From NCBI GenBank assembly GCA_040752815.1, contig JBFMGC010000021.1:1-45791 (forward strand): a stretch of 45,791 nt of DNA, given 5' to 3'. The position numbers were made by a program, and so were the translations under genes. The notes beneath the pieces are model-generated. The model was not told the origin of the DNA. It made no database searches and saw only the letters and a program-made list of their open reading frames with translations. This DNA is from Candidatus Zixiibacteriota bacterium (GTDB taxonomy: Bacteria; Zixibacteria; MSB-5A5; GN15; FEB-12). Below are positions 1 through 45,791 of this stretch, piece after piece (position 1 is the stretch's first letter; each line of letters opens with the position of its first letter).

Positions 1-61
1 CAATGTCGCCGTTTTCATCGCGCCGAGCCGTCAGGCGTTACACATGTCTCCCCCGCGCTGA
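1..61 (+). CDS. possible C-terminal end of a truncated gene
   Basis: Frame 2 is open from the window edge to a TGA at 59-61, which would be the last 19 codons of a gene entering from the left. It would converge on the SnoaL-like gene whose stop begins at 62. The stretch is too short to recognise a family, and another frame is also open here, so this is only a possibility. Confidence 0.2.
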   Translation, partial: NVAVFIAPSRQALHMSPPR

Positions 62-430
62 TCAGAACATCCCGCATTCATTGGGGGAGTCTTTCGGGGC
101 CTCCTGGACTATGTCCCAGAATTCCGCAATACGGTCGCCTTCGAAGCGAGCTATATGAACCACGGCCATTTCGGGCATGTTCGGGTTGAGCCGAATGCGT
201 GAGTGAGCCGCGACCAAGTCACCGTCTTCCAGCACTCGCAAGACTTCAAACGAAGTATTCGGGAACTGCGCCGAGGCTCCCTCCATGCCGGATTTGAGCG
301 ATAGGGCGTCGCCTCGAAAATACGGGTTGTGGTGACGAAAGTTGGGGTGGATATACATATCGTATGCTTCTTTGACCTTACCCGACGCAGCAAGTCTCAG
401 GAACGACTTAGTGATTTCTTTTCGGTTCAT
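62..430 (-). CDS. SnoaL-like / NTF2-fold protein
   Basis: This is a 122-residue single-domain protein of the SnoaL-like (NTF2-fold) type. It has the usual early block with an HHNPYFRG segment near residues 33-40 and a late block pairing a strand (VVHIARFEGDRIAEFWDIVQ) near 91-110, as in predicted polyketide-cyclase-like proteins. The length matches the family. There is no signal peptide, so it should be cytoplasmic. An AGGTG motif lies five bases before the ATG at 430. Members bind small hydrophobic ligands or carry out isomerase or aldol-type chemistry, but the substrate cannot be told from sequence. It stands alone, next to tRNA-Ser. Confidence 0.8.
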   Translation of the reverse strand: MNRKEITKSFLRLAASGKVKEAYDMYIHPNFRHHNPYFRGDALSLKSGMEGASAQFPNTSFEVLRVLEDGDLVAAHSRIRLNPNMPEMAVVHIARFEGDRIAEFWDIVQEAPKDSPNECGMF

Positions 431-534
431 GATGACACCTGGCAGTTTTGCTGTTCTGGTATTAGTTCTTGCCTAGTCTGTCGAATGACCGGCGCGTTCC
501 GGCTCAGGTTGGCCACCGATAGAGCGCCCCATCC

Positions 535-622
535 TGGCGGAGGAGGTAGGATTCGAACCCACGGTACCTTTCGGTACAACGGTTTTCAAGACCGCCGCTT
601 TCGACCACTCAGCCACTCCTCC
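535..622 (-). tRNA. tRNA-Ser (anticodon TGA)
   Basis: An 88-nt class II tRNA on the minus strand. The 7-bp acceptor stem (GGAGGAG with CTCCTCC), the anticodon loop CTTGAAA giving TGA, a long variable arm and the T-loop GGTTCGAATCC are all present. Discriminator G and an encoded CCA (535-537) complete the 3' end. It reads UCA codons. Confidence 0.96.
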
Positions 623-759
623 GTCGTCGTTCGACAGCTCCGCTGCCGTCTTGTCACCTCCAAAATCTAACTTTGTACATCGGAAATCAAGGAGATTGAG
701 TCAACGAACGCTTTGCGATTTCCCCTGGGTATCCGTGCGCTAAGGCGCAACACGTCAAG

Positions 760-787
760 AAAAGGGCGTCATTTCGGACGCCCCTTA
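760..787 (-). terminator. rho-independent terminator of the lipoprotein gene
   Basis: On the minus strand a GGGCGTC/GACGCCC stem with a six-base loop is followed at once by TTTT. It begins about 25 bases past the stop of the lipoprotein gene at 812. Confidence 0.75.
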
Positions 788-811
788 AATGCCTGTCGAA
801 AGTGTTCGTCT

Positions 812-2482
812 TTACCGGCCGCTCCACCGAGGAGCCATTGCTCCGCCCCCACAGTCCACTATCGTCGTCCAATGGAAGTCGCCGCCGGTAAACGTCAGCG
901 TGACAGTCTGATCGGGATTGACCATAGCGTTTACGGTCCAGTTACCGCTATAGTCGAAGGTGCCGGTCTCAAACTCCTCGCAATGAACGTCGAAATCGAC
1001 CGTGATGACCATCTCGCCGTCGAGGGGACACTCCCCAATGCCGTTCATCGGAATTGTCAGGTTGCTGACCGTCTGATGCATGGCCACCCCGACCTCGCAC
1101 CAGCCGCCGTAATCGCCGCTCTCGGACACGAACAGCGTGTCACGCACGGTGCCGGTAAGGCTCAGGGTCGTATCGGGGCCGACTGCATTCAGGTTGACTA
1201 TGCTGGAGTGATGGACTCTGCCCCAGTTCGGATTCTGGCTGCCCTCGAAGCCGGCGTGGACCCGCTCGCGTAGTTGATCGATTCCCTGCATGTCGCCGGG
1301 ATACTGCACCAGCTCACCGGAACTGTAGACCTGAACCGAATCAATGCCGCCGATGAACACGGTGTCGTTCCAGACGGTATCGACAACCAGGGCGCTGAAA
1401 TCGAAAATGTGCCAGCCGTTGGAGTACTCATAGCTGTGAATGGCCGAGATGACGATGTATTCACCGTCCTGGGCCGCCGATGGCAATCTCACCGGTTTCG
1501 GTGCGCCCGGAGCCGGTATCGAATCCAGGAGCATGACAGAGACGTCCACGGATCGATATGCCATCATGAAGTTATCCGGTCCATCGAAATACCTCACAAC
1601 AAAGGCCGAATCCGCTCCCGACTCGAAACCGCCCGTGCCGCACGGATGCGACGCTGTCCAGGTGTTGGTGCCATTACTGAACACGAAAGTGACCGTACCG
1701 TCATGGAAGGTTTCATTGACTGTCCAGGTTCCCACCACCGAACCGGCGTTGGCTCCGGTGCAGGCGATATTCACGCTGCCGGTGTAGCCCAGCGAGCCGG
1801 AGATGGGGCAGTTCAGTTCTTCGTTTTCCCACATGTTGTTCAGATCGAGGGTCAGGTTGTTCGCGCTGAGCGTGAAATTGACGCTGCCCGAGCAAGACGT
1901 AGTATCCGTTTCGACTATGTCGGTGTAGCTGAAATGCCCTTCGATAGCCCCGCTGCCGTCGACCACCAGCACCTCATGCAGGTCGCCCTGGCGCTCGATC
2001 GTGACGAAGATGTGGCCGCTGCCGCCGTTATCGCCTGTCCCTTCGGCAGTCATCCATAGGCGGCTGGTCACCCGGGTGAGCGAATCGCCTTTTGGATATT
2101 GCACGGCGGTCGTGCCATGCCAGAACTTGATGGTGTCGACTACGGTGAAGGTCAATTCCTCTTCCTGGTTGAGCTCTACGATCGTGAAGATCCACGACTG
2201 GGTCGCCTCGTCCCAGACCGCCGTGGTCGCCGCGGGCATGGGTGCGCGAGCGGGCGCTCCCTCGCCGGACATGATGCTGTCCATCAGGATAAAGGTCCTC
2301 TCAAACATGTCGCCCGCGATCTCGTCCACACCCTCAAACTGAGCCGAGAACATCTGATACGTGGGAGACTCCGGATCACCCGGTTCAAGCGGTTTGGTGT
2401 CTTTGCCGCTGCTGCAGCCGACAAGATTCAGGGCTGCGATAGCCATCGCCGCCGTCAGCCAGAATAAAACTACCCTTTTCAA
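812..2482 (-). CDS. lipoprotein with two copies of a four-cysteine beta-rich domain
   Basis: This 556-residue protein starts with a lipoprotein signal ending in LVGC (Cys23), so it is probably anchored in the outer membrane. It starts at TTG 2482, supported by GGAGG six bases upstream. I do not recognise the family. The body looks beta-rich, with many Thr, Val, Ser and Asp. It contains two related domains, about residues 95-285 and 355-548. Each has four cysteines (197, 225, 241, 281 and 462, 485, 501, 544), the middle pair spaced 16 residues apart in both, and each ends in a GTWTVN/GNWTVN strand followed by a W..(x)..C motif. No other cysteines occur besides the lipobox, which suggests two disulfides per domain. 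It has its own terminator. Surface or periplasmic binding is a guess. Confidence 0.85.
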   Translation of the reverse strand: MKRVVLFWLTAAMAIAALNLVGCSSGKDTKPLEPGDPESPTYQMFSAQFEGVDEIAGDMFERTFILMDSIMSGEGAPARAPMPAATTAVWDEATQSWIFTIVELNQEEELTFTVVDTIKFWHGTTAVQYPKGDSLTRVTSRLWMTAEGTGDNGGSGHIFVTIERQGDLHEVLVVDGSGAIEGHFSYTDIVETDTTSCSGSVNFTLSANNLTLDLNNMWENEELNCPISGSLGYTGSVNIACTGANAGSVVGTWTVNETFHDGTVTFVFSNGTNTWTASHPCGTGGFESGADSAFVVRYFDGPDNFMMAYRSVDVSVMLLDSIPAPGAPKPVRLPSAAQDGEYIVISAIHSYEYSNGWHIFDFSALVVDTVWNDTVFIGGIDSVQVYSSGELVQYPGDMQGIDQLRERVHAGFEGSQNPNWGRVHHSSIVNLNAVGPDTTLSLTGTVRDTLFVSESGDYGGWCEVGVAMHQTVSNLTIPMNGIGECPLDGEMVITVDFDVHCEEFETGTFDYSGNWTVNAMVNPDQTVTLTFTGGDFHWTTIVDCGGGAMAPRWSGR

Positions 2483-2614
2483 TCTGCACCTCCTGCCAGA
2501 AAGTAGCTTGTGTTCGTTCGTATCTTCTAAAGATCGGACGAACGGACCATTTTATTAGGGAGGTGTTATTGTGCCCGGCATAGAGCCGAAGAGGTTACAG
2601 CGGGTTCTTGCTCG

Positions 2615-2640
2615 GCTGTCGGGCAGGGTCGCCCGACAGC
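2615..2640. repeat. palindromic intergenic repeat, family D
   Basis: A perfect 10-bp inverted repeat (GCTGTCGGGC, six-base loop, GCCCGACAGC) between the lipoprotein gene and the beta-helix gene. A near-identical core recurs at 8458-8482, so it belongs to a dispersed family. It may also end transcription of the beta-helix gene, although no T-run follows. Confidence 0.6.
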
Positions 2641-2690
2641 ACGGAACGGACCGCTTTCTCAGGAGAGTTCGGTGACGCCCGCCCTGCTGG

Positions 2691-3914
2691 TCAGCGGGCC
2701 GCCCGCGGACCGCCCTGGAGGCCGATATGCGAGCGCGTACCGTCGCGATTAAATATGGTCGAATCACCGGCGTTCCAGGCCGGGGATTCCGGCTTGAGGC
2801 GGAAGTCGTTTTCGCCCATGAACATCGGATCGGCCTTGAGATTGCCGTTGATGTCCGTTTGATCCCAGATGTCTTCGTAGTCGCGGGCTTTGTTGTCCCA
2901 GACGATGTTGTTCCGGAACACCCATTTGGCCCAGTCGCCGTAGTTCCAGACCCCGACACAGGGGCAAACCCATTGGTCCCGCCAGCCGTTGGAGGTGATT
3001 ATGTTGTTAACGAACCGTCCCCGGCTGCTGGTCGACCACGGAGCGACCCCGCAGTTACCGTTATGGTGCACCACGTTGTTGGTCGCTTCCATCGTGGACT
3101 CGCCGGTCCCGATAATGCCCCAACCGAGATTGTCGTGGACGAGGTTGTTCGATGCCACTACCATTGATGTGCCGAATGAACCGACTCCCTTCCAGAAGCC
3201 GGTTACTTCGTTGCGAAAGGCTAGGCAATAAGCGTCCCAGGTGACACCGATCCCCGCGCCCCGTCCCTTATTAATCTCGCAGTCGCTGATAAGTGCGGTC
3301 GCCCCACGATAAAGCGCGATACCGTCCCATCCACCGTTGAGGATCCGGCAGTCGCGAATGGTAAGATCGGCTCCCTCGCGGCCGAAAATCCCGCCAATAC
3401 CGACCACCACGGACGAATCACTGGAACGATCGGTATTATCTTTGATATCAACCTGCTCGATTGTCACCCTCGAATTGCGTACGACTATTGCCGCATCTGT
3501 GGCGTTGCCGTCGTCGTCGCGCACGCCGCCGGTGATAGTCAGGTTGCGAATCTCCGTCCCATCGGCGTTGTCGACGAAGACACCGTAACCGGCGTTGGTG
3601 ACCAGGCGGGTCTCTCGTCTATCCGCGCCGAGAAGTACCAGGCCCTTCCCTCTTATAATATAACCGTGGCTGGCGGCGACATCCGTTTGCGGATCCTCAC
3701 AGTTTCCGCAGAGCGGATCGGTGAATTTGGTGCGTTTGGCTTCGAAAGTTTTCGCGCCGAGCTTAATCGTGTCGCCGTTGGCCGCATGGTTGATAACCGA
3801 TTGCAGGTCTGATCCGCGCTCCACTGTCAATGTAGCAGCAGGTGTGGTAGACGCGAGGAGCAGCAGGAGGAGGATGGTTGCACGAGCCGGCAGATGAGGG
3901 CATCTGCCGGGCAT
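2691..3914 (-). CDS. secreted right-handed parallel beta-helix repeat protein
   Basis: A 407-residue secreted protein. The ATG at 3914 gives a normal signal peptide (Arg-containing start, then a Leu-rich core and an Ala-x-Ala-type end). Longer readings to 4001 translate an intergenic palindrome and are rejected. The mature protein shows the pattern of pectate-lyase-like beta-helices: an opening 'DLQSVINHAANGDTIKL' segment typical of this fold, then rungs with regularly spaced Asn, Gly and Val such as GVFVDNADGTEIRNLTITGG and repeated NNVVHHN/NNIV units. Cys pairs near residue 70 (CGNCEDP) may form a disulfide. Related proteins are polysaccharide lyases or hydrolases, or NosD-like surface proteins; no catalytic set could be identified, so the substrate is unknown. 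Confidence 0.85.
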   Translation of the reverse strand: MPGRCPHLPARATILLLLLLASTTPAATLTVERGSDLQSVINHAANGDTIKLGAKTFEAKRTKFTDPLCGNCEDPQTDVAASHGYIIRGKGLVLLGADRRETRLVTNAGYGVFVDNADGTEIRNLTITGGVRDDDGNATDAAIVVRNSRVTIEQVDIKDNTDRSSDSSVVVGIGGIFGREGADLTIRDCRILNGGWDGIALYRGATALISDCEINKGRGAGIGVTWDAYCLAFRNEVTGFWKGVGSFGTSMVVASNNLVHDNLGWGIIGTGESTMEATNNVVHHNGNCGVAPWSTSSRGRFVNNIITSNGWRDQWVCPCVGVWNYGDWAKWVFRNNIVWDNKARDYEDIWDQTDINGNLKADPMFMGENDFRLKPESPAWNAGDSTIFNRDGTRSHIGLQGGPRAAR

Positions 3915-3931
3915 TTTTAGAGCGATTCCAG

Positions 3932-3959
3932 TGGGCGGCAGACCTCCCGGTCTGCCCCA
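3932..3959 (-). repeat. palindromic intergenic repeat, family B
   Basis: A GGCAGACC/GGTCTGCC palindrome with asymmetric ends. Its reverse complement matches 8373-8400 over 28 bases, and a diverged copy lies at 36274-36297. It sits just upstream of the beta-helix gene. Confidence 0.8.
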
Positions 3960-3979
3960 GAGAGTGCGACCGTCGACCC

Positions 3980-4321
3980 TCACTCCGAGAGTTCCTTCCA
4001 CATCCGATACGCTCTACGAATGTGCGGAATCGTAATCGACCCGCCAACCACCAGTCCGATCGCCATGACCTCGTCGAATTCCGGGTCGCTCACCTGATGT
4101 TCTTTGGCCTTAATAACATGGTAAGTGATGCAGTCATCGCAGCGAAGCACCAGCGATGCGGCCAGTCCGAGTAGCTCTTTTGTCTTAGCGGGCAGGGCCC
4201 CGTCGCGATAGACCGCGCCGTCGAGCGCGAAAAACCGCTTGATATTGATGTCATCGCGGGCGAGAACTATCTCGTTGAGTAGCTCGCGTTCCTTCCTGAA
4301 TTCGTCAACACGCTTGGGCAT
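3980..4321 (-). CDS. carboxymuconolactone decarboxylase family protein (AhpD-like)
   Basis: A 113-residue cytoplasmic protein of the CMD/AhpD fold. It carries the redox motif C61-D-D-C64 followed by His68 (RCDDCITYH), the CXXC-x3-H arrangement of AhpD-type peroxidase partners. The start at ATG 4321 is preferred because GGAG lies eight bases upstream and a good promoter (4349-4377) lies inside the longer upstream reading. Family members act as thiol-disulfide reductants for peroxides, or as gamma-carboxymuconolactone decarboxylases. With the CXXC present a redox role is more likely. The physiological partner is not in the window. Confidence 0.88.
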   Translation of the reverse strand: MPKRVDEFRKERELLNEIVLARDDINIKRFFALDGAVYRDGALPAKTKELLGLAASLVLRCDDCITYHVIKAKEHQVSDPEFDEVMAIGLVVGGSITIPHIRRAYRMWKELSE

Positions 4322-4348
4322 GAGCTTACTCCTACAGTTATCGAACCC

Positions 4349-4377
4349 AATATAGAACAAGCTGCCACCCGTCACAA
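4349..4377 (-). promoter_or_regulatory. sigma70-type promoter for the CMD/AhpD-like gene
   Basis: TTGTGA, a 17-base spacer and TATATT on the minus strand, placing the transcript start some 20 bases before the ATG at 4321. Confidence 0.5.
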
Positions 4378-4567
4378 CCGTTTTGGAGTCCGCCGGCCGC
4401 CAATCTGTGGCGCCTATTTCCTGGGTGGTTGACATCGGTGCGGTCCGGGGTTATTCTCCGTTAAAGTAAACTCGATTCCGGTTCGGATACGGAACCACCG
4501 CTCCCCCCTGCCCCTCTCGCCACGGAGGTTGGGTTCTCGAACTCCGAAGCCTCGACAAAGGTAGTGA

Positions 4568-5959
4568 TTGAGAATGGGCGATAAACTGATAACAGTAGTT
4601 ATTCCAACTCTGAACGAGGAAGAGACCATCGCCAGCGTGGTCGGCATGGCCGCACGGTCGCCGTCGGTTCTCGAGGTGCTCGTGATCGACGACAAATCGG
4701 TGGACCGCACGGTGCCCAATGCCAGGGAGGCCGGCGCGACGGTAATCACCAGCACCAAACTCGGAAAGGGTGCTTCCATGCGAGACGGTCTCCTGGTAGC
4801 CAAAGGTGAAGTACTGGTTTTCCTTGACGGAGATATTGGCGACTATTCCGACGACATAGTCGAGCGGCTCGCCGAGCCGATTCTCACCGGCCGGGCCGCT
4901 TTCGTCAAGTCCCGTTTCACGCGGCAAGCCGGACGTGTGACCGAACTTGTCGCCCGGCCGCTTCTGTCGCTGCTGTTCCCCGATCTGCTTCACATCCGTC
5001 AGCCACTCAGCGGTATGATCTCGGCCAGGAAGTCACTCCTTGCGGGCATCAATTTCGAGGAGGACTACGGAGTAGATATCGGCTTACTCATAGACATGCA
5101 CTTGCAGAGAGCTGTGATCGAGGAGGTGGACATTCAATATATCACTAACCGGATGAAACCCTGGCCGGAGCTGGGCAAGATGTCGCGCGAAGTGGCCCGC
5201 GCAATTCTCAAGCGCGCGTCGGCCTCGCACTATCTGCACCTCGAGGACATGCAGAGCATAAACGTCATCCGGGACCAGATGGAGCATGCCATCCAGGAGT
5301 CGCTGCTCACGCTCAAGAAACTGGCCGTTTTCGATATGGACAATACCATCCTCCGCGGCCGCTTTGTCGAAACCGCGGCCAAGCGGTTTGGAATGGAGAG
5401 GGAATTGATCGAAATCCTTGCGGCCAACCACGAACCCTGGCTCAGAACCAAGCAGATCGCCCGCCTGTTCCGTGGCCGGAATATTGGCGAGCTGATTGAG
5501 ATAGTTGACAGCATCCCGTACACCCCGAATTCGTCGGAAATTGTCGCCGCAATGAAAAGTCGGGGCTATATCGTGGGAATCATCAGCGACAGCTACGATT
5601 TCGCCGCCAACCACGTCAAGACGAAGATCGGCGCCGATTTTGCCCTGGCCAACGAACTGGAATTCTCTCAGAGTATGGCCACCGGCGAAGTCAAGATACC
5701 GTCATTTTTCGCTCGGTCCGCCGCGAGCATATGCAGCCACAGTGTGTGCAAAACCCACGCTCTGGTCGACATCACCGCGCGCTACGAAGTGGGACTGTCA
5801 GACGTCATCGCGATCGGCGACAGCGAACCCGATGTGTGTATGATAAAGCACGCCGGTATTGGCGTATCATTCTGCTCCCGCAACGAGCTGCTGAACGCCG
5901 TGGCTGATTTCAGAATAAGCGAACCGAGTTTCAAGGGGCTGCTCGACGTTGCGCAGTAA
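4568..5959 (+). CDS. GT81-like glucosyl-3-phosphoglycerate synthase fused to a HAD phosphatase
   Basis: A 463-residue two-domain protein. Residues about 8-225 resemble GT81 glucosyl-3-phosphoglycerate synthase (GpgS). They include VVIPTLNEEET (10-20), the GKGASMRDGL segment (66-75), a DGD metal-binding triad (87-89), GRVTELVARPL (122-131), QPLSG (145-149) and YGVDIGLLID (167-176). Residues about 250-455 are a SerB-type HAD phosphatase: DMDNT (256-260), SDS (340-342), Lys395 and GDSEPD (417-422). If the match holds, domain one would join a sugar from an NDP-sugar to 3-phosphoglycerate and domain two would remove the phosphate, giving a compatible solute such as glucosylglycerate. Other glycosyl transfer reactions remain possible. 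TTG 4568 has AAAGG six bases upstream; ATG 4574 is the alternative start. No neighbours share the pathway. Confidence 0.82.
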   Translation: MRMGDKLITVVIPTLNEEETIASVVGMAARSPSVLEVLVIDDKSVDRTVPNAREAGATVITSTKLGKGASMRDGLLVAKGEVLVFLDGDIGDYSDDIVERLAEPILTGRAAFVKSRFTRQAGRVTELVARPLLSLLFPDLLHIRQPLSGMISARKSLLAGINFEEDYGVDIGLLIDMHLQRAVIEEVDIQYITNRMKPWPELGKMSREVARAILKRASASHYLHLEDMQSINVIRDQMEHAIQESLLTLKKLAVFDMDNTILRGRFVETAAKRFGMERELIEILAANHEPWLRTKQIARLFRGRNIGELIEIVDSIPYTPNSSEIVAAMKSRGYIVGIISDSYDFAANHVKTKIGADFALANELEFSQSMATGEVKIPSFFARSAASICSHSVCKTHALVDITARYEVGLSDVIAIGDSEPDVCMIKHAGIGVSFCSRNELLNAVADFRISEPSFKGLLDVAQ

Positions 5960-5982
5960 CCGGAGGGGCCGCGCCCCGGCCC
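5960..5982. terminator. GC-rich hairpin between convergent genes
   Basis: The 23 bases between the plus-strand fusion gene and the minus-strand TPM gene hold an imperfect GAGGG..CCG/CGG.CCCTC hairpin. It has no T-run, so its role as a shared terminator is uncertain. Confidence 0.3.
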
Positions 5983-6615
5983 TCACTCCGATACCTTCGG
6001 CCTGTCCGGCAACTCATTGACATCATCGCCGGTGCGTGGGAAATGAGCGGCAAGCTCGACCCCAATCATCTCAATCGCCTGAATGATCCCCTCGGCGTGC
6101 CTGTCCTGTTTCATGGCGTCGATAATAATCCCGTGCGGTTTGTCCCAATAATCAGACGAGACTTTCGACGCTATCCCCTTATCGGCAACAACCGCCGCCT
6201 GCTCCTCTTCGAGTGACACAAAAACCAGCACACCGGTCAGACCGCGAGTGGGTGTGATCTGATGAAAACGGCTGAGCGCCTGTTTCCAAACTGCCCGGCG
6301 GCATCTTCCGCTGCGCTTGAGAAAGCGCCCCCAGCCGAACCAGGCGACTACAAAGCCGACAGCGCCCCACAATAGCATTTGAGTAGTATCGTAATAGACG
6401 CCCCAGTCGATATCGCGCGTGAAGTAGAGCGCCGCCAGCATGCACACGAGCGTAAACAGCAGTGCATGAATCAGGCGTTCGGTGTTCCAGTGGCGCGAAT
6501 GCGCCGACAGCTCCACCACGATCTCGCCGTTAGTGGACGATTCGGCTTTCGTGACAGCCGCTTCGATGGCGTCGAAGTCGGCCTGCGAGAAGTACTTGTC
6601 AACAAGTGAAACCAT
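5983..6615 (-). CDS. TPM-domain membrane protein
   Basis: A 210-residue protein with a TPM (TLP18.3/Psb32/MOLO-1) domain split by two membrane segments. The opening block includes NGEIVVELSAHSRHW. Two hydrophobic stretches follow, near 45-64 and 77-96. The rest of the TPM fold comes after (LTGVLVFVSLEEEQAAVVADKGI and the DYWDKPHGIIIDAMK segment). ATG 6615 has GGAG upstream; an earlier ATG at 6636 overlaps the previous stop with poor spacing. It is the third gene of a lemA-TPM-TPM operon and starts 14 bases past the stop of its partner. TPM proteins are thought to act in membrane-protein maintenance or phosphatase-like roles; no exact function is assigned. Confidence 0.85.
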   Translation of the reverse strand: MVSLVDKYFSQADFDAIEAAVTKAESSTNGEIVVELSAHSRHWNTERLIHALLFTLVCMLAALYFTRDIDWGVYYDTTQMLLWGAVGFVVAWFGWGRFLKRSGRCRRAVWKQALSRFHQITPTRGLTGVLVFVSLEEEQAAVVADKGIASKVSSDYWDKPHGIIIDAMKQDRHAEGIIQAIEMIGVELAAHFPRTGDDVNELPDRPKVSE

Positions 6616-6629
6616 ATTCAATCCCGCTC

Positions 6630-7361
6630 CTACCATCCTCCGCTCGCGCCGCCGCCGCCCGATGATCCGCCGCCGAAACTGAATCCGCCCCCGCCGCCAC
6701 CTCCGCCGCCGAAGCCGCCGCCAAAACCACCGAACCCACCGATAAACGGCCCGCCGAACCGTCGGCCGATCGAACTCTTCCGCCGCATAAGCGAGAGCAG
6801 CGCGAAAAAGATGATGAATCCAATTGGAATGAGCAGCGGAATACCGGGCGGCACTTCATCGTCGGCCTCGGGAGGATCATATTCGCCGCCGATCGCCTGC
6901 ACAATGCCGTCGAGTACCGCGCCAACCCCACCTGCGAAATCTCCTTCACGAAAACGCTGTGCCATCGGTGAGTTTTTGTTCACGAGACGGCCGGCCTCGA
7001 GATCGGTCAACGCTCCCTCAAGACCGTATCCGACCTCGATCCGCGCCTTCTTCTCCTCGATAGCCACCAGAAACAGAACCCCGTTGTCCTTGTCCGCTTT
7101 GCCAATACCCCATTTGTTGAACACGTCGTGCGCGAAGTCCTCGAGCGCTGCCCCGTCGAGAGTCGGAACAATCAGCACGCCGATTTCGCTGCCGGACTGC
7201 TGCCGATAACTAAGCGCCTTTGCCTCGAGCCGCCGGATCTCAGCGTTGCTAAGGATGTCTGCCAGATCGTTGATCGGGCCTTTGTAGTCGGGAATCTCGG
7301 CGGCGATCAGGCAACCTGTCGCCGCCAAAAGTACGAGTATTGCGGAGAAAACCTTTTTCAA
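6630..7361 (-). CDS. TPM-domain protein, YgcG family, with Gly-rich tail
   Basis: A 243-residue exported membrane protein. A signal peptide (1-20) precedes the TPM domain (about 24-150: PINDLADILS, GSEIGVLIVPTLDG, NGVLFLVAIEEKKARIEVGYGLEG). One membrane helix lies near 176-192, followed by a low-complexity Gly/Phe/Ser tail ending in GGW, the usual YgcG/YdgH-like architecture. The domain should lie outside the inner membrane. The gene is second in the lemA operon. This LemA-TPM pairing is widespread and points to a shared envelope function, but the biochemical activity is not settled. Confidence 0.9.
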   Translation of the reverse strand: MKKVFSAILVLLAATGCLIAAEIPDYKGPINDLADILSNAEIRRLEAKALSYRQQSGSEIGVLIVPTLDGAALEDFAHDVFNKWGIGKADKDNGVLFLVAIEEKKARIEVGYGLEGALTDLEAGRLVNKNSPMAQRFREGDFAGGVGAVLDGIVQAIGGEYDPPEADDEVPPGIPLLIPIGFIIFFALLSLMRRKSSIGRRFGGPFIGGFGGFGGGFGGGGGGGGGFSFGGGSSGGGGASGGW

Positions 7362-7375
7362 TGTGGCTTATCCGC

Positions 7376-7993
7376 CTACTGATTCTGGAAAGCCTCTTTC
7401 ACACTGGGCGCGGTCTGGGCCTCGGGCTGGGCCGCGAAGAACTGCTTTTCGTACGGGAATCCGAAAATGCTGCCCGCGATTAGCGCCTTGATGCCACGCT
7501 GACGATAGACGTTGTACTCGCGCACCACTTCGTTATAGACGCGTCGCTCCTGGGCGATCCGGTTTTCGGTTCCTTCGAGCTGAGTCATCAGATCGGAATA
7601 AAGCTGGTCACCTTTGATTTCCGGATACCGCTCGACAACCACGTTGATAAGCGAATTCAACTGGCGCGAGAGCGCCCCCGCCAGCGAATCGAGCAGCAGC
7701 GGACTTTGGCCTTCGAGAGCCGACTGCGCTTGCCCGGTCAATTCAATCACCCGCTGGCGCATGGCGATAACCTCGGTCAGGGTCGCCTGCTGGCGCTGCA
7801 TGAAATTGTCCACGCTGGCCACCAGGTTGGGGACGAGATCGAATCGACGCTGATAGACATTCTGCACCTGCGCCCATTTTTCATCGACACTCTGCGTGCG
7901 GTCAATCAGCCCGCCACGGCCGGACCATATCCAGAATCCGGCCAGCACGACAATTAGCACAATTGCGATTAACGCAGCTCCGACAACTTTCAT
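7376..7993 (-). CDS. LemA family protein
   Basis: A 205-residue LemA-family protein. It has a short N-terminal anchor (residues about 4-20, hydrophobic) with the coiled-coil domain outside. Family blocks are clear: QSVDEKWAQVQNVYQRR, FDLVPNLVASV, ERYPEIKGDQLYSDLMTQLEGTENRIAQERR and YNVYRQ. The ATG at 7993 has AAAGGA eight bases upstream and places the membrane anchor right at the N-terminus. It is the first gene of the lemA-TPM-TPM operon, with a 14-base gap to the next. LemA proteins are widely conserved envelope proteins of unclear biochemical role. Confidence 0.93.
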   Translation of the reverse strand: MKVVGAALIAIVLIVVLAGFWIWSGRGGLIDRTQSVDEKWAQVQNVYQRRFDLVPNLVASVDNFMQRQQATLTEVIAMRQRVIELTGQAQSALEGQSPLLLDSLAGALSRQLNSLINVVVERYPEIKGDQLYSDLMTQLEGTENRIAQERRVYNEVVREYNVYRQRGIKALIAGSIFGFPYEKQFFAAQPEAQTAPSVKEAFQNQ

Positions 7994-8312
7994 AGAATAT
8001 TCCTTTCTCACAAAGCTATACTAAGCAGCGGCACGGGTATTCACGAAAATCGGGATTGAATACCTGTAGCACAAGGGGAAATGCTCGTGATTTCCGGCAG
8101 CAGGTGCTGATGCCTGACCATCGGAAAAGACTGACATGCGCGACGAGTCTCGCGATGACGGGTCCGACTGTATCCCAACGACTAATACTTGCTAATTCCG
8201 TGCGCGGCAGACGTCCTGAGGCTGTCTCAGAAGCCAAAAGAAGTTGCGGCAGGTCCTTGTCCCGGCCCGATGAAAGAGGGACGGAACTGAGACTTGACGC
8301 AACAGATCAATT

Positions 8313-8400
8313 CCGTGCGCGGCCCGCCGACAGTGGGTCCTCGTCTGCCCGTGTATCGAAGAATGATCTGGGTGGGGCAGACCGGGAGGTCTGCCGCCCA
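8313..8400 (+). repeat. composite dispersed repeat, copy 1 (includes a family B palindrome)
   Basis: About 88 bp that align along their whole length, at roughly 80-85% by eye, with the reverse complement of 36274-36360. Its last 28 bases equal the reverse complement of 3932-3959. A diverged piece of its middle occurs near 9337-9367. Confidence 0.8.
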
Positions 8401-8457
8401 CGATTACAAGTTACTAGTTGGGAAGGCACTAGATAACCCGTATATACTAACTCCTGG

Positions 8458-8482
8458 TTTCGGGCGATCCTGCCCGACAAGC
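8458..8482 (-). repeat. palindromic intergenic repeat, family D, second copy
   Basis: The reverse complement shares a TGTCGGGCAGGRTCGCCCGA core with 2615-2640. It lies 50 bases past the stop of dedA and could help end its transcript. Confidence 0.6.
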
Positions 8483-8531
8483 AGCAGCGCGAGCGACATA
8501 CTGAACACTTCCCCGGGTTGCTTTTCCAGCT

Positions 8532-9188
8532 TTAGCTGTTGTTCGCCGCCTTGTGTTGTCGCCGGGCGCGGATATACTCGATAACCCCCGGCATTATGGA
8601 CAAAGCGATAATCACGATAATCACCAGGGAGAAGTTGCGCCTTACAAAGGGCAGGTTGCCGAAAAAGTACCCGCCCCAGACGAAAATCAGTGTCCACAAA
8701 ACCGCGCCGACTACATTGTAGGTGAGGAACTTCCGGTACGACATCACCCCGACCCCGGCCAGAAACGGCGCGAAAGTGCGGACAATCGGCACGAACCGGG
8801 CGATCACGATCGTCTTGCCGCCGTACTTTTCAAAGAAGCGGTGCGTCTTTTCCAGATATGCCGGCTTGAGGAAGCGGTACCGCCCCGGTTCGAAAGCCTT
8901 GTCTCCGATCCGCTGGCCGATCCAGTAATTGACCGTATCACCGAGTATAGCCGCGAGTGTGAGCAGCAGGAACACTATCCACGGATTCAGCACGCCCGTC
9001 GCTGCAAACGCTCCGGCGGCGAACAATAGCGAATCGCCGGGGAGAAACGGCGTGACCACCAGGCCGGTCTCGCAAAAGATGATGCAGAACAGGATGGCGT
9101 AGGTCCACGCGCCGTAGGCATCGATAATCTCCTTGAGATGCTTATCCAGGTGGAGGATGAAATCTATTGCGGTTTCGACGAATTCCAC
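8532..9188 (-). CDS. DedA family membrane protein (VTT/SNARE-associated fold)
   Basis: A 218-residue polytopic inner-membrane protein of the DedA family. Family motifs are present: FCETGLVVTPFLPGDSLLF (about 38-57), GDTVNYWIGQRIG (82-94), the amphipathic KYGGKTIVIARFVPIVRTFAPFLAG block (about 117-142) with the conserved arginines, and a terminal pair of hydrophobic helices. Members act in phospholipid or carrier-lipid (undecaprenyl phosphate) translocation and proton-motive-force homeostasis; the specific substrate is unknown here. It starts at GTG 9188, with GGGA seven bases upstream. It is monocistronic, flanked by palindromes on both sides. Confidence 0.93.
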   Translation of the reverse strand: MEFVETAIDFILHLDKHLKEIIDAYGAWTYAILFCIIFCETGLVVTPFLPGDSLLFAAGAFAATGVLNPWIVFLLLTLAAILGDTVNYWIGQRIGDKAFEPGRYRFLKPAYLEKTHRFFEKYGGKTIVIARFVPIVRTFAPFLAGVGVMSYRKFLTYNVVGAVLWTLIFVWGGYFFGNLPFVRRNFSLVIIVIIALSIMPGVIEYIRARRQHKAANNS

Positions 9189-9206
9189 AGTTGCTTCCCA
9201 AGATTG

Positions 9207-9570
9207 GGGTGCCCGAGTGCTGGGTGCCCCAGTGCTTGCACTGGGCTTATTATAAAAAGTACCCCACCCAACGGGTGGGTTTAGTGGGAGAAGATCGGGT
9301 AATCATGATGAGGCGGCAAGGAATTTAGTGGGTGGTCCGCCGAAGGCTTATCCTCGTCTGCCCCCATTCTAGTCAGAAGCACAATCTCAACCCTCCGTCC
9401 GCAGACGGCGGAGCTGGGCACCGGATGTCGAAACCGCAGGGGTTTCGACCTACGATTACTGCTCATGTGCGTACTCCCCTAATCCAATCAGTCCGAGTCA
9501 CCCTTCGACCCCGCATAAAATGCGGGGCAGGCTAGGCTCAGGGTGACATATGTCCGTCGAAACCGCAACT
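9207..9570. repeat. cluster of intergenic palindromes between dedA and the transposase remnant
   Basis: No gene is seen. Elements in order: a CCCAGTGC-TT-GCACTGGG hairpin (9228-9245); a CCCACCC/GGGTGGG palindrome of family C (9264-9279); a piece of the 88-bp composite repeat (9337-9367); CCGTC/GACGG (9397-9410); a family A element (9427-9449, GTCGAAACC/GGTTTCGAC); and a nested palindrome at 9497-9547, in which CCCCGCAT/ATGCGGGG sits inside GTCACCCT/AGGGTGAC. Confidence 0.65.
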
Positions 9571-9682
9571 GGTAGCAACTGGTAGCCCACAGCTTGCTGT
9601 GGGTTATTCGATATGGCAACTGCCCTATTGGTTTATACCACCGATTACTTGCTCCATGGGGCAGACGAGGAGAGGCTGTCCC
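9571..9682 (+). repeat. long direct repeat, left copy (family E)
   Basis: About 110 bp that recur in the same orientation at 10100-10209. The first 35 bases are almost identical (TGGTAGCAAC repeated as TGGTAGCCCA, then a CCCACAGC/GCTGTGGG palindrome), and the rest align with scattered changes. The two copies flank the transposase remnant. Confidence 0.8.
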
Positions 9683-9710
9683 ATAGGTTGATTTGGGACG
9701 GCCTCGTGTG

Positions 9711-10099
9711 CTACGAGTGTGTTGTCCTGACACCAAAGCACCCGGGATCTCGCCAAATCGTCTCCAAGAACGTCTGGATGAGCCTTGTCAACCCCAAATA
9801 AGCTTGTAATAGGCGTCGCCTCGCCCGGCGGACAATCGGACCCCAGCCCGGGAACCGGGCCGCCAACTTCCTGATGTTGTGAGCCAGACAGATCAACTGA
9901 AACTCACCAGCTACTTTCGCCAGAGTCCGCAGATGAAACCGATCAAACCCCAAATTGAACTTTATGTTTCCGAACACCGGCTCCACCAAGTGGTTGCGCC
10001 GCGCATAGCCTTGTTGACCTTCCGCGCTGGACGATTTCTCCCGCATCTGCTGCTCCAGACGGGCCACCCCTGAAATGTACAACTCCCGCGCAACTCCCC
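9711..10099 (-). pseudogene. C-terminal remnant of an IS1182-like transposase
   Basis: About 125 open codons encode the end of a DDE transposase. The segment with ARRNHLVEPVFGNIKFN, GFDRFHLR and GEFQLICLAHNIRKL corresponds to the C-terminal catalytic Glu region of IS1182/IS5-like transposases (Y.RR..VE..FG..K pattern). The N-terminal two thirds, including the first catalytic Asp residues, are missing; the reading frame upstream runs into the direct repeat at 10100. No terminal inverted repeats of the element are evident. This is a decayed insertion, not a working gene. Confidence 0.8.
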
Positions 10100-10209
10100 T
10101 GGTAGCAACTGGTAGCCCACAGCTTGCTGTGGGTCGTTCGACTTGGCAACTGTCAACATAGTTCATGCCACCGATCACTGACTACAAGGGGCACACGAGG
10201 ACGTGTGCC
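10100..10209 (+). repeat. long direct repeat, right copy (family E)
   Basis: The second copy of the repeat at 9571-9682. Its end forms a perfect GGCACACG-AGGA-CGTGTGCC hairpin (10190-10209), eight bases past the stop of fba, which may serve as an fba transcription barrier although no T-run follows. Confidence 0.8.
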
Positions 10210-10217
10210 GCCCACAA

Positions 10218-11249
10218 TCACTTCCCAAACAACGTCTTCCCGTCAGACTTCAGGTCCTTGCAGGCCTGGGTCACACGCGCGGCCATGTCCTTCTCGGCCA
10301 GTTTCAGATACGAGCGCGGATCGAACTTCTTCTTGTCCGCCATCTTCTCTTCGGAGTGGACCAGGTCCTTCTGATTCTCCACCATGTGCTTCAGAATCGG
10401 CTGCGTGAAATGATACTGCGTGTCGGTGTCGACATTCATCTTGATCACGCCGTACTCCAGAGTCTCATGAATATCGGATAGCTCGGAACCGGAACCGCCG
10501 TGGAAAACGAGATCGAACATCGCCTTGGCACCGAACTTCTTCTTGAGCGCCTCCTGGCCGTCGCGGAGGATTTTCGGCTTGAGCACCACATTGCCCGGCT
10601 TGTAGATGCCGTGCACGTTGCCGAATGTCGCCGCCACCATGTACCTGCCACCGATCGGATTGAGCGCCTCGTACACTTTGACCATATCCTCAGGCGTGGT
10701 GTAGAGCTTCTCCTTGCCGACACCGGTGCGGTCCAGACCGTCTTCCTCGCCGCCGACCACGCCGATCTCGACCTCGAGAATGATCTCCTGCTCCTTGCAC
10801 GCTTTGAGCAGTTCGATCGCCATCTTCATGTTTTCGCCGATCGACAGCTCGGAACCGTCGAACATGTGCGACTGAAACAGGTTGTTCTGCCCGGCGGCGC
10901 GCAGTGCGGCGGTGGCCTCGATCAGCGGCTTGACAAACCCGTCCCACTTTTTCGGCACGCAATGATCCGTGTGCAGCGCGACATAGACATTGTAGTGCTC
11001 GGCCATACGGTGCACGTGCTCGGCGATTGTCATGGCGCCATCGGCCATGTTCTTGACATTGAGCCCCGACGCAAACTCGCCGCCGCCGGTCGACACCTGA
11101 ATGATGCCATCGGAGCCGCAGTCGGCGAAACCCTTTAGCGCGGCATTGGCGGTTTCGGTCGAGGTTACGTTGATCGCCGGGTAGGCGTAGTGTTTTTCCC
11201 GGGCAACATCGAGCATCCTGCGATATATCTCTGGCGTGGCTACCGGCAT
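10218..11249 (-). CDS. fbaA: class II fructose-bisphosphate aldolase
   Basis: A 343-residue zinc-dependent aldolase that cleaves fructose 1,6-bisphosphate to dihydroxyacetone phosphate and glyceraldehyde 3-phosphate in glycolysis, and works in reverse in gluconeogenesis. The catalytic Asp and zinc-binding His are in LHTDH (Asp95, His96). Further zinc ligands lie in GNVHG and in FHGGSGS, and the NVDTDTQ phosphate-binding block is present. The long form resembles the class IIA (E. coli FbaA) type. The start at ATG 11249 has GGAG nine bases upstream. It follows acnA by 46 bases on the same strand and probably shares its transcript. Confidence 0.95.
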   Translation of the reverse strand: MPVATPEIYRRMLDVAREKHYAYPAINVTSTETANAALKGFADCGSDGIIQVSTGGGEFASGLNVKNMADGAMTIAEHVHRMAEHYNVYVALHTDHCVPKKWDGFVKPLIEATAALRAAGQNNLFQSHMFDGSELSIGENMKMAIELLKACKEQEIILEVEIGVVGGEEDGLDRTGVGKEKLYTTPEDMVKVYEALNPIGGRYMVAATFGNVHGIYKPGNVVLKPKILRDGQEALKKKFGAKAMFDLVFHGGSGSELSDIHETLEYGVIKMNVDTDTQYHFTQPILKHMVENQKDLVHSEEKMADKKKFDPRSYLKLAEKDMAARVTQACKDLKSDGKTLFGK

Positions 11250-11295
11250 AGTTCGATCTCCATCTCTATGCAAAAGTCTCTTATTGTTTGCATCC

Positions 11296-13971
11296 TCAGG
11301 CTTTGGCCAACTGGCGGAGCACCATCGAGAGGATTCCGCCGTGGCGATAATAGTCTATCTCGATTTTCGTATCCAGGCGGGCCTTCATCTTGAATTTCTT
11401 CTCGCCCTCTTTGTTGAGCGCCTTCACTGATACGATCTGTCCCGGCTTCATGTCTTTCGAGAGGCCATCAATCGTGAAAAGCTCATCGCCCTTCAGGCCG
11501 AGCGACTCTCGCGTCTCGCCGTCGACAAACTCCAGCGGCAGCACCCCCATACCGACCAGATTCGAGCGATGTATCCGCTCGTAGCTTTGCGCCATGACCG
11601 CCCTGACCCCGAGCAGCATTGTGCCCTTGGCGGCCCAGTCGCGCGACGAACCCATGCCGTAGTCTCTACCGGCGATAATCACGAGCGGGGTGTCTTTCTC
11701 GGCGTAGCGCATGGCGGCATCGTAGATCGACATCGTCTCGCCGGTCGGGAAGAACTTCGTGACTCCGCCCTCGGAGCCGGGGACGAGCTGGTTGCGAAGC
11801 CGGATATTGGCGAACGTGCCGCGTGTCATCACGCGGTCGTTGCCCCGGCGCGAACCGTACGAGTTGAAATCCGCAAACTGCACGCCGTGCTCAAGCAGAT
11901 ACCGACCCGCGGGAGAGTCGGCCTTGATCGAACCGGCGGGCGAAATATGATCGGTGGTGACCGAATCGCCGAGCATTGCCAGGCAGACAGCATCGTGAAT
12001 CGGCCGGACATCGCCCGGTTCTTTCTTCATGCCGACAAAGAACGGCGGGAGCTGGATATAAGTCGATTTTTCGTCCCAGGCGTAGATTTCGCCTTTGGGC
12101 GATTTGATCGCGTTCCAGACCTCGTTGCAGTCGAACACCGAGGCGTACTGTTTCGCAAACAGGTCACTGGTGACATGCCTGCCGACAATGTCGAGCACTT
12201 CTCTTTCTGATGGCCAGATTTCGCGAAGGTAAACCGGTTTGCCTTGGGAGTCCTGGCCGAGCGGTTCGGAAGTCAGATCGATATCGACTGTTCCGGCCAG
12301 CGCAAACGCCACCACCAGCGGCGGCGATGCCAGGTAATTCGCTTTGGTATTCTGATGCACACGCCCTTCGAAGTTGCGATTGCCTGACAGGACAGCCGCC
12401 ACTACGAGATTCCCCTGGTTGATCGCCTGCAGCACTTCGTCGGGCAGCGGGCCGGAGTTGCCGATACAGGTGGTGCAGCCGTAGCCGACATTGTGGAAGC
12501 CGAGCTTCTTGAGCGGCTCGATTAAGCCGGACTTTTCGAGGTAAGCGGTAACAACACGCGAGCCGGGCGCCAGCGAAGTTTTGACATACGGCTTCGATTT
12601 GAGGCCGCGCTCGACCGCTTTCTTCGCCAGCAGCCCCGCCCCCATCAGCACAAACGGATCCGACGTGTTCGTGCACGACGTTATCGCGGCAATTACGACT
12701 GCACCGTGGCCTATCTCCGCTTTGTAGCCGTCGCTGATAAACGCCTTGCGATCCAGATCGCCCGCCGAAAGCTCGTAGCCGCGCTCTTTGATTGGCCGGG
12801 TCAGGCCGGCATCGAAGTCAGCTTTCAGATTCGCCAGGGAGACACGGTCCTGCGGCCGTTTAGGACCTGCCAGCGAGGGCTGCACCGTAGAGAGGTCAAG
12901 CTCTACTACCGATGCGAACTTAGGCACTTTCGAATCTCTTGTGCGGAACAGCCCCTGTTCTTTGCAGTAGCGTTCGACCAAATCGACCTCGTTCGGAGTG
13001 CGGCCGGTCATGCGCAGGTATTCGAGTGTGCCCTGATCCACCGGGAAGAACCCCATGGTCGCGCCGTATTCAGGCGCCATGTTGCCGATCATCGCCTTGG
13101 TGGGCAGTGACAGTTCGTCCATCGCAGGATCGAAGAACTCAACAAACTTCCCGACCACGCCATGCTTGCGGAGCATCTGCGTCACGGTTAGTACCACGTC
13201 AGTGCCGGTGACACCCTCGGAAAGCTGGCCGGTCATCTTGAACCCGACCACTTCAGGCATCAGCATATACAGCGGCTGGCCCAGCATGCAGGCCTCGGCC
13301 TCGATCCCGCCCACGCCCCAGCCGAGCACGCCGAGACCGTTGATCATGACCGTGTGGCTGTCGGTGCCGACCAACGTGTCCGGATAGGCGGTGCCGTTGC
13401 TGGTCCAAACCACTTTGGCCAGATACTCGAGATTGACCTGGTGACAGATTCCAGTAGCGGGAGGCACAACGCGGAAATTGTTGAACGCGCGCTGTCCCCA
13501 ATGAAGGAACTCGTATCGCTCGCGGTTGCGCTCGAACTCTTTTTCCATGTTTATCTGGAGCGAATCATCCGTCGCAAAAGAATCGACTTGAACCGAGTGG
13601 TCGATTACCAGGTCGACCGGTACGAGCGGATTGATCTTCTTTGGATCGCCCCCCATGGTTTTCATAGCCGTACGAAGGGCAGCCAGGTCGACCACTGCCG
13701 GCACACCGGTGAAATCCTGCAGGAGTACACGGGCCGGCTTGAACGGGATAGTGATCTCGCCAACTTTGGCAGGGTTGTAGTGGGCCGCCGCGATAACATC
13801 GTCTTCGGTAATAAGACGGCCGTCGACATTTCGCAAAAGCGTCTCGAGCAGAATCCGGATTGAGTAAGGCAGTTCGTCGATCTGGCCGTGCCGGGACAAG
13901 CTGTCCAAGCGGTAAATCATGAACTTGCCGGCTTTGGCGTTGAGAGTCGATTTCGCGTCGAAGGGATCCAT
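11296..13971 (-). CDS. acnA: aconitate hydratase A
   Basis: An 891-residue aconitase of the AcnA/IRP1 class, which interconverts citrate and isocitrate in the TCA cycle. All domains are present. The 4Fe-4S ligands are in the SCTNTSDP block and the two cysteines of [10 protein letters not shown]. Other family blocks are [37 protein letters not shown], and the C-terminal swivel domain [16 protein letters not shown] with its substrate-binding Arg and Ser residues. The ATG at 13971 has GGAG seven bases upstream, and a good promoter lies at 14021-14049. It leads an acnA-fba pair, which links TCA and glycolytic enzymes in one transcript. Confidence 0.97.
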
Positions 13972-14020
13972 CTTAGTTCTCCTGCAATGTTGGCTTTTCT
14001 TGAATCATAGGCAGTCCATA

Positions 14021-14049
14021 AGTATAGAACCGCCGTCAGGGGAATTCAA
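14021..14049 (-). promoter_or_regulatory. sigma70-type promoter for acnA-fba
   Basis: TTGAAT, a 17-base spacer and TATACT on the minus strand. The predicted start leaves a leader of about 43 bases before the acnA ATG. Confidence 0.6.
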
Positions 14050-14109
14050 GAGTCGGTCCGCGATTTCTCCCTGACTGGTGCTTGACTCCGGCCACGGACT
14101 GTCGTTCAT

Positions 14110-15009
14110 ATGGTCATGTTTATCAAGCGGTTATCGGCCGACCGTGTGGCGATCGGCGCGCCGGCCAAAATCAACCTCGATCTCCGGGTGCTGGGAAGGC
14201 GGACGGACGGATATCACGATATCGATTCTCTTTTTCAGGCGGTTTCCCTGTTCGATCGACTCAAATTCCGGCGACTGGACGAGTCAGCAGACATCCGGAT
14301 TTCGCTGGCCAGGCAATCGAACCTGGCCACCGACGAATCCAACCTTGTCGCCCGTGCTTTTCGCCTGATGCAAAGCCGTTTCCGCCTAAGCGGCGGGCTT
14401 GAAGTCGAACTAGAGAAGAACATCCCAGTTGCGGCCGGACTCGGGGGAGGATCGTCGGACGGCGCCGCGGCCATTCTGGCCTGCAAGGCGCTGTTTGGTT
14501 TGCCCTTAGGCACGGCAGAAATGGCCGCACTGGGAGCGGAAATCGGCTCCGATCTGCCGTTTTTCTTCTCCTCAGGTCAGGCCCATGTCACGGGGCGGGG
14601 GGAAATAGTGGAAGATATCGAGCTCCCCCTCGATTATTGGCTGGTGCTGGTTACTTTGCCGATGGCCGTTTCCACCGCCCGGGCGTATGCGGACCTGAGA
14701 TTGCCCTTGACAAGGGATGTCCGGCCCCGTAGTTTTCGGGGCTGGAAAGTGCCCAGGGACATCGTTAAGTGGTTGTCGGACACCGGTAATGACTTCGAGC
14801 CCGTTCAATTACGAGCTTTCCCGCACCTGCAACAGGTAAAAAACGGCCTGGCGGACTCTGGAGCCTTACTCACCCGTATGAGCGGCTCCGGGCCCACGGT
14901 CTTTGGAATATATGGCAACGCGCCTGACATGGAAGGCGACAGGGTACTGGGCAGGAGTGACTGGACAGTTTCCGTGGCGAGACCTATCCGGTTGCCTGCG
15001 CGACTTTAG
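14110..15009 (+). CDS. ispE: 4-diphosphocytidyl-2-C-methyl-D-erythritol kinase
   Basis: A 299-residue GHMP kinase that phosphorylates CDP-methylerythritol in the non-mevalonate (MEP) isoprenoid pathway. The family blocks are present: APAKINLDLRVLGRRTDGYHDI (about 17-38), the ATP-binding loop PVAAGLGGGSSDGAAA (about 106-121), IGSDLPFFF (146-154) and the C-terminal MSGSGPTVFGIY motif. There is no obvious Shine-Dalgarno before ATG 14110; ATG 14116 is an equal candidate. It heads the plus-strand ispE-spoVG-tRNA-Gln-prs-rplY group. Confidence 0.95.
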   Translation: MVMFIKRLSADRVAIGAPAKINLDLRVLGRRTDGYHDIDSLFQAVSLFDRLKFRRLDESADIRISLARQSNLATDESNLVARAFRLMQSRFRLSGGLEVELEKNIPVAAGLGGGSSDGAAAILACKALFGLPLGTAEMAALGAEIGSDLPFFFSSGQAHVTGRGEIVEDIELPLDYWLVLVTLPMAVSTARAYADLRLPLTRDVRPRSFRGWKVPRDIVKWLSDTGNDFEPVQLRAFPHLQQVKNGLADSGALLTRMSGSGPTVFGIYGNAPDMEGDRVLGRSDWTVSVARPIRLPARL

Positions 15010-15026
15010 ACCACGGGGGCAACAGC

Positions 15027-15296
15027 GTGGAGATCACTGAGATTCGAGTAACCCTCCGCGACGAGGAAAAGCTCAGAGGTTTCGCCAACGTTACCTTCGA
15101 CAATGCGTTCGTGATACGGGGCATGAAGATCATTCAAGGTAACAACGGGTACTTCGTATCGATGCCGAGCAGGAAGCGTCCCGACGGTACCCACCAGGAC
15201 ATCGCGCACCCGGTCAACCGGGACATGCGCAATGCGATTGAAAAGGCGGTGCTGGAAGCTTACGAAAAGGAACTCCGGCAACAGAGCCCGGAGTAG
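15027..15296 (+). CDS. spoVG: SpoVG family protein
   Basis: An 89-residue SpoVG protein, a small site-specific DNA- or RNA-binding regulator first described in Bacillus sporulation and septation but found in many non-sporulating bacteria. It contains the family blocks MEITEIRV, AFVIRGMKII, GYFVSMPSRK and DIAHPVNRDMR. The start is GTG 15027, 17 bases after the ispE stop. The ispE-spoVG-prs-ctc order matches the classic Firmicutes arrangement apart from the missing glmU, so it is probably an ancient conserved cluster. Confidence 0.94.
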   Translation: MEITEIRVTLRDEEKLRGFANVTFDNAFVIRGMKIIQGNNGYFVSMPSRKRPDGTHQDIAHPVNRDMRNAIEKAVLEAYEKELRQQSPE

Positions 15297-15322
15297 TTCC
15301 GGCCATGGCGGACCAGGTATAC

Positions 15323-15397
15323 TGGGGCGTCGTCAAGCGGTAAGACACCAGCCTTTGGAGCTGGCAATCCCAGGTTCGAATCCTGGCGCCCCAGCCA
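15323..15397 (+). tRNA. tRNA-Gln (anticodon TTG)
   Basis: A 75-nt tRNA with acceptor TGGGGCG/CGCCCCA, anticodon stem CCAGC/GCTGG around the loop CTTTGGA (anticodon TTG), T-loop GGTTCGAATCC, discriminator G and encoded CCA. It reads CAA. It lies between spoVG and prs, in the same direction, and may be processed from their transcript. Confidence 0.96.
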
Positions 15398-15485
15398 GAA
15401 TATGTGTGTATCGAACAGGCCTGCTTTGCGACCGACCAGAGCGGTCGTGAAACAGGTTTTGTTTCGGATAGCGTAGGTTGCAGAA

Positions 15486-16445
15486 ATGATCGTTAGAAAT
15501 GACATCAAAATCGTCACCGGCACATCAAATCCGGGCCTGGCCGAGAAGATCGCCGCATACCTGGGTTTGGGACTGGCCGACTGCTCGGTTACCCGTTTCA
15601 GCGACGGTGAGATTTTTGTTCAGATCAACGAGAACATCCGCGGCGCCGATCTTTTCATCGTTCAGTCCACCAATCCGCCGGCCGAGAATCTGATGGAGCT
15701 CCTGATGCTGATCGAGGCCTCGCGAAGGGCCTCGGCGATGCGAATCACGGCGGTAATCCCGTACTATGGTTACGCCCGCCAGGAGCGCAAAGATCGCCCG
15801 CGCGTGCCGATTACCGCCAAGCTGGTAGCCAACCTGATTACAACCGCGGGGGCCGACCGCATCCTGACTTTCGATCTGCATGCCAGTCAGATTCAGGGTT
15901 TCTTCGATCTGCCGCACGACCACCTGTATTCGTCCAAGCTGTTCATCCCCTATTTCGCGGACATGCATCTGACGAACCTGGTGGTGGTGTCACCCGATGT
16001 CGGCTCACTCAAGATGGCTCGCAGCACTGCCGAACAGATGCAGGCGGATTTAGCGATCGTAGATAAACGTCGTCCCAGCCCGAATCAATCAAAGGTGATG
16101 AACCTGATCGGCGAGGTCGCCGGTAAGAATGTCCTCATCCGCGACGACATGGTCGACACGGGCGGCTCGATCTGCCAGGCGGCCGACTACCTCAAAGAGC
16201 GGGGCGCACAAGAGATCTACAGCGCCTGCACGCATGGCGTACTTTCCGGCAATGCGATTGAACGGATTGAAAAATCGCCGGTTCAAAAAATGGTGATAAC
16301 GGATTCAATCGATCAGAGCAAGAAACCGCTTACTGACAAGTTCGAGATAATCTCGTGTGCGCCGCTGATCGGCGAGACGATTAAGAGAATTGCCGAAGAG
16401 GAATCGGTATCGGTTCTGTTCGACGAGCCGGCCCAACCCCTGTAA
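15486..16445 (+). CDS. prs: ribose-phosphate pyrophosphokinase
   Basis: A 319-residue PRPP synthetase, which makes phosphoribosyl pyrophosphate from ribose 5-phosphate and ATP for nucleotide, His and Trp synthesis. Motifs include FSDGEIFVQINENIRG, the YYGYARQERKDRPR catalytic and ATP-binding block (about 95-108), FDLHASQIQGFFDLP, and the PRPP loop DDMVDTGGSI (about 219-228). The length is standard for class I enzymes. It is followed 36 bases on by rplY in the classic prs-ctc pairing. Confidence 0.97.
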   Translation: MIVRNDIKIVTGTSNPGLAEKIAAYLGLGLADCSVTRFSDGEIFVQINENIRGADLFIVQSTNPPAENLMELLMLIEASRRASAMRITAVIPYYGYARQERKDRPRVPITAKLVANLITTAGADRILTFDLHASQIQGFFDLPHDHLYSSKLFIPYFADMHLTNLVVVSPDVGSLKMARSTAEQMQADLAIVDKRRPSPNQSKVMNLIGEVAGKNVLIRDDMVDTGGSICQAADYLKERGAQEIYSACTHGVLSGNAIERIEKSPVQKMVITDSIDQSKKPLTDKFEIISCAPLIGETIKRIAEEESVSVLFDEPAQPL

Positions 16446-16480
16446 GACAACAAGAACGTGTTTTTGGAGATGACGAGAAA

Positions 16481-17221
16481 ATGAGAGAGATTCCTGTAAG
16501 CCTCCAGCGACGCTCCGGAGTCGGTAAAGGTGTCGCGCGGCAGGCCAGAATGGCGGGCAAGATTCCCGGCGTGGTCTACGGCCCGGAGACTGATCCGATG
16601 CCGGTGGTGGTCGAGGAGCGGGCCTTTCGCGCCGCGATGCGCCATGCCACCAAGAGTTCGATTCTGAATCTGAACCTCGATGGTCGTGAGACCAAGGCGG
16701 TGGTGCGTGAACTGCAGCGGGATCCGGTCACCAACCGGGTGCTACATGTCGATTTCCACGCCATTTCGATGAACAAGCCGATTCACGTGGCCATCCCGAT
16801 ACATTTCGTGGGCACACCGGTAGGAGTCAAGGTCGACGGCGGCATCATGCAGACGACAATGCGTGAGATCGAAATCTCCTGCCTGCCGACTGCAATCCCC
16901 GAGCACTTGCAGATTGACGTGTCGGAACTGCATATCGGCGATTCGGTCCACGTGAAGAATATCCAAGTGCCGGGCGCGACGATTCTGTCTGACCAGCAGC
17001 GCACCATCGTGGTAATATCCGCGCCGACGATTATCAAGGCTGAAGAGGTCGCGGCTGAGGCTGTCGCTGCCGAGGGCGAAGCTGCCGAGGGTGCTCCTAC
17101 CGAGGGCGCCGAGGCCGCTCCGGCCGAAGGCGAGGCCGCGAAGAAAGAGGAAGGCAAAGGCGCCAAAAGCGAGACCAAACCCGCCAAGGGCGAAGCGAAA
17201 CCGGAGAAAGAAAAGAAGTAG
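16481..17221 (+). CDS. rplY: 50S ribosomal protein L25 / general stress protein Ctc
   Basis: A 246-residue L25 of the long CTC type, which binds 5S rRNA. The N-terminal L25 domain (about 1-90) includes SGVGKGVARQARMAGKIPGVVYG and VVRELQRDPVTNRVLHVDFH. The beta-rich C-terminal TL5 domain (about 95-185) includes IPEHLQIDVSELHIGDSVHV. After it comes a 60-residue low-complexity tail of Ala, Glu, Gly, then Lys, which is probably disordered. ATG 16481 lies 35 bases after prs with a GGAG-containing stretch upstream. It ends the operon; no pth gene follows, unlike the usual prs-ctc-pth order. Confidence 0.95.
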   Translation: MREIPVSLQRRSGVGKGVARQARMAGKIPGVVYGPETDPMPVVVEERAFRAAMRHATKSSILNLNLDGRETKAVVRELQRDPVTNRVLHVDFHAISMNKPIHVAIPIHFVGTPVGVKVDGGIMQTTMREIEISCLPTAIPEHLQIDVSELHIGDSVHVKNIQVPGATILSDQQRTIVVISAPTIIKAEEVAAEAVAAEGEAAEGAPTEGAEAAPAEGEAAKKEEGKGAKSETKPAKGEAKPEKEKK

Positions 17222-17250
17222 CGCTTCGTCTCAATTCGAAGTGCACAGCG

Positions 17251-17282
17251 AGGCCGTCCCGGTGGGACGGTCTCTTTTTTTT
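17251..17282 (+). terminator. rho-independent terminator after rplY
   Basis: A GGCCGTCCC/GGGACGGTC stem with a three-base loop, followed by TC and a run of eight T. It ends the ispE-to-rplY operon 30 bases after the rplY stop. Confidence 0.92.
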
Positions 17283-17982
17283 GGACAAACATGTACATGT
17301 ACCACACCCACGGGTGGGAGTGGGATGATCTTGGGTGGCCCACCATGCGGTGGCACACCCACTTGCGGATGGGTTTGAGAGAACCCTCGCACGGCACACC
17401 GTCGGTGACAACGCCACTTATGGTGGGATCGATTTAACACTCACATAAAGACCCTGATGTCGAACGGCCCCAGGGGCCGTCACCCCCGACGCCGATCGGG
17501 GGTCCATGGGCTGCCGCGTTGGCTACGGATGATCGACAACAAGTGGGAAGGCGGGCCGGTCGGAGAACCGTTACAAGAGTCGACCCGCCCAAGGCGAAAG
17601 ACAAGCAAGGTCAAGCGGTTATCACTCCAGTGATCGTCTCGCCTCTTGCCGTTGCGAGTAGCCGCAGATGCCCGACTGGATCGAGCATGACGGCTTATGC
17701 GCTTGGTGGTACGTAGCGTGCATTGTCGGGAATGGCGTACTTCCTCGTGCGCCAACACGACGACTGCAAATACCGCTGCCCGGTGCCCTACCTTTTGGGT
17801 GGGATTAAAATACCTCACGCACGAAAATGACCTCGGCGGCCCACTATCCGCCGCGGCGGGGCCGACAGCACGAAAAGTGCGGTTTGATTGCAGGGAATGA
17901 GGAACCCACCCGTTGGGTGGGGTACCGATTGATTTACAGACCCCTCGCGCAAAAACGACCTCGGTGGCCCACCCGCCTGGGG
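17283..17982. repeat. 700-bp intergenic region with palindromes and strong hairpins
   Basis: No gene is supported. It contains several family C palindromes (near 17301-17320, 17330-17345, 17346-17375, 17795-17812 and 17903-17922). Two successive very stable hairpins lie at 17464-17502 (CGGCCCC-A-GGGGCCG and CCCCCGA/TCGGGGG). Two nested stems follow (GGCGGG/CCCGCC around CGGT/ACCG at 17550-17590; ATCACT/AGTGAT near 17620-17634). A 32-base unit (CGCACGAAAATGACCTCGGC type) occurs twice at 17813-17844 and 17941-17972. A motif at 17668-17691 recurs at 36419-36443. Confidence 0.65.
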
Positions 17983-18768
17983 TCAAATCACCTGATTTTC
18001 CCGGAGCTTCTTGAAAAGCTTATCAGCGATCTCTTCGGGTGTGTCGCCCGTAATGATCTCCCCTTTGGGGCGCGGCGGAGGTGGCGCGACACTCAGGCGG
18101 ACCGTCCTTGAATTGGCGCCCACATCGCTGCCGTCGAGACCAAGATCAGCCGCAGTCCACTTGGTGATCGCTTTCTTCTTCGCGGCCATCTTCCCTTTGA
18201 GTGACGGCAGCCTCGGTTCGTTGATTTCTTTCACGACTGAAACCACCGCCGGCAGTTTCAATTCCACCACGTCGTAGCCGTCCTCTGTGGCCCGATATAC
18301 CACAGCCATGCTGTCGGTGATCGATTCGAACTTCTTCACAAACATCGCCTGCGGAACATTGAGATTAGCTGCTACAGCAGCCGGCACCTGGGCGGCGTCC
18401 GAATCGATAGCCTGACGACCCGCCAGAATCAAATTAATCCCGCCCAGCTTCCTGATACCGGCGGCCAGAATCCGCGCGATCGCCTGCTGATCGGAACCGT
18501 CGAATTTCGGATCGCAAAGCAGCCAGGCGTCGTCGACACCCAGCGCCAGACAGTCCCGCAGCGCGGATTCGGTCCGCTCGCTGCCGACCGACATCACCAG
18601 GCACTTGCCGCCGACTTTGTCCCGGATGCGAAGGCCTTCCTCGATAGCGTATTCATCCTGCGGATTGACCACGCCCGGTCCCTCGGGCAGTACAATCTGA
18701 TTATTGGCGGTATCTACTTTGATCAGCGCGATTTCCGGAACTTGTTTGACTAATACCAGGATGTTCAT
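17983..18768 (-). CDS. etfB: electron transfer flavoprotein subunit beta
   Basis: A 261-residue EtfB/FixA protein. The usual opening MNILVLVKQVPEIALIKVDT is present, with NPQDEYAIEEGLRIRDK (56-72), the LILAGRQAIDSDAAQVPAAVAA FAD/AMP-domain signature (about 133-154), LKLPAVVSVVKEINEPRLPSLKGKMAAKKK, and a C-terminal arm that packs against the alpha subunit. It carries electrons from flavin dehydrogenases such as acyl-CoA dehydrogenases to the quinone pool. No etfA lies on either side, which is unusual, since the two are almost always adjacent. AGAAAG lies upstream of the ATG at 18768 as a weak ribosome-binding site. Confidence 0.93.
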   Translation of the reverse strand: MNILVLVKQVPEIALIKVDTANNQIVLPEGPGVVNPQDEYAIEEGLRIRDKVGGKCLVMSVGSERTESALRDCLALGVDDAWLLCDPKFDGSDQQAIARILAAGIRKLGGINLILAGRQAIDSDAAQVPAAVAANLNVPQAMFVKKFESITDSMAVVYRATEDGYDVVELKLPAVVSVVKEINEPRLPSLKGKMAAKKKAITKWTAADLGLDGSDVGANSRTVRLSVAPPPPRPKGEIITGDTPEEIADKLFKKLRENQVI

Positions 18769-18848
18769 AGCGGTACTTTCTACTTACTGGCGGTCATAAT
18801 CAATTGGGCGGGAATATCGGGCTAAGCATGGAAAGTGTCAAGTGGCGC

Positions 18849-18882
18849 AAAAGAAGGCGGCCCGCGAAATCGCGAGCCGCCC
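18849..18882 (-). terminator. rho-independent terminator of the basic Myb-like gene
   Basis: On the minus strand, GGCGGC.CGCG pairs with CGCG.GCCGCC around an ATTT loop, followed by TTCTTTT. It starts 28 bases after the stop at 18910. Confidence 0.85.
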
Positions 18883-18909
18883 ACTCATATAACAAACTGC
18901 GCGCGCTGC

Positions 18910-19209
18910 CTACCGACGACGGCGGGCAACTCTCCGGGGTGCCGGCCTCGCGGCCGCAGAGCGACGGCGAGCCGGTCTGCCCTTGGCGGCCTTTCTTTTC
19001 GCCGCTTTTTTCAAACCGAGCGTGCGCACCTTGGTCTGCACCGAGGCCTTGGTCCGCTTGAGCAGCTTGGCGATTTTGGTCGCCGACATCGTCTTGTAGC
19101 CACGGCGAAGCTGCGCGACTTCCGCGCTGCTCCACGCCTTGGCGCCCTTGCGTACCCTGCGTACCACGCGGGTCTTGCCGGCGGCTCGTCTTGTTCTCGT
19201 TTTGCGCAT
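18910..19209 (-). CDS. small very basic protein with a SANT/Myb-like helix-turn-helix
   Basis: A 99-residue protein, about one third Arg and Lys. A central domain (24-68: AWSSAEVAQLRRGYKTMSATKIAKLLKRTKASVQTKVRTLGL) matches the three-helix SANT/Myb-like pattern, with spaced Trp/Leu core residues and a TKASVQTKVRTLGL recognition helix. Lys/Arg/Ala/Pro-rich arms flank it, the C-terminal one resembling histone H1-type tails. It most likely binds DNA, perhaps as a nucleoid protein or a global regulator; that is inference. GGAG lies nine bases before the ATG, two promoters lie upstream and a strong terminator follows, so it is monocistronic. Confidence 0.85.
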   Translation of the reverse strand: MRKTRTRRAAGKTRVVRRVRKGAKAWSSAEVAQLRRGYKTMSATKIAKLLKRTKASVQTKVRTLGLKKAAKRKAAKGRPARRRSAAARPAPRRVARRRR

Positions 19210-19257
19210 TGAATGTGTCTCCTTGAAAACGTTAGAGTGAAGATACAGGAATGGTTG

Positions 19258-19286
19258 TCTTTAGGCCGTATGTCATCATCTGTCAA
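19258..19286 (-). promoter_or_regulatory. candidate promoter, proximal, for the Myb-like gene
   Basis: TTGACA, a 17-base spacer and TAAAGA on the minus strand. The -35 is perfect, the -10 weak. Confidence 0.4.
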
Positions 19287-19321
19287 ACCATGTCTATCAC
19301 GACGTCATGGAATATGGCAAC

Positions 19322-19349
19322 AATCTAACGTCGGGACCATCAATGTCAA
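19322..19349 (-). promoter_or_regulatory. candidate promoter, distal, for the Myb-like gene
   Basis: TTGACA, a 16-base spacer and TAGATT on the minus strand. With the proximal candidate it suggests two start sites. The remaining bases to rnc (19350-19535) show no gene. Confidence 0.45.
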
Positions 19350-19535
19350 CAAATAAGTAGCCTGTTTGTTCACCTAATCGGAAGGCAAATGATGACTGCG
19401 TCACTCCCGAATCGTGTGCCACACACCCCCGCACGCGTGCAAGCATGTGCGCGAATCTACATCGTCATCGCATCAAATTCACTACGGGTGTCTGGAGATG
19501 AGTATGAATGGTAATGCCAGTCGATACGCAGAGGA

Positions 19536-20291
19536 TCAACGAGTATCCGGCCGCCGCAGCTGCTCAAGCGCCATAGCGGCGGCGCGCTGCTCGGCCTCTT
19601 TCTTGGTGGGGCCGGTTCCTTCGCCGAGACGCTGATCGCCAACCCGCACCGCCACAGAGAAAGTTTTGTCATGATCAGGACCGAATTCGCTTATTACCTC
19701 ATACTGCGGCGACCCGCCCCCCTGCGCCTGGATGAGTTCAAGTAATTCGCCCTTGAAATTCCGCTGGGAGTCATCGGCGGCAATGCTGTCTCGCCGCGAG
19801 TATAGGCAACTGATGATCGTCCGCCGGGCCGCCTCGATACCAGCATCGAGATAAATCGCGCCGATTACGGCTTCGAAGGCATCGGAGATGATCGACGCCC
19901 GGTCGCGCCCGCCGCTCTTTTCTTCCTCGGACGACATCATGATGTAGTTGTTGAGGCCAATCTCGACCGCCACGCGCGAGAGCGCCGTCTCATTCACCAA
20001 CATTGCTTTTACCTTGGTGAGGTCTCCCTCGGTCATGTGGGGATGGTCTCGGAAGAGTTGATCGGCAATCACCAGTCCGAGCACCGAGTCGCCGAGGAAC
20101 TCGAGTCGCTCGTTCGACGGCACCAGGCCGTTGCGCACGCGGATGATGGAGCGATGAGTCAAACCCTGGCGAAGCAGGGCGCGATCGTGAAAGCGGTGAC
20201 CGAGAATGTCCTCCAGCGGCGCGAGGTCTTTGGTGTGGGAAACCCGTGTCGATCCGGAGAAGACTCGCCTGATCTGGGTCCAGATGCTCAT
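19536..20291 (-). CDS. rnc: ribonuclease III
   Basis: A 251-residue RNase III, which cleaves double-stranded RNA and matures rRNA precursors. The catalytic domain carries the signature NERLEFLGDSVLGLV (about 60-74) with the metal-binding Glu and Asp, and the second acidic block DAFEAVIGAIYLD (about 138-150). The C-terminal dsRNA-binding domain (about 175-245) starts at NFKGELLELIQAQGGGSPQYEV and ends with KKEAEQRAAAMALEQL. The ATG abuts the stop of fabF with no gap, so it is the last gene of the fatty-acid operon. The acpP-fabF-rnc order is widespread. Confidence 0.97.
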   Translation of the reverse strand: MSIWTQIRRVFSGSTRVSHTKDLAPLEDILGHRFHDRALLRQGLTHRSIIRVRNGLVPSNERLEFLGDSVLGLVIADQLFRDHPHMTEGDLTKVKAMLVNETALSRVAVEIGLNNYIMMSSEEEKSGGRDRASIISDAFEAVIGAIYLDAGIEAARRTIISCLYSRRDSIAADDSQRNFKGELLELIQAQGGGSPQYEVISEFGPDHDKTFSVAVRVGDQRLGEGTGPTKKEAEQRAAAMALEQLRRPDTR

Positions 20292-21539
20292 TTATCCGGC
20301 GCTGTTTACTTTGCCGACCGCCAGGCAGACGTTGTGTCCGCCGAATCCGAAGGAGTTGGACAAGGCGTGCGTGATGATGCACTGTCTCGCCTGGTTGGGA
20401 ATATAGTCAAGGTCGCATTCAGGGTCCGGCTCATCGAGATTCATGGTCCCGTGGACGGTGCCGGTCTCGATAGCCTTGAAGACGGCCACGAGCTCGAGCG
20501 CGCCTGCCGCTCCCAGCAAGTGACCGGTCATCGATTTGGTAGAATTGCACGGAATCTTGTAAGCGTGTTCGCCGAAGACAGCTTTGATCGCCTTGGTTTC
20601 AGCGATATCACCGAGATCGGTGGCGGTGCCGTGCGTGTTGATATGATCGATTTGATCCGGCTTCAGGCCGGAATCGGCGAGCGCCATGCGCATGGCCTGC
20701 TTGGCCCCGAGCCCGTCCGGGTGCGGTGCGGTGATGTGATAGGCGTCGGCGGTCATACCTGCCCCGAGGATTTCGCCATAGATGTGCGCGCCGCGTTTGA
20801 CCGCATTATCATAAGACTCAACCACCATCATAGCAGCGCCTTCGCCCATGACGAAACCGTCACGCCCCTTGTCGAACGGTCGCGACGCATGCTGAGGATC
20901 ATCGTTGCGAGTGGACATCGCCCGCGCCTGGCAGAAACCGGCCAGCGACGACGGTGTAATCGGGGCTTCGGCACCGCCCGCCAGCATGACATCGGCTTCG
21001 CCGCGCTGAATGATGCGGTAAGCGTCGAGCAGCGCGTGCGACGAAGATGCGCACGCCGAGACCACACCGTAATTCGGGCCGCGGAAATTGAATCTCATCG
21101 AGACCAGCCCGGCGCACATGTCGATGATCATCATGGGAATGAAAAACGGCGATACCCTGCCGGGTCCCGCGCTTATCACTTTGCCCACCTGATCTTCGAA
21201 CGTCTCGATACCGCCGATACCTGAACCGATAACCACTCCGGCGCGCTCGCGATCGAGCGTGTCGAGATTGATTCCGGAATCCGCCATCGCCTGCTGTGAG
21301 GCGCCCATGGCGAACTGCTGCACCAGGTCGGTCCGCTTCACTTCCTTCTTATCGAAGTACAGAAGTGGATCGAAGTCTTTCACTTCGGCGGCAATCCGGG
21401 TAGTGTAGTTGGTGACGTCGAATTTCGTGACCGGCCCGGCCCCCGACGTCCCGCGGAGCAGCGCCTGCCAGAAATGGTCAACGTCGTTTCCAATGGGAGA
21501 AACGACTCCCAAACCGGTGACAACTGCTCTTACTCGCAT
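20292..21539 (-). CDS. fabF: beta-ketoacyl-ACP synthase II
   Basis: A 415-residue KAS II that elongates acyl-ACP with malonyl-ACP in fatty acid synthesis. It carries the active-site Cys block (VSACASSSHALLDAY), the two catalytic His residues in INTHGTATDLGD and NSTKSMTGHLLGAAGALE, and the final SFGFGGHNVCL motif. ATG 21539 has GGAGG nine bases upstream and matches the normal start MRVRAVVTGLGVVSPIG. It follows acpP by 50 bases and abuts rnc. Confidence 0.97.
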   Translation of the reverse strand: MRVRAVVTGLGVVSPIGNDVDHFWQALLRGTSGAGPVTKFDVTNYTTRIAAEVKDFDPLLYFDKKEVKRTDLVQQFAMGASQQAMADSGINLDTLDRERAGVVIGSGIGGIETFEDQVGKVISAGPGRVSPFFIPMMIIDMCAGLVSMRFNFRGPNYGVVSACASSSHALLDAYRIIQRGEADVMLAGGAEAPITPSSLAGFCQARAMSTRNDDPQHASRPFDKGRDGFVMGEGAAMMVVESYDNAVKRGAHIYGEILGAGMTADAYHITAPHPDGLGAKQAMRMALADSGLKPDQIDHINTHGTATDLGDIAETKAIKAVFGEHAYKIPCNSTKSMTGHLLGAAGALELVAVFKAIETGTVHGTMNLDEPDPECDLDYIPNQARQCIITHALSNSFGFGGHNVCLAVGKVNSAG

Positions 21540-21589
21540 GGTCCTGGCCCTCCAGGGTGAATGGGGTCCCCGACAGACCCGCCTCACCA

Positions 21590-21826
21590 CTACCTCTTTG
21601 ACTTGCTTTCAATGTATTTGACGGCGTCGCCGACCGATGTGATCTTCTCGGCGTCTTCATCCGGAATCTCCAGGTCGAACGCCTCCTCGAGCGCCATCAC
21701 CAACTCGACCGTATCCAGCGAATCGGCCCCGAGGTCGTCCACAAACTTCGCCCCGGTGGTCACCTGGTTTTCTTCCACGCCGAGTTGCTCTACGATGATC
21801 TCTTTGACTTTCTGCTCAACAGACAT
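21590..21826 (-). CDS. acpP: acyl carrier protein
   Basis: A 78-residue acidic carrier protein. The phosphopantetheine attachment serine lies in [17 protein letters not shown] (Ser36). Length and helix pattern match AcpP. An AGGAG-type site precedes the ATG at 21826. It sits between fabG and fabF, as in most bacteria, and carries growing acyl chains through the pathway. Confidence 0.98.
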
Positions 21827-21867
21827 GAGTAGCTCCTTCTTATTATTTCAGACTTGACGATTGAGTT

Positions 21868-22611
21868 CTAAACTGTAAGGCCGCCGTCGACCGTCAACAC
21901 CTGGCCGGTGATATACGCTGCTTCATCCGAAGCCAGAAACATAACCGCCGCCGCGACATCGTCCGGCGTACCCGGGCGGCTGATAAGCACCTTCTTCAGG
22001 AAGTCTTCCCGAGCCGATTCGGGGAGCGCCCTGGTCATTTCAGTCTCAATAAAACCGGGCGCCACCGCGTTGACGGTGATGCCGCGGGAGGCCAGTTCCT
22101 TCGCGGCCGACTTTGTCAGGCCCACAAGACCGGCTTTGGACGCCGAGTAATTGGCCTGGCCGGCATTGCCGGTCAGACCGACCACCGAGCTGATGTTCAC
22201 AATACGGCCGTAGCGCTGCTTCATCATGATACGGGCAGCCGCCTTGGTCACAAGAAACGCCCCCTTCAGGTTGATGTCAAGCACGAGGTCCCAGTCTTTT
22301 TCGTCCATTCGAATCATGAGGGTATCACGGGTGATCCCGGCATTATTGACAACCACGTCAATTCTGCCGAACTCCTTAACGGCCGTATCCAAAAGCCGGC
22401 TGATGTCATCCTGGCTGGTGACGTTAGTCTTTATGCCCATCGCTATGCCGGGCAGACTCTGCGCGGCCTGCTGCACTCCGGCTTCGTCGACATCACACAG
22501 CACCACCGACGCCCCGGCTTCGGAGAACTTCCTCGCAATCGCCAGTCCGATCCCGCGCGCCGATCCCGTAATAAGGGCCACTTTGCCGCTAAAATTCACA
22601 CTTTGCCTCAT
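21868..22611 (-). CDS. fabG: 3-oxoacyl-ACP reductase
   Basis: A 247-residue short-chain dehydrogenase that uses NADPH to reduce 3-oxoacyl-ACP. It has the cofactor loop GSARGIGLAIA, the NNAG motif (VVNNAGIT), the catalytic Ser in NISSVVG, the Tyr-Lys pair in YSASKAG, and the C-terminal block with TGQVLTVDGGL. ATG 22611 is set by the N-terminal fold and lies five bases after the fabD stop; longer readings upstream overlap fabD in another frame. Confidence 0.97.
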   Translation of the reverse strand: MRQSVNFSGKVALITGSARGIGLAIARKFSEAGASVVLCDVDEAGVQQAAQSLPGIAMGIKTNVTSQDDISRLLDTAVKEFGRIDVVVNNAGITRDTLMIRMDEKDWDLVLDINLKGAFLVTKAAARIMMKQRYGRIVNISSVVGLTGNAGQANYSASKAGLVGLTKSAAKELASRGITVNAVAPGFIETEMTRALPESAREDFLKKVLISRPGTPDDVAAAVMFLASDEAAYITGQVLTVDGGLTV

Positions 22612-22616
22612 TCCGC

Positions 22617-23546
22617 CTATCTTGTGGGAGCCAGGGCCAAGATATCGGCCAGGGTGTCCAGATTGACAAGTTCCTGCGGTCGCATTTCGCGCCGGGCCAG
22701 ACCCGTGAGCACTTTGCCGGGGCCGATTTCGATCACGCGCGTAACGCCGGCGTTGGCAAGCCAGGCCATGGTCTGTGCCCAGCACACAGGGGCCGTTACC
22801 TGCTGCACGAGAAGTGTTCTTATTTGTTCCGGTTCGGTTACCGGCTCGGCCGTAACATTGGCGATAACCGGCCGCGACGGCTTACTTATCTTGACCTGTT
22901 TGAGGTGCTCACGCAAGCCATCTCGGGCCGGCGCCATCAAAGGCGAATGGAACGCGCCGCCCACTTCGAGGCGCATGGCGCGCTTGGCTCCGGCGGCTTT
23001 GGCCAGCTCCGCCGCCTTGTCCACTGCCGCGATCTCACCTGAGATAACTATTTGTCCCTCGGAATTGAAATTGGCCGGCACGACTACCCCCGCCGATGCG
23101 GCGTCATCGCAAACCTTCTGCACCTGTTCGGGAGTCAGCCCCATGGTCGCGGCCATGGTGCCCGGGTTCTTGACGCATGCCTCTTCCATCAGCGCGGCCC
23201 GCTTTACAACCGCTCTTATCGCATCCTCGAAACTGAGTGCACCGGTCACCGCCAGCGCACCGTATTCTCCCAGCGAGTGCCCGGCCGCGAAATCAAAGTC
23301 GGGGAGATCGTCGCCCAGAATCCTGAGGACTGCGAGCGAATGAAGCAGAATCGCGGGTTGTGTGAAACGGGTCTTTTTCAATTGGTCGGCCGGTCCCTCA
23401 AATGAGAGCCTGGCGATATCGGCCGAGATCTCGCCAGAAGCCAGCTCGTACAACTGGCGCACCTCGGCGGAGCTTTCGTACAGATCCTTAGCCATACCGA
23501 CATACTGCGAGGCCTGGCCCGGAAAGAATAGCGCCGTCTTGCTCAT
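22617..23546 (-). CDS. fabD: malonyl-CoA:ACP transacylase
   Basis: A 309-residue FabD, which loads malonyl units onto ACP. The opening FPGQASQYVGM, the catalytic Ser in GHSLGEYGAL, the AMRLEVGGAFHSPLM block with the catalytic His, and the IEIGPGKVLTGL end are all present. It begins four bases after the stop of fabH and is transcribed with the whole fab cluster. Confidence 0.97.
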   Translation of the reverse strand: MSKTALFFPGQASQYVGMAKDLYESSAEVRQLYELASGEISADIARLSFEGPADQLKKTRFTQPAILLHSLAVLRILGDDLPDFDFAAGHSLGEYGALAVTGALSFEDAIRAVVKRAALMEEACVKNPGTMAATMGLTPEQVQKVCDDAASAGVVVPANFNSEGQIVISGEIAAVDKAAELAKAAGAKRAMRLEVGGAFHSPLMAPARDGLREHLKQVKISKPSRPVIANVTAEPVTEPEQIRTLLVQQVTAPVCWAQTMAWLANAGVTRVIEIGPGKVLTGLARREMRPQELVNLDTLADILALAPTR

Positions 23547-23550
23547 CCCA

Positions 23551-24540
23551 TTACCACTTTACCAGAGCTGCGCCCCAGATCAGTCCGCCGCCGAACGCCA
23601 CCATGACCACATGATCTCCCGGCTTGATCCGCCCCTCGCGGTTGGCTTCGTCGAGCGCGAGCGGCACCGACGCCGCCGACGTATTGCCGTATCTGTCGAT
23701 ATTCAGGTACACTTTCTCCATGGGGATGCCCAGGCGCTTGGCCATCGCTTCGATAATGCGGATGTTCGCCTGGTGCGGCACGCACAGCGCGATATCGTCG
23801 ATAGTCAAGCCCGCATCCTGCACGACCCGTGCGGCAGCCTGACCCATTTCGCGAACGGCCACTTTGAATACGTCGGAACCGTTCATCATGATCTTGTCGG
23901 TACCGTCAAAGGTAAACCCGGCCGAATAGGGATGCCGGGTGCCACCGGTCTTTTGCCAGAGGAGCGGCCTGAGAGTGCCGTCGGAACGCATATACGATGA
24001 CAGCAGTCCGGAGCCGTTGTCGCACGGTTCGAGGACGACCGCGCCGGCGGCGTCGCCGAACAGCACACAAGTGTTGCGGTCGCCGTAGTTGGTAATAGCG
24101 GAGAGTTTTTCGGTGCCTACTACCAGTGCTCGGCGGTGTTGCCCGGTCACGATATAGGAGTTGGCAATGGAGAGCGCGTTTATGAAACCGGTGCAGGCAG
24201 AGACTACGTCGAACGCCACTGCATTGGGAAAGCCTATCCGTTCCTGTAGAACGCAGGCGTTTGAGGGCAGCCGGTAATCCGGCGTGACGGTGGCGCAGAT
24301 GATGAGATCAATATCTTCATGGCTGGCGTCGGACATCTCCAGCGCGCGGCGTGCCGCCTCGACCCCCATGTCGGCCGAGGACATCTCATCGGGCGCGATA
24401 TGCCGCTCGCGAATACCGGTGCGGGAGATGATCCACTCGTCCGAGGTATCCACGATCTTCTCGAAATCGGCGTTAGTCATCACTGCCGGTGGGGCATATG
24501 ACCCCGTTCCGGAGATCCTGGCTCTCAACTGATGGCTCAT
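23551..24540 (-). CDS. fabH: beta-ketoacyl-ACP synthase III
   Basis: A 329-residue KAS III that starts fatty acid synthesis by condensing acetyl-CoA (or a branched primer) with malonyl-ACP. The catalytic Cys lies in VSACTGFINALS, the His in VPHQANIRI and the Asn in YGNTSAASVPLALDEA. ATG 24540 is chosen because GGAAAG lies just upstream and the translation begins in the normal place; a TTG four codons earlier is less likely. Its start overlaps the end of plsX by 68 bases in another frame, suggesting translational coupling. Confidence 0.97.
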   Translation of the reverse strand: MSHQLRARISGTGSYAPPAVMTNADFEKIVDTSDEWIISRTGIRERHIAPDEMSSADMGVEAARRALEMSDASHEDIDLIICATVTPDYRLPSNACVLQERIGFPNAVAFDVVSACTGFINALSIANSYIVTGQHRRALVVGTEKLSAITNYGDRNTCVLFGDAAGAVVLEPCDNGSGLLSSYMRSDGTLRPLLWQKTGGTRHPYSAGFTFDGTDKIMMNGSDVFKVAVREMGQAAARVVQDAGLTIDDIALCVPHQANIRIIEAMAKRLGIPMEKVYLNIDRYGNTSAASVPLALDEANREGRIKPGDHVVMVAFGGGLIWGAALVKW

Positions 24541-25567
24541 CTTTCTTTCCAAAATGGTTGGCGCTCAATTCACGGTGGATACACTCGTTTATGCGCTTGC
24601 GGGCCATGTCATGCGCCACGCTTACGGCGTTCGTAATGGCCTCGGCGCTGGACGATCCATGGCAGATAGTAACAACGCCGTTAACACCGAGCAGCGGTGC
24701 GCCGCCGGTCTGGGCGTAATCGAATGATCTCTTGAGACGACGAAGGAACGGCAGCAGCAGGGTGACCCCGATGCGCGAAAAGAAATTAGTCTGCACCTGG
24801 TGGTTAATAGCCTTGCGCACGAACGGCAGCACCGATTCGCCGAACTTCAAGATGATGTTTCCGGTGAAGCCGTCGGTCACCGCCACGTCGACATCACCGG
24901 AGAGAATATCGCGTCCCTCAATATTGCCGACAAAATTGATCTTGGACTCACTCAGCAGCTTGCGCGCAGCGAAAATGAGTTCGTTCCCCTTGCTCCGCTC
25001 CTCGCCGATCGATACCAGCCCTACCCTCGGATTGTGCGTGTCAAACAGGATCTCGGAATAGACCGAACCCATCACCGCGAACTGAGAGATGTGCTGCGGT
25101 TTGCAGTCGACATTGGCGCCGACATCGAGCACAATACACGGCCGCCCGGTGCTGGTGGGAAACGCACCCGCAATAGCGGGCCGTATCACCCCGTGAATTC
25201 GGCCCAGGATCAGCAGGGAGCTGGCCATAACCGCGCCGGTATGGCCGGGCGACACGAAAGCATCGGCCTTTTTGTGGCGCACGAGATTGAGCCCGACCGC
25301 AATTGACGAGTCTTTCACGCGCACCCCGTCGGTGGCCGACATAGTCATCGGCACCTCGGCAGGCGCATGTTCGACCGAGACATTTGACGGTCGATCGGCC
25401 ACATGCGCCAGTATCCGGTCGATCAGCTCGCGCTTACCGACCAGAGTCAGGTGCAGCGAGTCGCCCAGATTACGGGCCGCCGCCAGACCGCCCCGAATTA
25501 TCGTATCCGGGCCGTGGTCGGCGCCCATCACATCCAGAACTACAGACTGTCGTGAATTATCGGTCAT
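24473..25567 (-). CDS. plsX: phosphate acyltransferase PlsX
   Basis: A 364-residue PlsX that forms acyl-phosphate from acyl-ACP for phospholipid synthesis. Family blocks: VVLDVMGADHGPDTIIRGGL at the start, FVSPGHTGAVMASSLLILGRI, RPCIVLDVGANVDCKPQHISQFA, SIGEERSKGNEL, DGFTGNIILKFGE and APLLGVNGVVTICHGSSS. ATG 25567 is preferred over the TTG just before it. The end extends about 20 residues past the usual C-terminus and overlaps fabH by 68 bases. It follows rpmF, the usual rpmF-plsX-fabH order. Confidence 0.96.
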   Translation of the reverse strand: MTDNSRQSVVLDVMGADHGPDTIIRGGLAAARNLGDSLHLTLVGKRELIDRILAHVADRPSNVSVEHAPAEVPMTMSATDGVRVKDSSIAVGLNLVRHKKADAFVSPGHTGAVMASSLLILGRIHGVIRPAIAGAFPTSTGRPCIVLDVGANVDCKPQHISQFAVMGSVYSEILFDTHNPRVGLVSIGEERSKGNELIFAARKLLSESKINFVGNIEGRDILSGDVDVAVTDGFTGNIILKFGESVLPFVRKAINHQVQTNFFSRIGVTLLLPFLRRLKRSFDYAQTGGAPLLGVNGVVTICHGSSSAEAITNAVSVAHDMARKRINECIHRELSANHFGKKDEPSVESQDLRNGVICPTGSDD

Positions 25568-25606
25568 CAATCCCTGATAAGCATGCCCTGGAAAGGCATA
25601 TGAGAT

Positions 25607-25789
25607 TTAGGCCTCCGCAGTCTCAATAACCTTGCGGCCGTCATAATATCCGCAGTGCGGGCAGATATGGTGCGGCAGTCGCCCCTGGCCACATCTCTCA
25701 CAACTAATGACGTTGGGGGCATCAAGCTTCCAGTGCGTACGGCGTTTCCGGCCGCGGGTCCGGGAGTGTCGTCTTTTTGGTAACGGCAT
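25607..25789 (-). CDS. rpmF: 50S ribosomal protein L32
   Basis: A 60-residue basic ribosomal protein. It has the MPLPKRRHSRTR start typical of L32 and a zinc ribbon of Cys30, Cys33, Cys43 and Cys46. It lies 15 bases after yceD and just before plsX, the standard bacterial arrangement that links ribosome and membrane synthesis. Confidence 0.97.
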   Translation of the reverse strand: MPLPKRRHSRTRGRKRRTHWKLDAPNVISCERCGQGRLPHHICPHCGYYDGRKVIETAEA

Positions 25790-25804
25790 TTAGCTTGCCT
25801 CGTT

Positions 25805-26326
25805 TCAGCTTTGTCGATCCGGGAACAGCTTCCTCAGTCCATCCCAGCGCGGATCGAGGGTTTCGATCTTACAGTCACAGGTCCGTTCGTTGAGGTTTGC
25901 GCCGCACGTCGGGCAAAGGCCCCGACAGTCCTCCGAACAGAGCGGTTTCATCGGAATCGACAAAACCAGCGCCTGACGAACCGGCACAACAATATCGACC
26001 CTTAGATCGTTCCCCTCAAAACAGACATAATCCTCTTCGTCAACGTCGCGGTGGCGGGTCGCCTCCTCACGGGAGTAGACCACGAAATCCACCTCACCGG
26101 CGAGTTTGCTGTCAAACTCACCCAGACAGCGGGCGCACTCCACCACTACCTGGGCCTCTACCCGACCCTGGCAATAGTACTCGTCCGCGGCCTTCTGTAT
26201 GTCCAGGTCAACGTGAGCGGCCCTGACTTTGACAACCAGGTCATCGAGACGGGCCAGCTCACCAGGATCGGCATAAATAGAAGTCTCCGCGGGGTACTCG
26301 TCGAACACCCGCAGGTCCAATATCAC
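25805..26326 (-). CDS. yceD: DUF177 / YceD family protein
   Basis: A 173-residue YceD (DUF177) protein, linked in other bacteria to 23S rRNA accumulation. It includes the family block VECARCLGEFDSKLAGEVDFVVYS (about 62-85), the LRVDIVVPVRQALVLSIPMKPLC segment and a cysteine-rich C-terminal cluster (CSEDCRGLCPTCGANLN) that probably binds zinc. The start is GTG 26326. The promoter at 26335-26363 places the transcript start about two bases before this GTG, so the mRNA may be almost leaderless. It is the first gene of the yceD-rpmF-plsX-fab-rnc operon. Confidence 0.92.
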   Translation of the reverse strand: MILDLRVFDEYPAETSIYADPGELARLDDLVVKVRAAHVDLDIQKAADEYYCQGRVEAQVVVECARCLGEFDSKLAGEVDFVVYSREEATRHRDVDEEDYVCFEGNDLRVDIVVPVRQALVLSIPMKPLCSEDCRGLCPTCGANLNERTCDCKIETLDPRWDGLRKLFPDRQS

Positions 26327-26334
26327 AGCTTGAA

Positions 26335-26363
26335 ATACTAACGAAAACGACCGTCAAAGTCAA
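26335..26363 (-). promoter_or_regulatory. sigma70-type promoter for the yceD-fab-rnc operon
   Basis: TTGACT, a 17-base spacer and TAGTAT on the minus strand, close to consensus. The -10 element ends only eight bases before the GTG start of yceD. Confidence 0.6.
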
Positions 26364-26419
26364 GGAGCAAAACCCCCCGACAAGCCATTCGGCGACATGG
26401 GGATACCGGCGGTTGGCGA

Positions 26420-26530
26420 CCGGAGGTTTCGATCCCGCCCAAAGGGAGGCGCACCCGGGTATTCTGTGCGCGGGCGCTTCCCATCCCACCCGCAAGCGGT
26501 TGGGCCACCTAGGGGTAGTTTTGACCCACT
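26420..26530. repeat. palindromic elements downstream of the atp operon
   Basis: The gap between the atp operon end and the yceD promoter holds GC-rich inverted repeats, among them a family C element around 26490-26516 (CCCACCCGC..GCGGTTGGGCCACC). No T-run terminator for atpC was found, so these palindromes may serve that role. Confidence 0.45.
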
Positions 26531-26532
26531 GC

Positions 26533-28382
<1,850 letters not shown>

Positions 28383-28407
28383 TCATCTTCAAGTACTGTG
28401 GTCGCGC

Positions 28408-29274
28408 CTATCCGGCCAGAGCCTCGGCGCCGCTGACCACCTCAAGCAGTTCTTTCGTAATCTGCGCCTGGCGCGCCTTGTTGTATTCCAATGTCAGGGT
28501 GTTGACCATCTCGCCGGCGTTCTTGTTGGCGTTGCCCATGGCGATCATCCGGCTGCCATGTTCCGACGCAAACGACTCCAGCAGCGCCGTAATCATCTTG
28601 GTATTGGCATAGCTCGGCATCAACTGGGCGTAGATCTGCTCCGAGGTCGGTTCGAAAATGTAATCGCTCACATGAGCTTCCTCGCCGCCGTGTTCCGGCC
28701 GCGGCACGGGCAGGTACTTCTCTATCCCCGGACGATATTTGACCAGCGAAATGAACCTCGTAAAAGCCAGGTGGATTTCGTCGGTCTGGCCGGTCACGAA
28801 TCTGTTCGTGAGCCACGCAGCCAGCTCACGACCGCGACCGTAATCTATCACCCCACCCCAGTCCCCATAGTATTCGACTATGTTCCCTTTCCGCCGACGA
28901 TAATAATCGCGCGCCCGTTTACCGACCGCCACCAGTTCGAGACCGGCATCCTGATGCTCCCTGATCCAGCGATCCGTCTGGCGCAGCATATTTGAGTTGA
29001 ACGAGCCGCACAGGCCGCGATCAGAGACGACTATGACAAGAGTACGATTCCTGACCGGGCGTTCCTCGAAATACGGATGGGTGATTTCGGTGGCCGATCC
29101 GACCGCCAGATGGCCGAGCATTTCATCGAGTTTCAGCGCATACGGCTTGGCCTGCTCGACCCGCTGCTGTGCACGGCGAAGCTTGGCGGCGGCCACCATC
29201 TCCATAGCCTTGGTGATCCTCCGGGTGGAGATGACCGTCCGAATTCGCTTTTTTACTTCACGCAGTGTTGCCAT
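28408..29274 (-). CDS. atpG: ATP synthase F1 gamma subunit
   Basis: A 288-residue gamma subunit, the rotor shaft. The N-terminal helix MATLREVKKRIRTVISTRRITKAMEMVAAAKLRRAQ and the C-terminal helix ARQAQITKELLEVVSGAEAL form the coiled coil. The central Rossmann-like part includes VSDRGLCGSFNSN. The gene follows the beta-barrel gene rather than atpA directly. Confidence 0.97.
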   Translation of the reverse strand: MATLREVKKRIRTVISTRRITKAMEMVAAAKLRRAQQRVEQAKPYALKLDEMLGHLAVGSATEITHPYFEERPVRNRTLVIVVSDRGLCGSFNSNMLRQTDRWIREHQDAGLELVAVGKRARDYYRRRKGNIVEYYGDWGGVIDYGRGRELAAWLTNRFVTGQTDEIHLAFTRFISLVKYRPGIEKYLPVPRPEHGGEEAHVSDYIFEPTSEQIYAQLMPSYANTKMITALLESFASEHGSRMIAMGNANKNAGEMVNTLTLEYNKARQAQITKELLEVVSGAEALAG

Positions 29275-29314
29275 CGGTACCCGTTATGCACTCCTGCTCG
29301 TTCTCAACCACACA

Positions 29315-30034
29315 TCAGAACTGGAAACCGACCATCAAACGAAAATCGTTGTTCTTGAATTCCAGCGCTTTGTCCTCATCATCGACAATGTTGATCTTAT
29401 CGGTGCCATCGACCAGGGCGCCGGCGTCTTCGAATACAACGCCTAACCCAACTGTGTAGCGCAGATCAAAAGTGACTTTGCCCGACTGCCCGACAGCCAG
29501 ACCCAGCCCGCCACCTATCGTGAGTCCAAAGTCGAGGCTCTTGGCATTGTCTATGTCTTTGTCACCAAGATTTGGGTCATCTGCGGGTGGATTCTCGACC
29601 TGGTATTTGGACGCGATATTGAACGCGGCTACCGGCCCAACGAACATAAACGGCGACGCGCTGCCTGTCGACGTGAAGTTGTATTTGACCAACACCGGGA
29701 CCTCGATGTAGTCGTTCTTGAGCTTCACGGTGTAGGTATCATCGTCCGCCTCAGTAGTCTCACCTTTGGCCCCTTTGGTGACATATAGAACTTCCGGTTG
29801 GATGCTTACGCCGCTCGTTCCAATGTACATCTCGGCGGACAGGCCGCCGGCAACTCCGAAGAGGGCCTTCTTGTCGATCGTTACCGTTTCCATTTGCTCA
29901 ACGGCATCCCAACCGTCGCCAGACATGTTCGCCATGGTCGCGCCGGCTTTGACTCCAAATCTTATCTGTGAATCAGCCGACACTGTCACGGCAAAAAGCA
30001 ACGACACCAGAAGTAATAGAACAATTTGACGCAT
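29315..30034 (-). CDS. outer-membrane beta-barrel protein (PorT-like) inside the atp operon
   Basis: A 239-residue secreted protein: signal peptide to about residue 21, then alternating beta strands of the 'outer membrane beta-barrel' (PorT/OMP_b-brl type) family. Features are the opening RFGVKAGATMANMSG, the SIQPEVLYVTKGAKGE strand, IEVPVLVKYNF, LDFGLTIGGGLGLAVG and a final strand ending in Phe (LMVGFQF), the C-terminal signal for BAM insertion. ATG 30034 has AAGGAGG five bases upstream. It lies 28 bases after atpA and 40 bases before atpG in the same direction, so it is probably cotranscribed. No link between this fold and ATP synthase is known to me; insertion into the operon is the likelier explanation. 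Confidence 0.88.
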   Translation of the reverse strand: MRQIVLLLLVSLLFAVTVSADSQIRFGVKAGATMANMSGDGWDAVEQMETVTIDKKALFGVAGGLSAEMYIGTSGVSIQPEVLYVTKGAKGETTEADDDTYTVKLKNDYIEVPVLVKYNFTSTGSASPFMFVGPVAAFNIASKYQVENPPADDPNLGDKDIDNAKSLDFGLTIGGGLGLAVGQSGKVTFDLRYTVGLGVVFEDAGALVDGTDKINIVDDEDKALEFKNNDFRLMVGFQF

Positions 30035-30061
30035 CACTACCTCCTTTGCAGGTTGTGTACT

Positions 30062-31570
30062 TTAGGCCTTGAACTGCTCCTTAAACCGCTTCACCGCTTC
30101 CTTCAGCTTCGACTCCGTTGCCTCATCTATAATCTTCTCTTTCGCGAGCGTGTGTTCGATATCCGGGTACTTCTCATCGCAGAACTTGAGGAACTCCGTC
30201 TCGAACTGGAGCACTTTATCGGTCGGCACGTCATCCAAATGCCCGTTCGTCCCGCACCAGATGATCATGCACTGGCGGGCTACCGGCATCGGGACATACT
30301 GTCCCTGTTTGAGCAGCTCGACCATCTTCTCGCCGCGATTGAGCTGCTTGCGGGTGCCCTCGTCGAGGTCCGACGCGAACATAGTAAACGCGGCCAGTTC
30401 GCGATACTGCGCCAGATCGAGCTTCAGCCTGCCGGCTACCTGACGCATCATCTTTACCTGGGCGTTGCCGCCGACTCGCGACACTGAGATACCGACGTTA
30501 ATGGCGGGGCGAATGCCGGCGAAGAACAGCTCGCTCTCGAGAAAGATCTGACCGTCGGTAATGGAAATCACGTTGGTCGGGATGTACGCGGATACGTCGC
30601 CGGCCTGTGTTTCGATGACGGGCAGCGCGGTCAGCGAGCCGCCGCCCTTGGCATCGGAGAGTTTCGCTGCCCGTTCGAGCAGGCGAGAGTGGCAGTAGAA
30701 GATGTCACCCGGGTAAGCTTCGCGTCCCGGTGGACGCCTGAGCAGCAGCGAAAGTTGTCTATAAGCCTGCGCCTGTTTGGACAGATCGTCGTAGACACAC
30801 AGCACATGCTTGCCTTTGTCGCGGAACTCCTCGCCCATGGCGCAGCCGGCATAAGGCGCGATATACTGCAGTGGGGCCGGATCGACCGCGCTCGCGGTGA
30901 CCACAATCGTGTAATCCATGGCGCCGTTACGGCGAAGCGCCTCCACCACCTGGGCGACAGTCGACTGCTTCTGCCCGACAGCGACATATATGCAGATAAC
31001 GTCAGTATCTTTCTGATTGATAATCGTGTCGAGCGCCAGCGCGGTCTTCCCCGTCTGGCGGTCGCCGATGATCAATTCGCGCTGGCCGCGGCCGATCGGA
31101 ATCATCGAGTCAATCGCTTTCAGTCCGGTCTGCAGCGGTTCTTTCACCGGCTGGCGTTCCACCACGTTGGGGGCGATACCCTCGATGATGCGGAACTTGT
31201 CGGTGACAATCGGTCCCTTGCCGTCGACCGGCTGCCCCAGCGGGTTGACCACGCGCCCGATCAGGGCGTCGCCGACCGGCACCGACGCCACCCGGCCGGT
31301 CCGCTTGACCGTGTCGCCCTCATGAACGAGGCTGGACTCGCCGAAAATAGCCGCGCCGACATTATCCTCTTCGAGATTGAGCACCATGCCGACTACGTCG
31401 TTGGGGAACTGGATCAGCTCGGACATCTGAACGTCCTGCAGGCCCCAGATACGCGCGATACCGTCGCCGACCTGCAGCACCGTGCCGACCGACTCCATCT
31501 CAAGCTTGGTGTCGTACTTCTCGAGTTCTTTGCGAATAATCGATGATACTTCTTCGGGATTGAGTCCCAT
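30062..31570 (-). CDS. atpA: ATP synthase F1 alpha subunit
   Basis: A 502-residue non-catalytic alpha subunit. The N-terminal crown domain precedes the P-loop [14 protein letters not shown], the [12 protein letters not shown] block, the [29 protein letters not shown] segment and the [14 protein letters not shown] signature. ATG 31570 has GGAG seven bases upstream. It forms the alternating hexamer with atpD. A 136-base gap separates it from atpH. Confidence 0.98.
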
Positions 31571-31706
31571 CACTCAACTCCTGTATAACTTCAAATCACG
31601 TTTCGTCATATCAGCGCCATGTATCGGAATCATCCGACCCCGACAAACCGTGGCAGTACTCTCTTGTGCGCGGCATAATTACAAATACCGCCTCTCGTTT
31701 CCGCTC

Positions 31707-32255
31707 CTAATGGACTTTGATGTGGACCAGTTGTTCTTCCAGCTTATCAAGTCCATGCTTAACGGAACCGTCGATTATCTCGTCGCCCATCAGCACGACC
31801 ATTCCGCCGATAATCGCGCGGTCAATTTTCTTCTCCAGTTCGATCTTCTTACCGGTCCTGGCCGCCAGCCGGCTCACCAGTTTGGCTTCATCGACGGGCA
31901 ACAGCGGCACGGCAGTCGTGACGGTCGCGCGCACTATGCCCTGGTGCTGCTCGACCAGGCGATTGAACTCATCTATCACCTCGAGCAGATACATCGCCCG
32001 GCGCTTTCGCACCAGGACCGCCAAAAACTCGACAAACAGCGGCTCCATCCGTTCGCCGAGAATCCGGCGAAGCAGCTGCAGCTTTTGCTCCTCGTCGATC
32101 TTGGGCGAGCTGAGAAATCGGGTCAGTGACGCGTCCCCAGTCAGTACCTTGCGAAGGTCACCGAACTGTGTGTAGGCCTGGTCGACCAGACCGCGCTTGC
32201 CCGTCGAGAGGAAAAGCGCCGTCGAGTATTTCTTGGCGACCTGCTGGGCGATCAT
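31707..32255 (-). CDS. atpH: ATP synthase F1 delta subunit
   Basis: A 182-residue delta subunit (OSCP) of the peripheral stalk. The N-terminal helical domain (QQVAKKYSTALFLST...) and the C-terminal block (EKKIDRAIIGGMVVLMGDEIIDGSVKHGLDKLEEQL) match the family. It links the F1 head to the b-subunit stalk. It starts five bases after atpF. Confidence 0.96.
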   Translation of the reverse strand: MIAQQVAKKYSTALFLSTGKRGLVDQAYTQFGDLRKVLTGDASLTRFLSSPKIDEEQKLQLLRRILGERMEPLFVEFLAVLVRKRRAMYLLEVIDEFNRLVEQHQGIVRATVTTAVPLLPVDEAKLVSRLAARTGKKIELEKKIDRAIIGGMVVLMGDEIIDGSVKHGLDKLEEQLVHIKVH

Positions 32256-32260
32256 TCAGC

Positions 32261-32743
32261 TTACGCCCTTCCCAGTTCGTCGATATACTGGCCGATCAGC
32301 TCGCGATGCTTGCGATCGTCCATCTTTTCGCGCACCACTTTTTCGGCGGCGGTCATGGTCATGGTGATCATCTCGTCGCGAAGCTGGACCTTGGCCTTGG
32401 CGACATCGCGCTGCAAGTCGGCCTTGGCCTTCTCATGAAGCGCACGCACCTCGGCCATCGCCTGGTTCTTAATATCCGCCGCGAGCGATTTGCCTTCCTT
32501 GACCGCTTCCACCAGCTTGGCCCGGCGTTCGTTATCGATCTCCTTCATGCGGGCCTCGTAGTCAGCGGTCACTTTGGCGATCTCCGCTTTCTGGTGATCG
32601 ATCTTCTCGAACTCGCCGGCGATCTTGTTCCGCCGCTCTTCCATCAGCGCCAGCAGCGGTCCCCAGGCAAAGCGCTTGAGGACCCAGACGAAAACCAGGA
32701 ACCCCAGCGCATGCGTGAGGATTTGTTTCAGTTCAAAATTCAT
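32261..32743 (-). CDS. atpF: ATP synthase Fo b subunit
   Basis: A 160-residue b subunit. One N-terminal membrane helix (about 8-28) precedes a long charged coiled coil (about 35-145) rich in Glu, Lys and Ala, which forms the peripheral stalk with delta. A single b gene is present, so a homodimeric stalk is expected. Confidence 0.96.
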   Translation of the reverse strand: MNFELKQILTHALGFLVFVWVLKRFAWGPLLALMEERRNKIAGEFEKIDHQKAEIAKVTADYEARMKEIDNERRAKLVEAVKEGKSLAADIKNQAMAEVRALHEKAKADLQRDVAKAKVQLRDEMITMTMTAAEKVVREKMDDRKHRELIGQYIDELGRA

Positions 32744-32801
32744 AGCACTACCTGTTACGGGTACAAGTGGCTCTCCTCGGAAACCTCACCGGGAAGCGCA
32801 A

Positions 32802-33041
32802 TCAGTGCGTGCCGATCTTGCCGCTGGCCAGAATGTAGACGATGAACACGTAGATCGTCAGGGCCTCGATAAAGGCAGCGCCGATGATCATAGCGGTCTG
32901 GATCTTGCCCGCCGCTTCCGGCTGCCGACCCATCGCTTCCATCGCCGAACCAACCGCCCGCCCGATTCCCAGACCGGAACCTATAGCCGCCAGTCCAACC
33001 GCGAGCGGAGCCGCCAATCCCAACATTGCCTGATAATCCAT
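32802..33041 (-). CDS. atpE: ATP synthase Fo c subunit
   Basis: A 79-residue hairpin of two membrane helices joined by the RQPE loop. The ion-binding Glu59 lies in [10 protein letters not shown]. That sequence resembles chloroplast and cyanobacterial proton-type rings, and the Gln and Ser ligands of known sodium-type rings are absent, so proton coupling is likely. The second of two adjacent ATG codons (33041) is chosen because AGGAGG is five bases before it and only two bases before the first. Confidence 0.96.
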
Positions 33042-33100
33042 CATTTCCTCCTTAGGAACGTCGCTATGTATGTTATGCTCTTATCTTCTTTCAACATGAT

Positions 33101-33961
33101 TTAGTGCCCGTGTTCTTCATGCGGCAGCATCAACAGAATGTAAATCGTGGACAGCAGTGTGAACACCAGGGCCTGGATGGTCGAAAGCAGCAGTCCAAGA
33201 AAGTAGAACGGCAACTGCAGCGGCACCCCGACCGGTGAGAAAGCCAGTATCGCGATCCCCAGCCCCACGAAAACTGCCACCAGCGTATCCTCGCCGGTGA
33301 TGTTGCCGAAAAGTCGCAGCGCGAGTGAAAACGGCTTGGCCAGCTCTCCTATGATGTGAAGCGGGAACAGAAGCGGCACCATGCACCAACTGATAACGTC
33401 TCTGGGGCTGCCCGCCATGTGGTGCAGGTAGCCGAGAAATCCCAGCCGGGTCACTCCGGTCCACTGGGCATACAGGAATGTGAGTATCGCCAGGGATGCC
33501 GTGATGTTCAGACTGGTCGAGGGCGAATGCCCCAGCGGCACCATGCCGATCCAGTTCATCAACAGTATATAGAAGAAAAGCGATCCGAGATACGGCACGT
33601 ATTTCTTGGCGTCGTGGCCGAGAATCGACTCGATAAAACTGTACATCCCCTCGACCATCATCTCGACCGCGTTCTGCAGTTTGCCGGGGATCATCTTCCG
33701 GCGAGCGTAGACTGTCATGCTCACACTCGAAAGAACCACTCCGATCACAAACGCGAATATGACATTGACCCAGTGATTGGCAACGCTGTCGGGACCAAAC
33801 AAGAGGGCTACCAGATTCGGCAGATGAGGTGCGCCGCCATGCGCGCCCGCGCCTGCGCCCTCGGCCGCAGCTTCTTCGCCGGTGGTGACAGCGATCGAGA
33901 CGATCGGGCTGAACCATGACGGCATAATCATCGCAAGTCTGTGCACAACCAGCAGAGTCAT
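33101..33961 (-). CDS. atpB: ATP synthase Fo a subunit
   Basis: A 286-residue a subunit with several membrane helices. The essential Arg216 lies in FSLALRLFGN in the fifth helix region, and the NWIGMVPLGHSPS block and the C-terminal helix with His-rich end (EEHGH) fit the family. An unusual Ala/Gly/Glu-rich stretch lies at about 28-43, before the first helix. The ATG overlaps the previous gene as ATGA. Confidence 0.95.
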   Translation of the reverse strand: MTLLVVHRLAMIMPSWFSPIVSIAVTTGEEAAAEGAGAGAHGGAPHLPNLVALLFGPDSVANHWVNVIFAFVIGVVLSSVSMTVYARRKMIPGKLQNAVEMMVEGMYSFIESILGHDAKKYVPYLGSLFFYILLMNWIGMVPLGHSPSTSLNITASLAILTFLYAQWTGVTRLGFLGYLHHMAGSPRDVISWCMVPLLFPLHIIGELAKPFSLALRLFGNITGEDTLVAVFVGLGIAILAFSPVGVPLQLPFYFLGLLLSTIQALVFTLLSTIYILLMLPHEEHGH

Positions 33962-34362
33962 GCCATACCCTCAGCTTCTTCATTCTGCACTGTAGTGTCG
34001 GCCACACGCCAGATCGACCCGCCGATCCCCTTCAGAATTATGATCAGCAGCAGACTGGAAAAACCGTAAAGCAGGTAGAGCGGGTCAAACTGCGGCACTT
34101 TGGCCAGCGCATAACCCGAGAGGTAGAGGAGCGGGAATTTGAATATGGCGATCCCAAAAACTTTGCGTTTGTCGATCTTGCCCGGATGAATCGCCGCCCG
34201 CACCAGTGCCGAGATGAAGATCAGGTTCACCATCCCCCAAACGCCGCCGGAAAACACCGCGAGGGCAGGCCACACGCCGAGGTAATAGACGCCGAAGGGG
34301 ACGAAGATCAGCAGGACAACGCCCGTTGTTCTCAGCGTGCGATCGATAAACTCCAGTCCCAC
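33958..34362 (-). CDS. atpI: AtpI-like membrane protein of the atp operon
   Basis: A 134-residue protein with four predicted membrane helices (about 14-31, 33-54, 68-86 and 93-113). Its length, position before atpB and helix pattern fit the ATP synthase subunit I family, which helps assemble the c ring or moves Mg2+, but sequence similarity is weak by eye. It starts at GTG 34362, directly after the atpZ stop, and its own stop overlaps atpB. Confidence 0.7.
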   Translation of the reverse strand: MGLEFIDRTLRTTGVVLLIFVPFGVYYLGVWPALAVFSGGVWGMVNLIFISALVRAAIHPGKIDKRKVFGIAIFKFPLLYLSGYALAKVPQFDPLYLLYGFSSLLLIIILKGIGGSIWRVADTTVQNEEAEGMA

Positions 34363-34623
34363 TTACTTGCGATCCTCTTTCTCTTCCATCGCCTGAGCGC
34401 GCTTGATCATGATGAACAACTGTCGCGCGGCGGCTCCAAAACCCAGGGCCAGGCCGAGTAACATCAAATATGGTTCAGTTCCAAACCTGGCGTCGGCCCA
34501 CTGCCCCAGAAAGAACCCGACCAGGATCGATGCCGCCAGCAGAGTCGGAACCGTGATATAAATTCCGGCCGCTCCGTACCGACCGCTCTTCTTTTTCTGA
34601 GGCGACCCGCTCTCCGGGGACAT
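34363..34623 (-). CDS. atpZ: AtpZ-like F1Fo operon protein
   Basis: An 86-residue protein with a basic N-terminus and two membrane helices (about 19-38 and 50-68), the AtpZ layout. The GFFLGQWADARFGT and LALGFGAAARQLF segments match the family. AtpZ with AtpI is proposed to act in Mg2+ or Ca2+ supply or in c-ring assembly. It is the first gene of the operon, with AAAGGG upstream of the ATG and a consensus promoter about 30 bases further. Confidence 0.85.
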   Translation of the reverse strand: MSPESGSPQKKKSGRYGAAGIYITVPTLLAASILVGFFLGQWADARFGTEPYLMLLGLALGFGAAARQLFIMIKRAQAMEEKEDRK

Positions 34624-34657
34624 ATCTAACCCTTTGGGGCGTCAGCCAGTCCGCGCC

Positions 34658-34685
34658 AATATATCGGCAAGCGGGTCGCTGTCAA
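34658..34685 (-). promoter_or_regulatory. sigma70-type promoter for the atp operon
   Basis: TTGACA, a 16-base spacer and TATATT on the minus strand. The implied leader before atpZ is roughly 25-30 bases. Confidence 0.7.
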
Positions 34686-34882
34686 CCCCTTAATAGTACT
34701 TTTTTTCACAATCACAGCGCACGCCGGTGGAGCAGTCGCACGAATTCGTCAACCAGACACCGGGGCCGCATGATGGACGCAACTGGCGATTTCGCAAGCC
34801 CTTGCGGGGTACGGCCCTTTTTTGACTTGCCCTTACCGGCCTCTCCAAATATAAATGATACATACTTTTGGAGACTACAATA

Positions 34883-35581
34883 ATGAAGCTTCTTATCTGT
34901 TGCCTGATGGCCGTCACCGTGATCTCAGGATGCGGCGCACAGGACACCGAAACCGCACCAGCCGCCCAGTCCCAAGCACAAGCGCCGGCACCCGACGAAG
35001 CAGAGCTGACCGCCGCCGCCCGCAATCTGGCCGGGCAGTTCGGCCGCGACCTGCAGTCTGCTCTGTTGGGTGCACTAAACGAAAATGGCCCCGCCTATGC
35101 CATGCAGGTCTGCCAGATTCGCGCCGGTGAGATCGCCGCGGCTCATTCGGCCGCCGGATGGTCGGTCAAGCGGGTGAGTGATAAGTGGCGCAACATTACG
35201 GGCCGCCCGGACAGTGCCGAGGTAGCAGTTCTGGCAACCTTCGCCGATCTGAAAACTGACAGTGAGTTTCTGACGCGATGGTCGGGACCGGATTCTGCTC
35301 GGGTCTTCAATTACTACCAGACAATTGTCGTGCGCGAGATGTGCCTGCAATGCCACGGCGACCTGCAGAGTGTCGATCTCGATTTGTGGCAACAGGTCAA
35401 GATCGCCTATCCGTACGACAAAGCCACCGGTTACAAAGAGGGCGACTTGAGGGGCATGTTCGTGGTGTCGGCGCACCTGCCCGAGGCGGAGAAGATCGCC
35501 CCAAAACTAGCCGAGGGCATCCCGATTGGCGATTTGGTAGCAAAAGATACCACGAGCGCCGACACGACTGCGAAACAGTAG
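34883..35581 (+). CDS. DUF3365 (Tll0287-like) c-type heme lipoprotein
   Basis: A 232-residue exported lipoprotein. A lipobox ISGC (Cys17) ends the signal peptide, then an Ala/Gln/Pro linker (about 20-40). The DUF3365 domain follows with CXXCH (Cys154, Cys157, His158), a covalent c-type heme motif, and a QVKIAYPYDKATGYKEGDLRGMFVVSA block after it. ATG 34883 has GGAG nine bases upstream. Related domains occur in heme-based redox or gas sensors and in electron-transfer settings, usually fused to signalling modules; here the domain stands alone. A 9-bp perfect hairpin (35582-35608) follows the stop without a T-run. Confidence 0.88.
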   Translation: MKLLICCLMAVTVISGCGAQDTETAPAAQSQAQAPAPDEAELTAAARNLAGQFGRDLQSALLGALNENGPAYAMQVCQIRAGEIAAAHSAAGWSVKRVSDKWRNITGRPDSAEVAVLATFADLKTDSEFLTRWSGPDSARVFNYYQTIVVREMCLQCHGDLQSVDLDLWQQVKIAYPYDKATGYKEGDLRGMFVVSAHLPEAEKIAPKLAEGIPIGDLVAKDTTSADTTAKQ

Positions 35582-35781
35582 GGCAGAACCCCTTGGTGGT
35601 TCTGCCGTTAGGGTGTCGGACAGGTGGCCCACCTTCCAGGTGGGTTTCTATAGAGGCTGCATCGGGAAACGTCGTTGAACTCAGGAGGTGGAAAGAGACT
35701 TCCATGTTCCCGGATCGATCAGTTACCTGTGTCCGGGTACAGACAAACCAGACAAGAAACCCACCCAAAGGGTGGGCCACC
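35582..35781. repeat. palindromes between the DUF3365 and DUF2784 genes
   Basis: A GGCAGAACC/GGTTCTGCC hairpin (35582-35608) follows the stop. Two family C elements follow in opposite orientation, at 35623-35650 and 35757-35781. Each has an AGAAACCCACC end and a GGTGGGCCACC end. Confidence 0.7.
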
Positions 35782-35825
35782 GATCGAGAGGTGTCCTGCT
35801 CGCTAAAATGTGGGATGCGAACCCG

Positions 35826-36239
35826 ATGCGTATACCCTACCATCTTCTCGCCGATGTAATACTCGTCGTCCACCTGCTGTGGATCATCTTCATGCTCTAC
35901 GGTTTCGCGCTGACCGTGCGCGCCTTCTGGCGACCGTCGTTCTGGGATCGCTGGCTGTTCCGCACGATTCACCTGGCGGGAATTATCTTTGTGGCCAGTC
36001 TCGAACTGATGGGCAAGTACTGTCCGCTTACTATCTGGGAAAACGCCATGCGGCGAGAGTACAACCCCGACGGCTCCTACCCCGGCTATTTCATTCTGGA
36101 CACAATCGAACGACTCATCTACCCCGATGTCAGCCCGCTGGTGTACCTGATTCCCACTTATGGTATCGCGCTGTTCACACTGGTGATGTTCGTGGTGAAA
36201 CCGCCGTCGAAGTTTCGGAGGCGACCCAAGTCAACGTAG
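35826..36239 (+). CDS. DUF2784 domain membrane protein
   Basis: A 137-residue inner-membrane protein with three or four helices (about 7-28, 44-62 and 102-123). It matches the DUF2784 pattern: HLLWIIFMLYGFAL, then W.R..H..G..FV..LELMGKYCPLTIWENA. The function of the family is unknown. ATG 35826 is the most N-terminal start that keeps the first helix intact without translating the palindrome upstream; ATG 35808 is possible. No clear Shine-Dalgarno was found. A family A palindrome begins at its stop codon. Confidence 0.8.
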   Translation: MRIPYHLLADVILVVHLLWIIFMLYGFALTVRAFWRPSFWDRWLFRTIHLAGIIFVASLELMGKYCPLTIWENAMRREYNPDGSYPGYFILDTIERLIYPDVSPLVYLIPTYGIALFTLVMFVVKPPSKFRRRPKST

Positions 36240-36266
36240 GTCGAAAGCCCTGCGCTTTCGACATAG
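36236..36266. repeat. palindromic repeat, family A
   Basis: GTAGGTCGAAAGC..GCTTTCGACATA, overlapping the stop codon of the DUF2784 gene. Copies at 9427-9449 and 36476-36519 share the asymmetric GTAGGTCGAAA and TTTCGACAT ends. Confidence 0.75.
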
Positions 36267-36273
36267 TGATCGC

Positions 36274-36360
36274 GGGCGGAAGACCTCCCGGTCTGCCACT
36301 TCCAAAGACTTATTCGATACACGGGCAGACGAAATCCCGCCGTCGGCGGGCCGCGCACGA
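36274..36360 (-). repeat. composite dispersed repeat, copy 2
   Basis: The reverse complement of this stretch aligns with 8313-8400 along its full length. It includes the family B palindrome (36274-36297) and the GTGCGCGGCCCGCCGAC end. Confidence 0.8.
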
Positions 36361-36475
36361 GAATCGGGCTACGTCTTCCTGCAACCACTTCGCGATTTGC
36401 AGGAGCGAGTGGACATGGGTGCCCGACTGGATCGGGCATGACGGGGCTGGGCTGGTGGATGGTCCTGATATATTA

Positions 36476-36519
36476 GATGTCGAAACCGCCCGCGAAGCGG
36501 GGGTCTGGTTTCGACCTAC
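36476..36519. repeat. palindromic repeat, family A, with inner hairpin
   Basis: GATGTCGAAACC and GGTTTCGACCTAC arms enclose a CCGC/GCGG inner stem. It lies five bases past the stop of the PorV/PorQ-like gene, between convergent genes, so it may mark transcript ends. Confidence 0.75.
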
Positions 36520-36523
36520 ACGT

Positions 36524-37489
36524 CTAAAACTGATACCCGGCGCTGAAACGAAGAGTCTCGTCGAAGGCGTCGTGGTCGAGATAGGCGAAATCGAACGATA
36601 GGCCACGGTATAGCACGCCCACGCCGGTCGTGAACCGACCGATGTCGAACCCGGCCCGACCAAACAGCATCCCCCGCCACTCGATTTCGCCGCCGAAATG
36701 AGTATCGAGCGATAGCGATCCGCTCCAGTACTGCGCGCCCGACTTGATGTTCTCAAACTTGATATCGCCCGAGCCCGTCAGCCGCCCAATGAAATCATCG
36801 TAGCTGTACTGAAACATCACCCCCGGCTTGACCGTGGGATAGATCGACTCCGTGGAGCGGTCGTACTTGATGAACCCGGTGGTGATGTCGGAAATCATAA
36901 GACCGAAACTGGTGCACTCACACGGCCGCCAGACCGCGCCGGCATCGGCGGTCAGTCCCCAGCCGGATTCGACCCCCAGGTCACGATAGATGATTTTTCC
37001 GGCGATGCCGACATGGATGTCGGGGGCGATCTGTCGCGACAGCGCTGCCGAAAAGAGCCAGTCGCCGTGAGATTCCTCGCGGACTACATAGGGGCGATCA
37101 TCCTGGTCGAGATCCGTTATCTTGATTCCGTCGCCCCCCAGGTAATACAGATAAAAGCCAATGGCGTCAAAGAATCCCCGCGACGTGTCCCCCACGCTGC
37201 GGGCATCGACATACCCAATGAAATCATGGTTGAGCAACGATCCGAATGTCTCGGCATGCATGGCAGTAAAGTGGCGCGACCCGAGCAGGTTCATGCCGGC
37301 GGGATTCCAGTACGGCGCGGAACCGTCGAAAGGCCCGGCCACCACCGCTCCGCCCAATGCCAGACCGCGTCCGCCGACTCCAAGCGTAAACGCCTCTCCG
37401 GCGTACTTGGCCCCGAGCGCCGATTCGGTTCCAAACAGCAACGCTAAAGCGATGCCGAGACTGAGCAGATAGCGACCGGTGGTAATCAT
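36524..37489 (-). CDS. PorV/PorQ-like outer-membrane beta-barrel protein
   Basis: A 321-residue secreted barrel. A signal peptide (about 1-26) precedes AGEAFTLGVGGRGLALGGAVVAGPFDGSAPYWNPAGM, the characteristic start of PorV/PorQ and UPF0164 barrels (GxGgRxxxmGgA..a...D.sA.yWNPAgl). Alternating strands follow, ending in the terminal Phe motif (LRFSAGYQF). In Bacteroidetes such proteins help the type IX secretion system deliver or anchor cargo; whether that system is present here cannot be told. A conserved pair of cysteines (CECT, about residue 190) is unusual in barrels. Confidence 0.85.
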   Translation of the reverse strand: MITTGRYLLSLGIALALLFGTESALGAKYAGEAFTLGVGGRGLALGGAVVAGPFDGSAPYWNPAGMNLLGSRHFTAMHAETFGSLLNHDFIGYVDARSVGDTSRGFFDAIGFYLYYLGGDGIKITDLDQDDRPYVVREESHGDWLFSAALSRQIAPDIHVGIAGKIIYRDLGVESGWGLTADAGAVWRPCECTSFGLMISDITTGFIKYDRSTESIYPTVKPGVMFQYSYDDFIGRLTGSGDIKFENIKSGAQYWSGSLSLDTHFGGEIEWRGMLFGRAGFDIGRFTTGVGVLYRGLSFDFAYLDHDAFDETLRFSAGYQF

Positions 37490-37610
37490 ATCAAGTCACA
37501 GACGAACCGACTGTACGATTGTGTCATCGGCAGCCGGTTCCATCATCGGGAGCCGCATAATACTCTTTAACGGTCAGGCCGCCAACAAAGATCGAATCGA
37601 CATTCTGGGC

Positions 37611-37639
37611 AAAAAAAAGGCGGGACCGAAGTCCCGCCT
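37611..37639 (-). terminator. rho-independent terminator of the HMA protein gene
   Basis: On the minus strand, GGCGGGAC-TTCGG-TCCCGCC followed by eight T. It lies 26 bases past the stop at 37665. Confidence 0.92.
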
Positions 37640-37664
37640 GTGATCTTCTCGAAATCGATAAGGC

Positions 37665-38270
37665 TTAGAGCCCGCCGCCGGTTTTCTCAGGCTTGGCCTG
37701 GGCGGTGCCAGTGGACTTGGCGCAGCTCTTGGCGCAGGACTTGGCCGCTTCCGGACCGCACGGGTGATTCGCATTTCCGGTAGCCTTTGAATCAACCGTA
37801 GTCACCGAAACGGCCGGGACAATTTCCGCCTGAAAGCCCTTGTCGCTGACAGCCTTCAGAAGTGACTCACTCTTGACCTTCTTGGGGTCGACCATGACGA
37901 AGGCGGTGCCTTCCTTGTAGCTGACCTTGCCGACCTTCACCACGCCCGGCATCTGAGCCAGCGACGCGGTCACGCTGCTCTCGCAGCCGCCGCAGGTCAT
38001 GCCCTTGATCGACATGTTGACCATGGTGTATTCGCCGGAGGCGCAGAGCTTCTGGCACTCTTCAACACTCATGCCCATCTTGGCCGCGCAGGCGGCAGCC
38101 TCGCCGGGCGTGCACTGGCCATTGGCCGAGGCCATGTGGTTGTGGGCGGTCTGGCCGACCTGAGCAGTCTGTGCCGACTTCTCGCCGTCGCAGGCGAATG
38201 ACACAGCCGGAACAGCCATCAGCGCCGCCAGCGCCATCAAACCGAACACTACGGAAAGCATCCTCTTCAT
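37665..38270 (-). CDS. secreted heavy-metal-associated (HMA) protein with Cys-rich arms
   Basis: A 201-residue exported protein. A signal peptide (1-26) is followed by a His/Cys segment (AHNHM near 42-46; Cys53, Cys61, Cys72, Cys76), then an HMA domain (about 82-150) with the metal site GMTCGGC (Cys93, Cys96), as in MerP and copper chaperones. The C-terminal arm has Cys171, Cys179 and Cys183 (CAKSCAKS). It probably binds Cu+, Hg2+ or Zn2+ in the periplasm. No transporter gene is adjacent. GGAG lies eight bases before the ATG, with a strong promoter (38320-38348) and terminator, so the gene is monocistronic. Confidence 0.88.
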   Translation of the reverse strand: MKRMLSVVFGLMALAALMAVPAVSFACDGEKSAQTAQVGQTAHNHMASANGQCTPGEAAACAAKMGMSVEECQKLCASGEYTMVNMSIKGMTCGGCESSVTASLAQMPGVVKVGKVSYKEGTAFVMVDPKKVKSESLLKAVSDKGFQAEIVPAVSVTTVDSKATGNANHPCGPEAAKSCAKSCAKSTGTAQAKPEKTGGGL

Positions 38271-38319
38271 GCGACTTACTCCTCTAAAAGTGTCCTAAAG
38301 TTGTCTATTTCTGGTCTTC

Positions 38320-38348
38320 AATATATCGGCTTCTATAGCCTGAGTCAA
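38320..38348 (-). promoter_or_regulatory. sigma70-type promoter for the HMA protein gene
   Basis: TTGACT, a 17-base spacer and TATATT on the minus strand, giving a leader of about 45 bases. No metal-regulator operator could be recognised with confidence. Confidence 0.65.
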
Positions 38349-38532
38349 CTGATCTGTTACCGTTGGTACATGTAATGTGTATTTAACACCTGGGCACGGC
38401 AGTGGGTTCCATCGGGCCTATTCAGGCATGCAGCGTAGGTACTGTCGGCGAAATCTGCTCCGTCAACTCCTTATGAGGCAACCTCGTAAGCTCCTGGACG
38501 GACATCCCCGTTGGTTCCTGTCGCCGGTCCAA

Positions 38533-38781
38533 TCAGGAAACCGGTATGAGTTTGAAAAACGACTCGCGCTGGGTTTTCGCCACCGATCCGGACGGAATGG
38601 CAAGGACCTCCAGCGCCGCCGGGCGACTGCCCCGGATACGTATGATATCCCCGATCTTGATGTCGTACGATGGTTTGACGCGCTGACCGTTCACCTCGAG
38701 GAGACCGCTCACGCCGAGCTCTTTGGCCGTGGTCCGGCGCTTCACAACCCCAACAGTGGACAGGAAATCGTCGATTCTCAT
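38533..38781 (-). CDS. S4-domain RNA-binding protein (RqcP/Hsp15-like)
   Basis: An 82-residue single S4 domain: RIDDFLSTVGVVKRRTTAKELGVSGLLEVNGQRVKPSYDIKIGDIIRI is close to the pattern of RqcP (YlmH-related) and Hsp15 proteins, which bind stalled 50S subunits in ribosome rescue. ATG 38781 overlaps the TGA of the SurA-like gene as ATGA. Longer readings run into that gene. The coupling with two PPIase genes is conserved in sense and tight (all overlaps are ATGA), so it is the last gene of an envelope-chaperone operon. Confidence 0.85.
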   Translation of the reverse strand: MRIDDFLSTVGVVKRRTTAKELGVSGLLEVNGQRVKPSYDIKIGDIIRIRGSRPAALEVLAIPSGSVAKTQRESFFKLIPVS

Positions 38782-40097
38782 TCGCTCGGAGATTCGAGGC
38801 GGTAGTCTATGTAGGTCCGTTTCTTTAGTTGAGCCAGCCATTGGTCGACCATGTGACCGGTTTTGTCCTGGCGGGCGAGCTCCTTGATACGATCAAAATC
38901 CTCCTCGAGCGTCAGCTTCTTCCCCGCCTGATGGTCAAGCAACTGCAATAGATGAACACCGTAGCGTGATTTCACCGGGCCACGCAACTCTCCCGGCGTA
39001 GTCCAGCCGGCGACAGCGTCGGCGAATTCCTGGGGCAACTGGCGCATGGCAAACCAGCCCAGCTCGCCGCCCTGCACGCGAGAGTCGTCATCCTGCGAAT
39101 AGGTTTTGGCGATCTCGCCGAAATCCGCTCCGGCGCGGACTGCTCCCAGCAGAGAATCCGCCAACTGCACGACCGCGGCCGTATCTGCCGATGACGGCTC
39201 CACTGCCAGCAACAGATGCCGAAGACGCGACTGGTTGCCTCGTTTCCCCTCGCATTTGATCACGTGATAACCGAACTGGGTGCGGACAACCCCGGAGACG
39301 TCACCTTCGTTCAACTTGAACGCCACTCGCGAAAACTCCGGAACGACATCGTCGCTCTCAACAAGCCCGAGATCACCACCATTGGCGCCGGCGCCGAGGC
39401 TGGAGTACTGGGACGAAATGGTCGCGAAATCAGCGCCGTCGAGGATCCGTTTGCGCAACTGTTCAGCCATGGCTTTGACCGAGTCCTCTATCGCCGGCGA
39501 CGGATTGATTGCGAGCAGCACATGAGCCAGTTTAACCGCCTCGGGCTGATCCGGAATGGAGTCTTTGAATTTTTCAAAGAACTCCTCCACTTCGTGCCGC
39601 GAGACCGACACACTGTACAGCTTATTCTGGATGTAACGCTGGCGCAGCAGGTTGTTGCTAATATCCTGTTCGTACTGGCGTTCCAGATCGCGAAGAGTCA
39701 TCCCCTCGGCGGTCAGTGCCCGAAGAAAGGCCTGCTCGCTGCCGAAATTCTCGACCATCCGCGCGATGTGTTCGTCGAGAGCCGCCTTTACCTCGTTGGG
39801 GCGAATCTGAATCGTCGTGTCCTTCTTGGCCTCTCTCAGGAAGAGGCGGTCGGATATCATCTGCTCGAGCACCTGCTGCTGGAAGCGGAGCAGCTCAGCC
39901 TCGGTTTCGGGGCGCTCTCCCGACTGGAAGGCAGCGATCTGTATCTGGTTCGCCAACTCCGAGGCCAGGATGACCTCGTCCCCGACTACCGCCGCGATCT
40001 TGTCCACGGTGTCGGCGGAGTCAGGGTCCGTCTGTGCGAATAGCAACGATCGCGCCAGCAGGACGCACATTACTGCAAACTGGAAACGGCGGTTCAT
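38778..40097 (-). CDS. surA: SurA-like periplasmic peptidyl-prolyl isomerase
   Basis: A 439-residue exported chaperone. A signal peptide (1-21) is followed by a SurA N-terminal domain (about 28-165; VDKIAAVVGDEVILASEL is a good match) and two parvulin PPIase domains (about 180-285 and 285-390). The second ends in GPVKSRYGVHLLQLLD; the first has GGDLGLVESDDVVPEFSRVAFKL and GVVRTQFGYHVIK. SurA assists folding of outer-membrane barrels. It starts within an ATGA overlap with the upstream PPIase gene. Confidence 0.94.
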   Translation of the reverse strand: MNRRFQFAVMCVLLARSLLFAQTDPDSADTVDKIAAVVGDEVILASELANQIQIAAFQSGERPETEAELLRFQQQVLEQMISDRLFLREAKKDTTIQIRPNEVKAALDEHIARMVENFGSEQAFLRALTAEGMTLRDLERQYEQDISNNLLRQRYIQNKLYSVSVSRHEVEEFFEKFKDSIPDQPEAVKLAHVLLAINPSPAIEDSVKAMAEQLRKRILDGADFATISSQYSSLGAGANGGDLGLVESDDVVPEFSRVAFKLNEGDVSGVVRTQFGYHVIKCEGKRGNQSRLRHLLLAVEPSSADTAAVVQLADSLLGAVRAGADFGEIAKTYSQDDDSRVQGGELGWFAMRQLPQEFADAVAGWTTPGELRGPVKSRYGVHLLQLLDHQAGKKLTLEEDFDRIKELARQDKTGHMVDQWLAQLKKRTYIDYRLESPSE

Positions 40098-41827
40098 GGC
40101 GTGGTGGAGGCGCTCCCCGTGGTCCGGTACAGGTCCTTGTTGATCGTGCTCCAGATGACGTCATCGTGGACTTCAATATCAGTCGATTCGCGTTTCATTT
40201 TGAGCCATTCGCGCACCGCCAGGTTCCTGTTCTCGACCGCCAGATGCTCGGCGATGTCTCCTTTCACAGTAAGAAAGTCCTGGTACGCTTCATTGGTCCA
40301 CTGCACCGGCCAGATTACGGAGAACTTTCCTCTATCCGGTATCGGGCCGCCGACTGTGCCAACCGGAACACGCCGCGCGGCATGGAAGAGCACCGGGAAA
40401 TGGAGCGAATCGACAAAGCCGAGATCGCCCCGTTTGACGCGCTGGCCGGCGCGCTCGGTATACTGAAAGGCCCTCGCCTGAAACTGGTTCAGCGTGGTGA
40501 TTTCCCGCGCCAGTCGCTGGGCGAGCATCTGGTCGCTGGCCAGGATCTCGAAGAGACGCACCTGCGCCGGCACCAGGTATTGCTCGCGATTGCGGTCGTA
40601 GTAATCGCGCAGTTCCTGCTCGGTGGGCGTGGTCGGCGCCAGGATGGAATCATTGCGCATGATCTCGGCCAGGGTGTAGCGCTCAAACGTTTTGAATTTC
40701 ATCTTGTAATAGTCGCTTTCGGCCACCTTCTGTCGTTCCGCCTCGTGGATGAGGATATCCATCCGCTTCATCTCGTAGACCACCTCGGACAGGCCGGCGT
40801 AATCGTCGAAATTCGGCCTCTCATCCTGCGGGATATACCGTCGAGTATTCATCAGGTAATCTATCACCGATATTTGGCCCCCCTCCCACGTGGCCAGGAT
40901 CAGCTCTTTTTCGTCGCGGTCGAGCTGCTCGTCATCGAAATCATTCTTGGGCAGTTGATCCAGCACCTGCGGCGGATAAAGCAGCGTGCGCTTGTGGAGA
41001 ATGTAGTTGGCGACTGTCGTGTCGACAGAGACCCTGTACTTGGCGGCAACACTGTCGAAATACGCTTCGGTCAGCTTCTGGCGTTTGTCGTTGCGAAGCT
41101 GCCGGTCCAGGTCGGGGCGCATCCGCGCGTACTCCTCGCGCATGTCGTTCGGTTTCTTGTCCACGACCTTGACGATATGGTAGCCGAACGATGTCTGAAA
41201 CGGCGGCGTGATCTCACCCGTCTCCAGCCGGAAAACCACTTTCTCCCATTCTTCCGGTGAACTCCCGCGCACAAAATACCCCAGGTCGCCCCGGTTACGC
41301 TTGGCGCGGGGGTCGGTCGAATACTGGTAGGCCAGCTGCTCGAAATTCTCGCCGGCCTTGAGCCGCTCGAAAACGGCCTGGGCGGTGTCCGGGCTATCCA
41401 GCATGATGTGGAAGGCGCGAATCTGGTACTGGAGATCGTCGTAGATCTGGCGCAGTTCCGCCTCGGAGACGGACACCTTGCTGTCGACATGGAAATGATA
41501 GAGAGCGTCGAGCAGAAAACGCGAGCGGTTGGCCTCCATGATCCGCGCCACCTCAGGCGACTGATCGATGTGCTTGGCATAGGCCGCCTGAACAAGCAGG
41601 GTGTGATCGATCAGGCTGTCCAGTAGCGCCCGCTTGCCCTCGAACTCTTCCTCGGCCGTGCGAAATCCGACCGGGTTGCGCTGCAGGAAATCCTCGAAGT
41701 CCCGAATGGCTATTTTCTCGTCGCCGACCTCTGCGACCGCGCTCAGGTCGCTCTTGCCGCAGCCGGCGCCAAGCCCGGCCACGGCCGCAATCAACACTCC
41801 GGCCAGAACCAATCTCAAAGCGAACAT
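40094..41827 (-). CDS. PpiC/SurA-type peptidyl-prolyl isomerase lipoprotein
   Basis: A 577-residue lipoprotein (GAGC lipobox, Cys23) of the PpiC/PrsA class. A SurA-like N-terminal helical domain (about 28-130) is followed by a clear parvulin domain (about 135-230: IRAFHIMLDSPD, GDLGYFVRG, TPPFQTSFGYHIVKVVDK), a long helical linker and a second, diverged parvulin-like region (about 415-520: GDLGFVDS, PIPDRGKFSVI). GGAGG precedes the ATG by ten bases. It leads the three-gene operon with surA and the S4 gene. It likely assists folding of secreted or outer-membrane proteins. Confidence 0.9.
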   Translation of the reverse strand: MFALRLVLAGVLIAAVAGLGAGCGKSDLSAVAEVGDEKIAIRDFEDFLQRNPVGFRTAEEEFEGKRALLDSLIDHTLLVQAAYAKHIDQSPEVARIMEANRSRFLLDALYHFHVDSKVSVSEAELRQIYDDLQYQIRAFHIMLDSPDTAQAVFERLKAGENFEQLAYQYSTDPRAKRNRGDLGYFVRGSSPEEWEKVVFRLETGEITPPFQTSFGYHIVKVVDKKPNDMREEYARMRPDLDRQLRNDKRQKLTEAYFDSVAAKYRVSVDTTVANYILHKRTLLYPPQVLDQLPKNDFDDEQLDRDEKELILATWEGGQISVIDYLMNTRRYIPQDERPNFDDYAGLSEVVYEMKRMDILIHEAERQKVAESDYYKMKFKTFERYTLAEIMRNDSILAPTTPTEQELRDYYDRNREQYLVPAQVRLFEILASDQMLAQRLAREITTLNQFQARAFQYTERAGQRVKRGDLGFVDSLHFPVLFHAARRVPVGTVGGPIPDRGKFSVIWPVQWTNEAYQDFLTVKGDIAEHLAVENRNLAVREWLKMKRESTDIEVHDDVIWSTINKDLYRTTGSASTTP

Positions 41828-41969
41828 CTACCAGCTTCCTCCAGTGCGTAACCGTCTATTTGTACCGGAGCCGTCCCTGGCGGTTCCGAGGGCAGCCCGG
41901 TCAGCCGGTATAGATAACAGGTGGGGAGGGATTCGCCAAGTGAATTCGGAGAGCGGAAAAGGCAGGGCA

Positions 41970-41991
41970 GGAGCTCGCAGCGGCGAGCTCC
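41970..41991 (-). terminator. possible terminator of the amidase gene
   Basis: A GGAGCTCG/CGAGCTCC stem with a six-base loop, followed after about nine bases by TTTT on the minus strand. The distance to the T-run makes it uncertain. It lies 13 bases past the amidase stop. Confidence 0.45.
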
Positions 41992-42003
41992 CGCCATCTG
42001 GAG

Positions 42004-44469
42004 TTACAGGCAATCTGCCAGCCCAAGTGACGGCCCGGTAATGAACAGGTAGTCAATAAGGATTGTAACATCGCCCACTGAAATGTCTCCGCAGCCGGGC
42101 GTGGCGCCCCCGGATTGGTTAACATCTGCCTCCGCAAAACAGCCTATAAGATTCTCACAGGTCAAGGAAGTGTACAGCGCATCCAACATGATAGTAATGT
42201 CGCCAATGGTTGGCTCGTCGCTGCCATCCCCGTTGGCGTCGCCCACTCGACCCACGCAACAGCAAGCATCACCGATGCCGTTCCCGTCAAAGTCCGCCTG
42301 ATCGGGGTTGGGTTGATACTGGCAATTATCACAAGAGTTGCCCTTACCGTCGGCATCCGAGTCGAGTTGGTTGACGTTGGACACATACGCGCAATTATCA
42401 CATAGGTCGCCCCTGCCGTCACCGTCGGAGTCGGCTTGATTGGCGTTGGCAACGGTAGCGCAATTGTCACAGACGTTGCCTTTGCCGTCCCCGTCGATAT
42501 CGGCCTGATTGGCGTTAGCTACTGAAGGACAATTGTCGCACAGGTCACCTTTCGTATCCGCATCTGTGTCAAGCTGATCACTGTTGGCGACCGTAGGGCA
42601 ATTATCGCACGCGTCACCATTGAAATCGCCGTCAGTATTCAGTTGATCAGCGTTTGAAACCGAAATGCAGTTGTCACATACGTCACCCACCCGATCCACG
42701 TCAACGTCGTCCTGGCCGACGTTGGAGATTTGTGAACAATTATCGCAATCGTTGGCCACGCCGTCTCCGTCGGCGTCGGGTGTGACATACCAGCAGCCGA
42801 CGTCAACCGGATACGGCGCTACATAAGTGTATGAACCGCAGGAGTTGGTGACGACGATGGATGGGGTCATGAAGCCACCGCGGACATACGAATGCCTGAT
42901 AGTGTCGGCCGTAGAATATGCGCTCGTTCCGTCGCCAAAACTCCATAGTATGTTGGTAACGGGGATACCCGGCGGTCTCAGATAAGTGAATTTTCGCACG
43001 CGGCCTGACACGAAAGTCCAATAGAAGTCACCCGTAGAAAGCGGGCAGGGAGAGACCGCAAACTTTTGTGATTGGAAAGTTGTTCGATTGTCCGCGTTGT
43101 CACTTGCGCGTATGCGCAGATAGCAGTTGCTCGATTGGATAGGGGGTACATCCCACAGATATTTTCCGGCCCGATCCGCAGGTGTCGATTTGCTGACATC
43201 GGTTTCTTGTGCCTGGTAGCCGTTGTTGTATGGGAGCGGGCCGGCAATCTGTGTCCACGTAGAGCCGGAGTTCGACGTGAAGTCAATATACAATGTGCAG
43301 CTATTCAAGAAACCTTCGGCTACATTCCACTCAATCCAGAAAGGTTCATCAGCCATGACTTGTGTCATAAACGAACCCGGCGAAACGAACTGACCCCCGA
43401 AGGGGCCGCCTGTGAAATAAGCAACATAGTAGTGATACCCATCCATTGCCACGCTGGTCGTAACATAGATTGGATTCTGATATGGGTCGAACGTATGCAG
43501 AACCGCCCCTGTCGACCACCACACTTCCTCCCAATGGTGCAATGTGTATTCGTACCCGTCCTTCGTAAATGGCTTGGCGTATAACGTGTATGGCTCCGCC
43601 AAATGCCAATTCTGCTCATAGGGCGTGCGGTAGTCGGCGAAGTTTACGGACACCGGAAAATGATCGCCCACCGCCCAGCCAAAATACTGGTAGTCAATAC
43701 GGCCGAATCCCTGGCCCAGGATATAGCTCTGCCAAGCACCGTATATGGCTGAAGCCTCCTTTTCCGTGTGGCCAGCGACTGGCAGGGCGTACCGAAAAAG
43801 GCACTCTTCCGCGGTATCCGAGCTTATTGACGATGCCTCGGTAATGACGTTAGCCATCATTGCGTTTCGAACAAGGTATAGCCCGGAACACAGCATACAG
43901 CCTTGCATGGGATCAGGCTGGTTCATAACGAAGCATTTGTTCTTGTACTTGGTTGAATCCCCGCCACGGAAGTACTCTAATATCCGATACAACATCTTCT
44001 TTGCCAGTGTGCTGTCGTAGGCCTCGAGGTCGCGGCGCGAACCGTCATCTGCTGTGTCCTTGTTGCACCAGCGTACCTCGGTAGCCTGAGCCGCACCGGC
44101 CGGGAACCCATTGTGGTGGATACTGATAAGTTGGTTAGCGCCGAAATTCTCAGCTTCCTCGACACGCTCCGGAATCGAAATGTCTGTCGTGTCATGACAT
44201 CGCGACATCATGTAATCCAGGTTTTCTTGGCATCCCCAGTACTCCAAGGTGTCGCGCAGTGCATAGGCTACGTTCAGGTTGACCCATTGCTCTGCGGTGC
44301 CGACCCAGATCCCCACGGTGCCATTATTATTATTGGATCCACCGCCGTTATGCGTTACGTCTGCACCCGGCCCGCCGTGCCCCGCGTCCACGTAAATGAT
44401 CTGACCCTGAACTCGGGAGCATAAAGCTGTCAGGGCAATGAAAGTAGCAATAGCGATTTTCGTTCTCAT
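42004..44469 (-). CDS. secreted N-acetylmuramoyl-L-alanine amidase with PKD, TSP3 repeats and dockerin
   Basis: An 821-residue secreted protein. After a signal peptide (1-22) comes an Amidase_3 domain (about 23-250) with zinc ligands His31, Glu60 and His118 and catalytic Glu211, so it should cut the amide bond between MurNAc and L-Ala. A long middle part (about 250-485) follows, then a PKD-like domain (about 505-560; [13 protein letters not shown]). Seven thrombospondin type 3 repeats of 23 residues (575-735) come next, and two dockerin-like calcium loops (about 745-821; [18 protein letters not shown]). TSP3 and dockerin parts are calcium-binding modules for attachment. It overlaps the TolB-like gene as ATGA. 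Confidence 0.93.
42265..42747 (-). repeat. seven tandem 69-bp coding repeats (TSP3)
   Basis: Seven in-frame 69-bp units, each encoding CDNC....N.dQ.D.D.D..Gd, inside the amidase gene. Copies vary mostly at the third codon positions and in the variable residues, so they are old duplications under protein selection. Confidence 0.9.
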
Positions 44470-45455
44470 TTAATCACCTCCCCGAAATCCAGAATCTCGA
44501 TAAAATGACCATCGGCAGCGTAGTTCCTGTAGGCAATCCTCCTCATGTCAGGAGATATGACGGGATCCATTTCAGTCTTGTCTGGAGTCGAGGTGATTTG
44601 AACTTCCTTGGTCGCATTTAACTCGGACATGAAGATCTCATTGCCGATGACGTCGAATTCAGACTGGAGAGGCTTCGTGTACAAAACACGTTTGCTGTCC
44701 GCAAACCAATCTTCAAAGTCAATGCCATGGTCGAACAGCCCAACGACGACACCTGATGTGTCGATGATCACCCTCCCGATCCGGCACATGACGTACTGCC
44801 CGTTTGGCGAGAGAAGTGGAAGTCTGCAGTCCCATTCGCAACTGATACTCTTGTATTTGCTGCCGTCGGGATGGAGAAGCCACAAACCTCGATTGATCTC
44901 AACCCCCAGATAGCCAGTGAAAGCGCCATCCACAACATAGTACGCGTCTGAACGGAGGCCTGCGCGTTCCCTATGTTTCTTAAGCGGCTCCGGGCTGTCC
45001 ACGCTCTCGCGTGCAAGTACAACTCCGCCCGTGTTGAGCCGCCTCGGTCGGGTTCTAACCTGTGAACCCCAGTTCATTGATTCAGAGTAGATGACATCTA
45101 CTTTGCCATCCGAGCGGATGGACAGATAGTCCCACTGGCTGTAACTCCCTTTCTCAGCCTTCACTTTTCTGTTGCGTGTGAACAACAGTTCGTCAGGGCT
45201 GGACCATTGGTAGGTGGCCTCGTTGAGTCCGTCAATCTCGGTTGGCGGAGCTATTGTTCTTACCGTCCCCGAATCAACCACATAGAGTTGCAACCCCTTT
45301 GCATTCGCGAACGAAAGATACTTTCCGTCGGGCGACCATTTGCAGAACCTGCCGGGGCCCACCTCGATTAAAGTTGGCTGCTGTAGGTCACCAGCCTCTG
45401 CGAGCTGAGCCAACACAGCCCAGACCACAAACACCCTGATTACGACATCTCTCAT
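44466..45455 (-). CDS. TolB-like PD40 beta-propeller protein
   Basis: A 329-residue secreted protein. A signal peptide (about 1-21) precedes at least four PD40/TolB-like blades: [17 protein letters not shown] near residue 37-53, [30 protein letters not shown] and [15 protein letters not shown]. Such propellers bind proteins or peptidoglycan-associated partners in the periplasm. ATG 45455 has GGAGG five bases upstream. It is the first gene of a two-gene operon with the amidase (ATGA overlap), so it may help place or regulate that enzyme; this is inference. A canonical promoter lies at 45597-45626. Confidence 0.85.
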
Positions 45456-45596
45456 ACCCACCTCCATCGCTTGGGAATTGGTTTGATCTGGAATACTATC
45501 ATGCACCCATCTTATACACCCCTGAACTACGTAAACCCGCGTGCCGCCCGGGCCAAACCAAACCCGGCAGCGCAGTCCCAACAATTTCTGGTGCTT

Positions 45597-45626
45597 ATAA
45601 TACCTGGACTCAGGCTAACCTGTCAA
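45597..45626 (-). promoter_or_regulatory. sigma70-type promoter for the TolB-amidase operon
   Basis: TTGACA, an 18-base spacer and TATTAT on the minus strand, giving a leader of roughly 135 bases before the TolB-like ATG. Confidence 0.6.
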
Positions 45627-45666
45627 AAGTCCGCTGTCAAGCGAAATCTTGAGAAAAAAGTCTACC

Positions 45667-45791
45667 CTACTCGTAGTCCGACTCGAGATAGTCCTGCACG
45701 GTCGATTGGCGGCTCAGGCGCTGCGCCAGTTTCTTCGAGAGCTCCACCGCCGAGTTCTCCCCATAGACTTTCAGCATGTGGTTCATCGCGA
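45667..45791 (-). CDS. C-terminal end of an unidentified gene
   Basis: The last 40 codons of a minus-strand gene that enters from the right edge, ending in TAG at 45667. The visible part is charged and helical (KVYGENSAVELSKKLAQRLS, then QDYLESDYE). No family was recognised. Codon use and GC are like neighbouring genes. Confidence 0.6.
   Translation of the reverse strand, partial: AMNHMLKVYGENSAVELSKKLAQRLSRQSTVQDYLESDYE

Follow-up and report, generated by a model that had tools for sequence, protein, structure and literature searches.

The fusion gene and its parts

The window analysed here is a stretch of 45,791 nucleotides from a Zixibacteria genome (contig JBFMGC010000021.1), and it holds a single intact gene in which a glycosyltransferase domain of GT81 type is joined to a phosphatase domain of the HAD-IB class. 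The features of this gene are listed below; residue numbers are counted from the Met at 4574.

4557..4561, plus strand: AAAGG, a possible ribosome-binding site 12 nt before the ATG (read directly from the sequence)
4574..5959, plus strand: gene for the fused GT81-type glycosyltransferase / HAD-IB phosphatase, ATG start, 461 aa (open reading frame, profile search, alignment)
4586..5218, plus strand: GT-A domain of GpgS/GT81 type, residues 5-215, with motifs K65, DxD 85-87, GRVTE 120-124, QPLSG 143-147 and YGVD 165-168 (NF010496, GpgS in the PDB, Foldseek 1e-20, invariant catalytic residues)
5219..5314, plus strand: helical linker, residues 216-247, the region of lowest conservation (pairwise identity, low model confidence)
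5315..5947, plus strand: HAD-IB phosphatase domain of SerB fold, residues 248-458, with four motifs (TIGR01488, AlphaFold, Foldseek)
5732..5752, plus strand: invariant C-x-H-x-x-C-K insertion, comprising C387, H389, C392 and the motif III lysine K393 (alignments of 11 copies and 6 SerB proteins)

The initial annotation listed the open reading frame as 4568-5959 on the plus strand, encoding 463 aa from a TTG start. The frame itself stands, but the start probably does not: a second in-frame codon, the ATG at 4574, has AAAGG ahead of it and is the likelier one. All of the sequence blocks named in that annotation were recovered in the N-terminal half (RVTELVARPL, QPLSG and YGVDIGLLID), and the C-terminal half contains the four HAD motifs as DMDNT, SD, K and GDSxxD. 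In an AlphaFold model of the whole protein (pTM 0.53), the linker is of low confidence, and the spatial arrangement of the two domains is not confidently predicted either. Two antisense reading frames that overlap the gene (4451-4993 and 5084-5614) found no support. Elsewhere in the window, positions 9711-10178 on the minus strand encode a DDE transposase (PF13751) of 155 aa that is apparently a remnant.

Recurrence and spread

Does the fusion exist outside this contig, or is it an accident? The two-part protein is found at full length in ten genomes including the window, with 47-76% identity between copies. Because nine other genomes carry it in full, it is neither a chance reading frame nor an artefact of assembly, and both of these explanations were ruled out. 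The hosts belong to six lineages (Zixibacteria, Ignavibacteria, Schekmanbacteria, KSB1, Glassbacteria, and Bacteroidales), and the distribution is sporadic, at about 1% of the genomes searched. In the phylum of the window, the fusion is carried by three of 132 genomes: the window genome, a class-level relative with a full-length copy (G120, Zixibacteria MAG contig PFXJ01000077.1), and a third genome in which the gene is cut by the contig end (G112).

When 85,000 genomes were scanned on the basis of an alignment, full-length copies turned up in Ignavibacteriales, Schekmanbacteria, KSB1, Glassbacteria, and two Bacteroidales records, whereas a scan of genome contigs with a single sequence returned none. 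Since the 85,000-genome scan used only two short peptide patterns, the number of copies from it is a lower bound. Wider sampling added one copy among 294 genomes of the Ignavibacteria class and one among 393 Bacteroidales genomes; beyond the copy already known, there were no others in KSB1 (39 genomes), the Glassbacteria phylum (200 genomes), or the Schekmanbacteria phylum (four genomes). Viral contigs held no relatives of the fusion and plasmids no full-length relative. In the KSB1 copy (L038:5995-7437), 23 extra residues follow the position equivalent to residue 31 of the window protein, within the glycosyltransferase half.

Relatedness of the hosts does not predict the identity between copies. 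L034, from Zixibacteria, matches L039, from Glassbacteria, at 76% identity and the window protein at 56%, while the Ignavibacteria copy L033 shares 72% identity with the Schekmanbacteria copy L035 and 50% with the other Ignavibacteria copy, L048. Horizontal transfer is the simplest reading of this pattern, which is drawn from identities rather than from a tree and is open to errors in the binning of MAGs. The linker is the least alike, with a mean pairwise identity of 42%, against 61% for the glycosyltransferase half and 55% for the HAD half. In the closer pairs dN is 0.15-0.22, and a single comparison gives an unsaturated dS (2.7); low dN combined with saturation of dS in nearly all pairs indicates strong purifying selection on both halves.

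The glycosyltransferase half

The best NCBIfam model for the N-terminal half is glucosyl-3-phosphoglycerate synthase (NF010496), which matches residues 4-226 with an E-value of 3.7e-54. The score of 183.9 bits is below the curated equivalog cut-off of 262, and therefore the domain is not an orthologue of GpgS in the sense used by NCBI. In a search of PDB sequences, the best match is the mycobacterial (Mycobacterium tuberculosis) GpgS at 3e-28. The glycosyltransferase domain of the whole-protein AlphaFold model is confident, and its closest folds are GpgS (1e-20), MpgS of Rubrobacter xylanophilus (1e-16), and MgS of Rhodothermus marinus (about 1e-12). Thus, the ranking runs from GpgS to R. xylanophilus MpgS and then, by fold, to MgS, all of which are characterised enzymes that transfer sugar to glycerate or phosphoglycerate. 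A generic GT2 or dolichyl-phosphate transferase was considered as an alternative identity and rejected on its far lower scores, both in profile searches (GpgS 4e-54, against 1.6e-21 for AglJ and 3e-10 for the haloarchaeal DPhHxTase) and in the PDB (GpgS 3e-28, against 1e-9 for Dol-P-Man synthase). The GT81-like assignment made initially was thereby upheld.

Are the residues that bind the substrates of GpgS retained? Nine residues of the M. tuberculosis enzyme are invariant in all ten copies: Glu54, Lys114, Asp134, Asp136, Gly184, Arg185, Thr187, Tyr229, and Met269; Val186 is kept except for one Ile. In GpgS, Glu54 holds the nucleotide ribose, Asp134 pairs with Lys114, Asp136 binds the metal, the stretch of Gly184, Arg185, Val186, and Thr187 holds the carboxylate and phosphate of the acceptor, and Tyr229 and Met269 line the sugar pocket (PMC2581804; PMC7185993). 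A pocket for 3-phosphoglycerate, as presumed in the initial annotation, is supported by the acceptor residues in ten of ten copies, and the family is, judging from these alignments, GpgS-like in acceptor handling.

The sugar and metal sides of the site have changed. Glu212 of GpgS is replaced by Met or Ile and Tyr213 by Ile in all copies; in GpgS, both belong to a hydrogen-bonded PLSGE loop that has been proposed to exclude mannose (PMC2581804). Because these glucose-discriminating residues are absent, the donor could be either glucose or mannose, with glucose somewhat likelier. The metal-side His258 is His in four of the ten copies and Asn in the remaining six, including the window; other GT-A families can lose the C-terminal metal-side His (PMC7185993). 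Asn260 is replaced by Met or Ser, and Glu232 is Asp in all copies. The position equivalent to Glu232 is also Asp (Asp192) in the mannose enzyme MgS (PMC2581804).

This last substitution bears on the order of the two reactions. If the HAD domain first made D-glycerate from 3-phosphoglycerate, the transferase might glycosylate glycerate directly, in the manner of Rhodothermus MgS (GT78); the presence of MgS among the structural matches, the Asp shared with it, and the change at Asn260 would fit such a scheme. However, none of the residues that hold the acceptor phosphate (G184, R185, and T187) varies, and GpgS is a much closer match in sequence than MgS, which makes the reversed order quite improbable.

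The phosphatase half

The SerB model TIGR00338 is the best NCBIfam match to the C-terminal half (residues 241-458, E-value 4.9e-29), at 101 bits and below its cut-off of 144; the HAD-IB subfamily model TIGR01488 matches with 60.6 bits, over its cut-off of 45. The best PDB sequence is the phosphoserine phosphatase of Methanocaldococcus jannaschii (MjPSP, 7e-22). An AlphaFold model of the HAD half built from 17 sequences has a pLDDT of 95.6 and a pTM of 0.91, and Foldseek matches it to MjPSP (8e-20, TM 0.81-0.84) as well as to other SerB structures. The four HAD motifs are present and invariant, together with a helical C1 cap, and the model fits the folds of phosphoserine phosphatases. The catalytic residues Asp11, Asp13, Thr15, Lys144, Asp167, and Asp171 (PSP numbering) are invariant in ten of ten copies, and no HAD activity residue has been lost in any homologue.

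Which phosphate ester does this domain act on? In phosphoserine phosphatase, Glu20 holds the amino group of serine (PMC6321591). All ten copies of the fusion have Arg or Ser at this position, and Arg56 is not conserved. With these serine-binding residues replaced, a plain SerB was rejected as the identity of the HAD half; of the SerB-type domain proposed in the initial annotation, the fold holds while SerB orthology does not. The loss of Glu20 and Arg56 is as expected if the substrate were a phosphorylated compound that has no amino group.

It could still be argued that the HAD half is the missing phosphoserine phosphatase of the organism, joined to a glycosyltransferase by chance or for regulation, and that its real task is serine synthesis. 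SerB is after all its best match by profile and by fold, and it is the sole SerB-like match in the window genome. Against this, the two specificity residues have been replaced throughout the family, and both the fusion and a SerB match are absent from most relatives in the phylum, including a genome of the same genus. Among 61 related Zixibacteria genomes, nine have SerB matches at 1e-8 and none has a match over the cut-off. Another phosphoserine phosphatase would therefore have to serve these relatives, a role in serine synthesis does not explain the fusion, and this reading is highly improbable. As a separate observation, nearly all Zixibacteria of the window's family are devoid of a recognisable SerB, so they either lack a phosphoserine phosphatase or have one of a different kind.

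An insertion of ten residues just before motif III carries the CxHxxCK element, which is invariant in 11 of 11 copies and absent from the six SerB proteins aligned. The Pfam family Put_Phosphatase also matches the fusion protein (9e-10). Phosphatases of the PHOSPHO type have a Cys-rich element ahead of the same motif III lysine, which offers a lead, and the CxHxxCK element is possibly metal- or redox-binding. One sequence, L049, has an N-terminal extension ahead of the HAD domain.

Gene neighbourhoods

The neighbours of the fusion in the window are a CMD-family gene and a beta-helix protein gene upstream on the other strand, and TPM and LemA genes downstream; they are uninformative on osmolytes. 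Other copies have more telling surroundings. In G268, a gap of 43 bp separates the fusion from a downstream DUF389 gene, and one of 1 bp separates that gene from a Na+/H+ exchanger gene, with all three on one strand; the exchanger is the only PF00999 protein of that genome. A PF00999 exchanger is also the next gene to the fusion in G781. A CitMHS_2 gene, whose product commonly bears the annotation sodium:proton antiporter, lies near the fusion in L033 and L035, the latter having an MscS channel gene nearby as well. The fusion in L036 is preceded, at a distance of 9 bp, by a DUF389 gene. In L037, L038, and L039 the neighbours are unrelated genes. The YitT/DUF2179 gene beside the fusion in L033 (7620-8596) is split into two frames, by a frameshift or an assembly error.

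DUF389 occurs in only two of the ten fusion genomes, as one copy each, and both genes adjoin the fusion, one upstream and one downstream (L036:4639-5991 and L056:4827-6101). The chance of both adjacencies is less than one in a million, a rough estimate that assumes two neighbour slots and about 3,500 genes per genome. It is possible that this membrane protein is a functional partner of the fusion.

The same reactions might serve another end, with the product feeding into or priming the synthesis of a polysaccharide or glycolipid. Mycobacterial GpgS offers a precedent, since it serves the methylglucose lipopolysaccharide pathway via glucosylglycerate (PMC2581804). In five of the ten neighbourhoods, however, the genes found encode ion exchangers, the antiporter-like protein, MscS, or DUF389 proteins, and not polysaccharide functions, so a precursor role is improbable. 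The recurrence of these genes beside several copies favours a role of the fusion in osmotic or ionic stress.

Proposed function

Taken together, the fusion is probably (at roughly 0.7) a bifunctional hexosyl-3-phosphoglycerate synthase/phosphatase whose product, a hexosylglycerate, would serve as a compatible solute. The GT81-type domain would transfer hexose from an NDP-sugar to the 2-OH of D-3-phosphoglycerate with retention, the HAD-IB domain would remove the phosphate via a phospho-aspartate on D254, and glucosyl- or mannosylglycerate would be released as the compatible solute. A single protein would thus convert NDP-hexose and 3-phosphoglycerate to hexosyl-3-phosphoglycerate and then to hexosylglycerate. 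We infer the substrates, the order of the steps, the role as an osmolyte, and any inter-domain channelling from what is observed of domain identity, residues, fold, recurrence, and gene context. Both missed equivalog cut-offs, the replacement of His258 by Asn in six of ten copies, and the change at Asn260 count against this assignment.

A broader proposal combines a one-gene hexosylglycerate osmolyte route that has spread horizontally, a HAD-IB enzyme turned into a hexosyl-3-phosphoglycerate phosphatase, a CxHxxCK element (possibly metal- or redox-binding) beside the active site, and DUF389 partners; for this whole, the odds appear evenly balanced. To our knowledge, the HAD-IB class of phosphatases is not known for the hexosyl-3-phosphoglycerate step. 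A search of openly available papers turned up no description of a GT81-type domain paired with a HAD-IB domain, and on this basis the pairing is provisionally undescribed.

If the proposed function is correct, the fusion would be a further, independently assembled synthase/phosphatase for sugar-glycerate osmolytes and would add one more phosphatase family to the dephosphorylation of hexosyl-3-phosphoglycerate. Uncultured lineages, in which little is known of compatible solutes, would gain a single gene that can be tested for osmolyte production. The fusion would also be a candidate biocatalyst for making glucosyl- or mannosylglycerate with one enzyme, and it would offer a lead to the function of DUF389 proteins.

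Comparison with known systems

The N-terminal half is closest in sequence and fold to the GT81 enzyme GpgS (M. tuberculosis, 3e25 and 4y6n; M. hassiacum, 7p5l). The Lys of the GKG block, the DxD, GRVTE, and YGV(D) blocks, and Met269 are invariant in the fusion, and QPLSG is nearly so. It differs from GpgS at Glu212/Tyr213 (Met or Ile/Ile), Glu232 (Asp), and His258 (His or Asn), and the C-terminal part of GpgS is replaced by the linker and the HAD domain. Next comes R. xylanophilus MpgS (GT81; 3f1y; 4e-32 by sequence profile and 1e-16 by fold), a stand-alone enzyme that is less similar than GpgS.

The C-terminal half is closest in fold and profile to phosphoserine phosphatase (HAD-IB; M. jannaschii 1f5s), with which it shares all catalytic residues; it is set apart by the changes at Glu20 (Arg or Ser) and Arg56 (not conserved) and by the ten-residue CxHxxCK insertion before motif III. 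A domain of this type has been joined to another enzyme in the algae Dunaliella and Chlamydomonas, where glycerol-3-phosphate dehydrogenase is fused to a PSP-type HAD domain and the osmolyte is glycerol (PMC7468427). The structure of this bidomain enzyme (6iuy) was recovered in the fold search with the model of the HAD half. In both proteins, a PSP-type HAD domain is joined to the enzyme that acts one step earlier in osmolyte synthesis (for the fusion, a predicted pathway), but the algal partner domain is unrelated, and the enzyme is eukaryotic with glycerol as its product.

A parallel in organisation is MgsD of Dehalococcoides mccartyi, a bifunctional mannosyl-3-phosphoglycerate synthase/phosphatase that provides a one-protein route to mannosylglycerate (PMC8490865). 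The fusion likewise has a putative synthase and phosphatase in one polypeptide, in ten full-length copies. The halves of MgsD belong to GT55 and to the HAD-IIB family of MpgP. Those of the fusion are instead of GT81 type and HAD-IB, a comparison made at the level of domain families; models for MpgS (GT55) and MpgP are not among the 25 best NCBIfam matches of the fusion protein. Because both halves belong to other families, with GpgS and SerB/HAD-IB as their best matches, the fusion is not a member of the MgsD family, in agreement with the original remark that the known bifunctional case is built from different domain families.
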